Assembly (NCBI RefSeq): GCF_000816845.1
Contig: NZ_CP006880.1
Location: forward strand, 1,922,001 to 1,986,000
DNA: 64,000 nt
Direction of reading: 5' to 3'
Source: Rhizobium gallicum bv. gallicum R602sp
GTDB taxonomy: Bacteria; Pseudomonadota; Alphaproteobacteria; Rhizobiales; Rhizobiaceae
Shown: positions 1 through 64,000 of the stretch, piece after piece
Layout of the letters: every line of letters starts with the position of its first letter
Numbering within the stretch: position 1 is the first letter of the stretch
Translations under genes and position numbers: made by a program
Notes under the pieces: model-generated
Databases searched by the model: none
What the model saw: only the letters and a program-made list of their open reading frames with translations
What the model was told of the DNA's origin: nothing

Positions 1-542
1 GCGACTGCATCCGGATGGCCAAGCTGCACGGTATTGCTGTCGAGCTTGCGAACCTGGTCTTCGCCATACTTTGCGGCGGCGACCATTTGCAGCAGAATCG
101 CCTGTGTCGAGACGCCGACGGTCGGAACGGCGATCTTGTCGCTCGGACCGATATCATCGAGTGATTTGATCTTGGGATCATTGGAGACCAGGATGACCGG
201 TTGCGCGGAGCTCGGAATGATGCCTTTTACGCGGCCCTTCGTGCGATCCCAAAGCAGAAGAAGATTACCCGACCCCGTGTTGACGATGTCGACATTGCCT
301 GCGAGCAGTGCATCGGTCTGCGCTCCACCGCCGCTGAAGGTTCGCCATTCGATACCGAGGCCGTCCAGCCCCTCCTTCGCAGCCTGTTTCTCGATGAGCT
401 TTTGCGTCTCCATGACGTGGCTCGCAAGATACAGGATCCCTGGCTGTCGTGTGATGGAGATCGCCGTCTTTTCCTGAGCCGAAGCCGGAAGCGTGGTTGC
501 GAAAAAAGCTGCGATCGCGGCAGCACCCAAAAGTCTCAACAT
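1..542 (-). CDS. NitT/TauT-type ABC transporter substrate-binding protein (partial, 3' end outside window)
   Basis: The minus-strand frame opens with ATG at 540-542 and runs off the left edge, so only about 180 residues are visible. The start encodes a Sec signal peptide (MLRLLGAAAIAAFFATTLPA, then SAQ and probable cleavage), followed by ISITRQPGILYLASHVME and an FSGGGAQTDALLAGNVDIV segment. This is the fold-start pattern of SsuA/TauA/NrtA-like periplasmic binding proteins that feed nitrate, sulfonate or related compounds to an ABC importer. The ligand cannot be told. It is divergent from the GntR gene at 695, which may control it through the shared 150-base intergenic region. Confidence is high for the family, low for the substrate. 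Confidence 0.85.
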   Translation of the reverse strand, partial: MLRLLGAAAIAAFFATTLPASAQEKTAISITRQPGILYLASHVMETQKLIEKQAAKEGLDGLGIEWRTFSGGGAQTDALLAGNVDIVNTGSGNLLLLWDRTKGRVKGIIPSSAQPVILVSNDPKIKSLDDIGPSDKIAVPTVGVSTQAILLQMVAAAKYGEDQVRKLDSNTVQLGHPDAV

Positions 543-616
543 CCTATCCTCCCACTGTAAATTCCAAACGTATGAAACGTGCCTCCCAGCACCGGCAGAG
601 TGAAACACTAAAATAT

Positions 617-643
617 CAGTTGGTCAACTGTGTTAATATATTA
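617..643. promoter_or_regulatory. Inverted repeat in divergent promoter region, candidate GntR operator
   Basis: Between the divergent binding-protein gene and the GntR gene there is CAGTTG-GT-CAACTG (617-630), a 6-base perfect inverted repeat with 2-base spacer. It is followed by the AT palindrome TAATATATTA (634-643). FCD-type GntR regulators usually bind short palindromes containing TGGTC or TNGTNNNACNA cores, so this is a plausible operator for the adjacent regulator. No direct evidence of binding. Confidence 0.45.
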
Positions 644-694
644 GTTTGAGATGAAGCGTCTTACCGGCTATGATACGCGTCAAAGTGAGGTTTC

Positions 695-1390
695 ATGGAC
701 GCTCTGAACGATGTTTCCCCGACAATTGCGCTCAAACGCACCTCGACCTCGCGCCAGCTCTACGACGTGCTGCGCGGGCGCATCATCTCGCTCGATCTGC
801 CCCCGGGCATGCATCTGTCGCGCAGCGAGATCGCCTTGGCCTACGGTGTCAGCCAGACACCGGTGCGTGACGCTCTGCAAATGTTGGAGGGCGAAGGCCT
901 CGTGGTGGTTTATCCGCAGTCCCGCACGGAGGTCACACGGATCGATTTGCGCCAGGCGCGCGAGACGCAGTTCCTGCGGCTCTCTCTTGAACTGGAAGTC
1001 ATTCGGTCTCTGACGGAAAACCAGCCCGAAGCCGTCATCAAACAATCCGATCGTCTGGTGGCCCGTCAAGAAACGGCGCTCAACGTGGATCACGACCTCG
1101 AACGCTTCGCGCTTCTCGATCGCCAGTTCCACCAAACCCTGTTCGAAGGTGCGGGCGTTGCCGACCTCTGGGTGCTGGTCCAGTCGCGATCCGGGCATAT
1201 TGATCGGCTTCGCAAGCTCAATTTGATGGATCCCGGCAAAGCCGGCACGATCTTGTGTTCGCACCGGGAAATAATGGACAATGTGCGAGGCGGAGACATC
1301 CCGCGGGCACAGGAAGCCGTACGCCGCCACCTTACAGGCACGCTTGCCACCGTCGACGCAATTCGCGAGGCACATAGTCACTTCTTTTGA
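695..1390 (+). CDS. GntR family transcriptional regulator, FCD domain
   Basis: 231 residues, the usual size for the FadR/FCD subfamily. Residues about 15-80 form the winged helix-turn-helix (SRQLYDVLRGRIISLDLPPG, then SRSEIALAYGVSQTPVRDAL, EGLVVVYPQ). Residues about 90-220 form the all-helical FCD ligand-binding domain with the LRLSLELEVIRSL and FHQTLFEGAGV segments. Start ATG 695 has GAGG six bases upstream. It probably represses the divergent ABC binding-protein gene at 1-542, and an inverted repeat lies between the two. Effector unknown. Confidence 0.9.
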   Translation: MDALNDVSPTIALKRTSTSRQLYDVLRGRIISLDLPPGMHLSRSEIALAYGVSQTPVRDALQMLEGEGLVVVYPQSRTEVTRIDLRQARETQFLRLSLELEVIRSLTENQPEAVIKQSDRLVARQETALNVDHDLERFALLDRQFHQTLFEGAGVADLWVLVQSRSGHIDRLRKLNLMDPGKAGTILCSHREIMDNVRGGDIPRAQEAVRRHLTGTLATVDAIREAHSHFF

Positions 1391-1541
1391 GAGGTAGCGC
1401 TTAAGGGAGATGTTGTTCTGGGCCTTTTAGGGTCAGACCAACACAATCTCAGATTGCTCGATACCGAAAGATCAGTGCCGAACGACGCCTCCGGACTTCG
1501 CTGGAGAGAGCGAATGATCGCCGGGCTTCATATCGCAAACC

Positions 1542-2618
1542 TCAACAGAACACGTGCGCGGCGCCGGGGTCGAATTCAAGGTGAACCCGGTCTCCAGGGT
1601 TCAGGCCGGCGATTGCCTCGTGCCCGAATGGCAGTCGCACCGACAAGGCTTCACCGGCGGCCGTAGCCGTTGCCACATGGATATTATTGCCGAGGAAGGT
1701 GATGTCCTTGACTGTTGCACTGACACCGTTGCCGCCATCATGACGCGATAGCCGAATGCGTTCCGGCCTCAGCATGAGAGCCCCCTTCGCGTTGGAAACC
1801 GCCTTGCCATGGACCGGGATCCGGTCAAAAACTGCGCTGCCGCCCAGTGAGATCGTCGCCTTTCCATCTGCACATGACAGCAGATCGCAGGAAATGAAGT
1901 CGCTGTCGCCGATGAATTCAGCGACAAAACGCGTACGCGGGTTGGCATAGAGTTGCGGCCCAGTGCCAATTTGATCGATGATGCCCTTAGAGAATACCGC
2001 GATGCGATCGGACAGCCGCAGCGCTTCTTCCTGGTCATGGGTCACGTATAGGATCGTCACTTCAGTTTGCTGGTGGATCCTGCGGATTTCGTGCTGAATT
2101 TCCTCCCGCAGCTTCTTGTCAAGCGCCGAGAGCGGCTCGTCCATCAGAAGTACCGGAGGATCGTAGGCAAGCGCCCTGGCGAGGGCGACACGTTGCTGCT
2201 GACCGCCTGACATCTGTACGGGCTTGCGATCCTCGTATCCTTCAAGTCTAACGAGACGCAGCATCTCCTTCACCTTGGTGTCGACCTCGGCCTTGGACTT
2301 GCGTCTGACCTTCAGCGGAAAGGCAATGTTTTCACCAACGGTCAGATGCGGAAACAACGTGTAGCGCTGAAAGACCATTCCAATATTGCGCTTGTGCGAA
2401 GGGGTTTCCAGCAGGGTCTTGCCGTCAAGCGTTATGTCGCCTTTTGTCGGAGTTTCAAAACCCGCCAGGATGTAAAGCGTCGTGCTCTTTCCCGAACCCG
2501 ACGGTCCCAAGAAGGTCAGAAACTCACCGCGCTGAACGTGTAGGTTGACATCGTGAACCGCGACAACAGGGCCGTACTCCTTGCGGATGCCTTTGATCTG
2601 AAGGAAAGCGTCATTCAT
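1542..2618 (-). CDS. ABC transporter ATP-binding protein, polyamine/Fe3+ (PotA/FbpC-like) type
   Basis: 358 residues from ATG 2618, which overlaps the permease stop by four bases (ATGA); the longer frame upstream has no support. Walker A GPSGSGKST is at about residues 38-46, signature MSGGQQQRVALARAL, Walker B LLMDEPLSALD and switch YVTHDQEEAL follow. The C-terminal 100 residues are a TOBE-type regulatory domain (LMLRPERIRL). It powers the importer formed by the two permeases and the binding protein just upstream in the operon (2615-5417). It is last in the operon, downstream of the flavin-enzyme genes, so it probably takes up their substrate. Confidence 0.93.
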   Translation of the reverse strand: MNDAFLQIKGIRKEYGPVVAVHDVNLHVQRGEFLTFLGPSGSGKSTTLYILAGFETPTKGDITLDGKTLLETPSHKRNIGMVFQRYTLFPHLTVGENIAFPLKVRRKSKAEVDTKVKEMLRLVRLEGYEDRKPVQMSGGQQQRVALARALAYDPPVLLMDEPLSALDKKLREEIQHEIRRIHQQTEVTILYVTHDQEEALRLSDRIAVFSKGIIDQIGTGPQLYANPRTRFVAEFIGDSDFISCDLLSCADGKATISLGGSAVFDRIPVHGKAVSNAKGALMLRPERIRLSRHDGGNGVSATVKDITFLGNNIHVATATAAGEALSVRLPFGHEAIAGLNPGDRVHLEFDPGAAHVFC

Positions 2619-3415
2619 GATTTCAGTACCTTGCGTGCGAGAGCGACAAGCGCCATCAAGAGGATCGTCAAAAGGATGAGAAGCGTCGACGCGGCAGCCA
2701 CGACCGGCGTAAGATCCTGCCTGAGCGTGGCCCATACTTTTACCGGCAGGGTCTGCAGCGTTGGGCTCGCCATGAAGATCGCCACAACCACCTCGTCCCA
2801 GGATGTCAGGAACGAAAAGACAGCGGCGGAAAATATTCCGTGGCTGATTGCAGGCAGCGTTACTCGGATCCTCGCCTCAAGCGGCGAGGCGCCGCAAAGT
2901 ATCGCCGCGTCCTCGATGGACTTATCGAAGCATTCAAGCGCACTGGAAATGGACAGAATGGAGAACGGAAGAGCAAGGACGAGGTGAGAGATCACGAAGC
3001 CAGCCAAGGTTCCACCGAGCCCCACCCTTAGAAAGAATGCGTAGAGTGCGACGGCAAGAACGACGACGGGAAGGATCATCGGCGTCAGGAAAAGCGCCTT
3101 GAGTGCGTCACGGAAAAGGAACGTTCCTCGAACCAACCCGAACGACGTCACCAGGCCGAGCAGAACGGATAGCACGGTGACGATTGATGCGATCTTAAAG
3201 CTCGTCCAGGCCGATTCCAGCCACCGGCGATCGGCCAGAAGTTCCCCGTACCATTGCAGCGTCCAGCCAGGAGGCGGAAAGATCAGCCACTGCGAGGATC
3301 CAAAGGAAAGGGCCGCGATAAAGAAGATCGGCAGCAGCAAAAATGCAGCCGCAAGGATGGTGATCGTCAAAAGCGCGTATTTCCACCAGCCGAGACGATC
3401 GAAGTTAAGCAGCAT
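2615..3415 (-). CDS. ABC transporter permease, PotC-like
   Basis: 266 residues from ATG 3415, one base after the stop of the upstream permease; an in-frame start 17 codons further upstream would overlap that gene. Six hydrophobic segments are visible, beginning with YALLTITILAAAFLLLPIFF, and the EAA-type loop EDAAILCGASPLEARIRVTLP that contacts the ATPase. The sequence type (PotC/YdcV) is used for polyamines and other small organic cations or acids. Inner-membrane half of the importer together with 3417-4289. Confidence 0.92.
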   Translation of the reverse strand: MLLNFDRLGWWKYALLTITILAAAFLLLPIFFIAALSFGSSQWLIFPPPGWTLQWYGELLADRRWLESAWTSFKIASIVTVLSVLLGLVTSFGLVRGTFLFRDALKALFLTPMILPVVVLAVALYAFFLRVGLGGTLAGFVISHLVLALPFSILSISSALECFDKSIEDAAILCGASPLEARIRVTLPAISHGIFSAAVFSFLTSWDEVVVAIFMASPTLQTLPVKVWATLRQDLTPVVAAASTLLILLTILLMALVALARKVLKS

Positions 3416-3416
3416 G

Positions 3417-4289
3417 TCAGCGCCCTCCGGTGTTCTGACTGCCGAAGAAACGCAGCTGAACGACATAGAGAGAAAGCGTTACAACGAGGAGTACCAGGGC
3501 GGCCGCTCCCCCCATGCCCCAATTGACCAGGGACTGGACGAACTGGGCAATCAGCTCGGCCAGCATCATGTTCGCCGTGCCGCCGAGAAGCGAGGGGGTA
3601 ACGAAATAGCCAAGCGACATGACGAAAACCAAGAGGGCACCGGCAGCCATGCCCGGTACGGCCAGCGGCAGGAGAACGCGCGTGAGACATTGCCGCCGGC
3701 TGGCACCGCAAAGGGCAGCCGCCTGCAGGATTGCCGGGTCGATCTTCTTGATCACTCCGTAGAGCGGCAGGATGATGAAGGGCAGCATGATATAGGTCAT
3801 GCCGATCGTTACACCTGTCAGATTGTTGACGAGCGGCAACGGCTGATTGATCAGCCCCATGCCCATCAGCATCTTGTTGATGAGACCCGTCCGTTGCAAA
3901 AGCACCATCCAGGCATAGGTGCGCGCCAGCAGATTTGTCCACATCGAGAGCAGCAGGATCGCAAAAATCACCGATGCCAGCCTTCCAGGCATGATTGCCA
4001 GCGCCCAGGCAACGGGAAAGCCGATCAAGAGCGAAATAGCGGTCACCAATCCTGATACGATGAAGGTATTGGCGAAAATCTTGAGATAGGTTGCTGATCC
4101 AAGCAGCTCAGCATAGTTGCCGAAGCCGGGAACCGGTTCCAATACACTTCGTAGCAACAGTGCCGCCACCGGCACGATGAAGAAGATGGCCACGAAGGCA
4201 AGAGCCGGGACGACCCCGCTGAACCCTGCTCGCCTGAGCGCTCTTGGCACCGGCGCACTCACGCTGGAAGCATCACTATAGGTCGACAT
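3417..4289 (-). CDS. ABC transporter permease, PotB-like
   Basis: 290 residues, start ATG 4289 chosen because GGAAGGA lies 8 bases upstream; the open frame continues 20 codons further without a ribosome site. Hydrophobic helices begin at VVPALAFVAIFFIVPVAALLL; the cytoplasmic EAA loop reads LQAAALCGASRRQCLTRVLLP. It forms the heterodimeric membrane channel with the next gene. Tight spacing to its neighbours shows a single transcription unit with binding protein 4407-5417. Confidence 0.92.
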   Translation of the reverse strand: MSTYSDASSVSAPVPRALRRAGFSGVVPALAFVAIFFIVPVAALLLRSVLEPVPGFGNYAELLGSATYLKIFANTFIVSGLVTAISLLIGFPVAWALAIMPGRLASVIFAILLLSMWTNLLARTYAWMVLLQRTGLINKMLMGMGLINQPLPLVNNLTGVTIGMTYIMLPFIILPLYGVIKKIDPAILQAAALCGASRRQCLTRVLLPLAVPGMAAGALLVFVMSLGYFVTPSLLGGTANMMLAELIAQFVQSLVNWGMGGAAALVLLVVTLSLYVVQLRFFGSQNTGGR

Positions 4290-4406
4290 GACAGTCCTTC
4301 CTGCCGAACGTTCAGACAAGCGCCGCAGGTCCCGGGGCGGGCCGAGCACGCTGCGCTTTCAGCACGGCGGGCATGGGCTCGCCGTGCGTTGCGCTGCATT
4401 TTCAGC

Positions 4407-5417
4407 CTATTTTGCCTGCCATGCGTACCACCGCTCGCCGATGGCATCCCGGTTTTTTGCCCAGTAGCTCATGTCAGCATTGACTTGGCTGGCCGTTTGC
4501 TGGTCCGGCAGTGTCTTGGCCGTCTCGGCATCCATCAACTTGGCCGATTCCAGATTGATCGGCGCGTATCCGGTGGCTTTCGCAAGCGCTGCCTGCGGTT
4601 CTGCCGAGGTTGCCAACGCGATGAACTTCATGGCTGCCTCAAGATTCGGAGCCCCTTTCGGAACGACAAGCGAATCCGCGGCGGTAATATTCTGCTCCCA
4701 GGAGGTTTCTGCGTTAACGCCGCTTTTGGCGAGCGCTGTCATGCGGCCGTTCCAGAGGCTTCCGAACGGTGCTTCGGCGGATGCCAGCAGCTGCTGCGAC
4801 TGGGCGCCGCCTGACCACCAGATAATCTCCGACTTGATCGTATCGAGCTTCTTGAATGCTCGATCGAGGTCAAGCGGATAGAGCTTGTCGGCGGCAACAC
4901 CGTCAGCCAGGAGGGCCGCCTCAATCACACCGGGAGCCGACCATTTATAGAAGGTGCGCTTGCCTGGAAATTTCGCCGTGTCGAACAGATCGGCCCAGGT
5001 CTTCGGGCAAGCAGTAACCGCATCCGCATTGCAGCCGATCACAAAGGAATAGTAGAAGCTGCCGACGGAATAATCCGTTACGAAACGCGGATCGAGCTTG
5101 GACTTGTCGATAACGGAGAAATCCAGCTTCTCAAGCAGCCCGTTTTTGCCTGCCTGCGCGGCATAGTCACCTTCGACATCGACGACGTCCCAGGTTACCT
5201 GGTTCGCCTCGACCATGGCCTTCAGCTTGCCGTAATCAGTGGGGCCATCCTGCATCACTTGCAGTCCGGTCTTTTCTGTATATGGGTTCGCCCAGGCTGC
5301 CTTTTGCGCGTCCTGCGTCGTCCCTCCCCAGCTTGAGAAGACGAGCGTTTCGGCTTTTGCGGGAATGGCGAGCGCCATGATTGCCGCCAAGGCCGTGAAT
5401 GCAAATGTGTGTTTCAT
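4407..5417 (-). CDS. ABC transporter substrate-binding protein, spermidine/putrescine-like
   Basis: 336 residues with a clear Sec signal peptide (MKHTFAFTALAAIMALAIPAKA). The mature protein starts ETLVFSSWGGTTQDAQKAAW, the typical first strand of PotD/IdiA-type type II periplasmic binding proteins, and includes the WDVVDVEGDY and GSLWNGRMTALA segments. Two cysteines (IGCNADAVTAC) may form a disulfide. It is first of the four importer genes and follows the catabolic genes in the same orientation. The ligand is unknown; context suggests the substrate or precursor of the flavin-dependent monooxygenase. Confidence 0.92.
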   Translation of the reverse strand: MKHTFAFTALAAIMALAIPAKAETLVFSSWGGTTQDAQKAAWANPYTEKTGLQVMQDGPTDYGKLKAMVEANQVTWDVVDVEGDYAAQAGKNGLLEKLDFSVIDKSKLDPRFVTDYSVGSFYYSFVIGCNADAVTACPKTWADLFDTAKFPGKRTFYKWSAPGVIEAALLADGVAADKLYPLDLDRAFKKLDTIKSEIIWWSGGAQSQQLLASAEAPFGSLWNGRMTALAKSGVNAETSWEQNITAADSLVVPKGAPNLEAAMKFIALATSAEPQAALAKATGYAPINLESAKLMDAETAKTLPDQQTASQVNADMSYWAKNRDAIGERWYAWQAK

Positions 5418-5456
5418 GTTCCCTTTTCCTTGTTTTGGAGTGTCTTATGCGCATTC

Positions 5457-5798
5457 CTATGCCGGCAGTCCGTCCCCGCTTTCTGGAGAGAAGCTGGTTG
5501 CCTTCATAATCTTGTTTTCCGCCACTTCGATCAGATCGCGAATTTTCGGCAGAAAGGCCTGCCACCGAGGGTCAGCCATAAGGCGCATGCGCCTTGCCTC
5601 ACGGTCGTCCAGGCTGGAAAACGCCCAGATGTGGACGATCTCGTTGATGGTGCCGATCTCCGAATAGAAATAACCGACGAGGTTGCCGAGATGGCTCTTT
5701 TGAATGGCTATCCCCTCCTCTTCTACAACCTTCAGATATTGCGGGATCGCACCGTTCTTCAGTCTGTAAGTCCGGATCTCGTAAAACATCGCCATCAC
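5457..5798 (-). CDS. NIPSNAP family protein
   Basis: 113 residues; a dimeric alpha/beta barrel fold is expected. It has the family opening MFYEIRTYRLKNGAIPQYL and a central IVHIWAFSSLDDREARRMRL stretch. NIPSNAP-domain proteins are small, often found in catabolic operons, and their exact biochemical role is mostly unknown; some may act as binding or isomerising partners of oxygenases. Its ATG overlaps the stop of the aldehyde dehydrogenase by four bases, so the two are translationally coupled. Confidence 0.88.
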   Translation of the reverse strand: MMAMFYEIRTYRLKNGAIPQYLKVVEEEGIAIQKSHLGNLVGYFYSEIGTINEIVHIWAFSSLDDREARRMRLMADPRWQAFLPKIRDLIEVAENKIMKATSFSPESGDGLPA

Positions 5799-7267
5799 CG
5801 CATCACGAAAGGATCAGGAATCGGGTCGTCCGACGTCCTCAGCCAGATCGTTTTTGTCCGGGTGTAGTCGAGCACTGCGGCCATGCCGCCTTCCCTGCCA
5901 TGCCCGGACAGACCGAACCCGCCAAATGGCGCGATCGGCGAGACGGCGCGATAGGTGTTGACCCAGACGATGCCGGCGCGAATTCCCTTCATCAGGCGAT
6001 GAGCCCGCGTCAGGTTTTGGGTGAAGACCCCGGAGGCAAGCCCATAGTGCGTATCGTTCGCAAGCGCGAGCGCTTCGGATTCTGTTTCGAACGAGACGAC
6101 GGACAGAACTGGACCGAAGAATTCGTTGACAAGCGAAGGAGAATTGACGCCGTCGCAGTCAAGAATTGTCGGCGCGAAGTAGAAGCCTTCACCGCCGGGC
6201 CTATGGCCGCCGGTGATTAGGCGGGCGCCGCTTTGAAGGGACTTGTCGAGGAGCGCTGCTATGTGCTCCTGCTGGCGCCGCGTTGCAAGCGGACCGACCT
6301 CGGTCGCCATGTCCAAGGGAGCACCGATACGGATCGCCTCTGCCTTGCCCTTCAAGAGGGTCAGGAACTCATCCTTGATACGCCGCTCGACGATCAGCCG
6401 CGAACCGGCGACACAGCTTTGGCCGGTCGCAGCAAAGATACCCGCGACCTGGGCATTGGCAGCACTCTCGAGGTCGGCGTCGGCGAAAACGATGAAGGGT
6501 GACTTGCCGCCCAGTTCGAGTGACGTGGAGGCAAGGTTCTCCGCCGAGTTTCGCACGATATGACGCGCCGTTTCGGGGCCACCCGTGAAGGCAATATGCG
6601 CGACCTTAGGATGGCGGCTAAGTGCTGCCCCGCAGGACGTGCCAAAGCCGGTGATGATATTGACGACGCCCGCAGGAAAGCCTGCCTCGTGAATGAGGCG
6701 CGCAAACTCCAGAAGCGGCGCTGGCCCGTCTTCCGAGGCCTTGACGACCATCGTGCAGCCGGCGGCAAGAGCCGGCCCGATCTTAACGGCAGACAAGAAC
6801 AGCTGGCTATTCCAGGGCACGACCATCGCAACGACGCCGATCGGCTCACGGCGAAGCCAGACATCCATGTCAGCTTTGTCGATGGGAAGATAGGATCCTT
6901 CAATCTTGTCGGCGATGCCGGCGTAATAGCGGTAATAGTCCGCGACATAGGCGATCTGCGCCGACGTTTCCCGGATGATCTTTCCGGTGTCGCGTGTCTC
7001 GAGTTCTGCCAGCTTCTGTGCGTTGGCTGCGACCAGATCAGCGAGCCGGTAGATGAGCTTGCCGCGTTGCGTGGCCGTCATCTTTGACCAGGCCCCGTTA
7101 TAGAGTGCCTGTTCAGCGGCCTTGACCGCCCGATCCACATCACCCTCGCGCGCTTCCGGCAAGTCAGCCCATTCCTTCCCGGTGGCCGGATCAACGCTTG
7201 GGAAGCGTGCTTCACCGTCTAGGAATTGACCATCGATATAATACTGGAAACGCTGCATGGGCTTCAC
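5795..7267 (-). CDS. NAD(P)-dependent aldehyde dehydrogenase
   Basis: 490 residues, full family length. It has the NAD-binding region PWNSQLFLSAVKIGPALAAG, the FTGGPETARHI loop, general base Glu251 in ELGGKSP and catalytic Cys285 in GQSCVAGSR. It should oxidise an aldehyde to a carboxylate in the cytoplasm. It overlaps both neighbours by four bases (NIPSNAP 3', monooxygenase 5'), so the aldehyde is probably released by the monooxygenase/hydrolase steps encoded upstream. The substrate cannot be read from sequence. Confidence 0.95.
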   Translation of the reverse strand: MKPMQRFQYYIDGQFLDGEARFPSVDPATGKEWADLPEAREGDVDRAVKAAEQALYNGAWSKMTATQRGKLIYRLADLVAANAQKLAELETRDTGKIIRETSAQIAYVADYYRYYAGIADKIEGSYLPIDKADMDVWLRREPIGVVAMVVPWNSQLFLSAVKIGPALAAGCTMVVKASEDGPAPLLEFARLIHEAGFPAGVVNIITGFGTSCGAALSRHPKVAHIAFTGGPETARHIVRNSAENLASTSLELGGKSPFIVFADADLESAANAQVAGIFAATGQSCVAGSRLIVERRIKDEFLTLLKGKAEAIRIGAPLDMATEVGPLATRRQQEHIAALLDKSLQSGARLITGGHRPGGEGFYFAPTILDCDGVNSPSLVNEFFGPVLSVVSFETESEALALANDTHYGLASGVFTQNLTRAHRLMKGIRAGIVWVNTYRAVSPIAPFGGFGLSGHGREGGMAAVLDYTRTKTIWLRTSDDPIPDPFVMR

Positions 7268-8304
7268 TCCGCAAATGCCGGCATCACTTCGGCGATAAAG
7301 CGCTGAAGCGATGCTTTCTTGCGCTCGAAGCTCATGCCCGTATCGATCCAGAAGGAATATTCGTCATAACCCATGGCCTCATAGGTCTTGAGGCGCGAGA
7401 CTACGCTTTGTGGACTTCCGACAACGTTGTTGGTGCGCATGACGGCGTCCGACAGCATGGCGTTTGAGTTGATTTCAGCTTCGGGAATTCGCTCAATGAG
7501 ACCTTGCGTGACCGGCTTCTCGTTCTTGAACCACGCGAAGAAGTAGTTGTAGTAGAGGCTGAGCTCATGGGCCGCCTGCGCGATGTCTGCGTCCGACGAA
7601 CCGACATAGGTATGACGCAGCAGCATGATCTTGGGCCGTTCGATCGTCGGATGCTTCGCGCAGGCGTCATTGAACCGTCCCATCAGCGCTTCCACCTCGT
7701 CATCACCCTGCCAAAGGGGGGTAACCTGGACGTTACAGCCGTTGGCGACAGCGAATTCGTGGGAATTCGGATCACGGGCTGCGACCCAGATCGGTGGGTT
7801 GGGCAGCTGCAGCGGTTTCGGCGCCGACGTGGTTGACGGAAACTTGTAAAACTCGCCGTCGTGGGCGTAGTCGCCCTTCCAAATACCTTTGACAGCCGGA
7901 ATGAGCTCGCGCATGCGCTGGCCCGCCGCCCAGGCATCCAGACCGGGAAGCAGACGCTCGTATTCGAACGAATAAGCGCCACGGGCAATCCCGATATCGA
8001 GCCTGCCGTCGCAGATGATGTCGGTCATGGCCGCCTCGCCGGCAAGCTTGATCGGATGCCAGAACGGTGCGATCACCGTTCCTGTGCCTAATCTCGCTCG
8101 CGACGTTCGACGCGCCAGGTCAGCGATGGTCACGAAGGGGTTGGGCGCGATGGTGAAATCCATGCCGTGATGCTCGCCCGTCCAAATCGCATGCATGCCA
8201 CCTTTGTCAGCGATCTCGCAGAGAGCCACGAACTCGTCATACAGGCCTTTGTGGCTCTGACTTTCGTCGAGGCGTTCCATGTGGACGAAGAGAGAAAACT
8301 TCAT
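7264..8304 (-). CDS. Luciferase-like (LLM class) flavin-dependent monooxygenase
   Basis: 346 residues. It has the bacterial-luciferase TIM-barrel signature: MKFSLFVHMERLDES start, MHAIWTGEHHGMDFTIAPNP, then LGTGTVIAPFWHP and GRLDIGIARGAY. Such enzymes use reduced FMN and oxygen and need a separate flavin reductase, which is the very next gene upstream (8301-9236, four-base overlap). Oxygenolytic C-N, C-S or Baeyer-Villiger type reactions are all possible. The trio of LLM enzyme, flavin reductase and alpha/beta hydrolase resembles RutA/RutF/RutD of pyrimidine breakdown, but RutB and RutC are absent, so the substrate probably differs. Confidence 0.93.
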   Translation of the reverse strand: MKFSLFVHMERLDESQSHKGLYDEFVALCEIADKGGMHAIWTGEHHGMDFTIAPNPFVTIADLARRTSRARLGTGTVIAPFWHPIKLAGEAAMTDIICDGRLDIGIARGAYSFEYERLLPGLDAWAAGQRMRELIPAVKGIWKGDYAHDGEFYKFPSTTSAPKPLQLPNPPIWVAARDPNSHEFAVANGCNVQVTPLWQGDDEVEALMGRFNDACAKHPTIERPKIMLLRHTYVGSSDADIAQAAHELSLYYNYFFAWFKNEKPVTQGLIERIPEAEINSNAMLSDAVMRTNNVVGSPQSVVSRLKTYEAMGYDEYSFWIDTGMSFERKKASLQRFIAEVMPAFAE

Positions 8305-9236
8305 GCTTGTGCCACCTTCGCTGCAACCGGGCGGACCGTACCAACAGTCTCATCGCCGAAATAAACCCCGAAATTGCCGATCGAGCTCTCCAGCGCAAAA
8401 CGCGCGATGATATCGGCCGTCGAACTTGTCTTGAATTGCTCGGCCGTGAGTGTTTTGGGCTTCAGAAAGCGTCCAGCGGCCGGAGCGCCTTGCGATGCAA
8501 AGGCACGGTAGACAATGTGATGCTTTCCCGCGCTCTTGTCCTCATAGACCGAATACAGGAAACCGATCGTAACCTTCAGCCCGGTCAGATCTTCAAGATA
8601 ATCTCGCAGAATTTCGGTCGGGCTGCCTTCCTTTACGTCGCAGCCCGGCAGCCAAAGCATGTCATCGCCGAGAAGGAGAACATCGCCGTCGCGCTCCAGA
8701 ACGGCACCGAGCTCAATATTGCCTTCCGCTGCGGCCGAAACGGCCCGGCTTGCAAGGATTGGGGTGAAGTAACCGCCGCGGGCATAGCCCAATCCGTTGC
8801 GGCCGGTATTCTCGAAGGCGGTGATGCGCCCCATCAGGATGACGTGGTCGCCAGCTTCCACCATCTTCTCCATGGCGCACTCGAACCACGCCGCAACATT
8901 CGCGAATATTGGGCTGCCGGCCTTGCCTTCAGACCATTCGACTGCGGCGAAGCGGTCCTCGACTGGCCGTGCAAAGGTGTTCGACACATCTTTTTGACTT
9001 TCCGAAAGAACGTTGATTGCAAAATGCTTCGCACCCGTCATCGTCGCATAGTTGCGTGAGGTCTTTGCCAAGCAGACAAGCAGAAGAGGCGGATCAAGGG
9101 AGACCGATGTAAATGAGTTTGCTGTAAAGCCGATCGGGCGGTCGTCGCAATCGCGGGTGGTCACGACCGTTACGCCGGTCGGAAAAGCGCCGAAGGCGTC
9201 TCTCAGTGCGCGTGGATCGATGGATTCTGGGGTCAT
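8301..9236 (-). CDS. Flavin reductase with C-terminal Nudix-like domain
   Basis: 311 residues, about twice the length of a stand-alone flavin reductase. Residues 1-160 are a flavin reductase-like FMN-binding split barrel (LRDAFGAFPTGVTVVTTRD, GFTANSFTSVSLDPPLLLVC, FAINVLSE). Residues about 175-290 resemble a Nudix fold: WLPGCDVKEGSPTEILRDYLE then DLTGLKV. The Nudix box is altered (R-D-x-x-E-D instead of R-E-x-x-E-E; GC instead of GG), so hydrolase activity is doubtful. It should supply reduced flavin to the LLM monooxygenase encoded next. It overlaps both neighbours by four bases. Confidence 0.9.
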   Translation of the reverse strand: MTPESIDPRALRDAFGAFPTGVTVVTTRDCDDRPIGFTANSFTSVSLDPPLLLVCLAKTSRNYATMTGAKHFAINVLSESQKDVSNTFARPVEDRFAAVEWSEGKAGSPIFANVAAWFECAMEKMVEAGDHVILMGRITAFENTGRNGLGYARGGYFTPILASRAVSAAAEGNIELGAVLERDGDVLLLGDDMLWLPGCDVKEGSPTEILRDYLEDLTGLKVTIGFLYSVYEDKSAGKHHIVYRAFASQGAPAAGRFLKPKTLTAEQFKTSSTADIIARFALESSIGNFGVYFGDETVGTVRPVAAKVAQA

Positions 9237-10030
9237 CTCGGCTCCTCCTCTCGATGTTCAAGCCATTCCGCAAGCAGCCTATTGACGGTATGAGGCGCGG
9301 TGAGATTAACCATGTGCCGATGCCCGTCGACGATACGAGCCCAGCCATTTTGGGTGATCGCCGCCATTTGCGTCGCCATTTCCGGCGTCGAATTGGGGTC
9401 ATCGGAGCCTGTCAAGAACAAAGCTGGGCAGCGAACATCTCGCCAGCCGTCCGCATAGGTATCGTCGCCGCCGGCAAAGGCACAATAGGCGATGGCGTAA
9501 CCCTCGGGATCGACCATGCCCAGCCAGCCACGCGTGAGATCGCGCGCTGAAAGGCTATTATCATCGTCGCCGAACCACCGTTTCAGCGGACCATCGCGGT
9601 CGACGCCATTGGCGCAGATTGCAGCTGCGCGAGACATGACCGCTGCCTTCGCCTCGGGATTGCGGCGATAGACACCGTTAAGATATGCAACCCGCCGGAT
9701 CCGCCTACCGAAAGAAGCAGCAGCCCCACCGGAGATCAAAGCTCCCATGGAGTGGCCGGCGACATTTGCAGCATCGATCTTCAACTCGTCGAGAAACCGG
9801 CCGAACCAGGCAACGAAGTCTTCAAGTTTGCTTCCGCTCGGCAGCTTGGCGCTTTCTCCGTGTCCAGGCATGTCGACGGCGATGACACGATGCGTCTTTG
9901 CAAACAGCGCGATCTGCGGGGCCCAAGCCTCGAACCGCATGCCGACGCCATGGATCAAAACCAACGGTTCGCCTTCACCGGCCTCGAAGTATGAAACGCC
10001 GTTGATGGTGTGCTGGCGCTGGAACTGCAT
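9233..10030 (-). CDS. Alpha/beta hydrolase
   Basis: 265 residues from ATG 10030, preferred because GGAAGAGG lies five bases upstream; an in-frame ATG at 10069 with a more distant AAGGA would add 13 residues. The hydrolase pattern is clear: VLIHGVGM oxyanion region, nucleophile Ser in GHSMGA, acid Asp in FLTGSDDPNSTPEM and His in VDGHRHMVNL. It is similar in type to RutD/3-oxoadipate enol-lactonase. Located between the flavin reductase and the DUF1185 gene; probably hydrolyses an ester, lactone or amide intermediate. Confidence 0.92.
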   Translation of the reverse strand: MQFQRQHTINGVSYFEAGEGEPLVLIHGVGMRFEAWAPQIALFAKTHRVIAVDMPGHGESAKLPSGSKLEDFVAWFGRFLDELKIDAANVAGHSMGALISGGAAASFGRRIRRVAYLNGVYRRNPEAKAAVMSRAAAICANGVDRDGPLKRWFGDDDNSLSARDLTRGWLGMVDPEGYAIAYCAFAGGDDTYADGWRDVRCPALFLTGSDDPNSTPEMATQMAAITQNGWARIVDGHRHMVNLTAPHTVNRLLAEWLEHREEEPR

Positions 10031-10087
10031 CGATGCCTCTTCCGACAATCTGGAGTGTGTCGTTTGCATGACGCCAGCTGTTCCTTC

Positions 10088-10690
10088 TCAAACGCCTGCA
10101 GGATTGGTGACGTCGTGGCCCAGATCCTTGAGGTCTTGATAGCGGTCGCCGATGCGATGATGCGGACGCCCCCCAACGGACGCCCCCAGTGCTACGAGGA
10201 TCTCGTCGGCGGCCGGGGCATCGGGAATGGCTGCCTGAATGGTCAGGTAATGCGAACGGCGGCCCTCGTCGTTCTTGTCCATCAGCGGGATCATGATCGG
10301 CGCATTGGCCGGGCCACGGGTATTGCAGAAGGCAAGATAAGACTTGGCGCCAACTGCATTGCGGTAGTGATTGCCAAAACGCAGCGTGTGGATCAGCGCT
10401 GAAGCGTGTTCGATTTCGCCGTCGAGACCGACGACTGCGGCCTTGCCATAACCTTCGACGGATTCGCCCGAACCAACGGCTTCGATGATCATGCGAGTCA
10501 GCAATTCTCCGAGCACAGGGGCGCCCGCATGGATTTCCGGCTTGAGGTCCTCGACAAAGCCTTTGCCAGCCCACGGGTTCTTAACCACCGCGAAAGCCGA
10601 ATACAGTTTCAGCGGCAGCGGGGCGGTTTTTCCGCCTTCGATCAAGGTGGTTTCAACTTGCAACAGCGTCTTGCGAATCTGGATGCTCAT
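10088..10690 (-). CDS. Amino acid synthesis family protein (DUF1185/PF06684)
   Basis: 200 residues matching the DUF1185 'amino acid synthesis' family: RKTLLQVETTLIEGGKTAP at the start, GYGKAAVVGLDGEIEHA and SLASVGGRPHHRIGD-like segments (ALGASVGGRPHHRIGDRYQD) near the end. The family name comes from a structural-genomics target; its enzyme activity is not established to my knowledge. First gene of the ten-gene minus-strand operon. A palindromic operator candidate lies 26-44 bases upstream of its start. In other genomes the family commonly sits beside flavin-dependent or amidohydrolase genes, which fits here. Confidence 0.85.
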   Translation of the reverse strand: MSIQIRKTLLQVETTLIEGGKTAPLPLKLYSAFAVVKNPWAGKGFVEDLKPEIHAGAPVLGELLTRMIIEAVGSGESVEGYGKAAVVGLDGEIEHASALIHTLRFGNHYRNAVGAKSYLAFCNTRGPANAPIMIPLMDKNDEGRRSHYLTIQAAIPDAPAADEILVALGASVGGRPHHRIGDRYQDLKDLGHDVTNPAGV

Positions 10691-10715
10691 GCGACGTCCT
10701 CAGCTACATATGATG

Positions 10716-10734
10716 TTATGGTATGCCATAATAT
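10716..10734. promoter_or_regulatory. Palindromic operator candidate upstream of catabolic operon
   Basis: TTATGGTATGCCATAA (10716-10731) is a near-perfect palindrome just upstream of the DUF1185 gene. Read on the minus strand, ATATTATGGCATACCA recurs with one mismatch at 12049-12064 upstream of the GntR gene 11287-11982. A TGGTATGCCA core is typical for FCD-type GntR regulators. This supports regulation of both units by that repressor. Confidence 0.65.
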
Positions 10735-11286
10735 TAATTCGTCAATAGCCTTGTGCGAACAAGCGGCTGCGGCGTCCTCTTCAGTCGATTTTTGTATTTC
10801 GATCAGGTAGTTAGGGAATTCTTGCTCGATCCGACCACCTCATGGGGGTTCACGGGAGGCGAGTCATTCCGCCTCGTTTTAAGCCGAATTTGCTCCTCGG
10901 CGCCTCTGCATCCGACCTCGCCGTTTGTTTTGCGCACTTCAAATGATGGACAATGACAACTCGGGACATGAGGATCCGCCGAGCAGTCTTTTCGACACGT
11001 TCAAGCCCGATCTCGACGACAATGGTTGTCGATGAGGGGACAAAGTGGTGCGCGAACGCGTTGCAACACTCGCCGCACGGTGACGGTTCCGACCGCGCTC
11101 ATTCTGGCGCGTGTCCGGTGATAGTCCTGATTTTGGCTGAACCTGCAGCCGCACCGATTTTTGGAAGCGATGTACTCTTTGCGTGAGATTGAGCCAGTCG
11201 AGCGCACCAATCCTCTTGGCTCCGCAGCATGCGTAAACAGCGGCGCGTGGCAAAGACCGCTGTGCTTCACGTCAACGACGAAGATG
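10735..11286. other. Intergenic stretch without a recognisable gene
   Basis: About 550 bases between the operator and the GntR stop. Only short overlapping frames on both strands are present, none with a good ribosome site or a family I recognise. A weak hairpin (GAGGCG, 8-base loop, CGCCTC then GTTTT) lies around 10858-10881. It may hold decayed gene sequence, but I cannot say from what. Confidence 0.5.
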
Positions 11287-11982
11287 TCAGGCAGCCGGCG
11301 ATTGGGCAGAAATCACGGCCTCGGCGATCGCCGCCGCACTTGTTACATGGTCCATCGCAGCGCGATAGGCGCCTTCACCATCGCCCCGCCTGATCGCCTC
11401 GATGATCCGCTCCATCTGTGCGGGACCCTCGACGTTGCGGTTATCCGTCTTGATCGTCATCGAGCGGAGATGATTGATCCTGACAGTCAGAAGATTGACG
11501 ATACCCCAGGCGACGTGGCGATCGACCTTGCTGAAGAGCACCTGGTAAAAGGCCGAGGTACTGGCCAGCACGCCCGGCATGTCTTTTTCGCGATAGCATT
11601 GGCGAATATCGTAGAGCGCCCCCTCGAGCGCTTCAACGATTGTAGAATCGTGACGCTCGGCGCACAGGCGCGCCGCCATGCCCTCCAGCGCTCCGCGTAT
11701 TTCATAGATTTGTCGCGCTTCATCAGCATCCAGCCGGGCGACGATCGGGCCCTTGTTCGGAAGATTTGCAACAAGGCCTTCCGACTCAAGATGCCGTAGC
11801 ACCTCGCGAACGATCGTCCGGCTTACCCCAAGCTGGGCGCAGAGATCTCGCTCAACCAGACGATCACCGGGCTTGAAATGGCCGCTGTCGATCGCCTCGC
11901 GAACCTTGTCAAGCGCCAGTTCGCGCAGGGTTTTCGCGGGCCGTTCCACTTTGATCGTCGAATCTTTCAAACCAACCGCCAT
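11287..11982 (-). CDS. GntR family transcriptional regulator, FCD domain
   Basis: 231 residues from ATG 11982 (AGGGGCGG just upstream); the frame extends 21 codons further without support. N-terminal winged helix: LRELALDKVREAIDSGHFKPG, ERDLCAQLGVSRTIVREVL, EGLVANLPNKGP. The C-terminal FCD domain includes EIRGALEGMAARL and FYQVLFSKVDRHVAW. It probably controls the operon 1542-10690, because the same palindromic motif lies before that operon (10716-10734) and before its own gene (12049-12066). Confidence 0.92.
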   Translation of the reverse strand: MAVGLKDSTIKVERPAKTLRELALDKVREAIDSGHFKPGDRLVERDLCAQLGVSRTIVREVLRHLESEGLVANLPNKGPIVARLDADEARQIYEIRGALEGMAARLCAERHDSTIVEALEGALYDIRQCYREKDMPGVLASTSAFYQVLFSKVDRHVAWGIVNLLTVRINHLRSMTIKTDNRNVEGPAQMERIIEAIRRGDGEGAYRAAMDHVTSAAAIAEAVISAQSPAA

Positions 11983-12048
11983 TGTCCGCCCCTGTCTTGA
12001 TATGCCATGCTCGACGGCGTCTTCCCGGAATAATACACCGGCCACACC

Positions 12049-12066
12049 ATATTATGGCGTACCAAA
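12049..12066. promoter_or_regulatory. Second copy of the GntR operator candidate
   Basis: ATATTATGGCGTACCA (12049-12064) matches the reverse complement of 10719-10734 at 15 of 16 bases. It lies 67 bases upstream of the GntR start and between purU and GntR, consistent with autoregulation. Confidence 0.6.
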
Positions 12067-12127
12067 TACTTATCGACAGGGTCGGGCGATTGCAACTGGC
12101 GGCGCAATTATTCGCGCACGCTGCATT

Positions 12128-13012
12128 TTACCCCATGCGCTCGGATGCGTAGCTCCCCGGGCTTGGCGGAAAGACGATGGTGCGGTTGCCATTGATGAAG
12201 GTGCGGCGATGGATATGCGCATGTATGGCGCGCGCCAGAACCTGCGCCTCGACATCGCGGCCGAGCGAGACATAGTCTTCAGGGCTCTGGGCATGGGTGA
12301 CGCGCACCGTGTCCTGTTCGATGATAGGGCCTTCATCGAGGTCTGCGGTGACATAATGAGCCGTCGCGCCGATCAGCTTTACGCCGCGACCGTAGGCCTG
12401 CTTGTACGGATTGGCGCCCTTGAAGCTCGGCAGGAAGGAGTGGTGGATATTGATGATCTTGCCTGACATCTCGGTGCACATGCGATCAGAAAGGATCTGC
12501 ATGTAGCGTGCGAGCACAATGAGTTCGGTGCCGGTTCCTTCCACGAGGTCCATGATCCTGGCTTCCGCCTGCGGCCTGTTCTCCTTGGTCACCGGAATAT
12601 GGTGGAACGGTATATCATGATTGACGACCACTTTCTGATAGTCGAAATGGTTGGAGACGACGCCGATGATATCGATCGGCAGCGCGCCAATTTTCCAGCG
12701 ATAGAGAAGATCGTTGAGGCAATGGCCAAAGCGCGAGACCATCAGCATGACCTTCATGCGCCGCGCGCCATCGTGGACCTTAGCGTCCATCCTGAACGCC
12801 GCGGCGATCGGCTTTAGACCTTCGGCAAGCTCCGCAAGAGCGAGGCCCTCTTCCGACAGGAAGCTGACACGCATGAAGAAGAGACCGGTATCGAGGTCGT
12901 CAAATTGCGACGAGTCGACGATATTGCAGCCTGCATCCGCCAGATAGCCGGACAAGGCGGCCACGATGCCGCGCGTTGATTTGCAGGTGACCGTCAGGAT
13001 GAATTGCGTCAT
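12128..13012 (-). CDS. purU: Formyltetrahydrofolate deformylase
   Basis: 294 residues. The N-terminal ACT domain (about 1-80: FILTVTCKSTRGIVAALSGY) is followed by a formyl-transferase domain with MLMVSRFGHCLNDLLYR, HIPVTKENRPQAE, the catalytic region NIHHSFLPSFKGANPY and HYVTADLDEGPIIEQD. PurU hydrolyses 10-formyl-THF to formate and THF. It lies 81 bases downstream of glnT in the same direction. In this setting it would drain one-carbon units produced when the sox-type enzyme transfers methyl-derived carbon to folate. Confidence 0.96.
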   Translation of the reverse strand: MTQFILTVTCKSTRGIVAALSGYLADAGCNIVDSSQFDDLDTGLFFMRVSFLSEEGLALAELAEGLKPIAAAFRMDAKVHDGARRMKVMLMVSRFGHCLNDLLYRWKIGALPIDIIGVVSNHFDYQKVVVNHDIPFHHIPVTKENRPQAEARIMDLVEGTGTELIVLARYMQILSDRMCTEMSGKIINIHHSFLPSFKGANPYKQAYGRGVKLIGATAHYVTADLDEGPIIEQDTVRVTHAQSPEDYVSLGRDVEAQVLARAIHAHIHRRTFINGNRTIVFPPSPGSYASERMG

Positions 13013-13093
13013 GGCAGGCTCTCTTGCAGCGATGTCAAAAAGACACCCCGTGCGCAGTGCGGGGGAAGGCCGCGAAGGGCAGCGGAGAAAATA

Positions 13094-14401
13094 TCAGACG
13101 TCAAGGGTCGTTTCATGCTCCCAGGCGGTAAACTGCGAGCAATAGGTGTTCCACTCGCCCCGCTTTAGCTTCAGATAGGCCGCCGAGAATTCCGTGCCGA
13201 GGGCGGCTTGCAGTTCGGTGTCTTTCTCGTATTCGCGAAGTGCATCCAACAGGTTGAGCGGTAGTTTGGGGGCATCGGTTACAGTATGTCCGTCGCGGTA
13301 CATGTCGATATCGTGATGCGGCCCCGGATCGGCGTTGCTGCGAAGGCCAGAGAGTCCCGCCGCGATGATGATTGCCTGCAGCAGATAGGGATTGACCGCG
13401 CCGTCGGGCAGCCGCAACTCGAAGCGGCCGGGGCCGGGCACGCGCACCATGTGGGTGCGGTTGTTGCCGGTCCAAGTCACCGTGTTCGGCGCCCAGGTCG
13501 CACCGGAGATCGTCCGCGGCGCGTTGATGCGCTTATAGGAATTGACGGTCGGATTGGTCACCGCGGCCAGCGCCGAGGCATGTTTCATGATGCCTCCGAG
13601 GAAGGTCTTGCCCTTGGCGGAAAGACCAAACGGCATTGCTTTGTCGGCAAACGCGTTGTTTCTACCCTCGAGGTCCCAGACGGAAATATGGGCATGGCAG
13701 CCGTTGCCAGTCAGGCCCTTGAAGGGCTTCGGCATGAATGTGGCGCGAAGACCGTGTTTCTCGGCAACTGACTTCACCATGAATTTGAAGAAGGAATGCT
13801 TGTCGGCCGTCTGCAGCGCATCATCATATTCCCAATTCATCTCGAACTGGCCGTTGGCATCCTCATGATCGTTCTGATAGGGCTTCCAGCCCAGTTTCAG
13901 CATGCAGTCGCAGATCTCGGCGATGACGTCGTAGCGGCGCATGACTGCCTGCTGATCATAGCAGGGCTTTTCGGCATTATCGAACTCGTCGGAAATCTTC
14001 GAACCATCTGGCGAGATCAGGAAGAATTCCGGCTCGACACCGGTCTTGACGCGCAGGCCCGCCTTTTCAGCTTCGCCAATCAGTCTCTTGAGGAGAACCC
14101 GGGGAGCCTGCTCGACCGGTTGGCCTTCCATGACGCAGTCGGCTGCGACCCAGGCCACATCTTCTTTCCAGGGAAGCCGGATGACCGAGGATGCGTCCGG
14201 AATGGCGAAAAGATCGGGATGGGCAGGCGTCAGATCGAGCCAGGTGGCAAAGCCCGCAAAACCGGCGCCGTCCTTTTGCATGTCTGCGATCGCTTCGGCC
14301 GGCACCAGCTTGGCGCGCTGGCCCCCAAACAGATCGGTAAAGCTGATCATGAAATATTTGATGCCGTTGTCCGCGGCATATGTCGAGAGATCCAGTGTCA
14401 T
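13094..14401 (-). CDS. glnT: Type III glutamine synthetase-like protein GlnT (possible gamma-glutamylmethylamide synthetase)
   Basis: 435 residues from ATG 14401, with GGGG eight bases upstream; a GTG nine codons earlier is less likely. Glutamine synthetase motifs: GVEPEFFLI, NDHEDANGQFEMNWEYDDAL, ATFMPKPFKGLTGNGCHAHIS, NRTHMVRVPGPGRFELRLPDGA. It closely resembles rhizobial GlnT. The same subfamily contains GmaS, which joins glutamate to methylamine. The neighbouring glxDCB and soxBDAG sets match the rest of the N-methylglutamate pathway, so a role with methylated amines is as plausible as ammonia assimilation. Confidence 0.93.
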   Translation of the reverse strand: MTLDLSTYAADNGIKYFMISFTDLFGGQRAKLVPAEAIADMQKDGAGFAGFATWLDLTPAHPDLFAIPDASSVIRLPWKEDVAWVAADCVMEGQPVEQAPRVLLKRLIGEAEKAGLRVKTGVEPEFFLISPDGSKISDEFDNAEKPCYDQQAVMRRYDVIAEICDCMLKLGWKPYQNDHEDANGQFEMNWEYDDALQTADKHSFFKFMVKSVAEKHGLRATFMPKPFKGLTGNGCHAHISVWDLEGRNNAFADKAMPFGLSAKGKTFLGGIMKHASALAAVTNPTVNSYKRINAPRTISGATWAPNTVTWTGNNRTHMVRVPGPGRFELRLPDGAVNPYLLQAIIIAAGLSGLRSNADPGPHHDIDMYRDGHTVTDAPKLPLNLLDALREYEKDTELQAALGTEFSAAYLKLKRGEWNTYCSQFTAWEHETTLDV

Positions 14402-14482
14402 GCATTCCCCTTTTTTGTATTCAGACACTCAACGGAAACGAGCCGCATCCTCCCAAATGCGGCTCGCTGTTTTGATGCGGTT

Positions 14483-15811
14483 TCACAAACCTCCCTTGCC
14501 CGGATACCAGCTCGTCCCAGCGAGCGGGATCTGCGCCATGGCAGCTGCTTCCATGGTCAGCGCGCAAAGATCTTCCGGCTCCAGGTTGTGCAGGTGGTTC
14601 TTGCCGCAGGCACGAGCGATGGTCTGGGCTTCGAGCGTCATGACCTTCAGATAGTTGGCGAGGCGGCGGCCCGCGGCGATCGGATCCAGGCGAGCCGCCA
14701 GTTCCCGATCCTGTGTCGTAATACCAGCCGGGTCCCTGCCTTCGTGCCAGTCATCATACGCGCCGGCCGTGGTACCGAGCTTTCGATATTCGTCTTCCCA
14801 TCTCGGGTCGTTATCGCCCAGCGCAACCAGCGCCGCCGTGCCGATGGCAACGGCATCGGCACCGAGTGCCAGAGCCTTTGCGACGTCCGCACCGGAACGG
14901 ATACCGCCCGATACGATCAGTTGCACCTTGCGATGCATTCCGAGATCCTGCAGGGCCTGAACTGCGGGGCGGATACAGGCGAGGATCGGCATGCCGACAT
15001 GCTCGATGAAAACGTCCTGCGTGGCTGCAGTGCCGCCCTGCATGCCGTCGAGGACGACGACATCCGCGCCGGCCTTCACCGCCAAAGCCGTATCGTAGTA
15101 GGGGCGCGCGCCGCCGACCTTCACATAGATGGGCTTTTCCCAGTCGGTGATCTCGCGCAGTTCCATGATCTTGATCTCAAGGTCGTCCGGGCCGGTCCAG
15201 TCTGGATGGCGGCACGCCGAACGCTGGTCTATGCCCTTGGGCAGGTTGCGCATGTTGGCGACGCGATCGGAAATCTTCTGGCCAAGCAGCATGCCGCCGC
15301 CGCCGGGCTTTGCGCCTTGGCCGACAACCACTTCGATGGCATCGGCGCGACGCAGATCCTTGGGATTCATGCCGTAACGCGACGGCAGATACTGGTAGAC
15401 CAGTATCTGTGAATGGCCGCGCTCTTCATCGGTCATCCCGCCGTCTCCGGTGGTGGTGGAGGTCCCGGCAATCGTCGCACCGCGTCCGAGCGCTTCCTTG
15501 GCATTGCCGGACAGGGCGCCAAAGCTCATGCCGGCAATGGTGATCGGCGTCTTCAGGTGAATGGGCTTCTTGGCGAAGCGCGTGCCGAGGACGACCGACG
15601 TGTCGCACTTCTCGCGGTAGCCTTCGAGCGGATAGCGCGAGATCGACGCGCCGAGAAACAGCAGGTCATCGAAATGTGGAACCTTCCGTTTGGTGCCTGC
15701 GCCACGAATATCGTAGATCCCGGTCGCCGCAGCGCGGCGGATTTCCGCCAGCGTATAATCGTCGAAGGTCGCAGACTTGCGCGGCGGGGTATAGGGGTTG
15801 TGATAGCTCAT
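14483..15811 (-). CDS. glxD: FMN-binding glutamate synthase-like protein GlxD (MgsC-like)
   Basis: 442 residues, corresponding to the central/FMN domain of the glutamate synthase large subunit. Visible segments include ITIAGMSFGALSGNAKEALG, GDGGMTDEERG, VGQGAKPGGGGMLLG, the FMN/phosphate region VKAGADVVVLDGMQGGTAAT and LIVSGGIRSGADVAKALALG. It would form a three-part enzyme with GlxC (next upstream, 14 bases away) and GlxB. Homologous trios are glutamate synthase-like or N-methylglutamate synthase (MgsABC). Confidence 0.93.
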   Translation of the reverse strand: MSYHNPYTPPRKSATFDDYTLAEIRRAAATGIYDIRGAGTKRKVPHFDDLLFLGASISRYPLEGYREKCDTSVVLGTRFAKKPIHLKTPITIAGMSFGALSGNAKEALGRGATIAGTSTTTGDGGMTDEERGHSQILVYQYLPSRYGMNPKDLRRADAIEVVVGQGAKPGGGGMLLGQKISDRVANMRNLPKGIDQRSACRHPDWTGPDDLEIKIMELREITDWEKPIYVKVGGARPYYDTALAVKAGADVVVLDGMQGGTAATQDVFIEHVGMPILACIRPAVQALQDLGMHRKVQLIVSGGIRSGADVAKALALGADAVAIGTAALVALGDNDPRWEDEYRKLGTTAGAYDDWHEGRDPAGITTQDRELAARLDPIAAGRRLANYLKVMTLEAQTIARACGKNHLHNLEPEDLCALTMEAAAMAQIPLAGTSWYPGKGGL

Positions 15812-15825
15812 GATGGTCCCTCGCC

Positions 15826-16512
15826 TTAATACGCGTCGGCGTTGTCGATATTGAAATTGTAGAGATTGCGGGCCGAGCCGTAACGCTTGAATTCCTCGGG
15901 CCTCACTCCGGTCACGCCCGCCTTTTCGAGGAGTTCAGCCAGCTTCGTCAGATGCTCCGCCCGCAGCTCCTTTTCGATGCAGTCGGCACCCAGGCTCTTG
16001 ACCGAGCCGCGCACGAAAAGCGTCGCCTCGTAGAGCGAATCCCCCAGCGCATCGCCGGCATCGCCGAGCACCACCAGATGACCGGATTGGCCCATGAAGG
16101 CGGACATGTGGCCGATATTTCCATGAACGACAATGTCGATGCCTTTCATCGAAATGCCGCAGCGCGACGCTGCATTGCCCTTGATGACCAGCAGGCCGCC
16201 ACGGCCCGTTGCGCCCGCATACTGGGATGCGTCGCCTTCGATCACGACTGTGCCCGACATCATGTTTTCCGCCACGCCCGGGCCTGCCGAACCATGAACG
16301 GTAACGGCTCCGCCATCGTTCATCCCGGCGCAGTAATAGCCGACGGACCCCTTCACATCGACCTTGACGGGCGTATCGATGCCAACGGCAACCGAATGGC
16401 TGCCGCGCGGATTGACGACCTCGAAGGAAAGATCGTTCGAACCCTGCTGGATGCTGTGCAGGGCGCTGTTGAGTTCACGCAAAGGGGTGATGGCAAGATC
16501 AATGACAGGCAT
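15826..16512 (-). CDS. glxC: GXGXG-motif protein GlxC (MgsB-like)
   Basis: 228 residues forming the right-handed beta-helix domain found at the C-terminus of glutamate synthase large subunits. The repeated glycine motif is evident: VKGSVGYYCAGMNDGGAVTV, GTVVIEGDASQYAGATGRGG, VVHGNIGHMSAFMGQSGHLV. It is encoded between glxD and glxB, which supply the FMN and glutaminase parts, so one split enzyme is likely. Confidence 0.92.
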   Translation of the reverse strand: MPVIDLAITPLRELNSALHSIQQGSNDLSFEVVNPRGSHSVAVGIDTPVKVDVKGSVGYYCAGMNDGGAVTVHGSAGPGVAENMMSGTVVIEGDASQYAGATGRGGLLVIKGNAASRCGISMKGIDIVVHGNIGHMSAFMGQSGHLVVLGDAGDALGDSLYEATLFVRGSVKSLGADCIEKELRAEHLTKLAELLEKAGVTGVRPEEFKRYGSARNLYNFNIDNADAY

Positions 16513-16551
16513 GTTTTCAATAACCCTTGGAGAATGCGCAGGAGATGCTGC

Positions 16552-17457
16552 TCAGGCGGCTTTCTGGTGATCCCAGAAATAGACGGTTGCAGGCTCAGGC
16601 TCCCACACGCGCGCCGTTTCGATGCCCGGCAGGTTGACGAGCGCGCGGTATTCGGAACCGAAAGCGACGTACTGGTCGGTTTCGGCCATGACAGCGGGCT
16701 TGCAGGCAATCGGATCGCGCACGACGCCGAAGCCGGATTTGGTGCCGACCACGAAGGTGAAGAAGCCGTCGAGGTCGTCGAGTGCACCGGTCAGCGCCTG
16801 CCCGAGATCCTTGCCCTTGGCCATTTCGGAGGTGAGGTATGCAGCTGCAACTTCCGAGTCGTTTTGGGTTTCGAAGGTCATGCCCTCCCGCACCAGCTCG
16901 CGGCGCAGGTTGTTATGGTTCGACAGCGAACCGTTGTGCACCAGACATTGATCGGAACCGGTCGAAAACGGGTGCGCACCGAGCGTCGTGACAGCCGATT
17001 CCGTCGCCATGCGGGTATGGCCGATGCCGTGCGAACCGCCCATGGAGCGGACGCTGAAACGGGCAACGACATCCTTCGGCAGGCCGGTTTCCTTGTAAAT
17101 CTCGACGCTGTCGCCGGAGCCCATGACGCGCACATCGGGCCGTATAGCGGTTAGAAGCGGCCGGATCGCCATAAGTTTGTCCGCAGCGAGCGTAACGATG
17201 GCATGGGTGCTCTTGATGCTGACACTCGCCGCTATTCCGGCTTCTGCCAAGTCATTTTCAAGGCCGGCGAAATCCGCCTCCGGCTTCGCCGACTGGATCG
17301 TCACCTTCGCTTTTCCCTCGGCAGCCGAGCCGTAGATTGCGATTCCGGCAGAGTCCGGACCGCGATCGGTCATGGTGATCAACATTTCCGACAGCAGCTG
17401 CCCCAGCTGGGGCTCGAGGCTCCGGTCTTTGAGAAACAGTCCAACAATGCCGCACAT
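16552..17457 (-). CDS. glxB: Class II glutamine amidotransferase GlxB (MgsA-like)
   Basis: 301 residues from ATG 17457, chosen because it places the catalytic Cys directly after Met (MCGIVGLFLKD), as in all Ntn-type glutaminases; the open frame extends 20 codons upstream without meaning. Further motifs: GHTRMATES, HNGSLSNHNNLRREL, FETQNDSEVAAAYL. It would release ammonia from glutamine, or in MgsA act on gamma-glutamylmethylamide, and channel it to GlxD/GlxC. Confidence 0.93.
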   Translation of the reverse strand: MCGIVGLFLKDRSLEPQLGQLLSEMLITMTDRGPDSAGIAIYGSAAEGKAKVTIQSAKPEADFAGLENDLAEAGIAASVSIKSTHAIVTLAADKLMAIRPLLTAIRPDVRVMGSGDSVEIYKETGLPKDVVARFSVRSMGGSHGIGHTRMATESAVTTLGAHPFSTGSDQCLVHNGSLSNHNNLRRELVREGMTFETQNDSEVAAAYLTSEMAKGKDLGQALTGALDDLDGFFTFVVGTKSGFGVVRDPIACKPAVMAETDQYVAFGSEYRALVNLPGIETARVWEPEPATVYFWDHQKAA

Positions 17458-17552
17458 GACCTGGCAACCTCCGTTCGTGTCTGAACGAGTGCTACCAGAG
17501 GGTTTGGCGATAATCAACTATGAAGAATAATTTTTTCTTTTGAGGCAATAAA

Positions 17553-18215
17553 CTAATCGCCGACGGCCTTCTGCTGCGGATAGGAAATGATCGAAAGATA
17601 GCGGCAGGGGAGCTTGACGAGTTCCTCCGGCCCATGTGGAGCATCCGCGTCGAAGAACAGGCTGTCGCCGGGCTGCATCCGGTAAAGGGCGTCGGAGTGG
17701 CGGTAGACCACCTCCCCCTCCAGGAGATACAGAAACTCCATTCCGTCGTGCTGGAAGGTGGGAAAGACGTCGGATTCGACAGTCAGGGTGATCAGATAGG
17801 GTTCGACCGTGACGCCGCTGGTATTATTGTCTATATGGCCGAGCAGGCTGTATTGATGTCCGGCGCGCGTGCCGCGACGCTCGATATTCACCCCTTCACC
17901 CGCCTTGACGAAGGTTGCATTCCGTGGCTCCTCGAAGCGGCGAAAGAAGGCGGTAATCGGAACGCCGAGTGCCCTGGAGAGCGTTTGCAGTGTCGTCAGC
18001 GACGGCGAAATATTGCCGTTTTCGATCTTCGACAGCATGCCGAGCGAAATGCCAGTCGCCGCAGACAGGTCGGTGACGGTGATGCCGAGCCTCTTGCGGA
18101 AATTGCGGACCTCGTGTCCGATGGCCATCTCGAGATTGTTGACGCGCGGTTCGCGGACTGCGTGCGGATTCTGATCCAGCGCTACGGCGCTTTCGATCTG
18201 TGTCTTGGAAGGCAT
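17553..18215 (-). CDS. XRE family regulator with C-terminal cupin domain
   Basis: 220 residues from ATG 18215 with GGAG eight bases upstream. Residues about 30-90 form a Cro/C1-type helix-turn-helix (RNFRKRLGITVTDLSAATG, MLSKIENGNISPSLTTL). Residues about 130-215 form a cupin sensor domain (HDGMEFLYLLEGEVVYRHSD, MQPGDSLFFDADAPHGPE). Located between glxA and glxB in the same direction. It probably senses a small metabolite of the glx/sox pathway and controls glxBCD-glnT. Confidence 0.92.
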   Translation of the reverse strand: MPSKTQIESAVALDQNPHAVREPRVNNLEMAIGHEVRNFRKRLGITVTDLSAATGISLGMLSKIENGNISPSLTTLQTLSRALGVPITAFFRRFEEPRNATFVKAGEGVNIERRGTRAGHQYSLLGHIDNNTSGVTVEPYLITLTVESDVFPTFQHDGMEFLYLLEGEVVYRHSDALYRMQPGDSLFFDADAPHGPEELVKLPCRYLSIISYPQQKAVGD

Positions 18216-18425
18216 GATGTCTCCGGAGAAAGCAAAATTTATCTTCTCAGGAAATCTTTCACGATTCAAAGGAAAAACCCGCGCCCGTCTTCAATGCGCG
18301 TGCGAGAGGCCCGTGCTTGGATGCGATTCAAACAGCCGGACTTAAAGAGAAAAACGCGGTCCGGTGGGTGTCGGGAGCCGACAGCTGGGGACTGACCGCA
18401 ATGCGCGAACCGGTCTCCTGTTGTC

Positions 18426-19391
18426 CTACCGCCGCGCATCCGTCGGGTTTTGACCGAACGTCGCTTTGAACGATCTGGAGAAATGGCCGGGACTCGAAAA
18501 GCCGGTGGCAAAAGCGATCTCCGAAATCGACAGCGGGCTTTGCTCCAAAAGCCGGCGGCTATGCCGCAGGCGGACCTGCCGGTAAGTGTCGAGGAAGGTC
18601 ATGCCGCGATGCTTGAGAAAGAGCCGATCGAGATGGCGCGCGCTGATGCCGGCCAGGCTCGCCATCTCTGCACGGCTGAGCGGATTTTCGATCGCAGTCT
18701 CCATTTTCTCCAGTACGGCGAGAAGCGCCGGGTGATTGGTCCCGAAGCGGTTGGCGGCCGATGCCCGCTGCGGATCGCTCGGTTCGGCGACGGCAGTATG
18801 CAGGTACCAATCGCTCACCCGGCGGGCAAAATCGGCGCCCATCCGCTCGCAAATCACGGCGTGCATCATGTCGAGCGGTGCCACCCCTCCACCGCAGGTC
18901 ACGCGTGCACCATCGATGACGAACCGCGCCTGGCGCGGGGCGAGATGCGGGAATGCCTCTTTCAGAACGGGGGCATGTTCCCAGTGGATCGTAAAATCCG
19001 TGTTGTCGAGCAGGCCCGCCGATGCCAACACGTAGGAGCCGCTCGATATGCCGCCGATCCGCACGCCGTTGCGCGCGAACTTCCTTAGCGGCATATGCAG
19101 GGAGACACTTGCGTACCAGTCTTGCGGATCGCCGCCGGCACAGACATAGATCGTATGACAGGTGCCGCCAGCCTCCGAAAGCCTGTTGCAACTGATCGTC
19201 AGGCCGGACGAACTGCGAACCGGAAGACCATCTGCCGATAACGGGATCGCTTCGTAAAGAGCACTTCCGGCAAGCAGGTTTGCCGCCCGCAACGGCTCGG
19301 TCGCCGAGGCGTAGGACATCAGCGCGAAATTCGGCACGAGGACGAAGCCGATCCGCTGAAGGTTCTTCTGGTCGCTAGGGCTAGGGCTCAT
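18426..19391 (-). CDS. glxA: GlxA family transcriptional regulator (DJ-1/PfpI plus AraC HTH)
   Basis: 321 residues. The N-terminal amidase-like DJ-1/PfpI sensor domain (IGFVLVPNFALMSYASATEP, GISSGSYVLASAGLLD) is followed by a C-terminal AraC-type double helix-turn-helix (AEMASLAGISARHLDRLFLK, ISEIAFATGFSSPGHFSRSF). The subgroup includes GbdR and CdhR, activators of glycine betaine, carnitine and sarcosine catabolism. It is divergent from soxB across a 95-base promoter region, so it likely activates soxBDAG and perhaps glxBCD. Confidence 0.92.
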   Translation of the reverse strand: MSPSPSDQKNLQRIGFVLVPNFALMSYASATEPLRAANLLAGSALYEAIPLSADGLPVRSSSGLTISCNRLSEAGGTCHTIYVCAGGDPQDWYASVSLHMPLRKFARNGVRIGGISSGSYVLASAGLLDNTDFTIHWEHAPVLKEAFPHLAPRQARFVIDGARVTCGGGVAPLDMMHAVICERMGADFARRVSDWYLHTAVAEPSDPQRASAANRFGTNHPALLAVLEKMETAIENPLSRAEMASLAGISARHLDRLFLKHRGMTFLDTYRQVRLRHSRRLLEQSPLSISEIAFATGFSSPGHFSRSFKATFGQNPTDARR

Positions 19392-19486
19392 GTCCTAGAA
19401 TTACATCATAATGTCCCAAGGATGCAACGGCAGCTCACTTCCCCATGCTATGACCGGCAACAGGTCTTTCTTGGAAAGCGGCATCG

Positions 19487-20737
19487 ATGCGCTACTCGGC
19501 ACTGTCCATCTTCTTAAACGGGCTTTTCGGCAACAGGAACTGGGCGCCCGCCTGGCGGCAGCCCGAGCCTAAGCCGCATTACGACGTGATCATTGTCGGC
19601 GGTGGCGGACACGGCCTTGCTACGGCCTATTACCTCGCAAAGGAATTCGGCATCACCAATGTGGCGGTGCTGGAGAAGAACTATGTCGGGTCCGGCAATG
19701 TCGGCCGCAATACGACGATCATCCGCTCGAACTACCTGCTGGCGGGCAACAATCCGTTCTACGAGCTTTCCATGAAGCTGTGGGAGGGGCTCGAGCGGGA
19801 TTTCAACTTCAACGCCATGGTGTCACAGCGCGGCGTGCTCAATCTTTTCCACTCCGATGGGCAGCGCGACGCCTATACCCGCCGCGGCAACGCCATGCGG
19901 CTGCACGGCGTCGACGCCGAGCTTCTCGACCGCGCTTCGGTCGAGAAGATGCTGCCCTTTCTCGACTACGACAATGCCCGTTTCCCGATCCAGGGTGGCC
20001 TGCTGCAGAAGCGTGGCGGCACAGTTCGCCATGACGCGGTCGCCTGGGGATATGCCCGTGGTGCCGATCAGCGCGGCGTTGACATCATCCAAGGCTGCGA
20101 GGTGACCGGCATCCGTCTAAGCAACGGCCAGGTAATCGGCGTCGAAACCAGTCGCGGCTTCATCGGCTGCGGCAAGCTGGCGCTCGCGGCAGCGGGCAAT
20201 TCTTCGCAGGTCGCCCGGATGGCCGGCCTGAAGCTGCCGCTCGAAAGCCATGTGCTTCAAGCCTTCGTCTCGGAAGGCCTGAAGCCTTTCATCGACGGGG
20301 TGGTCACCTTCGGCGCCGGACACTTCTACGTCTCGCAATCCGACAAGGGCGGCCTCGTCTTTGGCGGCGACATAGACGGCTACAATTCCTATGCCCAGCG
20401 CGGCAATCTGGCGACGGTCGAACATGTGGCGGAAGCCGGAAAGGCGATGATCCCGGCGCTGTCGCGGGTCCGGGTGCTGCGCTCCTGGGGCGGCATCATG
20501 GACATGTCGATGGATGGTTCGCCGATCATCGACCGGACCCATGTCGACAATCTCTACCTGAATGCCGGCTGGTGTTATGGCGGTTTCAAGGCGACCCCGG
20601 CGTCGGGCCTTTGCTTTGCCCATCTTCTCGCCCGCGACGTCCCGCAGGAGACGGCGATGGCCTTCCGGCTCGACCGCTTTCAGCGCGGCTATCTCATCGA
20701 CGAAAAGGGCCAAGGCGCCCAGCCCAACCTGCATTGA
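19487..20737 (+). CDS. soxB: Heterotetrameric sarcosine oxidase-type beta subunit (SoxB/MgdA-like)
   Basis: 416 residues, family length. N-terminal FAD-binding motif in HYDVIIVGGGGHGLATAYYL, then VGSGNVGRNTTIIRSNYLL, and C-terminal MSMDGSPIIDRTHVDNLYLN, GWCYGGFKATPASG. The beta subunit holds the amine-oxidising flavin that demethylates sarcosine or a related N-methyl amino acid. First gene of soxBDAG with short gaps or overlaps throughout. The homologous MgdA acts on N-methylglutamate; sequence alone does not settle which. Confidence 0.95.
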   Translation: MRYSALSIFLNGLFGNRNWAPAWRQPEPKPHYDVIIVGGGGHGLATAYYLAKEFGITNVAVLEKNYVGSGNVGRNTTIIRSNYLLAGNNPFYELSMKLWEGLERDFNFNAMVSQRGVLNLFHSDGQRDAYTRRGNAMRLHGVDAELLDRASVEKMLPFLDYDNARFPIQGGLLQKRGGTVRHDAVAWGYARGADQRGVDIIQGCEVTGIRLSNGQVIGVETSRGFIGCGKLALAAAGNSSQVARMAGLKLPLESHVLQAFVSEGLKPFIDGVVTFGAGHFYVSQSDKGGLVFGGDIDGYNSYAQRGNLATVEHVAEAGKAMIPALSRVRVLRSWGGIMDMSMDGSPIIDRTHVDNLYLNAGWCYGGFKATPASGLCFAHLLARDVPQETAMAFRLDRFQRGYLIDEKGQGAQPNLH

Positions 20738-20761
20738 TTTCGCGGATCAAGGACATTCGAA

Positions 20762-21037
20762 ATGGCAAGTCTCGTGCCCTGCCCGCATTGCGGGCGAAGA
20801 TCCAAAGAGGAATTCACCATCAAGGGCGCTGCCCTTGCGCGACCGACGCCCGATGCCGGTCCTGACGATTGGTTCGACTACGTCTATCTGCGCGACAATC
20901 CCCGCGGTGCCTACGAGGAATATTGGCATCACACGTCCGGCTGCCGGCGGTGGCTGGTCGTCGCCCGCGATACGGTGACCCATGAGATAGCCGCATGCCG
21001 CGACGCTGCCTCTGGCAAGGAAGGTACAGGCGCATGA
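20762..21037 (+). CDS. soxD: Sarcosine oxidase-type delta subunit (SoxD/MgdB-like)
   Basis: 91 residues, usual for the family. N-terminal zinc-binding motif VPCPHCGRR with a later YWHHTSGCRRWL motif supplying further ligands. This small subunit stabilises the alpha-beta complex. Stop codon overlaps the ATG of soxA (ATGA at 21034-21037). Confidence 0.95.
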   Translation: MASLVPCPHCGRRSKEEFTIKGAALARPTPDAGPDDWFDYVYLRDNPRGAYEEYWHHTSGCRRWLVVARDTVTHEIAACRDAASGKEGTGA

Positions 21038-23997
21038 CATCCTACCGTTTGCCGAAGGGCGGGCTGATCGACCGCTCCAAGTCGCTGTCTTTTACCTTCG
21101 ACGGCAAGGCGATGGAAGGCCTTGAGGGCGACAGCCTCGCCTCTGCACTGCTTGCCAACGGCCGCCGGTTCGTCGGCCGGAGTTTCAAATATCACCGGCC
21201 GCGCGGCATCCTGACGGCAGGCGCAGCCGAGCCGAATGCGCTGATGACCATCGGCCGCGGCGGCCGCACCGAGCCGAACACGCGCGCCACCATGCAGGAA
21301 CTCTATGCCGGCCTCGAAGCAAGAAGCCAGAACCGCTGGCCGTCGCTCGACGTCGACATCGGCGCGCTGAGCAGCCTTCTGTCACCCTTCCTCGGCGCCG
21401 GTTTCTACTACAAGACCTTCATGTGGCCTGCCTCGTTCTGGGAAAGGATCTACGAACCCTTCATCCGCAAGGCCGCCGGACTGGGCAAGGCAACATATGA
21501 AACCGATCCGGACGCCTATGATAAGTGCTGGGCACATTGCGACCTGCTCGTCATCGGTGCCGGGCCGGCGGGGCTGGCTGGCGCCATCAGTGCCGGCCGT
21601 GCCGGCGCCCGCGTCATTCTCATCGACGAGCACTCAGTTGCCGGCGGCGCGCTTTTGAGCGAGACCGCATCGATCGGCAGCAAGGCGGCTGCCGATTTCG
21701 CAGCCGACTGCATCTGCGAGCTCGAAGCCTTGCCGAATGTCACCCTCCTGACCCGCACCACCGTCTTCGGCTGGTATGACGGCAATGTCTTCGGCGCCGT
21801 CGAGCGGGTGCAAAAGCATGTGTCCGAACCGCAGCCCAACGTACCTGTGGAACGTCTCTGGCGCATTGTCGCCAAGCGCAGCGTTCTGGCGACGGGAGCG
21901 GAAGAGCGTCCGGTCGTGTTCGGCGGCAACGATATTCCGGGCGTGATGATGGCGAGCGCTATGCGCCACTACCTTAACCGTTATGCTGTTGCGCCCGGCA
22001 AGGCGACAGCGATCTTCACCACCAATGACAGCGGCTATGCACTGGCCCGCGATCTCGAAGCGCACGGCATTCAGCTTGCCGCCATCGTCGACAGCCGCGA
22101 GGGCGGCGGCAGCGGCTACTTTGGCCCGGCGCGCATCATCAGGGGTGCCGTGGTATCGGATGCCAAGGGCAGCAAGGCGTTGAACGCAATCGATATCCGC
22201 TCAAAGGGCCGCACGGAACGGCTGAATGTTGATGCCCTGGCCATGGCAGGCGGCTTCAGCCCGATCATCCACCTTGCCTGCCACCGCGGCGGCAAACCGG
22301 TCTGGTCGGATGACAATGCAGCCTTCCTCGCACCGGGCAATCTGAAGGGGATGGCACTCGCCGGCTCCGTTTGCGCCGTTGGCGGCCTTGCCGCCTGCCT
22401 TGCGGACGGCGCGCGGCAGGGCGCGGCCATGGCAGAGGGACTTGGCTTCAAGGCGGCAGCCGTTGCGTTCGGCGCTGTGGAGAACGATATCCTCGCCCCG
22501 CCTGAAAAGGCGGTCTGGTCCATAACCGGCGTCAAGGGAAAGGCCTTCGTCGATTTCCAGAATGACGTGCATCGCAAGGATCTCTGCCTTGCCGTCAGCG
22601 AGGGCTATGGCCATGTTGAGCTTGCCAAGCGCTACACCACCAATGGCATGGCGACGGATCAGGGCAAGCTTTCCAATATCAATGCCATCGGACTTCTGGC
22701 TGAAGCGCGCGGCGTCTCGCCGGCAGACGTCGGCACGACGACTTTCCGGCCTTTCTATACGCCTGTCTCCTTCGGTGCGCTGACAGGCGCCTATCACGGA
22801 CATCATTTCCAGCCGGTGCGCAAATCGCCGCTGCACGGCTGGGCGGAAAAGAACGGCGCCGTCTTCGTCGAGACCGGTCTGTGGTATCGCTCCTCCTGGT
22901 TCGCGCGAAAGGGCGAACATACATGGCGCCAAAGTGTCGACCGGGAAGTGCTGAACGTGCGGCGGAATGCGGGGCTGTGCGACGTCTCGATGCTCGGCAA
23001 GATCGAGATCTGCGGCAAAGACGCGGCACAATTTTTGAACCGGATCTATTCCAATGGTTTCCTCAACTTACCGGTCGGTAAGGCCCGTTATGGCCTGATG
23101 CTGCGCGAGGACGGCATGATCTACGACGACGGCACGACAAGCCGCCTTGAAGAGGACCGCTTCTTCATGACGACGACGACGGCCTATGCCGCAGGCGTCA
23201 TGAACCACCTGGAGTTCTGCGCGCAGGCGCTGTGGCCAGATCTCGACGTTCGCCTCGCATCCGTCACCGACCAGTGGGCGCAGATGGCGATCGCCGGGCC
23301 AAAAGCCCGCTCTATTCTCCAGAAGATCGTCGACGACGACATCTCCGACGTTGCCTTCCCCTTTCTCGCAGCGAAGGATATCTCACTTTTCAACGGCACG
23401 CTTCACGGCCGCCTCTTCCGGATTTCCTTCTCGGGCGAACTTGCCTATGAGCTCGCGGTGCCGGCCGGTTACGGCGAAAGCGTTGCCGATGCCGTGATGG
23501 ACGCCGGGAAAGACGATGGCATCATGCCCTATGGCGTCGAAGCGCTCGGCGTCATGCGCATCGAAAAGGGCCATCTCACCCACAACGAGATCAACGGCAC
23601 CGTCGTTCCGGCTGATCTCGGTTTGGCGAAAATGGTTTCGTCGGTAAAGGCCGATTTCATCGGCAAGGCCATGGTGGGGCGCGACGGTCTTGCGGCCGGC
23701 GATCGGCCGCGCCTGGTTGGTGTTGTGCCGCTCGATCCCAACCAATCCTTCCGCACGGGTTCCCACATCCTCGCCAAGGATGCCGCCGCAACACTCGAAA
23801 ATGACCAGGGCTACGTCACTTCAAGCGCGTTTTCACCGCATGTCGGATCGACCATCGGCCTTGCCCTCGTCAATCGCGGATCAGAGCGGCACGGCGAAGA
23901 GGTGGTGGTTTGGAACGGCCTGCGCAACGAATTCACCCGCGCGCGCCTGTGCAATCCGGTTTTCTTCGATCCGCAGAACGAGAGGCTCCATGTCTGA
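21034..23997 (+). CDS. soxA: Sarcosine oxidase-type alpha subunit (SoxA/MgdC-like)
   Basis: 987 residues from ATG 21034, which overlaps the soxD stop. Domains in order: ferredoxin-like N-terminus with FKYHRPRGILTAGAAEPNAL, NAD/FAD-binding disulfide-reductase-like domain (CDLLVIGAGPAGLAGAISAG, VLATGAEERPVVFGGNDIPG), and a C-terminal GcvT-like folate domain (CDVSMLGKIEICGKDAAQFL, GVEALGVMRIEKGHLTHNEI). The GcvT part transfers the formaldehyde-level carbon to tetrahydrofolate. It works with SoxB, SoxD and SoxG in the cytoplasm. Confidence 0.96.
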   Translation: MTSYRLPKGGLIDRSKSLSFTFDGKAMEGLEGDSLASALLANGRRFVGRSFKYHRPRGILTAGAAEPNALMTIGRGGRTEPNTRATMQELYAGLEARSQNRWPSLDVDIGALSSLLSPFLGAGFYYKTFMWPASFWERIYEPFIRKAAGLGKATYETDPDAYDKCWAHCDLLVIGAGPAGLAGAISAGRAGARVILIDEHSVAGGALLSETASIGSKAAADFAADCICELEALPNVTLLTRTTVFGWYDGNVFGAVERVQKHVSEPQPNVPVERLWRIVAKRSVLATGAEERPVVFGGNDIPGVMMASAMRHYLNRYAVAPGKATAIFTTNDSGYALARDLEAHGIQLAAIVDSREGGGSGYFGPARIIRGAVVSDAKGSKALNAIDIRSKGRTERLNVDALAMAGGFSPIIHLACHRGGKPVWSDDNAAFLAPGNLKGMALAGSVCAVGGLAACLADGARQGAAMAEGLGFKAAAVAFGAVENDILAPPEKAVWSITGVKGKAFVDFQNDVHRKDLCLAVSEGYGHVELAKRYTTNGMATDQGKLSNINAIGLLAEARGVSPADVGTTTFRPFYTPVSFGALTGAYHGHHFQPVRKSPLHGWAEKNGAVFVETGLWYRSSWFARKGEHTWRQSVDREVLNVRRNAGLCDVSMLGKIEICGKDAAQFLNRIYSNGFLNLPVGKARYGLMLREDGMIYDDGTTSRLEEDRFFMTTTTAYAAGVMNHLEFCAQALWPDLDVRLASVTDQWAQMAIAGPKARSILQKIVDDDISDVAFPFLAAKDISLFNGTLHGRLFRISFSGELAYELAVPAGYGESVADAVMDAGKDDGIMPYGVEALGVMRIEKGHLTHNEINGTVVPADLGLAKMVSSVKADFIGKAMVGRDGLAAGDRPRLVGVVPLDPNQSFRTGSHILAKDAAATLENDQGYVTSSAFSPHVGSTIGLALVNRGSERHGEEVVVWNGLRNEFTRARLCNPVFFDPQNERLHV

Positions 23998-24523
23998 TTT
24001 CCGCCCGACCCATCGCCCGGCGCTCGGCGCAAAGCCGGTGATCTCTTCTACTGCCGTCAGCCTCTCTCCGCTTCCCGAAGGCGTCATCATTCATGTGCTC
24101 GCCCAGCCCGGCGAACGCGATGTAGCGTCTTTCCTCGATGGCCTGGCCAAAGGGGCCGCCCTCGCCGTCCGTTCTGTTTCGCCCGGACAGTGGTTCGTCG
24201 TTGGCGAAGAACCGATGGCATATCAGGACATGAAGGATCTGTTGGACGGGCTCCGACCGCGCGCAACCGGCGTCGACCAGAGCCATGGACGCGTGCGCAT
24301 CCGGATCAGCGGCAAGTTGGCCAGGCGCGTCCTTTCGAAAGGCACGGCGGTCGATCTTGCGCCCGGCTCACTCCCCGTCGGACAATCCGCAACGACGTTG
24401 GTCGGCCATATCGCGGCCCATATCACCTGTGTCGATGCCGACACATTCGAGATTATCGTCCTGCGAGGATTTGCCGAAAGCCTGTGGGACGACCTCGCGC
24501 GCATGAGCGCAGAGTTCGGCTGA
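23990..24523 (+). CDS. soxG: Sarcosine oxidase-type gamma subunit (SoxG/MgdD-like)
   Basis: 177 residues from ATG 23990, eight bases inside the end of soxA. Begins MSDFRPTHRPALGAK; ends with SATTLVGHIAAHITCVDAD and LRGFAESLWDDLARM, typical of the family. Last gene of soxBDAG; its partner is the GcvT-like part of SoxA. Confidence 0.92.
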   Translation: MSDFRPTHRPALGAKPVISSTAVSLSPLPEGVIIHVLAQPGERDVASFLDGLAKGAALAVRSVSPGQWFVVGEEPMAYQDMKDLLDGLRPRATGVDQSHGRVRIRISGKLARRVLSKGTAVDLAPGSLPVGQSATTLVGHIAAHITCVDADTFEIIVLRGFAESLWDDLARMSAEFG

Positions 24524-24622
24524 GCGCAGGTTTGTCAGAGATACCGAGGAAGGCATGACCTACCAGCACCATGCAAACTCCGTTTGAGGCTTCGCCATGG
24601 CGGCCGGCAATCAACATTCGGC

Positions 24623-25363
24623 TCAGTCACCCCCGCCACATCCACCTCCACCACATCCGCAGTCACCGTCCCCGGAAGATGATCCTCCGCTTCCGCCTCC
24701 GCCACACCCGCTTGCGTTTTGTCTGTCCCTTCGAGGCCGGCGGACGGGAAGCAACATCGTAAGACCAAAGAAGGCGGCGATGCCGGCGAGCACGGGCGCC
24801 ACCGAAGAAAAGCGTTCTTCAAAACTCCATCCCGCAACCAGCACCAAAATGGCAAGGCAGCAAACCAAACCGAGCTGGCTCCTGGTGACGCTAAGGGATC
24901 GCCACCAACTGCTGCGGCGAGATCGCCGGGCGTCTTTGAAGCGGATCTGCTCGTGCGGCCAGATGTCGAGGGGCGGCGTCATGTTGAACTCCTGCCGATA
25001 TCGCACCTTCGTGCGTCGGTAGCAGTTGCGATATCTGGCACTTTCAACAGCGCCTCCCTCGCTTGGGTCGTGATGGATCTCTCTCCCCAACACGTCACGG
25101 CAGAAGTCGATCCAATAGTCGCGCGTATAGATGAGATGCAGGTGCCACACCTCGTCGACTTCTTGCGAAGGCGTCAGCGTCTCCTCCGATACGCACATCA
25201 GATAGATAAACTTCTTGTATTCCTGAATGACACGTTGCGTAAATTCGGATGACCAACCAGTTTGGCGCGCGAGCCTGGCCGAGAAGGGCATGCCGACGCC
25301 GGGTTGATCGAGGCTGTAAGTTTCAAGGCGGCTCCAGAGACTGGGATCGCTCGTTCTGCTCAT
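24623..25363 (-). CDS. Glycine-rich domain-containing membrane protein (GRDP-like)
   Basis: 246 residues from ATG 25363 (GAGGA five bases upstream); an ATG six codons earlier has no ribosome site. Residues about 1-110 resemble bacterial 'glycine-rich domain-containing' proteins: TQRVIQEYKKFIYLMC and SQEVDEVWHLHLIYTRDYW. Two hydrophobic segments follow at about 160-205 (LGLVCCLAILVLVAGW; LAGIAAFFGLTMLL). The last 30 residues are almost only Gly, Cys, Ser and Asp (GCGGGGSGGSSSGDGDCGCG). Function unknown; the Cys/Gly tail is probably cytoplasmic or metal-binding. It converges on soxG. Confidence 0.8.
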   Translation of the reverse strand: MSRTSDPSLWSRLETYSLDQPGVGMPFSARLARQTGWSSEFTQRVIQEYKKFIYLMCVSEETLTPSQEVDEVWHLHLIYTRDYWIDFCRDVLGREIHHDPSEGGAVESARYRNCYRRTKVRYRQEFNMTPPLDIWPHEQIRFKDARRSRRSSWWRSLSVTRSQLGLVCCLAILVLVAGWSFEERFSSVAPVLAGIAAFFGLTMLLPVRRPRRDRQNASGCGGGGSGGSSSGDGDCGCGGGGCGGGD

Positions 25364-25618
25364 GCTGTCCTCATCAGCCATGGTTCGACGACAGAATTAT
25401 AGCACATCCGTGGATGCACCTGGGTCGGGAGCTGTCGAGGTCTGGCCTCTATCGTATGCGGCAAGGCTCGTTGTCATATGAACATGTAGGGGCCACACGT
25501 CACGCCCTCCTGGAGCCCGTCGCTCGACAGCTTCCATGAGTTCGGACCTTAGTCCAGGTTGACGGCATTTCAATCGCGGCTAGATTGCCTGGGGCGGAAA
25601 TGACCGGGGGCGGTTTTA

Positions 25619-25858
25619 GTGCTGGGGGTTTCATTCAAGGAAAGTGACCTGCGCTTGATGTCGGGCGCGGTCCAAGCATGGTACAGACACTTTGGCTTGG
25701 CACCAGAACCGAGATATTCTGCCATGCTGTGCAGTTCGGTGATTGATCGCTTCAACCAGGGTCACAGTTCCGTCGAAGATCTGACAGCCCACTTAATCGC
25801 TCTTTTCGATGGACCGAAATCCATGGAGCGCTACACGACATCTACCAAAGCTCATTAG
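25619..25858 (+). CDS. Small hypothetical protein
   Basis: 79 residues, possible GTG start at 25619 with GGGGGCGG nearby; a later ATG at 25658 is an alternative. A sigma70-like pair TTGACG (25559) and TAGATT (25581) with 16-base spacing lies upstream. The product is soluble and contains AWYRHFGLAPEPRYSAMLCS and SVEDLTAHLIALFDG. I do not recognise a family. Coding status is moderate at best. Confidence 0.4.
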   Translation: MLGVSFKESDLRLMSGAVQAWYRHFGLAPEPRYSAMLCSSVIDRFNQGHSSVEDLTAHLIALFDGPKSMERYTTSTKAH

Positions 25859-26316
25859 CACCTGCTTGACCGTCGGTTCGCTCGCGGACAGATCGAAGAG
25901 CTTTCAGACCGGGCCGGACGATGTCGTCGCCGTTCCATCCGAAAGCATGCCCGTTCTCCTGACGCAGGACGAAATCGAATTATTCGTGACGGCTTGACGG
26001 CAAACGGCAAGGTGGGTGTAACGCCTGCGCTCCAATGAGCGATGATGCTGCCATTTTAACGGCCCACTGGAAAGGATGGAACTTTTCATCCTCCTCAATG
26101 TTTGCTGCAGTGGATCACGTGGCGCGTTCTCCTCCCTTACGTGAACCGCGTGATCCGAGTGCTACGGGAGATGGTCCCTCCCTCTCCAAGCACACCCAAG
26201 TGGACAAGGGCTCGTCTTCCTCCACGGCTTGAGGCGAGCCCTTGTCGCATTGCGGATCTGCCAAGTGATGACGTGCCCCGAACCGTTACGCTACGCGCCT
26301 GATCCGGATCTCCCTC
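25859..26316. other. Intergenic stretch with one palindromic repeat and no convincing gene
   Basis: About 460 bases. Short frames on both strands lack ribosome sites and family similarity. The notable element is the palindrome at 26203-26248. Part of the plus strand (25858-25997) reads ...VPSESMPVLLTQDEIELFVTA before a stop, which could be the end of a decayed gene, but nothing before it supports this. Confidence 0.4.
26203..26248. repeat. Palindromic intergenic repeat, copy A
   Basis: A perfect 12-base inverted repeat GACAAGGGCTCG (26203-26214) / CGAGCCCTTGTC (26235-26246) separated by 20 bases. The right arm GAGGCGAGCCCTTGTCGCAT recurs with small changes in copy B at 53242-53260, as does the left arm. 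Two similar palindromes 27 kb apart in gene-free DNA suggest a dispersed mosaic element of the RIME type known in rhizobia. There is no T-run, so it is not an ordinary terminator. Confidence 0.6.
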
Positions 26317-27975
26317 TTACCCGGCGATCGGAACTTGCCTTGCGTCAGCGAGGTTGGTGCCTGGTCGACGACATTTCGCGAATATGTCGAGTGCGGGATC
26401 ATAAACCGTTGTCGACACGTCCATCAGCCCGAGAACACTGTGAAATAGGTTGTCATGGGAGTTCGGGAGCGCTGCATTCCGATCCAGACATCCCATGTCA
26501 AACCCACCCGCGCGCTGCAGGTCATCCGCGATCCAAACGAGGAATGGGACATGGGTTTGCTGCGACGGCGCGAACACATATGGCGCGCCATGCAAATAAA
26601 GGCCGTGCTCACCAAGCGACTCGCCGTGATCTGAAAGGTAGATGACTGATCCGGCAATCGTGGAGGAGCGCGCCTTCAGTCTATCGATGACCTGCGACAC
26701 GATGTGATCGGTATAAAGGATCGTATTATCATAGGCGTTCTTGATTTCCTGCGCTGAGCACGCACCGAAGTCATTTGCCCGGCAATCTGGTAAAAAGTGC
26801 CTGAAATCGTTTGGATATCTCGAGAAATAGGCCGGGCCGTGGCTTCCCAGCTGATGCAGGATCAAAACACTATCGCCCTTGACGGTGCCAAGCCATGAAT
26901 CCATGCGATCGAGAAGAATGGCGTCCAGGCATTCGCCGTCCTTGCAAAACCTGGCGTCGGCAGAACTCGGAAGGAATTGATAAGCGACGCGGTCGGTCAC
27001 GTGATAACTGCCGGTATCATTGTCAAACCACGACACTGATACGTTTGCATGGGTCAGGACATCGAGCACGTTCTCTGTCTCAAGGCCCTTGCGATGTGTG
27101 TAGGCGCGGCGCGGGTAGACCGAAAACATGCACGGTATCGACACGGCCGTGGACGTGCCGCAGCTCGTCGTGTTCGGAAAGTAGACGACGCCGCGCTCGC
27201 GGAGCTCCGGGTTCGTATCCCTGGCGTATCCGCCTAGCGAAAAATCGTCTGCCCGAGCGGTTTCTCCCGCGACGATGACCGTCACTCGCGGCTTTGGCCT
27301 CAACCCCGCGCGATGTGCGTCCACTCCCAGTGGCTGCGCGGTAACCTCGGCATTCTGGGTCGCGTCTATTATGAATCGAACGGCGCTCGATATCGGAAAG
27401 AAGGGATTGAGTGGATCGAGGATGTCCCGGTGCGCCCGGCCGACCCCGGCAAAGGTTCGATAGTCGCAGGCCGCCGCCAGAGCGAAGATCCCGATGCATC
27501 CGGCGATTATTGCGCTGTTGTGCGCCAGTTTCGCCAAGAATGGCCGATGCGCGATCCTTACCCAGACAACGACCAGCGATGGAAGGAGCCCAGTCATAAG
27601 GAGATGGGTGGCGAAGCGCAAGGTTAAGAGGTGCCCCGCTTCAGCACCCGTTGAGACGGCGGCGTTCCGGATCATTTCGCGATCAACGACCACACCGAAC
27701 TGATCGGTGAACCAGGACGCCGCAGACGCGGTGAGGATGAAGAAGATCAAGAATATCCTGGTTACGTATTTCGCAGAAAAGGCCGTGATTATGGCCATGC
27801 TCATTGCCGAGATGCCAACGGCAAAAAGAATGAACGCAAAGTGATCCTTTGCCAAATAACCGAACGCCCTGGTCCAGAATGTCCAGTTGGTGACAAGCAG
27901 CAGATACAGGGTCGTGGCGGCGCAAACTGTCACGCTTTTGACCGTGGGCCGATAGCGATACAAGACTTTGTTCAT
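26317..27975 (-). CDS. Lipid A phosphoethanolamine transferase (EptA/MCR-type)
   Basis: 552 residues. Five N-terminal membrane helices (to about residue 170, e.g. SVTVCAATTLYLLLVTNWTF) are followed by a periplasmic sulfatase-fold catalytic domain. Zinc ligand and nucleophile regions are intact: Glu238 in VIVAGETARADDFSLGGY, Thr274 in TSCGTSTAVSIPCMF, and YLSDHGESLGEHGLYLHGAP. It should move phosphoethanolamine from phosphatidylethanolamine to lipid A or another glycan, lowering surface negative charge. It stands alone, without a PmrAB-like two-component pair nearby. Confidence 0.93.
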   Translation of the reverse strand: MNKVLYRYRPTVKSVTVCAATTLYLLLVTNWTFWTRAFGYLAKDHFAFILFAVGISAMSMAIITAFSAKYVTRIFLIFFILTASAASWFTDQFGVVVDREMIRNAAVSTGAEAGHLLTLRFATHLLMTGLLPSLVVVWVRIAHRPFLAKLAHNSAIIAGCIGIFALAAACDYRTFAGVGRAHRDILDPLNPFFPISSAVRFIIDATQNAEVTAQPLGVDAHRAGLRPKPRVTVIVAGETARADDFSLGGYARDTNPELRERGVVYFPNTTSCGTSTAVSIPCMFSVYPRRAYTHRKGLETENVLDVLTHANVSVSWFDNDTGSYHVTDRVAYQFLPSSADARFCKDGECLDAILLDRMDSWLGTVKGDSVLILHQLGSHGPAYFSRYPNDFRHFLPDCRANDFGACSAQEIKNAYDNTILYTDHIVSQVIDRLKARSSTIAGSVIYLSDHGESLGEHGLYLHGAPYVFAPSQQTHVPFLVWIADDLQRAGGFDMGCLDRNAALPNSHDNLFHSVLGLMDVSTTVYDPALDIFAKCRRPGTNLADARQVPIAG

Positions 27976-28396
27976 CCTAATGCATCCAACGCGCTCGATG
28001 TCCCGGCGCGGTGCAAAAAGATTGGAACTTCCGGGCTAAGGATCTCAGGCATGGGCGCTCCAGAGTGGGTAGCGCCTAGGTGGCTGACGAACCTGACAGA
28101 GACCTGAACGGCCGTCAGGCGACGGCATTGCCGAGACCGGTCTTCTCCTCAATGGCCCTGACATGACGCAGTTCCATCAGGCGCGTCGTTATCGCGCCCG
28201 CCGGCGTGCGACGCTTCAACGACGTCTTCGATCCGTTGAGCGATGCACTGACATATCCGCCGTAGCGGGCATCATCGCCAGCAACATTCGAAAGCCCTGG
28301 ATGGGATTGGAAATCAACCCCCGGTCCCGGTTCGGGCTTCAGCATCCCGCGCTTACTACCATCGCGCGAACTATCTTCCCAAGATCGACGGCGCAG
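27976..28396. other. Intergenic stretch with no supported gene
   Basis: About 420 bases between the eptA-like start and the end of the polyol operon. A minus-strand frame at 28115-28345 ends ...RTPAGAITTRLMELRHVRAI but has no ribosome site or recognised family. It may hold decayed coding sequence. Confidence 0.4.
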
Positions 28397-29125
28397 TCAG
28401 ATATCGAAATTGGTCGGCAGCACAACGACATCGCGAATTGTGACATTTCGCGGCCTGGTTAGCATGAAGATGATGGCATCGGCCACCTCCGACGGTTCGA
28501 TGAGGCTTCCCGATTCCTTCGCCTTTTGGAGATTTTCTTCTGGCCAATCGGCAAGGAGCGCGCTGATCACCGGTCCGGGCGAAACCGAGCCCACGCGGAT
28601 GCCCTTCTTGTTGACCTGGCGCCGCACGGTCTGAACGAAGCAGGTCATCGCCCATTTCGAAGCCGAATAGACGGGCTCCCATGGAACGGGATAATGCCCC
28701 GCCACTGAACTTGTGACGATAATGTCTCCCGAACCGCGCGCGATCATGTGCGGCAAAACATCATGGACGTTCTTCATGACTGCGTTGACGTTGAGGTTGA
28801 GCATCCGGTCTATAACGGCGGTGTCGGCCTCGATCAGGTCACCCCCGATGTAGGTGCCCGCATTGGCGTGAAAAATATCGAGCTGGCCGGTCAATTTCTC
28901 GATAGACGGCATCAGGCTTGCGCAACTGGCGGGATCGAGAAGATCGATCACCAGGGGGATTACGCCATTACCGAGATCGGCACACACTGCGTCCAGTGCC
29001 TTCTGGTCGCGATCGACGAGCACCACGCGCGCGCCCTCCGCAACCATCGCCTTCGTGCTCGCCAGTCCGATGCCGGAGGCCGCACCCGTAACTGCCGCCA
29101 CCATGCCTTCCAATTGCTTGACCAT
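28397..29125 (-). CDS. SDR family NAD(P)-dependent oxidoreductase (polyol dehydrogenase-like)
   Basis: 242 residues from ATG 29125 (MVKQLEGMVAAVTGAASGIG); the frame runs 33 codons upstream into the region after the kinase gene. Classical SDR: cofactor motif TGAASGIG, NAG in HANAGTYIGGD, catalytic Ser in IIVTSSVAG and Tyr-x-x-x-Lys in YSASKWAM. Asp in VVLVDRDQ suggests NAD(H) preference. It resembles ribitol 2-dehydrogenase-type proteins. Last gene of the minus-strand sugar operon, next to a kinase and an aldolase-like gene. Confidence 0.9.
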   Translation of the reverse strand: MVKQLEGMVAAVTGAASGIGLASTKAMVAEGARVVLVDRDQKALDAVCADLGNGVIPLVIDLLDPASCASLMPSIEKLTGQLDIFHANAGTYIGGDLIEADTAVIDRMLNLNVNAVMKNVHDVLPHMIARGSGDIIVTSSVAGHYPVPWEPVYSASKWAMTCFVQTVRRQVNKKGIRVGSVSPGPVISALLADWPEENLQKAKESGSLIEPSEVADAIIFMLTRPRNVTIRDVVVLPTNFDI

Positions 29126-29178
29126 GCTCGTCTCCTTCTGCGTCAGATCACGTTCTGCAAATCCAGCGGCCATCCGGT

Positions 29179-30195
29179 TCAATGGCTTCCCCACTGGCTT
29201 GCCGTTTCGAGGCATTGCTTCCATTCAACGACACCGTCAGTCGTGCCGGCGCTACGAAGCGAACAGGCGGCTGCCGCATGGCCGAGCCAAAGACAGTCCT
29301 TGATTGCCCAGTCTTCGTGCAGGCCGTACATGAAGCCCGCCGCGAAGGCATCGCCCGCACCGTTCGGTCCGACAATCGCATTGCGAGGTATCTTGACGGA
29401 GGGCACGAAGATCTTCTCTCCCGACCGCGTGACGGTGATCGCGCCTTCCGGAAAGTGGATGGCGACAAGCCGCATCGCGCCCTGCGGGAGAATGACGGCC
29501 GAGGCCGCCGCGCAGGCATCAACGTCAGTCCTGCCGTCCCGAGTTGTTTCCATCTCTGCAAGCGCCCCGATCTCTTTGTCGTTGACAATGAGCGTATCGA
29601 GATGCGGTAGACAGGGCAGGATCAGGCCGCGCAGGCGTTCCGGCGTGACCGTGCAAAGTTCGAGATTGGTCTCAAGACGAGCTGCTCGAGCGGCTTTGAG
29701 CACTGTCACCCAGCCATTGGCATTGTCGCGCCAAGGGGCATCCATCGTGGGGTGGATGCCGGGAAGTCCAAGATGCAAGAAGCGCGCGGTGGTTCCAGAA
29801 AAATCGAAATGATCCGGCGAAAGCAGCGCCGAAACGCCGATCTCGGAAATGTGTGTGCGCAGTCCACTTGCCTGCGACACGAAGGCCTCGGTCGTATGGG
29901 TGGTCGCCTGATCGCTGACATGCATCTGCCGATGGTCGAGACCAGCTCGCTCGGCTTCGGCGATGAGCTTTCGGCCGGCCTCGTCGTTGCCCACCAATCC
30001 AATGGTTTCGACCGGGATTGCCGGGTCGAGCCTCTTGATGTCGATGGCAAGATTGCAGGCCGGGCCGCCGCCACGTTCCTCGAGCCCCCAGGCGATACCG
30101 ACGCTGTCTTCCCTTGGCCATGCGTCTATCCTGCGATTTCGGTCGAGGCACCAGGTCCCGCCGGCGATGAAGCCGCGCCTGCTCGTTCGGGTCAT
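29179..30195 (-). CDS. PfkB family carbohydrate kinase
   Basis: 338 residues from ATG 30195, with GGGAGGAG five bases upstream. It starts GFIAGGTWCLDRNRRIDAWP and contains the glycine-rich GGGPACNLAIDIKRL and the anion-hole/catalytic motif GPNGAGDAFAAGF with Asp as base. It phosphorylates a sugar or ketose with ATP; the exact sugar is unknown. It lies 21 bases after the aldolase-like gene and before the SDR gene, suggesting a dehydrogenase-kinase-aldolase module. Confidence 0.93.
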   Translation of the reverse strand: MTRTSRRGFIAGGTWCLDRNRRIDAWPREDSVGIAWGLEERGGGPACNLAIDIKRLDPAIPVETIGLVGNDEAGRKLIAEAERAGLDHRQMHVSDQATTHTTEAFVSQASGLRTHISEIGVSALLSPDHFDFSGTTARFLHLGLPGIHPTMDAPWRDNANGWVTVLKAARAARLETNLELCTVTPERLRGLILPCLPHLDTLIVNDKEIGALAEMETTRDGRTDVDACAAASAVILPQGAMRLVAIHFPEGAITVTRSGEKIFVPSVKIPRNAIVGPNGAGDAFAAGFMYGLHEDWAIKDCLWLGHAAAACSLRSAGTTDGVVEWKQCLETASQWGSH

Positions 30196-30215
30196 GCTCT
30201 CCTCCCATGGCGGGC

Positions 30216-31199
30216 TCAATTCATCAAAACCTTTTCGGTGATGACCGTGTCGTCGGAGAGTGTCCGCATCGGCTCCTGACCGCCTGCCTGCAGCGCGCCG
30301 TGATAGGCCCTGACCGCCTCCTCTGGTCTGAGATCACCATCTGCTACGGCACGCATGAATTTCACCATGGCGAGCGGATCTTCGGCGAGATTGATCTTGC
30401 GACCGAAAAGCGCCACGCGAGCGCCGTATTTCTCCGCCTGGTGGATGAGTTCGAACGTGTCGCGCGCAGTCCCCGCGCCGCCGCCTAGAACGCCGACGAT
30501 CAGGCTCGGGTCGTAGGACGTGAGTTCCTCCAGCGCCTTCGGACCATTGTACGGAATCTTCAGGAACTGCGGCCGCTGGGCACGCGTCAGCCCGGCCAGC
30601 GCCCGGCATATGCAATCATTTACGAAATGTGGCTGGAGGTCGGGCGAAATACCGGTGTCGACGTTCGGATTGAAGACCTCGAGGAAATAATTGAAGCCGT
30701 TGTCGTGCGCGTCCTCTACGAAATCCAGGAAGGCGAGCAGCGAATTGTAGTCCGCGTCGAGATCGTTGTTGAAGGTGATCGAATAGAGGCCGAGATCGGT
30801 ATGGCGCCGGTTGGCCGACAAAGAAGCAGTGCGATAGGGCCGTGACGGCTGAGAGGCATAGGTCGCGCCGCGCCCCACCCAGATATCCGTCGCATCATTG
30901 GCTCGAATGGCGGGTTTCACATTGCTGCCTGCGTAAGCACCGCTCTCCGTCAGCAATTCGAGATTGGAGGCGGAGGTCAGCATGATATCGACGATGTCCT
31001 GGGTGACCACTGCCCTGATCTGTTCGAGGAATTCCGCCCGCGTCCGGAAGCGCGTGTAGGAGCAGTCCTTCTCGAGCTTCGGGCCGCAAGATGGAATGCT
31101 CGGTCCCATGTCGCCATCCTTCGCGTCCGCGATGATGAAATCCGTTCGCTTGTAGTTGCCGGCCCTGATCTTGGCGATTTTTGCGTCAAAGCGTGTCAT
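30216..31199 (-). CDS. Class I aldolase-like TIM-barrel protein
   Basis: 327 residues. Segments such as FIIADAKDGDMGPSIPSCGP at the start, a Lys in QFLKIPYNGPKALEELTSY placed like a Schiff-base lysine, and VGVLGGGAGTARDTFELIHQ with the phosphate-type glycine loop suggest a DeoC/FbaB/LacD-type barrel. It would split a phosphorylated ketose made by the kinase encoded downstream. The assignment is by pattern and context; the reaction is not established. Confidence 0.75.
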   Translation of the reverse strand: MTRFDAKIAKIRAGNYKRTDFIIADAKDGDMGPSIPSCGPKLEKDCSYTRFRTRAEFLEQIRAVVTQDIVDIMLTSASNLELLTESGAYAGSNVKPAIRANDATDIWVGRGATYASQPSRPYRTASLSANRRHTDLGLYSITFNNDLDADYNSLLAFLDFVEDAHDNGFNYFLEVFNPNVDTGISPDLQPHFVNDCICRALAGLTRAQRPQFLKIPYNGPKALEELTSYDPSLIVGVLGGGAGTARDTFELIHQAEKYGARVALFGRKINLAEDPLAMVKFMRAVADGDLRPEEAVRAYHGALQAGGQEPMRTLSDDTVITEKVLMN

Positions 31200-31279
31200 G
31201 CGTTGATCCTTGAAAATCTGGGGCCGCCAGATCGGCGGCGGGAAGGTTCACAATTTGAGGCATCTGCCTCGCAAAACCG

Positions 31280-32011
31280 TCAGGCGATCATGTAACCACC
31301 ATCCACAGGCATCGATAGGCCGTTGACCATTGCTGCCTCGTCAGAGAGCAGGAAAAGAATGACCTCGGCAATGTCTTCGGGTTCGGCGAAACGGCCGACC
31401 GGAATGCGGTTGAGCATGCCGGCTGCCTTTTTTGGATCGCTCCAGGCCTTGATGGCCATGGGGGTGAGCGTCACGGTGGGATGCACGCCGTTGACGCGGA
31501 TGCCCTTCGGCGCAAGTTCCTTGGCCATTACCCGGGTCAGCCCGTCGAGAGCGGACTTGGAAGCGCAATAGGCGGCGTGATCGGGAATACCGACAAAGGC
31601 GGCGACGCTCGATACGTTGACGATTGCGCCTTTCCGGCTGTTCTTCACCATGTCGCGGGCGTATTCCTGCGAAATGATCATCGGTGCCCTCGTATTGACG
31701 GCATAGAGCAGATCGAAGTTCTCGACCTTGAGATCGAGAAAGGACTCAAGCTCGGTCGTGCCCGCACAATTGATCAGAAAATCGGCCGGTAGAGCCTCAA
31801 GGGCTGCAGCGCGCGTCGCGTCCGGATCGGCAAGATCGACCGCGATTGGGATACATCCGATTTCATTCTTCAGATCCCCAAGATCGGCCGCCGAACGCGA
31901 TAGCGCGGTCACCTTGGCCCCACGCTGCGCCAGCATGACAGCAGTCGCCCGCCCGATGCCCTTGCCGGCGCCGGTCACCACCACATGCCTGTTAGAAAAA
32001 TCCATCGCCAA
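31280..32011 (-). CDS. SDR family oxidoreductase, L-xylulose/dicarbonyl reductase-like
   Basis: 243 residues. Cofactor motif VVVTGAGKGIGRATAVMLAQ, Ser-Arg after strand two (VTALSRSAADLGDL) suggesting NADP(H), NCAG, catalytic VNVSSVAAF and YCASKSAL, C-terminal MVNGLSMPVDGGYMIA. The sequence pattern resembles L-xylulose reductase (DCXR) rather than fatty-acid FabG. It sits six bases after the next SDR gene in the polyol operon. Likely interconverts a ketose and a polyol. Confidence 0.9.
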   Translation of the reverse strand: MAMDFSNRHVVVTGAGKGIGRATAVMLAQRGAKVTALSRSAADLGDLKNEIGCIPIAVDLADPDATRAAALEALPADFLINCAGTTELESFLDLKVENFDLLYAVNTRAPMIISQEYARDMVKNSRKGAIVNVSSVAAFVGIPDHAAYCASKSALDGLTRVMAKELAPKGIRVNGVHPTVTLTPMAIKAWSDPKKAAGMLNRIPVGRFAEPEDIAEVILFLLSDEAAMVNGLSMPVDGGYMIA

Positions 32012-32017
32012 TACCTC

Positions 32018-32788
32018 CTACCAGCAAGTGAAGCCGCCGTCAGCCCTGACGGTCGCGCCAGTCATCAGGCTCGATGCGTCGCAGGCGAGAAAATGCACCA
32101 CCGAGGCAATCTCATGGGGCTGGCCCATCCGGCCCATCGGCGTGTCACGGATCCAGATGTCCATCATCTTCTTGTCGACCACAGTCTTCGTCATTTCGGT
32201 TTCGATATAGGTTGGTGCGACGGCGTTGACGCGAACGCCACGGTCGGCCCATTCCACGGCGAGTGAGGCGGTCAGATGGTGGACGGCGGCCTTTGAGGCG
32301 TTGTAATAAGTCTGCAGCTGTGGACGGTTGACAATATAGCCGGACATCGAACCGATATTGACGATTGCACCACGGCCGGCCTTCAGCATGTAGCGGCCGA
32401 AGGCGCGATTGCACCAGAAGACGCCGTTGTAGTTCACATCGTTGACATTAAGCCAGAGTTCGTCCGGCGTATCTTCTGCGGCCGTACCGGTCCGGGCAAT
32501 GCCTGCGTTGGCGACCAGCGCGTCGATGCGACCGTACTTTGCGAAGATGTCCGCAGCGGCTTTGTCGACGGCTGCGGAATTAGTGACATCGAGGACCAGC
32601 GCATCGGCTTCGACACTCTTGCCGGCCAAGGCCTGCCTGCCCGATTCGGCGAGCGCTTCGTCACGATCGATGATGACGATTCGGGCGCCTGCCTCGGCAA
32701 GCGCTTCGGCGCAGGCAAGGCCAATACCGCGTCCGCCGCCGGTCACCACAGCGGTTTGGCCATCCATCCGGAATTTCTCGAAGAACAT
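32018..32788 (-). CDS. SDR family oxidoreductase, galactitol/sorbitol dehydrogenase-like
   Basis: 256 residues. Motifs: AVVTGGGRGIGLACAEALAE, Asp in IVIIDRDEAL (NAD preference), NAGIARTG, catalytic Ser in NIGSMSGYI and YNASKAAVHHL, ending TVRADGGFTCW as in many polyol SDR enzymes. It lies between the transporter ATPase and the xylulose reductase-like gene. Oxidation of galactitol or a similar hexitol is an inference from context. Confidence 0.9.
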   Translation of the reverse strand: MFFEKFRMDGQTAVVTGGGRGIGLACAEALAEAGARIVIIDRDEALAESGRQALAGKSVEADALVLDVTNSAAVDKAAADIFAKYGRIDALVANAGIARTGTAAEDTPDELWLNVNDVNYNGVFWCNRAFGRYMLKAGRGAIVNIGSMSGYIVNRPQLQTYYNASKAAVHHLTASLAVEWADRGVRVNAVAPTYIETEMTKTVVDKKMMDIWIRDTPMGRMGQPHEIASVVHFLACDASSLMTGATVRADGGFTCW

Positions 32789-32812
32789 GTCTTGCTCCGT
32801 GGCTATGCAGAA

Positions 32813-33874
<1,062 letters not shown>

Positions 33875-33884
33875 ATGAGTTCCT

Positions 33885-34928
33885 CTATTGCGGCAGTGCG
33901 ATCTGCATCTTGACTTCGCCCTTCGCAGCGGAAGCCGCGATCTCGAAAGCCCGAACGCTTTCGTCGAAATCGAATGTTCGGGTGATGAGCGGTTTCACGT
34001 CGATCGCCCCCGATGACAGCATGGCCACGCAGCGCGGAAAGACATGGGCATAGCGGAAGACATGCTCCACGCGCGCCTCGCGCACCATTGCTTTGCCGAC
34101 ATCGTAGTGGATCGGATGAACCTGCGAACCGATGAAGACCACACGACCGCCGGGTGAAAGCGGGTCGAATACGCCCTGGGCACCTGCGGGATGGCCCGAG
34201 CACTCGAAAACGATCTCCACGCCCCAGCCACCGGTGGCGGCAAGGATTTCTCTCGCCAGTTCCTGCCGCGCAACGTTGACCGGTGAGATTGGACCGAGCT
34301 TGGCGGCAAGCTCCAGCTTGGCGTCATCGATGTCGCTCACGAACACCCGCGCGCAGCCGGCCGCGACAGCCGACAGCGCTGTCACCAGGCCGATCGGACC
34401 AGCGCCGATCACCAACGCTATGTCGCCCGGCCTGACCTGCGCCTTGGTGGCCGCATGCACACCCACTGCCAGCGGTTCGACCATGGCGGCTTCGGCGAAG
34501 GAAACGTTGTCGGGCAGTTTGTAGGAGAAATCGGCCGGGTGGACGACCGACGGCCTGAGTACGCCATGGATGGGCGGCGTCGCCCAGAAGCGGACCGCCG
34601 GATCGATATTGTAGAGGCCCAGGCGCGTCGCGCGGCTGTTGGGATCGGGAATGCCCGGCTCCATGCAGACCCGATCGCCCACCTTGAGCGACGTGACCTC
34701 GGCACCGATCTCGATCACCGTGCCGGACGCCTCGTGGCCGAGGATCATCGGTGCTTTCACCTGGAATACGCCGGTGCCGCCATGTGTATAGTAATGCACG
34801 TCGGAGCCGCAGATGCCCACGGTGTGGAGCTTGATGCGCACGTCGCGTGGGCCGAGCACCTCGTCGCGCTCGATCGGAAAATCGCGCAGCGACAGCTTCA
34901 TCTTCTCTTCCAGTACCAGCGCTTTCAT
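33885..34928 (-). CDS. Zinc-dependent polyol dehydrogenase (xylitol/sorbitol/altritol dehydrogenase-like)
   Basis: 347 residues, MDR family. Catalytic zinc site [14 protein letters not shown] and GHEASGTV; Rossmann motif [20 protein letters not shown] with Asp in [11 protein letters not shown] pointing to NAD. It lacks the four-cysteine structural zinc lobe: the corresponding stretch reads [20 protein letters not shown]. This is the polyol dehydrogenase subfamily (xylitol or L-iditol 2-dehydrogenase). In Agrobacterium a PF00107 member in an equivalent cluster oxidises D-altritol to D-tagatose. Start ATG 34928 has AGGACAG upstream. Confidence 0.92.
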
Positions 34929-34956
34929 TGTTTCTGTCCTATTGTCTCAAGAAGCA

Positions 34957-35196
34957 TCAGCCGCGCCATACGATCAGGACCCCGAGCGCGATGGCCAGGA
35001 CGTGGCAGACCGTCAGCGGAATTGATTGTTCGAGGAACCGCATCCAGAAGAGTTCGAGCGCAACGAAAAGGTAGATGCCGACGAAGACGCGGTCGAACCA
35101 GTTGGTGGTGATCGGCAGAAAGCCTGTCCGCTCGGATTTGCGGCCCGCCACTTCCGGTTCGGCATCGATCTGTCCAGGGTCAAATGGCTCTTGCAT
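34957..35196 (-). CDS. Small two-helix membrane protein of the sugar importer operon
   Basis: 79 residues with AAGGAG upstream of ATG 35196. The first 30 residues are charged; two hydrophobic segments follow (WFDRVFVGIYLFVALELFWM; IPLTVCHVLAIALGVLIVW). It lies four bases from the permease stop and 28 bases before the dehydrogenase gene, fully inside the operon. I do not recognise a named family; small extra membrane proteins occur in some polyol and glycerol ABC operons and may stabilise the permease. Confidence 0.8.
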   Translation of the reverse strand: MQEPFDPGQIDAEPEVAGRKSERTGFLPITTNWFDRVFVGIYLFVALELFWMRFLEQSIPLTVCHVLAIALGVLIVWRG

Positions 35197-35200
35197 CGCT

Positions 35201-36037
35201 CTACTCCTTGACTGCGCCGAAGGTGAGACCTGCCACGATATGCCGCTGGACCACTGCGAATATGACGAGGGCGGGGATGAGCGTGATCACGGCGATCGCC
35301 GCCATCGCCCCCCATTCGGTCCCCGTTGTCGTCACATATTCCGAAAGGCCTGTGGTGATGGTGCGCGCGTTGAAGCTGGTCAGGGTCGCAGCGAGCAGGA
35401 ACTCGTTCCAGGCGAAGACCCAGGTGAGGATCAGCGTGACGGCAAGGCCAGGCCGTGCAAGCGGGAAGATGACTTCGTGGAGAACCTGCCAGGTCGAGGC
35501 ACCATCGACGGTTGCGGCCTCATCGAGTTCCTTGGGAATTCCGTCGATGGTGGGCCTCAGCGTCCAGATCGCGAAAGGCAGGTTGAACGTGCAATAGAGC
35601 AGGATCATGCCGATCTTGGTGTCGTAAAGCTTCCAGTCGCCGAACGTGATGATCTGGGTGAAAAGCAGGAAGAACGGCAAAAGAAACACCGCCGCCGGCG
35701 CCATGCGGTTGGTGATCGTCCAGAAGAAGATGTTCTCCTTGCCTGCGAGGTCGAAGCGCGAGAGCGCATAGCAAGCCATGAAGGCCAGCACCGTAACCAG
35801 CACGGCGTTGCCGCTGGATATGATCATCGAATTGAGCATGTAGCCGCGCAGCGTCTCATTGCCCAAGACGTTGACGTAATTCTTCCAGTAGATCGCGTCC
35901 AGAAACAGGCTCGGCGTCGTGAAGAGATCGACCGCCGGCTTGACCGAAATGACGAAGAGCCAATAGATCGGGAAAAGCGTCAGCAGGCTCAGGAACAGCC
36001 AAAGCGCCACGTAAAGAAGGGGATTGCGGCCCTGCAT
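35201..36037 (-). CDS. Sugar ABC transporter permease (MalG type)
   Basis: 278 residues from ATG 36037, whose G overlaps the stop of the upstream permease by one base (TGATG arrangement). Six helices, starting [23 protein letters not shown] loop [21 protein letters not shown]-terminal GLTFGAVKE typical of MalG-like subunits. It forms the channel with 36037-36918. Confidence 0.94.
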
Positions 36038-36918
36038 CAGAATGTCCTTTTGCGTTCGCGTCGAGCCACGAGGGCGACATAGAGCAGCCAGCACATCACC
36101 AGGGTGAGGTAGAGCACGATCACTGAGATCGCGGCGCCATAGCCGTAGTCGGTCTTTGGGAAGACGATCTTCCAGATGTGCAGCCCGACATAACGGGTTG
36201 CGGCCCCCGGCCCGCCCGAGGTCAGCATCCAGACTTCGTCGACGGTGCGCAGCGCATCCATCAGGCGGATAAAGACCGTTGCGAGAATTGCCGGTCGGAT
36301 CATTGGCAGTGTGACGTGCCAGAAGATCTGGCGGCGGTTGGCGCCATCGATCTGCGCCTGCTCGAACGGCTCTTTCGGCAGGGCGAGCAGTGCGGCAAGC
36401 AGTGTCAGCGTCACCAGCGGCGTCCAGTGCCAGATGTCCATGATGACGGTCAGGGTGAAAGCGGTGGTGGCGTCGCGGCCGATGTTGAGATCGTATCCGA
36501 ACCAGTTTCTCAGGAGATAGGGGATGATGCCGATGCTGGGCGTCGTCATCAGACGCCAGACCGAGCCGACGACGATGGGCGCGACGATCAGCGGCAGTGT
36601 GTGAATCGTGCGGAAGAAGCCACGCCCGGGAAATTCCTTCATGAAGAGTTGCGCGAGGAGATAACCCAGCGCGATCTCGCTCAGCACCGCGAAGAATGCG
36701 AATTTCATGGTGAACGCGATGGAGGTCAGGAATTCGGCGTCGAAGACAAGGCGGCGGAAATTATTGGCGCCGTTGTAGATCATGTCGGGGCTGGCGCCGA
36801 ACGGGTTCCACTGGTGGAATGCCACGTAAAGCACGTAGATGAAAGGTATGATGCCGAAGATGCCGAGGATCGCGATCGTCGGGGCGAGCATCAGCCAGCC
36901 GACAGTGTTTGAACGCAT
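36037..36918 (-). CDS. Sugar ABC transporter permease (MalF type)
   Basis: 293 residues from ATG 36918 ([20 protein letters not shown]) with GGGAG upstream; a GTG at 36963 would add 15 residues but lacks a ribosome site. Six or more helices; EAA loop [20 protein letters not shown]. Partner of the MalG-type permease; encoded just after the binding protein. Confidence 0.93.
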
Positions 36919-37029
36919 GAATTCGTGCTCCCGAAGATATCCGTGCAGATCCACAGCCTGCACTAACCGGCAACTGCGCCCGGGTGGCGGTCCTGGGAGA
37001 GGCCACCCGGACGCAGGCTTTTGTCGGTG

Positions 37030-38463
37030 TTATTTGCGATAGCCGAGATTCTTCAGCTCTGCTTCGGCCGCCGCCGCCATCTGGTCGAGGCCTTCATCCG
37101 GACCTACTTCGCCTAAGAGGATCTTGTAGAAGATCGGCGCCGTGGCTTCACGCACCTGCGCATGGAAGGGGAAAGGCGGCGCGCCGGCGAACAGCTTTCC
37201 CTGGTCCTTGAGCATGGTGTAGTAGCCATTCAGCTTCTTATCCATGTCGAGGACCTTGGGATCGTCATAAGTCGCCGTATTGGTGATGCGGGGCGCAGCA
37301 ATCGCCCAATCGGGCTGGACCGAGTCCTGGCCGATGAACTGCAGGAAGAGCAAGGTCGCTTCCTTGTTCTTCGACGTCACCGGCAAGCCGAAGGCACCGC
37401 CGTCATAGTAACCGAGATAGCCCTTGCCGCCCTCGACCTCCTTGAGCACGTCGGGTTCGGTGGGCGGAAGCGCGACGCCGACGTTGCCGACCACCTTGGA
37501 CTTTTCTGCATCCGACGCGATCCAGGCGGCGTTCTCGCCATAAACCAGGCCCTGTGCGACGCGGCCGGCGGCGAATGTCGTCCCGACTTCCGTCCAGGTT
37601 GAAGCAGCAGATTCAGGTGGAGCGATGTCCCGCAGATGCAGCCAGTATTTGATGGCGGCCTTGGCCTTGTCGCCGTTCATCTGGCCGCCATTTTCGACGG
37701 AGGCGGCATAGTTGTTATTGGCGTCGATACCCCAGTTGTAGACGCCGAATGTCGGAGCGATCGACTCGAAGAATTCGTACCAGGAGGCCGCGTGACCGGT
37801 GTGCGCCTGGGCCGTCGTTCCCCAGAGCTCCATCCCGTTGTCCTTGCCGTACTTGGTGAAGAACTCAGCAATCTGCGTATATTCCTCATGGGTCTTGGCC
37901 GGAACCAGATCCTTGCCTGTCTCCTTCTTGAAGGCTTCCTGGATTTTGGGATCATTGAAGAGGTCGGTGCGATAGAGATAGACCTTTATGAAGGCTTCCA
38001 TCGGAATACCGAAGAGATCGCCGTCGGCGTTCTTGAAGTAGTTGGCGAATGTCGTGAAATGGGTTTCATCGAATTCCGGCGCCTTCAGCGACGGATCGTC
38101 CTTCAGCGATTTCGAAATGTCGGTCAGGAAGCTGCGCGCCAGATAGGCATAGATGATGTCCTGCTCGATATAGACCATATCATAGATGCCGGTCTTGGCT
38201 TCCATGTCCTTGATGGCCTTGTCGTACATCTGGTCCCAGGAGGTGGTCTCGATCTGGACCTTGATGCCGGTCTTTTTCTCGAATTCCGGCGCAAGCACGT
38301 CCTTGATGTAGTTGGACGGCGGCGTGCTTTCGGTCACGCCGTGCAGGACGACACCCTTGTACTTTGCGCCGGCATCCGACCAGAAATCGGCCCTTGCGGG
38401 TATTACGCTGGTAAGAACACCGATCGCAAGCGCAGCGATTCCAATTCCACTTTTCCTAATCAT
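37030..38463 (-). CDS. Sugar/polyol ABC transporter substrate-binding protein
   Basis: 477 residues, long for the family, with a Sec signal peptide ([20 protein letters not shown], then IPARA). The mature domain has [40 protein letters not shown] and [15 protein letters not shown], which define the large extracellular solute-binding family 1 group used for polyols. GGAGGAGG precedes ATG 38463. First gene of the minus-strand polyol operon; ligand probably a hexitol such as altritol or galactitol. Confidence 0.94.
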
Positions 38464-38701
38464 AATTCCTCCTCCTTGTGCCTTTGCACCACTTGCGGGC
38501 GCTGGCCGGCAAGTACGTTCCCACGACCGACAGGTGTCGGCCCCTCCCAGGTTCCGGCAGCACGGCTCCTCCCGGCTTCCAGATACGGTTCGCCCTCATC
38601 GGAACGCTACCTCTGAGCTGCTTTCCCGGCTTCGTTCCTAGTGGCGTAAGAAGAGCTTAGTGCGCGGTCTTTTGCTCCGCCACGCGTGGTTTGCCCGCGA
38701 C

Positions 38702-39655
38702 CTATACTTTTTCGCCGACTGCCACGGCCGCCGAAAAGGCACGAATTTCCCTGAAGGGATCGCTTCGCGCTTGCGTTCCGATCTTGTGTGCGTTGCGCCG
38801 ATAATCCGAGGGCGTGCGCCCGCAGATCTTGAAGAACTGCCTGTTGAAATTGGCAATGTTGTTGAACCCGACGTCAAAGCAGATCTCGGTGATCGGACGA
38901 TAGGTCTGGGTCAGTAACGAGCAGGCGGCATAGATGCGCGCAAGGATGACGTAGCGCGCGAAGGTATGACCGGTCTGGCGCTTGAAAAAGCGCGAGAAGG
39001 CCTGCGGCTCGAGACCGCAGACCTTAGCGACCGAGGCCAGATCAATGTCGTCGCTGTAGTGCTCCAGCACATAGCGCATGGCGACATCGAGCTCATGGGG
39101 CAGTTCCATCTGCGAAGAGGCCGGCGCAAGCCGCGACAGCCTGCGCCGCTCGGAGGGAGTGCGTGCCAGCGCGATCATCAGCTGCAGGAAGAGCACCACA
39201 CGCTCGGCGCCATGGGCCGAGCCCATCTGCGCAAGCAGCCGCCGGCCTTCAAGTGCCGTGGCGCCCAAGAATTGAACGCCGTAGACCGCGTCCTCATAAA
39301 GCGGCTTTATCGTGCCGAGCTCGGGACAAAATGAGGCGACGCGATCGGCCCATTCGGGGGTGAACTGGATTAGCACGTCGCGGTTGCGGATCAGCTTGCC
39401 GGGCTCGATATCGCTGACCCAATTGTGCGGCACGTTCGGACCAGTCAGCACCAGGCAGCCAGGCTCGAACTCGCCGATATAGTCGCCCACCATCATGACG
39501 CCCGAAGTCGTGCGGGTGAGATGCAGTTCGTATTCAGGATGATAGTGCCACTTCGCTCGGAAATAGGGGTAATCATGCATGTTCCAGCGAAAGGATTCTG
39601 CTGGCGGGCAGATGATCATCTCGAAATCGGGTACGATCCGCAAATCGGCTTTCAT
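38702..39655 (-). CDS. AraC family transcriptional regulator with cupin sensor domain
   Basis: 317 residues. The N-terminal half contains a cupin-like arm (RWNMHDYPYFRAKWHYHPEY, YIGEFEPGCLVLTGPNVPHN). The C-terminal 100 residues are the AraC double helix-turn-helix (IDLASVAKVCGLEPQAFSRF, ITEICFDVGFNNIANFNRQF). GGAGGAGG precedes its ATG. It is directly upstream of the polyol operon in the same direction and faces the epimerase gene, so it likely activates the polyol genes. Confidence 0.92.
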   Translation of the reverse strand: MKADLRIVPDFEMIICPPAESFRWNMHDYPYFRAKWHYHPEYELHLTRTTSGVMMVGDYIGEFEPGCLVLTGPNVPHNWVSDIEPGKLIRNRDVLIQFTPEWADRVASFCPELGTIKPLYEDAVYGVQFLGATALEGRRLLAQMGSAHGAERVVLFLQLMIALARTPSERRRLSRLAPASSQMELPHELDVAMRYVLEHYSDDIDLASVAKVCGLEPQAFSRFFKRQTGHTFARYVILARIYAACSLLTQTYRPITEICFDVGFNNIANFNRQFFKICGRTPSDYRRNAHKIGTQARSDPFREIRAFSAAVAVGEKV

Positions 39656-39997
39656 GGAAATAACCTCCTCCCGACAGGCAGGTCGTGGCTCCCCGGGCGC
39701 CTATGTCAGCATGCACGCCAAAAGAGCTTTTCGTCGTTCGGCTCCCTTGGCCAGTCGCAGCTTAAGAGCAAGCGAGCCATTGGTTCCCCCTGCACGTCGG
39801 CCTTCCGTTGGCGCTGGTTTGCGCCCTATATGTTGCCTGAGAAAACAAATTAGTTCATTTGGGAAAGCTGTCAACACCAATCTCATAAACCCATGTTTCC
39901 AAATCCCTGCAGACTACTATTGAGGCATTTGCACCCCAAAAAAAGCATTTGCTCACTTTGACATCGAATGCTCGACCCTCCTCGATCTTGAAATCCG

Positions 39998-40041
39998 CTT
40001 GACAGATGCGGCTGAAGCTTTATTTGTTGCGCAATGCAACA
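39998..40041 (+). promoter_or_regulatory. Promoter and operator for the epimerase-ROK-kinase operon
   Basis: CTTGAC (39998-40003) and TATTTG (40021-40026), 17 bases apart, form a sigma70-like promoter. A perfect inverted repeat TGTTGC-GCAAT-GCAACA (40025-40041) covers the expected transcription start, an ideal position for a repressor. The ROK regulator encoded in the same operon is the natural candidate. The 405-base gap 39656-40061 shows nothing else. Confidence 0.6.
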
Positions 40042-40061
40042 TACTTTTCGAGGGGGAAGAT

Positions 40062-40946
40062 ATGGGCCGGTTAGGTATTCATTCTTTCGTGTGGACAGGC
40101 GGACAAACCCAAACGATGCTTGAGGAAGCAATGGAGAAATCCGCCTCCTGCGGTTACAACCTCATCGAGTTCGCCTACCTGCGCCCGGAGAAATTCGACC
40201 TCGATGCACTCGCCAAGCGGGCTGCGGCGCTGAAACTCGATATTGCTGTCACCATGGGCCTTCCGGTCAGCCACGACGTGTCGAGCGAAGATCCGCAGGC
40301 GGTGCGAGCGGGCGAAGGCATGCTGGCCGACGCCGTGCGCGCCGTGCGCGACATAGGCGGGAGCAAGCTCGGTGGCATCCTTTATTCCGCCCACACGAAA
40401 TACGCCCGCATGCCGACCAAAAAGGGATGGGACAACAGTGTCGCGGCCATCGCCAAGACGGCTGGCCATGCCCAGTCTGCAGGAATCGACCTTGTTCTCG
40501 AAGTGGTGAACCGTTTCGAGACCAACCTTCTCAACACCACCGCCCAGGGCCTCGCCTTCATCGAGCAGGTAGGCTCCGAGCATGTGCGGCTGCACCTCGA
40601 CACGTTCCATATGAACATCGAAGAAGCGAACCCGGCGGCCGCCATCCGGCTTGCGGGCGATAAGATCGGCTATTTTCATATCGGCGAAAGCAATCGCGGC
40701 TATCTCGGCGACGGCGTCATCAATTTCGACCTCATGTTCGATGCATTGCTCGACATCGACTACGAGCGCGACATCACCTTCGAATCCTTTTCGGGCGCTG
40801 TCGTCGATGAAGGTCTGTCGCTTGCCTGCGCGATCTGGCGCGACACCTGGACCGAAAACATGCCGCTCGCGCAGCATGCAAAGCGCTTCATCGACCTCAA
40901 GATGGACGAGGCGAAACGCCGTCGCGCGACCGTTGCGCGGCCGTGA
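40062..40946 (+). CDS. Ketose 3-epimerase (sugar phosphate isomerase/epimerase family)
   Basis: 294 residues from ATG 40062 with AGGGGGAAG upstream; an upstream in-frame ATG lies before the promoter operator and is rejected. The TIM barrel has the D-tagatose 3-epimerase/D-psicose 3-epimerase metal site pattern: Glu in IDLVLEVVNRFETNLLNT, Asp-x-x-His in LHLDTFHMNIEEANP, His in GYFHIGESNRGYLGDG and Glu in ITFESF. It would interconvert ketohexoses at C3, linking L-tagatose/L-sorbose or D-tagatose pools to the kinases encoded downstream. Confidence 0.92.
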   Translation: MGRLGIHSFVWTGGQTQTMLEEAMEKSASCGYNLIEFAYLRPEKFDLDALAKRAAALKLDIAVTMGLPVSHDVSSEDPQAVRAGEGMLADAVRAVRDIGGSKLGGILYSAHTKYARMPTKKGWDNSVAAIAKTAGHAQSAGIDLVLEVVNRFETNLLNTTAQGLAFIEQVGSEHVRLHLDTFHMNIEEANPAAAIRLAGDKIGYFHIGESNRGYLGDGVINFDLMFDALLDIDYERDITFESFSGAVVDEGLSLACAIWRDTWTENMPLAQHAKRFIDLKMDEAKRRRATVARP

Positions 40947-41049
40947 CGGCGAAAGATGGGGGGAAAGGTGAAGTCCGGTAGATACCGCGCGTTTGCGGCC
41001 CAGTCATGATGTGTCAATGGCAGGACAAGAGAGGCAAGGAGAATCGCCC

Positions 41050-42243
41050 GTGAATGAAGTGGGTCCAATCGCGTCTCAAAGCGGGATCCGCCAGCGCAAT
41101 GAACTCGCGGCGATGCGGGCGCTCTATCGCCACGGCCGCTTGAGCCGGGCGGAGCTTGCGCGCATTCTAGGGCTCAATCGCTCCTCCTCCGGCCATATCA
41201 TCGCCGGACTCACCGCCGAGGGCCTCGTGCGCGAGGTGGGAACCGCCGAGCAGGCCCAGACGACCCACGCGGGGCGGCCGGGCATCATGCTCGAACTTAT
41301 GCCCGAAGCCGCCTTTTTTCTCGGCATCGAGATCGGCGTCGAACATATCACGGTCGTTGAGGTCGATCTCGCCTGCCGCATCGTCAACAACCGAATGGAG
41401 CCATTCGAGGGCCCATCCGTCGATGTCGAGACTGCGGTCTCGCGCGCGATCGCGATCGCCTTCGACACATTGCCGGCTGAACACCGCAGCCGCTGCGAGG
41501 GCCTCGGCGTCGCCGTGCCGGCGCAAATGGACCGAAATGGGCTGATCAACACCGCTCCCCTGCTCGGCTGGCAGAACATACAGCTTGCCGATCTCGTGCG
41601 TGCGGCCGTGCCGGCACAAATGCCGGTCATGGTGGAGAATGACGCAAATGCCTTCGCGATCGGCGCGAGCTACGGCGCTCGGGAGGTCCATTCGGGTGTC
41701 ACGCTCTATCTCGTCATGGAAAGCGGCGTGGGCGGCGGCATCGTCGTCGACGGGACCGTGCTTCGCGGCGCGCGGGGACTTGCCGGCGAAATCGGGCATC
41801 TGCGCGTCGATGGTGCCGATGCGCCCGGCCGCAGCCTTGAAAGCGTCCTCGGTCTGGAGTGCATCCTGAGCATCTATCGTTGCGTCTCGATGCAGCCGGA
41901 ACCAAACTTCGCGACTTTTCTGGTCGATGTGCGCGACCGCGTTCCCGGCGCCGTCGCCATAGCAGAGGACTGGGCGCGTGTGCTGGCTTACGGCCTGATT
42001 CAGGCCTGCAGGATCATCGATGCCGACAGGGTCGTCCTTGGGGGTTCGGTCGCCGCGCTCTATCCGCTGATGGCGGCGCGCGTCCTGCATCACATTCGCT
42101 CCATGCAGGAGGAGAGCTTTCCGCTGCCCTTGATCGAAACAAATGACGATGAGACGGTGGGGCCGGCCTTCGGCGCTGCCTGCATGCTTCACCAGCGCTA
42201 TCTCCTGACCGACAGCGCGCGCTCTGCCGAGGATGCTGCATGA
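41050..42243 (+). CDS. ROK family transcriptional regulator
   Basis: 397 residues from GTG 41050, chosen because AAGGAG lies eight bases upstream; an ATG at 41017 has no ribosome site. N-terminal winged helix ([39 protein letters not shown]), then a ROK domain ([36 protein letters not shown] segment, [28 protein letters not shown]). The usual ROK zinc motif CxCGxxGC is not present; [20 protein letters not shown] replaces it, so it is likely a non-kinase sugar-responsive repressor. Confidence 0.92.
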
Positions 42244-43223
42244 CACGAACCGGCTTAGCCCCTGATGCCCTCGGACCGACGATAACGATCGGCGAGATCC
42301 TCGTCGAGATCATGGCAACGGATCGCGGCACAGGCTTTCTCGAGCCGATCACTCTCATCGGCCCCTACCCCAGCGGGGCTCCGGCAATCTTCATCGACCA
42401 ATGCGCCAGAATAGGCGGTTCGGCCGGCATCATCGCCTGCGTGGGCGACGACGACTTCGGCCGCGTCAATGTCGCACGACTGCACGCAGACGGCGCCGAC
42501 GTCTCGGCTATTTCGACCAGCCCAGAGTTTCCGACCGGCAGCGCCTTCGTGCGCTACCGGAATGACGGTTCGCGCGATTTCGTGTTCAACATAGCAAGAT
42601 CCGCAGCCTCCCAGATCGACCTTACCGCCGCGGCGCGCGCGCTCATTGCCCGATCGGGCCACCTGCACGTCATGGGAACCGCGTTTGCCATACCCGGCGC
42701 CATCGAGATTATCGAATACGCGATTGCGACGATCAAGGCTCGCGGTGGCAGCATCTCCTTCGACCCGAACGTCCGCAAGGAGTTGCTCGGGCAATCCGAA
42801 ACCCGCGCCCGCTTCGCAAGGCTTGTCGATATCGCCGACCTGATCCTCCCGTCTGGAGAAGAGCTGTTCGTCGCCGCTGGCGTCGGGGGCGAAAGTGAGG
42901 CGGTCCATGCGCTCTTCGCCCGTAACGCCAGCGAAGTGGCACTCAAGCGCGGCGCAAAGGGCTCAACCGTCTTCACACTGGAAGGCCGACGCATCGACTG
43001 CCCGGCCTTCGCAGTCGAAGAAATCGATCCGACCGGCGCCGGAGACTGCTTCGGTGGCGCCTATGTCGCGTGCCGTCGGCTCGGTATGCCAATCGAACAG
43101 GCGCTCACCTACGCCAATGCGGCCGGCGCCCGCAATGTCACGGCCAGGGGGCCGATGGAGGGGGCCGGCACCCGCGCCGAACTCGACGCCTTCATCGCCA
43201 TGACACCGGGGCGCAGCATATGA
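42240..43223 (+). CDS. PfkB family ketose kinase (tagatose kinase-like)
   Basis: 327 residues, overlapping the ROK stop by four bases. Begins with the family strand [20 protein letters not shown]; has [20 protein letters not shown] and the catalytic motif [16 protein letters not shown] with Asp as base. In Agrobacterium, a PF00294 kinase adjacent to a PF08013 protein phosphorylates D-tagatose to D-tagatose 6-phosphate; the same pairing here (next gene) supports that activity. Confidence 0.92.
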
Positions 43224-44494
43224 CCTCCGTACTCGCGAACCTAGCGCGCAGCCGGCGCACGGGCGCCATGGCGGGCATCACTTCGGTTTGCTCGGCTCAT
43301 CCCATCGTGATCCGCGCGGCCCTTCGACATGCCGTGGCTTGCGATGGTCCGGTATTGGTCGAGGCGACCTGCAATCAGGTCAATCAGTTCGGTGGATACA
43401 CGGGCTTGAAGCCCCGTGATTTTGTGGCGCTGGTGGAAAAGATCGCCGGCGAAGAGCGTGTGCCGCGAGACAAGGTCATCCTCGGAGGCGATCATCTTGG
43501 CCCCAACCCATGGCGTGCAGAACCTGCCGAGGTCGCCATGACCAAAGCGGACGACATGATCGCCGCCTATGTCGAGGCTGGCTTCCGAAAGCTCCATCTC
43601 GATACGTCCATGGGCTGCGCGGGCGAGCCGGTCGCGCTCGACGACGCGACGACAGCCGGGCGAGCGGTGAGGCTGGCGGCCGTGGCGGAACGGTGCGCGG
43701 CCTCTTCAGGCGGTGAGCCACCGGTCTATGTCATCGGAACCGAAGTGCCGCCGCCTGGCGGCGCGCATCATGTGATCACCACGCTCGAACCGACGCGCGT
43801 CGACGCGGCGCGCAAGACGATTGCGCTGCACCGGACGCGGTTTGACGCAGCCGGCCTCGGCAAGGCCTTCGACCGCGTGCTGGCGCTTGTCGTCCAACCC
43901 GGAGTCGAGTTCGGCAATGAAAACGTTATTGTCTACGACCGGGCGAGAGCACGAACCCTTGCCGCGCTGCTCGACGAGGAGCCCGCGCTTGTCTACGAGG
44001 CGCATTCGACTGACTATCAGGGCGCGCAAGCGCTCCGCGAACTCGTCGAGGACGGCTTCGCCATCCTCAAGGTCGGGCCGGAATTGACCTTCGCACTTCG
44101 CGAAGCACTCTACGGACTTGACTTGATCGCAAGCGACTTTATCCCCGGTTATCCGAGCCGAAACCTCATGGCCGTGATGGACGCGCTGATGAGGAAGGAC
44201 CCCGGCCACTGGAAAGGCCACTATCAGGGTTCGCAGGCTAAGCAGCATATCCTGCGGCACTACTCCTATTCCGATCGTATTCGCTACTACTGGAACCACC
44301 CAGCAGCGGAGGATGCCGTCTTTCGGCTCACGAAAGCACTCGACGGCCGGATCATCCCGGCACCTCTTTTCCGGCAGCATCTGCCCAATTTGGTGAGGTA
44401 CGCCGGAAAGCCCCTTGAACCGCAGGAGTTGCTGATTGACGCGGTGCGGGCAGTTCTCGACGAATACCAAAGCGCACATCAGCCGGGTCGATAA
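43220..44494 (+). CDS. GatZ/KbaZ-like (PF08013) protein, probable tagatose 6-phosphate 4-epimerase
   Basis: 424 residues from ATG 43220, which overlaps the kinase stop. Family segments: [101 protein letters not shown]08013 was long called the non-catalytic subunit of tagatose-bisphosphate aldolase. An Agrobacterium member next to a tagatose kinase epimerises tagatose 6-phosphate to fructose 6-phosphate. No GatY/KbaY aldolase partner is encoded here, which favours the epimerase role. Confidence 0.92.
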
Positions 44495-44727
44495 CAACAC
44501 GCATCGCAATCAACGACGCCCCCACCCTACCGCGACGTTGCGAAAGACGGACCAAGCGGCAAGCTTGCAACGAGAAACAAGGGCCTCGTCAGCGAGACGA
44601 CACCTGCCGACGAGGTCGCCGGCGCCACGGTGATCCTGGCCTATGGTCTCGTCCCGGACTTCTGCCTCAAAGCTGCCGGAGGTCCGGGACTGCATAACAT
44701 TTGTAGGACATGCAGCGGACGTCGGTT

Positions 44728-45636
44728 TCACATGCGATTTAGAATTACGTCTTCTTCCTCGTCTCGCTGTCGGCCTCCGAGCGCTGCAGCAGCAGAGGCA
44801 ATGAAAGCGCCTATCAGGAGAGACAGAGCGCCGAGCATCGCAGTCGTTGCCGCTGCCTCACGTGCCTCGTCTGCAGCTCTTTGGGCAGTGACCTTGGCAT
44901 CCTCCACCCGCTTTAAGATGGCGTCAACGCGTGTCTTGGCATCGGCCTCCGAAAGACCTGCGTGCGATGCCACGATCGTTGCGAGATAGTTTTTGTCCTC
45001 ATCTGGGATCCCGCCTTGAGCGGCGCCTTGAAGAAGGATTCTCGAGACTTCAGCCGTGGCTGCACCCTGGTCGGTCGTGGCCTGCGCGCGATTTCGGTCT
45101 GGTCGAAGCAAAGCATCGGTGAAATAGGACGCCGAGAGATCGGTCGCCGGCGACTGCGATGATCCTGCTGCGACAGCGCCAGCAAGGCTTGCGTTGGTCG
45201 CCGCTTGGCCGACTGCCTGCGCGCCGGCCCCAGCAAGCGAGGTCAAAGATGACGTCAAGAAACCCACCACGAAAATCGTGGCAACCGCCCAACTGATCAA
45301 ACCATGGGCGGTGTCCCGGAAGAAGACCTCGTCGGTGTGAACAGCGGCCCATCTCGTGCGGAGCCGGCCCGTGAGGTAGCCCCCTAACGCTGCCGACAAC
45401 CACTGCACGACCACCAGCCAAATCGCGGCAGTCACGCCAATGGCCTCTGCCGAAGCGCTCTGTCCTGTCCAAGGCGACACCATCGTCAGCCCGACACCAG
45501 ATCCGAGAAGCAAGAGGATCAGGGTGACGCCTGTGGCGGCGAAAGCACCACCGAGGATCGGTCCCCACGACATCGCGGACTTGGACGATTCGACAGGAGT
45601 GGCCGCGACGTCTGGACCTGTCATGGACATGGACAT
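44728..45636 (-). CDS. Stress-associated membrane protein (PhnA-like/YrzE-type hypothetical)
   Basis: 302 residues from ATG 45636, five bases after AGGAGG; the repetitive start MSMSMTGP leaves several possible Met codons, and a GTG at 45642 overlaps the ribosome site. Hydrophobic helices: WGPILGGAFAATGVTLILLL, AAIWLVVVQWLSAALGGYLT, LISWAVATIFVVGFLTSSL and a C-terminal TAMLGALSLLIGAFIASAAA. The region before the last helix is Ala/Glu/Lys-rich and probably coiled. Many rhizobia carry such proteins, function unknown. It is co-transcribed with the 25-residue peptide and an EcfG promoter lies upstream. Confidence 0.82.
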   Translation of the reverse strand: MSMSMTGPDVAATPVESSKSAMSWGPILGGAFAATGVTLILLLLGSGVGLTMVSPWTGQSASAEAIGVTAAIWLVVVQWLSAALGGYLTGRLRTRWAAVHTDEVFFRDTAHGLISWAVATIFVVGFLTSSLTSLAGAGAQAVGQAATNASLAGAVAAGSSQSPATDLSASYFTDALLRPDRNRAQATTDQGAATAEVSRILLQGAAQGGIPDEDKNYLATIVASHAGLSEADAKTRVDAILKRVEDAKVTAQRAADEAREAAATTAMLGALSLLIGAFIASAAAALGGRQRDEEEDVILNRM

Positions 45637-45645
45637 GGACACCTC

Positions 45646-45723
45646 CTATCGCATGAAGAGAACAAGGAGAATGACGATTGGCAGTGGAATGCCGAGAAGC
45701 CAAAGAAGAATACCGCGACCCAT
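45646..45723 (-). CDS. 25-residue hydrophobic peptide
   Basis: A tiny gene reading MGRGILLWLLGIPLPIVILL plus VLFMR. GGAGG lies seven bases before the ATG, and an EcfG promoter motif lies 46 bases upstream. The stop is next to the AGGAGG of the following gene, so the two are probably translationally coupled. The product is a single membrane helix with a GIPLP kink. Similar MGRG-type mini-proteins occur next to stress genes in proteobacteria, with no known role. Confidence 0.75.
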   Translation of the reverse strand: MGRGILLWLLGIPLPIVILLVLFMR

Positions 45724-45768
45724 GGTGTTGCCTCCGATCTTGAGGTTTTGAAGTTATTGCAGTGACTT

Positions 45769-45793
45769 AACGCTGAGGCCTGTTCAATGTTCC
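45769..45793 (-). promoter_or_regulatory. EcfG-type general stress promoter
   Basis: Minus strand GGAAC (45793-45789), 16-base spacer, CGTT (45772-45769). This matches the alphaproteobacterial sigma EcfG/RpoE2 consensus GGAAC-N16/17-CGTT. It stands about 45 bases before the start of the 25-residue peptide gene. Confidence 0.8.
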
Positions 45794-46059
45794 GGCGTTC
45801 TAACGACCGACCTTTGCTAAATCCTGTCCGCACAGGCAACAGTTTCGTGGGCCCGTGTGGGGCTTCGCCGCAGTTGATCGGATTCCGGACGATTGAGGCA
45901 GCATCACTACCGGCAAAATTATGCAGAACTCGTGTGCAACCCCCACTGCCGGCCGAAGTCGGAGCTGAAAATGTACGTCCTGCCTTACCGAACTGCGATC
46001 GACCACATGGCCTCGAAGCCAGCCATGGAACAAACTTCGCTGAACGCAGTTCGCAAATC

Positions 46060-46467
46060 ATGAACGATCAAGAAAAATGGACGGGCGGATGCCTCTGTGG
46101 AGGATGCCGGTATCAGTTCCAGGGCGATCGGCCTCATTCAGGCTATTGCCATTGCGACATGTGCAAGCGGGCAACGGGCGGCCCGTTCGCGGTTCTTGTC
46201 CAGGCGAGGCTTTCGGATTTGGTTTGGACGACCGGAAAGCCGTCCGTCTACAGGTCTTCGCCGATTGCAACGCGTGGATTCTGTGCCAGTTGCGGGACGC
46301 CGCTCTTTCTGCGGTACGACGGGGACGAATTGATACGACTGACCGCCGGGTCTCTCGATCATCCCGAGCGGATTCGACCGGCGGGGCACTATGGCATCGA
46401 AAGCCGCCTGCGGTGGGCCGAATGTGGACCCGGCTTGCCAGAGGAGGAAACGCAGGAGAGATTCTAG
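46060..46467 (+). CDS. GFA family protein (glutathione-dependent formaldehyde-activating enzyme-like)
   Basis: 135 residues from ATG 46060; the open frame continues about 90 codons upstream but without family similarity. Zinc-binding cysteines: GGCLCGGCRYQF, GYCHCDMCKRATG and FCASCGTPLF, the full GFA/CENP-V pattern. Such proteins bind zinc and some react with glutathione adducts; most are uncharacterised. The start lacks a strong ribosome site. The 335 bases upstream (45724-46059) hold the oppositely oriented EcfG promoter and no other gene. Confidence 0.88.
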   Translation: MNDQEKWTGGCLCGGCRYQFQGDRPHSGYCHCDMCKRATGGPFAVLVQARLSDLVWTTGKPSVYRSSPIATRGFCASCGTPLFLRYDGDELIRLTAGSLDHPERIRPAGHYGIESRLRWAECGPGLPEEETQERF

Positions 46468-46535
46468 CTTGCGAAGAACTTTGCTCGCCGCGGCCGTCGT
46501 CGTTCTGGCCTTGTCGTCTGCGCGCCGCGACCGGG

Positions 46536-46880
46536 TCACCCTCTTAAAACCGGGGCGTCCTTGTCCCTCTCCAGCCGTTCCACACCAATCATGTGGTTTC
46601 GCGCGCCGCTCGACCTGATGAGTTCATCGACCTTCGTTTGAAGCGTCCGCATGTCGCGGTTCTGGGAATGCTGGAGAAGAACGAGGATGAGGCAGGTTGC
46701 CAATGTTGCCAGCATATTTGTTGCCAGGAGCCATTGCTTTGTTGGACCCGTCGCCAAACCGAGAATAACCCAGATTGCGATAACTGCAGCAACGGCCATC
46801 AGGGCAAGCCTGCTTCCGACGATACGTGCGGAGTGATCCGACAGGCGACCAACGAGCTGATGAGCTAGTGGAGTGGGCAC
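46536..46880 (-). CDS. Low-affinity iron permease family protein (PF04120)
   Basis: 114 residues from GTG 46880, chosen because GAGGAAAG lies just upstream and it begins after the stop of the preceding gene; an ATG at 46967 would overlap that gene by 64 bases. Two hydrophobic helices (LALMAVAAVIAIWVILGLAT; LLATNMLATLATCLILVLLQ) followed by HSQNRDMRTLQTKVDELI, the family hallmark. Related to its upstream neighbour; iron transport by these short proteins is not proven. Confidence 0.82.
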   Translation of the reverse strand: MPTPLAHQLVGRLSDHSARIVGSRLALMAVAAVIAIWVILGLATGPTKQWLLATNMLATLATCLILVLLQHSQNRDMRTLQTKVDELIRSSGARNHMIGVERLERDKDAPVLRG

Positions 46881-46903
46881 GATCGCTTTCCTCACTACGC
46901 TGG

Positions 46904-47314
46904 TCAGGCGACGCCTGGAGCGTCCTGCTGAACTGTCGTCTTCTCCTGCGCCTTTTGATCGACGCACTCGGCTTTTTCCGCCAGCATCTTGCTCAGTTCT
47001 CGAAGCTCGTTCTCGCCGAGTTTTTCAATTCCGACGAACTTATTCTGCGCCTGGGATGTCAAGATAAGTTCATCGAGCTTTGCCTGAAGCGCTTTCCCGT
47101 CGCGATTTTGCGAGTTCTGCAGGACGAACACCATCAGGAAAGTGATTATGGTGGTGGATGTGTTGATGACGAGCTGCCACGTCTCCGAAAAGTTGAAGAA
47201 CGGGCCGGATATCGCCCAAATCAGAACCAAAGATACCGCGACAATGAAGGTCCCCGGTCGGCCGGAAAGGTCGGCCACTCCTGTTGCGAACTTGGAAAAG
47301 AACCTGGACGCCAT
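46904..47314 (-). CDS. Low-affinity iron permease family protein (PF04120)
   Basis: 136 residues, GGAGG seven bases before ATG 47314. Two helices (TFIVAVSLVLIWAISGPFF; LVINTSTTIITFLMVFVLQN) followed by the family motif NSQNRDGKALQAKLDELIL. It is the first of a two-gene operon with a paralogous neighbour. An EcfG stress promoter lies 30 bases upstream. Probably an inner-membrane stress protein. Confidence 0.88.
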   Translation of the reverse strand: MASRFFSKFATGVADLSGRPGTFIVAVSLVLIWAISGPFFNFSETWQLVINTSTTIITFLMVFVLQNSQNRDGKALQAKLDELILTSQAQNKFVGIEKLGENELRELSKMLAEKAECVDQKAQEKTTVQQDAPGVA

Positions 47315-47343
47315 TTGCTACCTCCGCGCTGATCGCCCCCATT

Positions 47344-47368
47344 AACGGCCGGAAAGCGTTGCGGTTCC
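47344..47368 (-). promoter_or_regulatory. EcfG-type general stress promoter
   Basis: Minus strand GGAAC (47368-47364), 16-base spacer, CGTT (47347-47344), 30 bases before the start of the PF04120 gene. Exact match to the consensus. The rest of the gap 47369-47624 shows no gene. Confidence 0.8.
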
Positions 47369-47786
47369 TCTCAGCGTCAACGTCGCTCTCTGGCGAGCAT
47401 CAATATGTCGCAGTGCTCTTTTTTGGTGGCGTCGATTTTCACGGCCCGGAAACGGACAAGCTGCGATGCGGCTCACTGTCGGTCGTGATTGTGGCCTGAA
47501 AAGTCGGGTCGCTGCATACCCCAAGATCCGCACTTTTAAAGTTTCCGCGCTGACACTCGGGGTTGACGCATCTAGCGCAAACTCTAGCTGCAGTCCGGGC
47601 GCATCAACATCGAGAGGATGGCAAGTGCTCCAGCAAGAACGCGTGGATCGTCAGAAGCGCACGACGCAGACCGCGGAGAATATCATCGACGACGAACGTC
47701 GCCTTCGTGTCGCGAAGAGCAAACGCCTTCGCGCAGTTCGAATGGCAACACCCCGAGAAAAACCGTCTTTAACAGGGGAGATGAAA

Positions 47787-47996
47787 ATGCCTCAGCTAGA
47801 TAGAATTCCAGCCATTCCGCTCCACGATGAACATGTCGTCACAGCAAGAGAGGCGCTCGAAGGGCTTTATCTGAAACTTCAACAGGAGGCCGAAGTGCGT
47901 CTGGTTGCCGCAGCACTGCGTGCAGGCTGGTCCGCCGAGGAAGCGATCGATGCAATCGACGACCTTCGGAAAGAAGACGTGCAGGTCGTGAATTGA
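47787..47996 (+). CDS. Small hypothetical protein
   Basis: 69 residues from ATG 47787 with AGGGGAG seven bases upstream. Acidic helical protein (MPQLDRIPAIPLHDEHVVTA, LRAGWSAEEAIDAIDDLRKE). No family recognised. The frame stays open upstream; from a GTG at 47625 (AGAGGA six bases before) it would add 54 residues that look coding and strongly charged (LQQERVDRQKRTTQTAENII). The true gene may therefore be 47625-47996. Confidence 0.62.
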   Translation: MPQLDRIPAIPLHDEHVVTAREALEGLYLKLQQEAEVRLVAAALRAGWSAEEAIDAIDDLRKEDVQVVN

Positions 47997-48191
47997 CGCA
48001 TAAGCCCCGAGTAAGGTCGATGGCCAGCGTCGTCGGCGTTTTGACGATTTGTTCGGTTGTTTGGAAGTGGCGCTCCCTCCATTGCACATGCAGGTAGAGG
48101 AACATTTTTTATCGCCCTGGATCGCACGCGCGATGATCAGGACTTACAAACCCAGCCGCAGCGATCTCCCGTAGTCAGGCAAAATACCGTG

Positions 48192-48216
48192 GGAACCTCG
48201 AGGGTGCTGCCTCGTT
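48192..48216 (+). promoter_or_regulatory. EcfG-type general stress promoter
   Basis: GGAAC (48192-48196), 16-base spacer, CGTT (48213-48216), 36 bases before the start of the secreted-protein gene at 48253. Exact match to the consensus. Confidence 0.8.
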
Positions 48217-48252
48217 AGGATGAATCAATAACAACAAATAGGAGGAAGCGTC

Positions 48253-48582
48253 ATGAAACACACTTCGTTGGCTCTGGTTGCCATTGGCATGGCAGCTTTG
48301 ACATCCCAACCAAGCTTCGCCGATTGCGTGGACATAACCGGGTCTACAGGGACGGAGGACCGTAGCGGCATCGCCAAAGACGGTACTCGTGCTCCGATGG
48401 AAGGCAGTGAAACCACGCAAGCGCAAAAGAACAAGGCTGACGCCAACGCACCTCAGAAAGAGGGTGGAACATTGCCGTTGGCCAAGAACCCCAATCTTGC
48501 GACGTCTGAACAGGATGTGGTGGCACAGCAGCATGGCGATAAAACCGCTGCTGCGAAGGCTCAGCAAGACAAGTGCGATTAG
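48253..48582 (+). CDS. Small secreted stress-type hypothetical protein
   Basis: 109 residues; AGGAGGAAG lies just before ATG 48253. Sec signal peptide MKHTSLALVAIGMAALTSQP, then SFA and mature start DCVDITGSTGTEDRSGIAKD. The rest is hydrophilic and low-complexity (QAQKNKADANAPQKEGG, QHGDKTAAAKAQQDKCD); the only two cysteines lie at the two ends of the mature protein. Similar short periplasmic proteins are common in rhizobia; function unknown. An EcfG promoter precedes it. Confidence 0.82.
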   Translation: MKHTSLALVAIGMAALTSQPSFADCVDITGSTGTEDRSGIAKDGTRAPMEGSETTQAQKNKADANAPQKEGGTLPLAKNPNLATSEQDVVAQQHGDKTAAAKAQQDKCD

Positions 48583-49029
48583 TCAGGCGAACCACATCGT
48601 AGATGTGAGGGAGGCATTCGCCTCATAGGTCCACCTGGGGCCCAAAGTCTGCGACGAAACCAAAGCGCGACCGGCGAGCTGCTCCTTCGAGATTTTTGGT
48701 ATGCAGGATCGAATGGGCGTAGCTTCCAGGGGCATGGACGCTCGCGCCGAGGTGGTTCGAAGGCTTGGCGATTTGCCGTTGTGATCTTCTTGACGTTCTG
48801 GGGTGGCGACCACGAGCTCTGACATCGGACCCGAATGCGACTCACTGCGGGGTCTATATATCCGCCTTGTCCCAACTGCTGAGCCGATCCTTCGGCATCA
48901 GCATCTCGGAACGGCGCCATCTCGACCGTCTAGTTGGATGATTCTTCACCATGTCCCAGTGAACACAAACCCCCGGCAAGCCAGGGATTTGTCTGCAGTC
49001 TCACCCAGCGTTTAGCCAGGATCCGTTTC
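48583..49029. other. Intergenic stretch with a structured hairpin
   Basis: About 450 bases with no supported gene. Just after the secreted-protein stop there is a nested inverted repeat: AGGCGAA (48585-48591) with TTCGCCT (48617-48623), enclosing CACATC-GTA-GATGTG (48593-48607). It has no T-run, so a Rho-independent terminator is unlikely; it may protect the mRNA end. A minus-strand frame 48583-48825 lacks a ribosome site. Confidence 0.4.
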
Positions 49030-49236
49030 TTAGTGCCACGTTTGGTTTTCATACCAATCATCGACGTCTTGATGGACGCGGTCGCGAGCCATGCCGTAGC
49101 GCTCCTGGATTTTTCCCTCCAGCTGCTCGCGCTTGCCGGCGATCTGATCAAGATCGTCGTCTGTGAGCTTGCCCCATTGTTCCTTGATCTTGCCCTTCAT
49201 CTGTTTCCAATTACCCTCAACGCGATTCCAATCCAT
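49030..49236 (-). CDS. CsbD family stress protein
   Basis: 68 residues from ATG 49236, with AAAAGGAGG seven bases upstream. CsbD pattern: MDWNRVEGNWKQMKGKIKEQ, GKLTDDDLDQIAGKREQLEG, KIQERYG. CsbD proteins are small, highly charged and induced by general stress; molecular role unknown. An EcfG promoter lies 30 bases upstream. Confidence 0.92.
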   Translation of the reverse strand: MDWNRVEGNWKQMKGKIKEQWGKLTDDDLDQIAGKREQLEGKIQERYGMARDRVHQDVDDWYENQTWH

Positions 49237-49265
49237 AGTGTTTCCTCCTTTTGTTGTGTCGAGAA

Positions 49266-49290
49266 AACGGCCCGTCGCATGTTTTGTTCC
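49266..49290 (-). promoter_or_regulatory. EcfG-type general stress promoter
   Basis: Minus strand GGAAC (49290-49286), 16-base spacer, CGTT (49269-49266), 30 bases before the CsbD start. Exact match to the consensus. Confidence 0.82.
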
Positions 49291-49995
49291 GAGCAGCCGC
49301 GCCCCCTGACGGGCAGACAGCGCGCCGTCGCGTCCGGCACCTAATGCCTTGCAGAAACCCGTCTTTGGCGGCTGCGATGCTACAGCTCTGCCTGCGGTCG
49401 ATCCGAATACCCACAAACAGCACGACCAACACCAACCATCAAAATCTTCCAACTGCATTCTGACAGCGACCCCTCAGGAAAACACCGGCAACAGCAGGGT
49501 TACCAACACCGATAACCCAACCTGCCCATAGCCATGCAGTGAACGTGGAAAAGAGGTGCGGTTCGCGCCGATCCTTTTTTCTTTTCGACCCACTTAATTT
49601 GGGGACGGCAGAAATCAGGACCGCGCTCGACAAGCGGTGACAGGCGGTCGACATCTTCGAGGGGGCTCAAGCCCGCGAGGCGATTTGTTGGACGTGACTT
49701 ACCAATCGACTGCACTCTTCCGAAAAAAGCTTGTCCGTCCACAATTTTTCAGCGTGAAGCTCGCGTTTTTCGTTGAGCCCGATCTGTTTGAAAGCTCGCA
49801 TAGACATGTGCTGCCGAAACGGCTGTGGTTTGGATCTTGAGTCCGGTCACTTCATCGTCGAATCAGACTTTGCTGTGCGCTGCGATGAAGCCGGCGGACG
49901 ATGCCTGTTTGGATCCGTCGCATGTTTACTTCCGGCTGATTCCGGGTGAACACTTACTGATTGGCCTTCACTATCCCGAAGATCGGCAGAATAAA
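49291..49995. other. Long intergenic stretch, no supported gene
   Basis: About 700 bases between the CsbD promoter and the LysR gene. Only short frames without ribosome sites or family similarity. A weak hairpin followed by a T-run (around 49549-49580) might be a terminator. The plus strand around 49730-49840 reads LVRPQFFSVKLAFFVEPDLF in an unbroken frame, possibly a decayed gene, unidentified. Confidence 0.35.
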
Positions 49996-50928
49996 ATGGA
50001 CCGTATCGATGCAATGAAAGTGTTCGTCACCGCGATCGACGAAGGCAGTCTGGCAGGTGCCGCCCGGCGGCTGAAGCGATCACCAACTGCGGTCAGCCGG
50101 GCACTGAGCTTCCTGGAAGCTCATGTCGGCGTTGAACTGCTGCATCGAACGACCCGCACCCTCAAACTGAGCGACGCGGGTCAGCGTTACGCCGCAGCCT
50201 GCCGGCGGGTCCTCGTCGATCTCGAGGAGGCTGACATGCTCGCCGGCGGTGAGCGTTCCGCCCCTCGCGGGATGCTGACGATTTCGGCGCCGCCAATCCT
50301 CGGGGAAGAAGTCGTGCATCCCATTCTGGACGATTTCCTTGAGCTGCACCCGGCCGTTTCAGTTCGGCTTCTGCTGCTGGATCGGTTCGTCAATCTGGTG
50401 GACGAAGGTGTCGACATTGCCTTGCGCATCGGCCATCTCGCCGATTCATCACATATCTCCACCCGGCTTGGCGGCGATGTGCGGCGCGTCGTCGTTGCAT
50501 CCCCGCGCTATCTAGCCACTCATCCCCGCATCGCAGAACCCGCAGATCTCACGAAGCACCAAATCGTCGCCTTTACCAATTTCGGTCTCGACTCGTGGGG
50601 CTTCACGCCGGCACAGGGCTCATCCATTCCCCGGACAGTCCAGTTCACGCCGAGGTGCATCGTCAACAGCGTGCGGGCTGCAGTCGCTTCGGCCGCTTCC
50701 GGGCGCGGTTTGACCAGGCTCTATTCGTATCATGTCGCAGACTATGTGAGGGACGGCCGGCTGACGATCGTGCTCGCAGATGCCGAGCACCCTCCGCTGC
50801 CGGTTCATCTCCTCGCACCACAGGGCCGCATGTCCGTTCCGAAGGTCCGCGCCTTCGTCGATTTCGCCACGCCGCGTCTGCGCTCGGAATTAGCACGCTT
50901 GGCAACGCAGGCAGGCACGCTCGGTTAA
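49996..50928 (+). CDS. LysR family transcriptional regulator
   Basis: 310 residues from ATG 49996; the frame extends 57 codons upstream without a plausible start. N-terminal winged helix: MDRIDAMKVFVTAIDEGSLA, GAARRLKRSPTAVSRALSFL. The C-terminal effector domain has LTISAPPILGEEVVHPILDD and VDIALRIGHLADSSHISTRL, typical of the DsdC/AaeR-like 'CrgA' subgroup. It precedes the SDR and tautomerase genes in the same direction by 144 bases and may regulate them. Confidence 0.9.
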   Translation: MDRIDAMKVFVTAIDEGSLAGAARRLKRSPTAVSRALSFLEAHVGVELLHRTTRTLKLSDAGQRYAAACRRVLVDLEEADMLAGGERSAPRGMLTISAPPILGEEVVHPILDDFLELHPAVSVRLLLLDRFVNLVDEGVDIALRIGHLADSSHISTRLGGDVRRVVVASPRYLATHPRIAEPADLTKHQIVAFTNFGLDSWGFTPAQGSSIPRTVQFTPRCIVNSVRAAVASAASGRGLTRLYSYHVADYVRDGRLTIVLADAEHPPLPVHLLAPQGRMSVPKVRAFVDFATPRLRSELARLATQAGTLG

Positions 50929-51072
50929 TTATGCCGATTTCCGGAGGAGTGTCGCCCAAAGCACGGCAATTCTCCCTGACACCGGATGGGTCTAAATCAA
51001 TTGCACCGACGCCGAGGGCGAAGGGCTGGCGCAGATGAAGCGCCCGCTGCAATCGAAAAAGGATCCCCGTCC

Positions 51073-51786
51073 ATGAATACCGAAGGAAATGTCGTCATCA
51101 TCACCGGAGCATCACAAGGGATTGGCGCTGAATTGGTTCGCGCCTACCGCGACCGCAACTTCCGTGTCATCGCCACGTCCCGCTCGATCAAGCCCAGCAC
51201 GGACCCGGATGTTCACGCCGTGCCCGGCGACATCAGTCAGCCGGCGACTGCCGAACGGATCGTGCGCGAAGGGATTGAGCGCTTTGGCCGCATCGATTCG
51301 CTGGTAAACAACGCCGGCGTCTTCCTCGCCAAGCCCTTCATCGAAATGACCCAGGAAGACTACGACCACAACCTCGGTGTCAATGTGGCCGGCTTTTTTC
51401 ACATTACCCAGCGCGCAGCCGCCTGGATGCTGAAGCAGGGTTCGGGCCATATCGTCAGCATCACCACGAGCCTTGCCGATCAGCCAATGGTCGGGATGCC
51501 CTCGGCACTCGCCTCCTTGACCAAGGGCGGTCTGAACGCTGTGACCCGGTCTCTGGCGATGGAGTTCTCGAAGAGCGGCGTTCGCGTCAACGCGGTGTCT
51601 CCGGGCGTGATCAAGACGCCCATGCATCCTGTGGAGACGCACTCGGCGCTCGCCGAATTGCATCCAGTCGGCCGAATGGGCGAAATCCGCGACATCATCG
51701 ATGCCGTCCTTTATCTCGAAACCGCTGGTTTCGTGACCGGCGAAATCCTCCACGTCGATGGCGGCCAGAACGCCGGTCGCTGGTGA
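51073..51786 (+). CDS. SDR family oxidoreductase
   Basis: 237 residues from ATG 51073. Cofactor motif VVIITGASQGIGAELVRAYR, NNAG in LVNNAGVFLAKPF, Ser in IVSITTSLADQ region, and C-terminal VTGEILHVDGGQNAGRW. The Tyr of the usual YxxxK motif appears replaced: the segment reads GMPSALASLTKGGLNAVTRS (SLTKG), so the catalytic Tyr may be missing. It is coupled to the tautomerase gene 21 bases downstream. Substrate unknown. Confidence 0.88.
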   Translation: MNTEGNVVIITGASQGIGAELVRAYRDRNFRVIATSRSIKPSTDPDVHAVPGDISQPATAERIVREGIERFGRIDSLVNNAGVFLAKPFIEMTQEDYDHNLGVNVAGFFHITQRAAAWMLKQGSGHIVSITTSLADQPMVGMPSALASLTKGGLNAVTRSLAMEFSKSGVRVNAVSPGVIKTPMHPVETHSALAELHPVGRMGEIRDIIDAVLYLETAGFVTGEILHVDGGQNAGRW

Positions 51787-51807
51787 ACGTCTCGAAAGGA
51801 GATCACA

Positions 51808-52047
51808 ATGCCTATCGTCACCGTACAGGTTACCCGCGAGGGGACCACTCCTGACCGCAATTCGGTCACCACCGAGGAAAAGGCCGCCATTATCAAGGGC
51901 GTCAGCGAGGTGCTGCTCAAAGTGCTGAACAAACCCCTTGAGTCGACCTACGTGGTGATTGAGGAGGTCGATCTCGACAATTGGGGCTGGGGTGGCCTTC
52001 CGACCGTACAGTATCGCGGCATGCGTGCCGCGGCAGCAAAATCCTGA
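51808..52047 (+). CDS. 4-oxalocrotonate tautomerase family protein
   Basis: 79 residues with AAAGGAG before ATG 51808. Catalytic Pro follows Met directly (MPIVTVQVTREGTTPDRNSV), and the family helix TTEEKAAIIKGVSEVLLKVL is present; the C-terminal WGWGGLPTVQYR is usual for the YdcE/PptA-like subgroup. It likely tautomerises a keto-enol substrate or is a detoxifying relative. Follows the SDR gene and is closed by the terminator at 52143-52172. Confidence 0.92.
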   Translation: MPIVTVQVTREGTTPDRNSVTTEEKAAIIKGVSEVLLKVLNKPLESTYVVIEEVDLDNWGWGGLPTVQYRGMRAAAAKS

Positions 52048-52142
52048 GCCGCCGGCCCGAAGCTTTGCACGTCAGCGTCGTGCCTTCGCCCGGGAACTCA
52101 CGACACGATTGATCGCTGCGTTCCGTCAACTTGATGATCTAC

Positions 52143-52172
52143 AAAGGGCGCGTGCTAGCGCCGCCCTTTTTT
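52143..52172 (+). terminator. Rho-independent terminator of the SDR-tautomerase operon
   Basis: AAAGGGCG (52143-52150) pairs with CGCCCTTT (52162-52169), 11-base loop, followed by a T-run ending 52172. About 95 bases after the tautomerase stop, plus strand. Confidence 0.75.
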
Positions 52173-52194
52173 CACACAAAAGGAAAACATGACA

Positions 52195-52460
52195 CTCGTA
52201 TCCATAGCGAGTGGCCGCAAAAGGACGATCTGCCTTGGCTGGAGGCTCGACGCCGACCTAGTTGTCGATGACACCCTTTCGGGTCGCGCCAGTTCACACC
52301 TTAGGGCTCGCGGTCCTCGATCCACTCGGCACGGGGCGAACGTCGGCTGCGCTCCGGCTCGGAAAGCGGTCTCGATCTCGTCGTCTCGGGCATCGGCGCG
52401 GCCCGCTGACGACTCATCGGCCACGGGGTCGAGGTCAGCGAAATCAACCACGGTAGGGTC
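52195..52460 (+). pseudogene. Decayed VOC (glyoxalase/bleomycin-resistance) family gene
   Basis: Pieces of one VOC-family protein occur in order but in different frames: CLGWRLDADLVVDD in one frame, QFTP and GSRSSIHSARGE next, GTGRTSAA in another, then GLDLVVSGIGAAR, a TGA stop and RLIGHGVEVSEINHG. Expected family order is ...LGWRLDAD..., FTPPGS, GTG.TSAAPGS, GLDLVVSDIEAAR, GVEVSE. Several frameshifts and a stop make it non-functional. The 3' part is missing. It lies just after the tautomerase terminator. Confidence 0.7.
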
Positions 52461-52894
52461 ATATCGTCAAGAAAGGGACCCCACTCATCCTGCCGGTTAA
52501 GTAGATTCAGATGCGGCTCAGCGCCCTGTTGCAGTCGGGAACAAATGCCCATTCCTCCGGGAAGGAGAACCGAGCCGCATTGTCTTTTCCGCCCCGGCTG
52601 CAGCATCAATCACATACTGGGTTGTGGCTTCAATCTGGTTTGTGCAAGCAAGGCGGTCGGGCGCAGCAATCGGTTCCCGACATGCTTGACTTCGCTCCGC
52701 GTCCCGGGGGGGCCGCCCTGCGGGATGGTAGGAGGCGAGATTGGTCAGCTGGATATTACTGTTCACCTTGACGACAACGGCAGGCTTTTCTTGAATGGAT
52801 CCGAATTAAAAGTCGCTCAGCTACACGTGGGTAAGGTCGCCCCAGGGGCGTCCGCATCCCGCTTAGCCTTTCCGTGCCGGCTAAGCAATCGCGG

Positions 52895-52923
52895 GTTGAT
52901 CGATGCTGTCTTTGGCCCTATAT
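52895..52923 (+). promoter_or_regulatory. Promoter of the alpha-r14-like sRNA
   Basis: GTTGAT (52895-52900) and CTATAT (52918-52923) with a 17-base spacer match the rhizobial sigma70 pattern CTTGAC-N17-CTATAT. A perfect stem-loop GCTTAGCC/GGCTAAGC (52861-52886) lies directly upstream. Confidence 0.7.
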
Positions 52924-52927
52924 AGAA

Positions 52928-53033
52928 ACAGCTGCCGCGTGTACCTTTCCTCCCGGTGCCGCCAGCTGTTCCCCTCTGGAGGTTCACACCTTCACATCTC
53001 ATGGGCCGCAACTACCCAGCGGCCCATTTTTTT
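52928..53033 (+). ncRNA. Trans-acting small RNA, alpha-r14/suhB (NfeR1-like) family
   Basis: About 106 bases from a start a few bases after CTATAT to the T-run. Hairpin one: AACAGCTG (52927-52934) pairs perfectly with CAGCTGTT (52963-52970), with a large loop that exposes CCTCCC (52949-52954), an anti-Shine-Dalgarno motif. After a short CCTCTGGAGG element comes the terminator hairpin. Size, anti-SD loop and terminator agree with the alpha-r14 sRNAs conserved in Rhizobiales, where Sinorhizobium NfeR1 affects nodulation and osmotic fitness. Identification is from memory of the family pattern. Confidence 0.78.
53001..53033 (+). terminator. Rho-independent terminator of the sRNA
   Basis: ATGGGCCGC (53001-53009) pairs perfectly with GCGGCCCAT (53019-53027), loop of 9 bases, followed by seven T residues (53027-53033). 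Confidence 0.9.
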
Positions 53034-53428
53034 ACGACAGTCCGGCTCCATTACCGGCCAGCCCTCCAGCAAGATACTCTTGAGGTCTCGTTCTTGCTCT
53101 GCGAGGAAACCGCGGAACGGTGTTTCCGCAAGCTGGACAGGTCCGTTCAAGCGAGCAGTTCTCCCCCTCGCCACTCTGTTGGCCGGGCCGGTGCCCAGTT
53201 CGTGTGATGCGACAAGGGTCGCCCCGGAGGGTCTGGGGGTCGAGGCGAGCCCCGTCGCATCTCGCGCCGCAGGAAGTTAATCTGCGGCACGTCGGAAGCT
53301 TGAGCGAACTGCCGCTGCGCAAGCAGTGGCGTATTCGTCCAACGCGAAATGCCAGATAGCCGCGCAATGGCGATCCCGGAAATAAGATGTTCCAGCCACC
53401 TGCAGCAGACTACAGTGCGACCGCGTAG
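53034..53428. other. Intergenic stretch with palindromic repeat copy B
   Basis: About 400 bases after the sRNA terminator. Short frames only, none supported. Apart from the repeat at 53209-53258 I see nothing. Confidence 0.5.
53209..53258. repeat. Palindromic intergenic repeat, copy B
   Basis: Left arm GCGACAAGGGTCGCC (53209-53223) and right arm GGCGAGCCCCGTCGC (53244-53258) form an imperfect inverted repeat with a 20-base loop. It matches copy A at 26203-26248 in both arms (shared GACAAGGG and GAGGCGAGCCC..GTCGCAT). This suggests a dispersed palindromic element. Confidence 0.55.
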
Positions 53429-53454
53429 AAAAATGCCCCGCAAGCGGCGGGGCA
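53429..53454 (-). terminator. Rho-independent terminator, minus strand
   Basis: TGCCCCGC (plus 53434-53441) pairs with GCGGGGCA (53447-53454), 5-base loop. Read on the minus strand it is followed by five T residues (53433-53429). It ends either the response-regulator transcript or the candidate sRNA. Confidence 0.8.
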
Positions 53455-53497
53455 ATTGAGAAATGCGAAATGCGAAATCGCCGCAAAGTGGACGACC
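53429..53497 (-). ncRNA. Candidate small RNA on the minus strand
   Basis: Promoter-like GTTGAC (53532-53527) and TAAACT (53509-53504) with 17-base spacing predict a start near 53497. The transcript would end about 69 bases later at the terminator 53454-53429. It contains TTTCGCATTTCGCATTTC and no open frame. The promoter lies downstream of the response-regulator stop, so it would be an independent unit. No family recognised. Confidence 0.4.
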
Positions 53498-53597
53498 AAG
53501 CCTAGTTTAGCTTGGAGGGGCTTGCCGTCAACTTGGACTAAGGTCCCAACTCGGCGCAGGGCACTCTGGCTGCACTTGGATTGAGCTGGCCGCGTCA

Positions 53598-54035
53598 TCA
53601 TAAACCGGTGGTCCGGCTGGTGCCCTTTTTCAACGGGAGCCGCGTAGGTATACCCTTGCGGGCGGAGTGTTCAAACGACCCGATAGCAGCCCGCGAGAGA
53701 GCGGCGATCAGTCTGTCGGGCTCACATGGCTTGTAAAGCAGCTGGCCTGCGGAGAAGGCGGGTTCGCTCTCGATCGCCGCATCTGGTTCGCCAGAATAGA
53801 GAATGAAGGGGACACTGCGCTCTGCAAGGGTCTTCACCGCAAACGAGCATACTCCATCGCTGAGGCGCGGATCGACAATGGCGACATTCGGGGTGTTGAG
53901 ACCCAGCCACCCGGTAGCCTCGGCACAGGTCGACAAGGTGACGACCTTGTCGGCGCCGTTTTCCTGGAGAAGCTTCTCGATATCGAGAGCGATGATCGGC
54001 TCGTCCTCAAGAAGCAGAACAGTTCCAATTGTCAT
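53598..54035 (-). CDS. Single-domain response regulator (receiver only)
   Basis: 145 residues from ATG 54035 with AAAGGG upstream; the frame extends 18 codons further. Receiver fold: VLLLEDEPIIALDIEKLLQE with the acidic pair, phosphoacceptor Asp in VAIVDPRLSDG, Ser in FILYSGEPDA and Lys in LLYKPCEPDRL. No output domain; residues about 118-145 are a short basic tail. Orphan: no histidine kinase nearby. Likely a phosphate sink or partner of an HWE-type kinase elsewhere. Confidence 0.9.
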   Translation of the reverse strand: MTIGTVLLLEDEPIIALDIEKLLQENGADKVVTLSTCAEATGWLGLNTPNVAIVDPRLSDGVCSFAVKTLAERSVPFILYSGEPDAAIESEPAFSAGQLLYKPCEPDRLIAALSRAAIGSFEHSARKGIPTRLPLKKGTSRTTGL

Positions 54036-54062
54036 CTTGCACCCTTTGCTCTCGCAATTGTG

Positions 54063-54116
54063 CGCTATCAAATAGCGTACATCCGACACGGCTCGAAGTC
54101 ACTTCACATTGTGAAG
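54063..54116. promoter_or_regulatory. Two perfect inverted repeats upstream of the response regulator
   Basis: CGCTAT-CAA-ATAGCG (54063-54077) and CTTCAC-ATT-GTGAAG (54102-54116) lie 28 and 67 bases upstream of the response-regulator start. Both are perfect. The second looks like a protein operator; which regulator binds is unknown. Confidence 0.45.
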
Positions 54117-54442
54117 CGCAGGATTGCTGCGCAGTTACAACTTACGTGTCATGTCATTCAGGCTGTGCGTCTACGCAACGTTGCTTTTGTCCACCGCTGG
54201 CCTCCAGCAATTCCTCGTCGGCGGGTTGAAGGAACGTCCGACGGAGGTGATTACTTTATTTGGGTGGCGCACCAGCAGATTGTTTTAAAACAGCAATCCC
54301 GCCGGCGCTCTTTCCTGACTAATGCCATTGGGTGAATTGCAATCGGACGTGATACATCGCCTCATTGAAAGCGGGGATTTTTATTTTCTGTGCCGATGCT
54401 TGTCCCCGCTTAGGCCCCTGCGTAAATTTGGGCGGTTTGATC
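54117..54442. other. Intergenic leader region of the glycosyltransferase operon
   Basis: About 325 bases, relatively AT-rich. A 9-base perfect inverted repeat AAGCGGGGA (54369-54377) / TCCCCGCTT (54403-54411) with a T-rich 25-base loop ends 32 bases before the glycosyltransferase start. It could be a leader hairpin. No gene seen. Confidence 0.4.
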
Positions 54443-55654
54443 ATGCGTCTTATTGTTGTGAACGACGTTTCCGTTATCCGAGGTGGAGCCACGAAAGTCG
54501 CGATTCAGTGTCTGCAGGCTTGTGTGCGAGCCGGCTTGGATTGCACCTTCTTTGTCGGCGACGACGGGACCGGCCTCAAAGAGTCCGGTCTGCGCGTAGC
54601 CACGATCGCGCTTGGCGAGAGGCCGCTTCGAGATGGGCCGGTTATCGCCAATGTCTTCGATCGTCACTTCAACAAGCGGGCATACGAGGCTCTGGCAATA
54701 CTCTTGGGCCAATCCTGCGAAGAGACCGTCGTTCATGTGCACGGCTGGAACCAGATCCTATCGCCCTCGATCTTCCATGCGTTGGCCGAGAGCGCGGCAC
54801 GCGTCATTGTAACGGCCCACGATTTTTTCCTGAACTGCCCGAATGGCGGCCGGCTCAACTACAAGAGCGGCGAAATCTGCCCCGTCAAACCGATGTCATT
54901 CGAGTGCCTGGCAACCAACTGCGATAAGCGCAACTATCTGCACAAGCTCTGGCGCTTCCGGCGCATGCTGGGGCAGATTGGCGTGGGTGACAATTTCTGG
55001 GAGCGCATCGAGGTGATCCTCGCCCATGAGAAAATGGAAGCCTATCTGACCCCCGGGCCAATCAGGAACTTCCAGACCTTGCGCACACCCACCGAGCCTC
55101 TCACGGGGCGGCCGACGGAACCTTGGCGGCGCGAACGCATCATGTTTCTCGGCCGCATGACCTGGGAAAAGGGCGTGCGTACCCTCAGTGAAGCGCTGCG
55201 CATGACCGGTCAGGCAGCAACGCTGATTGGCCGTGGGCCGCTTCTCGAAGAAATGCAGGCGACGCTTCCCCATTGCTGGGTACCCGGCTGGCTCGATGAT
55301 GCAACCGTGTCCGAGCTTGCCGACCAGGCTCGGATATTCGTGATGCCGTCTCGGATGCCGGAGCCTTACGGACTGGTGGCCGCCGAGGCGATCATGAGCG
55401 GAATCCCGGTCATCATAAGCAGCAACGCCCTCATTGCTGAGGAGATTGAGCAAAACGGCGCAGGGCTGGTGTTCAAGAGCGGCGACGCCGCCTCACTCGC
55501 CGAAGCGTTGTTGAAGGTCAAGAGCGACAGCCTTGTGCAAAAGCTTGCCGAAGGCGCCCGCGCCTTTGGCAAGAAGATTGCGCCCAGCCGCCCAGAATGG
55601 GAACGCCGGATGATCGCGATCTATACAGGGGAGACTGCATTTCTCGCTGCTTAG
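54443..55654 (+). CDS. Glycosyltransferase family 4 protein
   Basis: 403 residues from ATG 54443 (GGGCGG upstream); the frame extends 26 codons further. GT-B fold: N-terminal MRLIVVNDVSVIRGGATKVA, middle VTAHDFFLNCPNGGRLNYKS with two further cysteines (FECLATNCDKRNY), and the nucleotide-sugar domain IMFLGRMTWEKGVRTLSEAL, ATLIGRGPLLEEM, MPEPYGLVAAEAIMSGIPVI (EPYGLVAAEA is the family E-x7-E motif). It adds a sugar to a surface glycan; acceptor unknown. Followed nine bases later by the epimerase gene. Confidence 0.92.
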   Translation: MRLIVVNDVSVIRGGATKVAIQCLQACVRAGLDCTFFVGDDGTGLKESGLRVATIALGERPLRDGPVIANVFDRHFNKRAYEALAILLGQSCEETVVHVHGWNQILSPSIFHALAESAARVIVTAHDFFLNCPNGGRLNYKSGEICPVKPMSFECLATNCDKRNYLHKLWRFRRMLGQIGVGDNFWERIEVILAHEKMEAYLTPGPIRNFQTLRTPTEPLTGRPTEPWRRERIMFLGRMTWEKGVRTLSEALRMTGQAATLIGRGPLLEEMQATLPHCWVPGWLDDATVSELADQARIFVMPSRMPEPYGLVAAEAIMSGIPVIISSNALIAEEIEQNGAGLVFKSGDAASLAEALLKVKSDSLVQKLAEGARAFGKKIAPSRPEWERRMIAIYTGETAFLAA

Positions 55655-55662
55655 GGGGGATC

Positions 55663-56640
55663 ATGACGCGTGCACTCGTGACGGGCGGATGCGGTTTTGT
55701 GGGCCGGCATCTCTGTGACCGGCTTTTGGCCGAGGGCTTCGATGTGGTCTGCGTCGATTTAATGAAACCGGGAACGGGCGCAAGGCCACCGGTTTCAAGC
55801 CAGCGCTTGCATCGTCAGTTCACCTTGAATGAGCAGGATTGCCGGGCATTTTTTGAATGCGCTGACGAGCATTTCGACTATGTGTTTCACCTCGCGGCGC
55901 TCGTCGGCGGGCGCATGACGCTCGAGAACCAGACGCTGCTCGTTGCCGAAGATCTCGCCGTCGACGCAGCGCTCTGGCGGTGGGCAGGCGAATGCCGACC
56001 CGGAACCGTCGTCTATTTCAGCTCCAGCGCGGCCTATCCCGTGGCGTTGCAGACCGAGGCGAAGCAGACGCTGCTCTGCGAAGACATGATCTCTTTCGAT
56101 CGCCCGCTCGGCGTGCCCGACCTCAGCTACGGCTGGACCAAGCTCACCGGCGAGTACTTGATGAAGCTTTATGTCGAGCGCTATGGCGGCCGTGCCGTTG
56201 CCTATCGGCCATTCAGCGGCTATGGCGAGGACCAGGACCTCGCCTATCCCTTCCCCGCCATCTGTCGCAGGCTTCTCAAGGAGCGCGGTGCTCCGGAAGT
56301 CTCCGTCTGGGGGAGCGGACACCAATGCCGCGACTTCATCCACATTTCCGATTGCATCGATTTCATCTGGGAAACGATGGACGCGCTGCCATCAGGCGCA
56401 AGCCTCAACCTCTCGACGGGTAAGCCAACCTCTTTCATTTCGCTTGCCGAGCTTATAAGTCGCGAGCTCGGCTGGGCACCGCATGTGCGAGGAACGGCAA
56501 ACCGTCCAGAGGGCGTCTTCTTCCGCTGCGGCGACGTTACGCTTCAAAAGTCGTTCGGACTCACGCCGAAGGTCGGTATCGAAGAAGGCGTGCGGCGCTG
56601 CCTTAAGCATCATCACCGTCTAGAAGCTGCCTGCGTCTGA
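55663..56640 (+). CDS. NAD-dependent epimerase/dehydratase
   Basis: 325 residues from ATG 55663 with GGGGGG five bases upstream. Extended SDR: cofactor motif ALVTGGCGFVGRHLCDRLL, Asp in VVCVDLMKPG, catalytic Ser in VYFSSSAAYP and Tyr-x-x-x-Lys in LSYGWTKLTGEYL. Resembles UDP-glucose 4-epimerase/GDP-fucose synthase-type enzymes. It probably makes the nucleotide sugar used by the preceding glycosyltransferase. Confidence 0.92.
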   Translation: MTRALVTGGCGFVGRHLCDRLLAEGFDVVCVDLMKPGTGARPPVSSQRLHRQFTLNEQDCRAFFECADEHFDYVFHLAALVGGRMTLENQTLLVAEDLAVDAALWRWAGECRPGTVVYFSSSAAYPVALQTEAKQTLLCEDMISFDRPLGVPDLSYGWTKLTGEYLMKLYVERYGGRAVAYRPFSGYGEDQDLAYPFPAICRRLLKERGAPEVSVWGSGHQCRDFIHISDCIDFIWETMDALPSGASLNLSTGKPTSFISLAELISRELGWAPHVRGTANRPEGVFFRCGDVTLQKSFGLTPKVGIEEGVRRCLKHHHRLEAACV

Positions 56641-56739
56641 ACCGCGAAGATTATTGCGCAGGCGGGAAACTGAGCGAGCCCCGGGCTTGGTCTGCAAGTC
56701 GTTGCCATGAGTTTTGGATAACCCGCGTCATGGCTGCTC
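56641..56739. other. Short spacer before the decayed binding-protein gene
   Basis: Together with the pseudogene and operator this belongs to the 482-base gap 56641-57122. No terminator hairpin was found here. Confidence 0.3.
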
Positions 56740-57005
56740 GCCAAACCCAAAGGCGTGAGGTTCCAGGTGGAGGATGCGCAGAACGATCCCAGCCAGCCAC
56801 TGGATCAAGTAATCGTTGGGCCTTGACGCCATCATCGTCGCAGCCGTCGCTGCCGACGGTGACAGCACCCCGGCTCTCGCCAACATGGCAACCGACGAAG
56901 GGATTCCGCTTGTCTATGCGAACCATCCGCCGCCGATGTCGACAAGCTGCCAGAAACCGCCGTTCGTTGCATCCAATGAGATGCTCAGCCGGTTGATGGA
57001 AGCAG
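56740..57005 (+). pseudogene. Decayed sugar-binding protein gene (RbsB-like)
   Basis: Consecutive pieces of a periplasmic sugar-binding protein appear in shifting frames: VRFQVEDAQNDPSQPLDQVI (from 56755), then GLDAIIVAAVAADGDSTPAL and TDEGIPLVYANHPP in another frame, ADVDKLPETAV in a third, and FVASNEMLS. This order is that of ribose/xylose-type binding proteins (VEDAQNDPSQQLDQV, GVDAIIV, GIPLVYVN, DKLPE, FVASNE). The N- and C-terminal parts are missing. It is a remnant of an older importer at this locus. Confidence 0.7.
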
Positions 57006-57068
57006 ACCGCTCTCTGATAAGTCATAGCCCTAGTTCTGCAGAGGCGAGATTCCCACTTGCTCGGCTAC

Positions 57069-57084
57069 GACTAACATGTTAGTC
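57069..57084. promoter_or_regulatory. Perfect 16-base palindrome, operator candidate
   Basis: GACTAACATGTTAGTC is a perfect palindrome 39 bases before the start of the lyase gene. A CTGA-ATAG-TCAG half-palindrome follows at 57093-57104. The GntR regulator encoded second in this operon is the likely binder. Confidence 0.6.
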
Positions 57085-57122
57085 AATCTATACTGAATAG
57101 TCAGATCGCGGGATGTAAGTTC

Positions 57123-58004
57123 GTGGGGCGTTTTGGATTATCGGTCGCGCTGGCGACACCTTTCGACGGCGACGATAACATTGCAGTTTCCGCGATGATC
57201 GCTCAGGCAAAGCGCAGCCTTGCGCAGGGCTGTTCCAGCGTCACGCTGTTCGGGACGACCGGCGAAGGATCGTCGATCGGCAACGCGGAGCGCCAGAGGG
57301 TGCTTGCGGCATTCATCGAGGCCGGTATTGATCCCTACCAAATCGTCGTGGGCGTCCTGGTCGATGCCGCCGAGGATGCTGCTGCCCAGACGGGCTATGC
57401 CCTGTCCATGGGTGTCCGAAACATTCTCCTTGCCCCGCCTTGCTATTTCAAGAATGTCAGCGACGAAGGCATTTTCCACTGGTTTAATGCCGTATTCCGC
57501 ATTCTCGGGGACCAAGCCCGCGACATCATCGTCTATAACATTCCCTCCGTCACGATGGTGCCCTTGAGCGTTGCGCTGATCGGCCGCCTGCGTCAGGCGT
57601 TTCCCGGAATTGTAACGGGCGTCAAGGATTCCTCCGGCGATTGGGCCTTTACCGAAAGGCTGCTCGAGGCCCATCACGATCTCATCATCCTGATCGGCGA
57701 TGAGCGTCATCTTGCACAAGGTACGCGCACGGGCGGCCAGGGGGCAATCTCCGGCATGGCGAATTTCATCGCCCCCGAGATCAAGCGCATGGCCGAAGAG
57801 GGAAAAGATGATCCGCGCGTGGTCGCTTTCGTGGCCGAGCTCCTGAAGTATCCCGTGACCCCCGCCGTAAAGGTGATGATCGCGCATCTGAGCGACGATG
57901 AAATGTGGCTTGCGGTCCGACCACCGCTCGTTTCAATATCCGGCGAAGGATGCAGCAAGCTTGCCCTTGCCTTTGACGCCCTGTTTCGAAAAAAGGCCGC
58001 CTAA
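57123..58004 (+). CDS. Dihydrodipicolinate synthase/N-acetylneuraminate lyase family protein
   Basis: 293 residues from GTG 57123 (GGGATG upstream). DHDPS-fold motifs: SVALATPFDGDDNIAVSAMI, VTLFGTTGEGSSIGNAERQR, catalytic Tyr in IVYNIPSVT and Schiff-base Lys in GVKDSSGDW. Members split or form 2-keto acids: sialic acid, KDG, hydroxyproline-derived or lysine-pathway substrates. Context with a sugar importer and PfkB kinase suggests a sugar-acid or amino-sugar aldolase rather than lysine synthesis. Confidence 0.92.
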   Translation: MGRFGLSVALATPFDGDDNIAVSAMIAQAKRSLAQGCSSVTLFGTTGEGSSIGNAERQRVLAAFIEAGIDPYQIVVGVLVDAAEDAAAQTGYALSMGVRNILLAPPCYFKNVSDEGIFHWFNAVFRILGDQARDIIVYNIPSVTMVPLSVALIGRLRQAFPGIVTGVKDSSGDWAFTERLLEAHHDLIILIGDERHLAQGTRTGGQGAISGMANFIAPEIKRMAEEGKDDPRVVAFVAELLKYPVTPAVKVMIAHLSDDEMWLAVRPPLVSISGEGCSKLALAFDALFRKKAA

Positions 58005-58027
58005 TCGTCATGTATGAAGGGGGATCC

Positions 58028-58687
58028 ATGGATGGACTGGACGAACAGCCGACGTTGCGGGAAAGAGCTTATGAGAGCTTTACCCGACATCTGCTGGCGC
58101 GCGATGTCCGCCCTGGTCAGTTCGTCTCCCAACGCCGCCTCGTCGAACTGACCGGACTGACGCTCGGCGCAATCCGTGAACTCATTCCAAGGCTCGAAGC
58201 CGAAGGCCTCATCAAGACGGTGCCGCAACGCGGCCTGCAGATTGCTCATATCGATCTCAACTTGATCCGCGAAGCCTTTCAGCTCCGCGTGTTCCTGGAG
58301 AAGGAGGCAGTTGCGCTTTTTACACGGTCGGCCTCCGACGAAACGATCGCGGGCCTCCTGAAAATGCACCGGAACATCGCCGACGCCATCAATGGCGGCA
58401 ACAATTCGCATGATCTTGAGCTTCACGCCCAGGCTGTGGACTGGGGAATGCATGACGCCTTTATCGACGCGCTCGGCAACACCATCATCTCGAATGTCTA
58501 CCGGGTGAATTCAATCAAGATGCGCCTTATAAGCCAGGAACGCTTTCGCATCGACGGCCGTGTCGGGCCGGTCATGGGAGAACATCTGAAGGTTCTCGAA
58601 GCCATCGAGCGACGGTCTGCCGAAGATGCGGTCAGCGCGCTCGTCGCACATATCCATCACGCGAGGGACCGCGCACTCAGATTATAA
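58028..58687 (+). CDS. GntR family transcriptional regulator, FCD domain
   Basis: 219 residues from ATG 58028 with AGGGGGATCC before it; an ATG at 58010 lacks a ribosome site. Winged helix: ERAYESFTRHLLARDVRPGQ, SQRRLVELTGLTLGAIRELI, EGLIKTVPQRGL. FCD domain: LIREAFQLRVFLEKEAVALF, GMHDAFIDALGNTIISNVYR. Encoded inside the operon it probably controls, via the palindrome at 57069-57084. Confidence 0.92.
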   Translation: MDGLDEQPTLRERAYESFTRHLLARDVRPGQFVSQRRLVELTGLTLGAIRELIPRLEAEGLIKTVPQRGLQIAHIDLNLIREAFQLRVFLEKEAVALFTRSASDETIAGLLKMHRNIADAINGGNNSHDLELHAQAVDWGMHDAFIDALGNTIISNVYRVNSIKMRLISQERFRIDGRVGPVMGEHLKVLEAIERRSAEDAVSALVAHIHHARDRALRL

Positions 58688-58738
58688 GCAAAACAAGCCG
58701 GCGGTGAGGAGATCTCCGGCAAGAAGAGGAGGAATGGC

Positions 58739-60070
58739 ATGTCATCTTCAATTTGGAATCCAACGCGCCGGGGCTTTCTGGCTGGTTCTGCCGCTCTCGG
58801 CGCCGCCGGCTTTCTTGGCGTCCGGGCAGCTTCGGCCGCCGTTGACTGGAAACGGTTTTCCGGCACGACGCTCGAAGTCAATCTCGTGAAAAGCCCACGC
58901 AGTGAGATCATCCTCAAGTATCTCGGCGAGTTCGAGGAGCTGACCGGTATAAAAGTCAATGCCGAGGCGACCCCCGAACAACAGCAGCGCCAGAAGACGA
59001 CGATCGAACTCAGCTCCGGAAAGCCGAGCTTCGACGTTGTTCACATGAGCTATCATGTGCAGAAACGGCAGTTCGAAAAGGGCGGCTGGCTTGCCGATAT
59101 AAGCGGATTTCTCAAGGATCCGTCCCTTACCGATCCCTCTCTGGTCGAGGGTGACTTCGCCGATGCGGGCCTGCAGTTCGCCAAGGACTCCGACGGCCTC
59201 CTGCGCTCCCTGCCCTTCTCCGTCGACTATTGGATTGTCTACTGGAACAAGCAGCTCTTCGAGAAGAAGGGCCTTTCGTACCCCGCAACCTTCGAAGAGA
59301 TGGCGAACGCCGCAGAGGCCCTGACCGACGCGTCGAGCAACACTTACGGCTTCGTTGCCCGCGGACTGAAAAACGCCAATGTCCCTGTCTGGACGGCCCT
59401 CATGCTCGGTTACGGCATGACGCCCATCGGGCCCGACGGCAAACTGCGCACTACTTCCGATGAAGCCGTCCAGGCGGCAACGCTCTACCAGCGTCTGATG
59501 ACCAAGGCAGCGCCTGTCGGCGTTTCCGGATTCAATTGGGCGGAAGCGCAATCGGCATTCCTGCAGGGCAAGATCGGCATGTGGCTCGATGGCGTCGGCT
59601 TTGCACCGCCGATCGAAAACCCGGAAAAATCCCGCGTCGTCGGCCAGGTGGGTTACGGGATCATGCCGAAGGGCCCGAAAGCCCAGGCCGCCGCAACTTT
59701 TGGCGACGGTATCGGCGTAACGGCAGCAAGCAAGAACAAGGAAGCGGCCTACCTCTTCTGCCAATGGGTGGTTTCCCATGACATGGGTGCCCGGCTTCTG
59801 CAGGCCGGTGCCGGCGTTCCCTTCCGCCAGTCTATCCTTGAAGATCCCAAGGTGCGCGAAGGCGTCACCATGCCGAGCGCATGGGTCGACGCGGTCGTCG
59901 GCTCCGGCAAGATTTCAAAGCTCGCCCTGCCGGTCATCATCCCGGTCACCGAATTCCGGGATATCTATGGCGTCGGCCTGACGAACATGATCGGCGGCGC
60001 AGATCCGGCCGCCGAACTCAAGTCCGCCACGGCCCAGTTCGAGCCGGTGCTGGCGCGAAGCGAGGGATGA
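58739..60070 (+). CDS. Sugar ABC transporter substrate-binding protein with Tat-type signal
   Basis: 443 residues; AGAGGAGG lies close before ATG 58739. The N-terminus NPTRRGFLAGSAALGAAGFL has the twin-arginine RRxFL motif, then AASAA cleavage, so it is likely exported folded through Tat. Mature family 1 solute-binding pattern: FEELTGIKVNAEATPEQQQR, FDVVHMSYHVQKRQFEKGGW, FSVDYWIVYWNKQLFEKKGL, QGKIGMWLDG. Ligand unknown; neighbours suggest a sugar or sugar acid. Confidence 0.94.
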   Translation: MSSSIWNPTRRGFLAGSAALGAAGFLGVRAASAAVDWKRFSGTTLEVNLVKSPRSEIILKYLGEFEELTGIKVNAEATPEQQQRQKTTIELSSGKPSFDVVHMSYHVQKRQFEKGGWLADISGFLKDPSLTDPSLVEGDFADAGLQFAKDSDGLLRSLPFSVDYWIVYWNKQLFEKKGLSYPATFEEMANAAEALTDASSNTYGFVARGLKNANVPVWTALMLGYGMTPIGPDGKLRTTSDEAVQAATLYQRLMTKAAPVGVSGFNWAEAQSAFLQGKIGMWLDGVGFAPPIENPEKSRVVGQVGYGIMPKGPKAQAAATFGDGIGVTAASKNKEAAYLFCQWVVSHDMGARLLQAGAGVPFRQSILEDPKVREGVTMPSAWVDAVVGSGKISKLALPVIIPVTEFRDIYGVGLTNMIGGADPAAELKSATAQFEPVLARSEG

Positions 60071-61005
60071 TGTCTTCGGTGAGCATCGAAGCCGCCAAAG
60101 CGACGGCAACCAGTGCGAGGAGCAAGCCCAGTGGGCTTGCTCCGAACTACTGGCCCTTCGTCGTTCCAGCCCTGATCGTGATCGCGGCCGTCATTGTTTT
60201 TCCATGGGTTTTCACCCTGTGGATGAGCGTAAACAGCTGGACGCTTGGCCAGGCACAGGCCTTTTCAGGCTGGGACAACTATCTCCGTCTCGCGACCGAC
60301 ACGCGTTTTTGGGATTCTCTTTGGCATACCGTCCTTTATACGGTGCTTGCGGTGATCGGACCCCTTTTTCTGGGAACGCTCGCCGCCCTCATCTTTGACG
60401 CGCAGTTCCCGTTGCGCGGACTCCTGCGCGGCATATTCGTCATGCCGATGATGGCGACACCCGTTGCCATCGCGCTCGTCTGGACGATGATGTTTCATCC
60501 GCAGCTCGGCGTCCTCAATTATCTTCTCTCATTGGTGGGAATTGGGCCTCAGGAATGGATCTACAATCAGACGAGCGTCATTCCCTCGCTGGTTCTGGTG
60601 GAAACCTGGCAGTGGACGCCGCTGATCATGCTGATCGTGCTTGGCGGTCTTGCGGCTCTGCCGCGCGAGCCGTATGAAAGCGCGGAAATCGATGGTGCCA
60701 ATGCCTGGCAGAAGTTCCGTTATCTCACGCTGCCGATGATTGCGCCCTTCCTGATGGTCGGCGTCATCATCCGCAGCATCGATGCCGTAAAGAGCTTCGA
60801 CATCATCTATGCGATGACGCAAGGCGGACCGGGCACGGCCTCGGAGACGATCAACATCTATCTCTACAATACGGCCTTTTCCTATTACGACATCGGTTAC
60901 GGATCTGCGATGGCCGTCGTCTTCTTCGTCGTCATCGTCGCGCTCTCCTTCGTTTTAATGATGGTGCGCGCGCGGACAAACTGGTCAGACACGGAGACAC
61001 GCTGA
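60067..61005 (+). CDS. Sugar ABC transporter permease (MalF type)
   Basis: 312 residues from ATG 60067 overlapping the binding-protein stop by four bases; the adjacent ATG at 60070 is an alternative. Six helices starting YWPFVVPALIVIAAVIVFPW; EAA loop ESAEIDGANAWQKFRYLTLP. Partner of 61005-61826. Confidence 0.94.
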   Translation: MMSSVSIEAAKATATSARSKPSGLAPNYWPFVVPALIVIAAVIVFPWVFTLWMSVNSWTLGQAQAFSGWDNYLRLATDTRFWDSLWHTVLYTVLAVIGPLFLGTLAALIFDAQFPLRGLLRGIFVMPMMATPVAIALVWTMMFHPQLGVLNYLLSLVGIGPQEWIYNQTSVIPSLVLVETWQWTPLIMLIVLGGLAALPREPYESAEIDGANAWQKFRYLTLPMIAPFLMVGVIIRSIDAVKSFDIIYAMTQGGPGTASETINIYLYNTAFSYYDIGYGSAMAVVFFVVIVALSFVLMMVRARTNWSDTETR

Positions 61006-61826
61006 TGAAGCGCAAGACGCTCGATCGCATCGGTCTTTTCTTCGTCGCGCTGGTGATGGTCTCACCGGTCATCCTCTTCTTTCTATGGATGATCTCGCTG
61101 TCCCTGAAATACGAAATCGACAATGGAGCCTACCCGCCGATCTTCATCCCAGAGCGATTTGCCTGGTCGAACTACGTCAAGGTCTTCGAGGAAAACAATT
61201 TCTTCCTGTATTTCTGGAATTCCATTCTTGTGACGGGGGCGGCGACATTTCTGGCGCTTTTGATTGGCGTACCGGCAGGCTATGGCATTGCCCGGCTCAA
61301 GGCCGAGCGTTCGGCAATGGTGATCATGATCGCACGAATGACACCCGGGCTTTCCTTTCTGATCCCGCTCTTCTTGCTGTTCCAATGGCTGGATCTCCTC
61401 GGCACGCTCTGGCCACAGATCATCATCCATCTGGTGGTGACGGTGCCGATCGTCGTCTGGATCATGATCGGCTATTTCGAAACGACGCCGATGGAGCTCG
61501 AAGAGGCGGCAAGTATCGACGGGGCAACGCCATGGCAGGTCTTCCGCTTGGTGGCGCTGCCGATCGCCAAGCCCGGCATTGTCGTCGCCTTCATCCTCTC
61601 CGTCATCTTCTCGTGGAACAATTTCGTGTTCGGTATCGTGCTCGCGAGCCGCGAAACCCGGACGTTGCCGGTGGCAGTCTACAACATGCTCTCCTTCGAG
61701 CAGGTCAGTTGGGGACCGCTTGCGGCGGCAGCTCTGATCGTCACGCTGCCGGTGCTTGTGCTGACAATGTTTGCCCAGAAGCAGATCGTTGCTGGTTTGA
61801 CGGCGGGCGCCGTCAAAGGCAGCTAG
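61005..61826 (+). CDS. Sugar ABC transporter permease (MalG type)
   Basis: 273 residues, start overlapping the previous stop by one base (TGATG). Helices from IGLFFVALVMVSPVILFFLW; EAA loop EEAASIDGATPWQVFRLVAL; C-terminal GLTAGAVKGS. No ATPase gene follows: the next gene is a kinase, so this importer must borrow an ATPase. Confidence 0.94.
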   Translation: MKRKTLDRIGLFFVALVMVSPVILFFLWMISLSLKYEIDNGAYPPIFIPERFAWSNYVKVFEENNFFLYFWNSILVTGAATFLALLIGVPAGYGIARLKAERSAMVIMIARMTPGLSFLIPLFLLFQWLDLLGTLWPQIIIHLVVTVPIVVWIMIGYFETTPMELEEAASIDGATPWQVFRLVALPIAKPGIVVAFILSVIFSWNNFVFGIVLASRETRTLPVAVYNMLSFEQVSWGPLAAAALIVTLPVLVLTMFAQKQIVAGLTAGAVKGS

Positions 61827-61840
61827 GCGGGCATGCTGTT

Positions 61841-62803
61841 TTGACAAGGGAGAGGGCTTCAAAAGCAAACGACCGACACCCGCACGTCTTGTGCGTCGGC
61901 GCAGCTGTGCTGGATACTCTGTTTCGCGTTCGTAAAATGCCGACGGGACAAGGCAAGGTTCTGCCATATGACATGCTGCAGATAGCCGAGGGTATGGCCT
62001 CGAGCGCGGCTTACGCTGTTGTCAGGCTCGGGGGCAAGGCAAGCCTATGGGGCGCTGTTGGGGATGATGAAACAGGCAGGCGCATTATCGCGGATCTCTC
62101 TCTAGCCGGCATCGACATGAGCGGAATGCATATCGTCCAAGGCGCGAGATCTGCAATTTCGACCATCCTAGTTGACGACGACGGCGAGCGCCTCATCGTC
62201 CCCTTTTACGACCCCGAACTGCATCGATCCATCAAACTCATTTCGACAACTGAAATCGCCATTTTCGACGCCGTTTTAGTTGATGTTCGATGGCCAGAGC
62301 TTGCGCTCAAGGCCCTAGAAACGGCGCAGAGCCTCGGCAAGCCGGCGATCTTGGATGGCGACGTCGCCGCCGACGGGGTTATCGAGCGGCTGGGGCCGGC
62401 GGCGAGCCACATCGTCTTTTCGCACCCCGCAGCAGTCAAGCTGGCAGCGACGGAAGATTGTGCTGCGGCAATTGGCGTGCTCAAGCAACGTTTCCCGCTG
62501 GCATTTATCAGCGTCACGGCGGGTGAAAACGGCACCTATTGGTATGACGATGTCAACGATTGCGTGATGCATATGACCGTGCGACCCACCAAAACAGTCG
62601 ATACGCTTGGGGCGGGCGACATCTTCCATGGCGCGTTTGCCTTTGCCGTCGCACAGCAATTGCAAATCGAAGAGGCCATACGCATTTCATCGGCGGCGGC
62701 GGCGCTTAAGTGTCAGGTCTTCGGCGGACGCACGGGTGCACCCGACAGCGATCAGCTGGCCGCCTGTCTGGCCCAATGGACGCCACAGATCTCGCGGGTG
62801 TAA
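61841..62803 (+). CDS. PfkB family carbohydrate kinase (KDG kinase-like)
   Basis: 320 residues if the TTG at 61841 is the start; no ATG or GTG suits the N-terminus, and AGGCGG ten bases upstream is a weak ribosome site. The reading frame continues far upstream inside the permease gene but that part is not coding. Family motifs: PHVLCVGAAVLDTLFRVRKM, SSAAYAVVRLGGKASLWGAV and catalytic DTLGAGDIFHGAFAFAVAQQ. It phosphorylates a sugar or sugar acid, perhaps the product of the DHDPS-family lyase or its precursor. Confidence 0.88.
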   Translation: MTRERASKANDRHPHVLCVGAAVLDTLFRVRKMPTGQGKVLPYDMLQIAEGMASSAAYAVVRLGGKASLWGAVGDDETGRRIIADLSLAGIDMSGMHIVQGARSAISTILVDDDGERLIVPFYDPELHRSIKLISTTEIAIFDAVLVDVRWPELALKALETAQSLGKPAILDGDVAADGVIERLGPAASHIVFSHPAAVKLAATEDCAAAIGVLKQRFPLAFISVTAGENGTYWYDDVNDCVMHMTVRPTKTVDTLGAGDIFHGAFAFAVAQQLQIEEAIRISSAAAALKCQVFGGRTGAPDSDQLAACLAQWTPQISRV

Positions 62804-63118
62804 CTGTGCTTCGAGCGCTCCTCAACGTTCATTGAAACGGCGTCCTTCCAGTTCACTTCTTTTAATTGTATATTGTGATTTCAATTCCCTCATTGAGGGT
62901 GTCACGTTAAAGTCACGACATCTTTGTGCAAGCCTGTGCTTAGTTCTCTCGGAGGCGCAATGGAGCGGATCCAACCGAAACAGGACCGCTGATCGAGCGC
63001 ATCATTTCGCGGTTTGGAGAACATTGCAGGAAATTGCAGTGCAGCCCTGATGCTCTTCAAGCAGGATTTAGTCGACAAGCAGGTTTCTTCTCTGCGAGCG
63101 TTTCAATAGCAGGTGTGG
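62804..63118. other. Intergenic stretch, palindrome only
   Basis: About 315 bases. CCCTCA-T-TGAGGG (62887-62899) is a perfect palindrome about 85 bases after the kinase stop; with no T-run it is unlikely to be a strong terminator. No gene seen. Confidence 0.45.
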
Positions 63119-63565
63119 ATGCCCATCGAATTCAGACGAATAACGCATGTCGAAGCGGCGCAAAGCGCAGCCATTATGGTGCAGGCTTACGCCGAGCCAC
63201 CTTGGAATGAAGAGTGGTCGATCGAGAATGCAGCTTGGCGTCTGGATGAACTGGCCACAACGCCTGGCTGCCTTGGTGTGGCAGCGTTCGAGGCGAAAGA
63301 AGCCATCGGATTCGCCTTTGCCCTTCCGCATACCTCGGTGATCGGCCGCGGCCTGCACCTTGCTGAAATAGCCGTATTGCCCAAGCATCAAAGAAAGGGA
63401 GTTGGCTCGGGTCTGCTGAGCCGCCTCCAAATCGAAGCCCGAACTATGGGCTATCTGCAGATCTGGCTCGTTTCCCAGCAGAGCGGCCGCGTTGCGGACT
63501 ATTACACAGGTAATGGCTATGAGCCGTCGAACAGGCTTGGCGTTTATTCCAAACGACTTCGCTAA
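63119..63565 (+). CDS. GNAT family N-acetyltransferase
   Basis: 148 residues from ATG 63119 (AGCAGG five bases upstream; a GTG two codons earlier is possible). GNAT fold: MPIEFRRITHVEAAQSAAIM, beta-strand four LHLAEIAVLPKHQRKGVGSG with the acetyl-CoA loop RKGVGSGL (Q/R-x-x-G-x-G/A), and C-terminal VADYYTGNGYEPSNRL. Substrate unknown; stands alone. Confidence 0.9.
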   Translation: MPIEFRRITHVEAAQSAAIMVQAYAEPPWNEEWSIENAAWRLDELATTPGCLGVAAFEAKEAIGFAFALPHTSVIGRGLHLAEIAVLPKHQRKGVGSGLLSRLQIEARTMGYLQIWLVSQQSGRVADYYTGNGYEPSNRLGVYSKRLR

Positions 63566-63611
63566 CCGCGACGATGAAGCAACGAGCCATGGCCGAGCTT
63601 CGTCGGCCGGG

Positions 63612-63869
63612 CTAGTGCTTGTGCAGATTAATGGCGTCCACGGATAGCGTCAGGTCGGGCAGCCCCATTTCAGCGCCATCGCCGATTTCGCGGGTAACGG
63701 CCTTCAGGGCCAGGTCGAGCCAATGCGTCGCGTTGACAAGCTCAACGTCCTGTGCCGCGTATCTTGCGTAAGTGATCATTCGGGCGAGCGCGATGAGCTC
63801 ATCCAATTCCTCAATGGATCTTGCATTGTGGCTTGAGTCATCCGGATTACCTGCAGAAGTGGCGCTCAT
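63612..63869 (-). CDS. Small hypothetical protein
   Basis: 85 residues from ATG 63869 (GGAGATCGAG upstream); the frame extends 24 codons further. Predicted helical: RSIEELDELIALARMITYAR, AAQDVELVNATHWLDLALKA. Similar short proteins are found in rhizobia; family and role not recognised. Nothing is visible between 63870 and the window end. Confidence 0.7.
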   Translation of the reverse strand: MSATSAGNPDDSSHNARSIEELDELIALARMITYARYAAQDVELVNATHWLDLALKAVTREIGDGAEMGLPDLTLSVDAINLHKH

Positions 63870-64000
63870 CTCGATCTCCAAAATCTCTGAAGAACATATT
63901 GGGGATGACGGCGAAGAGCCCGTGAAAAACGCGTGACACAATCCATAGTTGCGCTAAGCGGCGCATACCCTTGTTAAATGGGCGAAACAAATGTCTCGTT

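Follow-up and report, generated by a model that had tools for sequence, protein, structure and literature searches.

Four sites with the exact sequence GGAAC-N16-CGTT are crowded into a 3.6-kb part of a 64,000-nt stretch of DNA (the window) from Rhizobium gallicum bv. gallicum R602sp; the stretch belongs to a megaplasmid contig of 2.47 Mb. They raise the question whether the genes behind them form a functional envelope-stress island, as a sequence-only reading had suggested, or separate members of the general stress response (GSR) that have been gathered in one place. The favoured answer, to which we assign a probability of about 0.78, is a cluster of four GSR transcription units, each driven by EcfG from its own promoter, in which the pep25-mem304 operon is the conserved core, the peptide tunes the membrane protein, and the other genes were gathered singly. 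The features are as follows.

44728..45642, minus strand: mem304, membrane protein with four predicted transmembrane helices, without Pfam family
45642..45648, minus strand: TAGGAGG, the pep25 stop codon overlapping a Shine-Dalgarno-like sequence of mem304
45646..45723, minus strand: pep25, 25-aa hydrophobic micropeptide MGRGILLWLLGIPLPIVILLVLFMR plus stop codon, from translation
45769..45793, minus strand: promoter P1, exact GGAAC-N16-CGTT, putatively driving the pep25-mem304 operon
46536..46967, minus strand: PF04120 protein B, overlapping A, start codon uncertain (Pfam E 4.3e-19)
46904..47314, minus strand: PF04120 protein A, 136 aa, two predicted transmembrane helices (Pfam E 9.9e-47)
47344..47368, minus strand: promoter P2, exact GGAAC-N16-CGTT, putative, upstream of the PF04120 pair
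48192..48216, plus strand: promoter P3, exact GGAAC-N16-CGTT, putative, upstream of the 109-aa protein gene
48253..48582, plus strand: 109-aa protein with a signal-peptide-like start (by eye), no Pfam family
49030..49236, minus strand: CsbD-like protein, 68 aa (Pfam PF05532, E 1.6e-24)
49266..49290, minus strand: promoter P4, exact GGAAC-N16-CGTT, putative, upstream of csbD

The sequence-only reading had placed the sites at 45793-45769 (-), 47368-47344 (-), 48192-48216 (+) and 49290-49266 (-), each a short distance before a gene. All four were recovered there as exact matches, with 45, 29, 36 and 29 nt, respectively, between the end of CGTT and the start codon, and the window holds no further exact match. 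Dinucleotide shuffles of the window reached four matches in 0 of 100 cases (mean 0.52, maximum 3). A relaxed pattern, GGAA[CT]-N14..18-[CT]GTT, delivered no additional site between 43.2 and 50.5 kb; one sigma-70 promoter was found in the region, with 1.5 expected, and an Rfam scan gave nothing at gathering thresholds. In relatives the boxes persist, the spacers drift and the genes are reshuffled around them. Across five related records the P1 boxes are identical with a drifting spacer, P1 and P4 are intact in all five, and P2 is intact in the four that retain its gene. P3 is intact in two, reads TGTT in one, has lost its -10 box by deletion in one (Rhizobium sp. CC1099) and is absent together with its unit in one.

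The sequence-only reading had also proposed counting the motif elsewhere in the genome. The raw count shows no genome-wide excess (91 exact matches versus 116 for a reversed-motif control), whereas position and clustering are informative. Promoter position, defined as outside called genes and at most 250 nt from a same-strand start, applies to 49 of the 91 exact matches versus 8.7% of points drawn at random from the stretches analysed. The site at 48192, whose gene was not called by the gene caller, was entered by hand, giving 50 promoter-position sites. These form 13 pairs within 3.6 kb versus 1.19 expected, a number not reached in any of 20,000 simulations, and at least four such sites fell within 3.6 kb in 5 of 20,000; the density of the four sites is not due to chance. 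Genes behind other exact sites include those for catalase, DUF892 and PNPOx-like proteins.

EcfG is the sigma factor of the general stress response and not one for envelope stress; under stress, phosphorylation of PhyR frees EcfG from NepR. All three proteins of this switch have genes in the genome, the ECF sigma gene adjoining that of NepR, and the PhyR gene lying 45 nt behind a GGAAC-N16-CGTT site. Control by an envelope-stress sigma factor was dropped as a reading because the motif and the switch parts are those of the GSR. The consensus given for R. etli EcfG1 promoters in PMC3892343 is GGAAC-N16-CGTT, letter for letter as here, and motifs from R. etli stress RNA-seq, this one included, are found some 16-50 nt ahead of the ATG (PMC4167512).

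The gene content had been described correctly from the letters: Pfam searches and translations give the 25-aa peptide with its membrane protein, the PF04120 pair, the 109-aa protein and CsbD. The PF04120 proteins score 158.4 bits (A) and 69 bits (B) versus a cut-off of 25, and each has two predicted transmembrane helices. The family name "low affinity iron permease" is an annotation, and iron transport is putative here. Of 13 orthologues of A from the genus, the present one among them, 12 have GGAAC-N15..17-NGTT upstream and one lacks it. CsbD (85.9 bits versus a cut-off of 40) has no hydrophobic segment; the same relaxed motif precedes csbD in 13 of 21 orthologues (own included; 12 exact) and is missing in eight. 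Among 31 sampled genomes the 109-aa protein turned up in two, the present genome being one of them.

The first unit is of a different standing. Peptide pep25 is encoded directly upstream of a mem304 homologue in all 80 Rhizobiaceae loci, 75 recognized by pattern and five variants (L271, L292, L296, L297, L300) read by eye; the variants carry M or F in the tenth-residue region, each has the relaxed motif upstream, and they are left out of the dN/dS and identity figures. The peptide has a dN/dS of 0.11 (89 distinct sequences) and exceeds its partner in conservation at every one of the 75 loci compared, with a mean identity of 92% versus 72%. GGAAC-N15..17-NGTT stands upstream of the peptide in 77 of the 80 loci, same-genus loci not being independent of one another, at a shuffle rate of 0.5%. 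Three loci fail even this pattern; 24 have the exact N16-CGTT promoter, and the rest depart from it in the spacer or at the first position of the -10 box. Zero exact sites of any kind were counted at 34 of the 80 loci. The overlap of stop codon and Shine-Dalgarno sequence is arranged similarly in relatives. The distance to the Shine-Dalgarno sequence and comparison with relatives favour the ATG at 45636 as the start of mem304, which would give a protein of 302 aa. Of two structure models of mem304, that based on 33 sequences was of poor quality (pLDDT 60.7); the other, from 137 sequences, reached 83.1, and a fold search with it gave no convincing relative. PDB sequence searches with mem304 and PF04120 protein A returned nothing significant.

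By sequence comparison pep25 is conserved far beyond the host species, and it matched no known family in Pfam or NCBIfam. Peptide matches occur in 75 of 297 genomes sampled from the order. The relaxed motif is missing at 10 of 29 readable peptide loci of the order sample (1 of 30 unreadable), at 3 of 7 readable loci in a second, small set of nine from the order, and at 10 of 15 readable loci among 30 class loci outside the order; outside the class, 3 of 4 loci were unreadable and were dropped. Because a hydrophobic span of 25 aa can converge, weak distant matches may be unrelated. Among 105 peptide contexts 93 are paired with the partner, including L206, L222, L226, L227, L228, L232, L235, L243, L246, L251 and L294, where the partner is present, and 12 are solo. 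The motif stands upstream of 8 of the 12 solo copies, and the partner gene was undetected in 10 of the 12 genomes concerned. Exact copies of pep25 are present in a plasmid collection in which tblastn with the 25-mer gave zero matches, the query being too short for that search. In two plasmid gene tables, which are incomplete by design, pep25 is not annotated as a gene. None of four pep25 fragments was found in the literature, a weak absence with subscription papers largely outside coverage, and papers on GSR/EcfG and small proteins held nothing on the pep25-mem304 operon, an equally weak absence with supplements outside coverage.

These observations are consistent with the following course of events, whose switch is taken from the literature and has its parts in this genome. 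Under stress, PhyR would be phosphorylated and would draw NepR off EcfG, and EcfG-RNA polymerase would then start the four units from their own GGAAC-N16-CGTT promoters. The first unit would yield one mRNA for both genes, coding for pep25 as an inner-membrane peptide of 25 aa with a single span and for mem304 with its four helices. Translation of the two is probably coupled because the pep25 stop codon lies inside the mem304 Shine-Dalgarno sequence. As a small stress protein of the inner membrane, pep25 would bind and tune mem304 in genomes that have it; in the others it might act on a different partner or on the membrane. The remaining genes of the cluster, for the 109-aa protein, CsbD and the PF04120 pair, would be separate GSR genes, gained and lost one by one. 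EcfG dependence and function of all these genes are inferred.

The alternative that survives best, though we consider it rather unlikely, is that ordinary GSR genes came to be adjacent by chance on a megaplasmid with other stress genes, so that the cluster is meaningless and the peptide ORF is a translation-coupling leader for the membrane protein. The turnover of the neighbourhood agrees with it: within 6 kb of the mem304 homologue a PF04120 gene is found at 19 of 80 loci, CsbD at 14 and both at 6 (some loci end early at contig ends). Once this island and the phyR locus are set aside, the other 43 sites cluster only weakly, with 4 pairs no more than 5 kb apart versus 1.24 expected, a number reached in 189 of 5000 simulations; the stop codon-Shine-Dalgarno overlap would suit a leader. 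Against it stand the rarity of four sites in 3.6 kb in the simulations and the 89 exact versus 4 reversed sites in 972 kb around the 80 membrane-protein loci. Moreover, the residue conservation and the partnerless copies of the peptide are unexpected of a pure leader.

A dedicated island whose proteins jointly act on the cell envelope appears improbable. The peptide, the membrane protein and the PF04120 pair do have predicted membrane spans, and in several same-genus genomes they lie within about 5 kb of each other, in differing order; CsbD, however, lacks such a segment, and PF04120 and CsbD are not jointly conserved, as the six loci with both indicate. What stands of the island proposal is that the motifs are of GSR type, that EcfG-NepR-PhyR is present, that the boxes recur before orthologues and that the density is non-random; its envelope-stress label is not supported, EcfG being a general stress factor, and its set of neighbours is not fixed, single modules being absent from close relatives. 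Except for the pep25-mem304 operon, the locus has the look of genes loosely assembled behind promoters of their own and not of one functional unit; an envelope role of the CsbD and PF04120 proteins is putative.

That the sites are chance matches or targets of another ECF sigma factor is very improbable: a raw count below the reversed control, ECF paralogues at C4:2438088, C4:1140577 and C4:1272762 (the nearest 37-43% identical to EcfG) and the part of the targets that is shared by a second R. etli factor, EcfG2 (PMC3892343), are outweighed by position, clustering, boxes conserved with drifting spacers and the exact EcfG1 motif match.

For many GSR targets of alphaproteobacteria no function is known, and pep25 offers a small, easily tagged or deleted handle on the GSR at the membrane. 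Its sequence is kept over much of the order, behind a GSR-type promoter with or without its partner. The peptide also suggests that regulon lists compiled from gene annotation may overlook members as small as this. A bolder proposal, tentative and somewhat less probable than its opposite, is that pep25 is an independent, unnamed GSR effector, an EcfG-controlled inner-membrane micropeptide across Hyphomicrobiales that is coupled to a four-helix protein in some lineages and partnerless in others.

KdpF, AcrZ, MgtS and CydX are one-span peptides coded with, or modulating, a larger membrane protein; pep25 resembles them in arrangement and, in addition, persists partnerless. Among the closest known systems is the R. 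etli EcfG1 regulon (PMC3892343), which has the genus, the letters of GGAAC-N16-CGTT and the EcfG-NepR-PhyR parts in common with the locus described here. The RpoE2 regulon of S. meliloti likewise belongs to a GSR sigma factor, and PMC3616915 gives 150 of 202 genes raised by RpoE2 overexpression as lacking a predicted function; the text consulted there is silent on the pep25-mem304 operon. In the EcfG regulon of Sphingopyxis granuli, a member of a different bacterial family, csbD is a GSR target, EcfG-dependent by RT-qPCR, and -10 boxes such as TGTT, CATT and GGTT are used too (PMC7083833), the text consulted making no mention of the micropeptide. The S. meliloti protein SEP6, as described in PMC10117765, has fewer than 30 aa and one predicted transmembrane helix, occurs mainly in the membrane/ribosome pellet and is conserved in Hyphomicrobiales; by this description it is like pep25 in size, predicted single span and conservation.

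Four exact matches to GGAAC-N16-CGTT, described as the EcfG1 promoter motif of R. etli (PMC3892343) and listed among the motifs about 16-50 nt upstream of start codons in R. etli heat and salt RNA-seq (PMC4167512), were borne out at the positions claimed by the sequence-only reading. The 64-kb window holds no further exact match, and none of 100 shuffles reached four.

45793-45769, minus strand: P1, before the operon of a 25-aa peptide and a membrane protein
47368-47344, minus strand: P2, before the PF04120 gene pair
48192-48216, plus strand: P3, before the gene of a 109-aa protein
49290-49266, minus strand: P4, before csbD

The window lies on a 2,466,951-base contig in a genome of 7.31 Mb, where the exact motif is rarer (91 matches) than its reversed control (116), so that the motif letters by themselves are no proof. 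Stretches round all 91 matches were retrieved and genes were predicted with a simple codon-usage caller. Promoter position (outside called genes, at most 250 nt from a same-strand start) was found for 49 of the 91 sites versus 8.7% of random points, an approximate control because these points were taken from stretches picked round matches; the site-to-start distance was 26-48 nt in 33 of the 49. After addition of the P3 site (48192) by hand, the resulting 50 sites included 13 pairs no more than 3.6 kb apart, where 1.19 are expected (as high in 0 of 20,000 simulations), and four or more sites within 3.6 kb occurred in 5 of 20,000 simulations. The four-site group is confirmed as a non-random cluster of the general stress response (GSR), and transcription of the four units is putatively EcfG-dependent. 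The dense group of EcfG targets proposed from the sequence alone holds as a cluster, but its gene neighbourhood is modular, with variable order and neighbours, and the genome-wide count of motifs, about 12 exact sites per Mb, gave no excess over the reversed motif.

One other dense group of exact sites occurs at the phyR-nepR-ecfG locus (C1:2871663-2876516); of its four sites, the same caller puts three in promoter position.

C1:2873314-2873865: ECF sigma factor gene, beside the NepR gene
C1:2873906-2874007: NepR gene
C1:2864000-2883900 (stretch L059 of genome G000): four exact sites at 7664, 10284, 11169 and 12517, spanning the locus

PhyR, with sigma-like and receiver domains, is also encoded beside the NepR gene and starts 45 nt downstream of an exact site. 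Another site lies 190 nt upstream of the called start of the adjoining HWE histidine kinase; a longer ORF starts upstream of the site, which may therefore fall inside the kinase gene. The site at 12517, on the minus strand directly beyond the kinase gene, may drive a homologue of ReC64, an R. etli ncRNA reported downstream of phyR-tcrY (PMC3892343). With the window cluster and the phyR locus removed, only weak clustering remains: 4 pairs lie within 5 kb of each other, against 1.24 expected, a count reached in 189 of 5000 simulations. Products behind further exact sites include catalase, DUF892, CBS-domain, PNPOx-like and alpha-amylase-family proteins and cytochrome c, from a family scan of 10 of the 50 genes (one without any family) and then five more. 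The contig of the window cluster also carries three ECF sigma paralogues that share 37-43% identity with EcfG (C4:2438088, C4:1140577 and C4:1272762); one of them may be an EcfG2-like factor.

The closest named relatives found were, in plasmid records, Rhizobium sp. 007, R. gallicum, Rhizobium sp. CC1099 and R. etli 8C-3 and, in genomes, R. mongolense. Five related records show 86-92% identity across aligned parts. All five keep both boxes of P1 and of P4 unchanged, and the four that retain the PF04120 pair keep those of P2, with varying spacer letters. P3 is unchanged in two; aligned with the window at 48192-48216 (L111, L112 and L113), it has TGTT as -10 box in R. etli 8C-3, has lost the -10 box to a 13-nt gap in Rhizobium sp. 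CC1099, and is absent together with its gene from R. gallicum M101, which reads as a natural record of the loss of a regulon member. A relaxed motif (GGAAC-N15..17-NGTT, within 150 nt upstream, the window's own copies counted) precedes the first PF04120 gene in 12 of 13 orthologues (5 exact; shuffles 0.8%) and csbD in 13 of 21 (12 exact; shuffles 0.5%); csbD of Sphingopyxis granuli is reported as EcfG-dependent by RT-qPCR (PMC7083833). Within at most 6 kb of the membrane-protein gene, 80 named loci hold PF04120 in 19 cases, CsbD in 14, either of them in 27 and the two together in 6; the 109-aa protein is encoded in 2. The boxes are conserved, yet gene order and orientation vary from genome to genome; the neighbourhood of the four units is real but modular. 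The 972 kb round these 80 loci contain 89 exact sites versus 4 reversed; 24 of the 89 are by position the peptide's own promoter, and the remaining 65 amount to about 67 per Mb versus 12 in the window's genome, a ratio that is not a probability since the loci are related.

The PF04120 genes (46536-47314) are tandem and overlapping here and convergent in six same-genus genomes (L171-L176). A GFA-family (PF04828) gene occupies 46060-46467, between the first two units; of the five related records, R. etli 8C-3 has all of it and Rhizobium sp. 007 only part, and in the other three it was undetected. A 69-aa ORF at 47787-47996, without an EcfG site, has a sub-threshold DUF433 match (E 0.0012) and is 96-100% identical in the five records; it is possibly an antitoxin-like gene or its remnant.

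The most interesting part is a micropeptide rather than the cluster; the sequence-only reading had entered it as a hydrophobic peptide. Its 25-codon ORF, MGRGILLWLLGIPLPIVILLVLFMR, lies directly upstream of the membrane-protein gene, an arrangement shared by all 80 loci, which come from Rhizobium, Neorhizobium, Agrobacterium, Shinella and relatives (found in 75 by sequence pattern and in five variants by eye). The relaxed motif precedes it in 77 of the 80, namely 72 of the 75 pattern loci at a distance of up to 130 nt (a spacer of N16 in 69; shuffles 0.5%) and all five variants; the exact motif does so in only 24. Comparison of 89 distinct nucleotide sequences gave a mean pS of 0.51, a mean pN of 0.087 and a dN/dS of 0.11 (2833 of 3916 pairs, pS between 0.1 and 0.6), and the peptide is better conserved than its partner at all 75 loci measured; the gene is under purifying selection. 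No Pfam or NCBIfam model matched it, and the gene tables of the Rhizobium sp. NXC24 and Shinella sp. H4-D48 plasmids, which are incomplete, have no entry at its position.

Of 93 distinct paired contexts (peptide gene directly before membrane-protein gene), 76 end the peptide with TAG, 16 with TGA and one with TAA. Among the 82 contexts scored as paired by script, TAGGAG occurs at the stop in 39 and TAG followed immediately by GGAG or AGGA in 61, which places the stop within, or directly adjoining, the downstream gene's ribosome-binding site; the two are arranged in a coupled manner. The peptide is putatively translated, would be located in the inner membrane, may bind its partner and could have a protective role of some kind. 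A ferritin-like gene follows the operon in Rhizobium sp. NXC24 (L301) and on Shinella sp. H4-D48 plasmid p1 (L302), the latter with a catalase gene too. The operon of R. leucaenae and that of Rhizobium sp. BK313 (L229, L279) are adjoined by a gene for a 54-aa hydrophobic protein, preceded by an exact EcfG site, with csbD nearby.

The membrane protein has at least 6745 relatives, the number reaching E <= 0.001 out of 7997 scored candidates; where the 120 relatives listed bear a name, it is hypothetical, membrane, transmembrane or PhnA-like protein. No Pfam domain was found in it.

Residues 29-47, 68-86, 115-133 and 270-288: predicted hydrophobic segments of the membrane protein

Two motifs, VSPW following helix 1 and E-x-x-F-R-D-T preceding helix 3, do not vary across 35 sequences. 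A structure model built on 137 sequences (mean pLDDT 83) gave no convincing relative in a structural search; because of the positive-inside rule, the loop between helices 2 and 3 is predicted to be cytoplasmic and a helical region of about 125 residues periplasmic.

A peptide match at E <= 0.001 was obtained in 75 of 297 genomes sampled evenly across the order. Of 30 loci fetched (the window's own and same-genus loci counted) 29 were readable, with the relaxed motif at 19 (shuffle rate 0.4%) and the membrane protein at 18. Twelve copies are solo, without a membrane-protein gene beside them; the relaxed motif precedes eight of them, in one case at a distance of 88 nt. A profile of the membrane-protein family finds the partner in just 2 of these 12 genomes, so that 10 carry the peptide without a detectable partner; two of the twelve are less than 90% complete. 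With same-order genomes counted, 33 of 385 genomes match in a class sample and 44 of 398 in a phylum sample. Outside the order the motif stands at 5 of 15 readable loci (of 30), and outside the class the single readable locus (of 4) is without it; as short hydrophobic sequences can converge, conservation is claimed for the order only.

SEP6 of S. meliloti is described as a peptide of less than 30 aa with one helix, found chiefly in the membrane-holding pellet and conserved in Hyphomicrobiales (PMC10117765). By this description it resembles the 25-aa peptide, and the two might be the same peptide.
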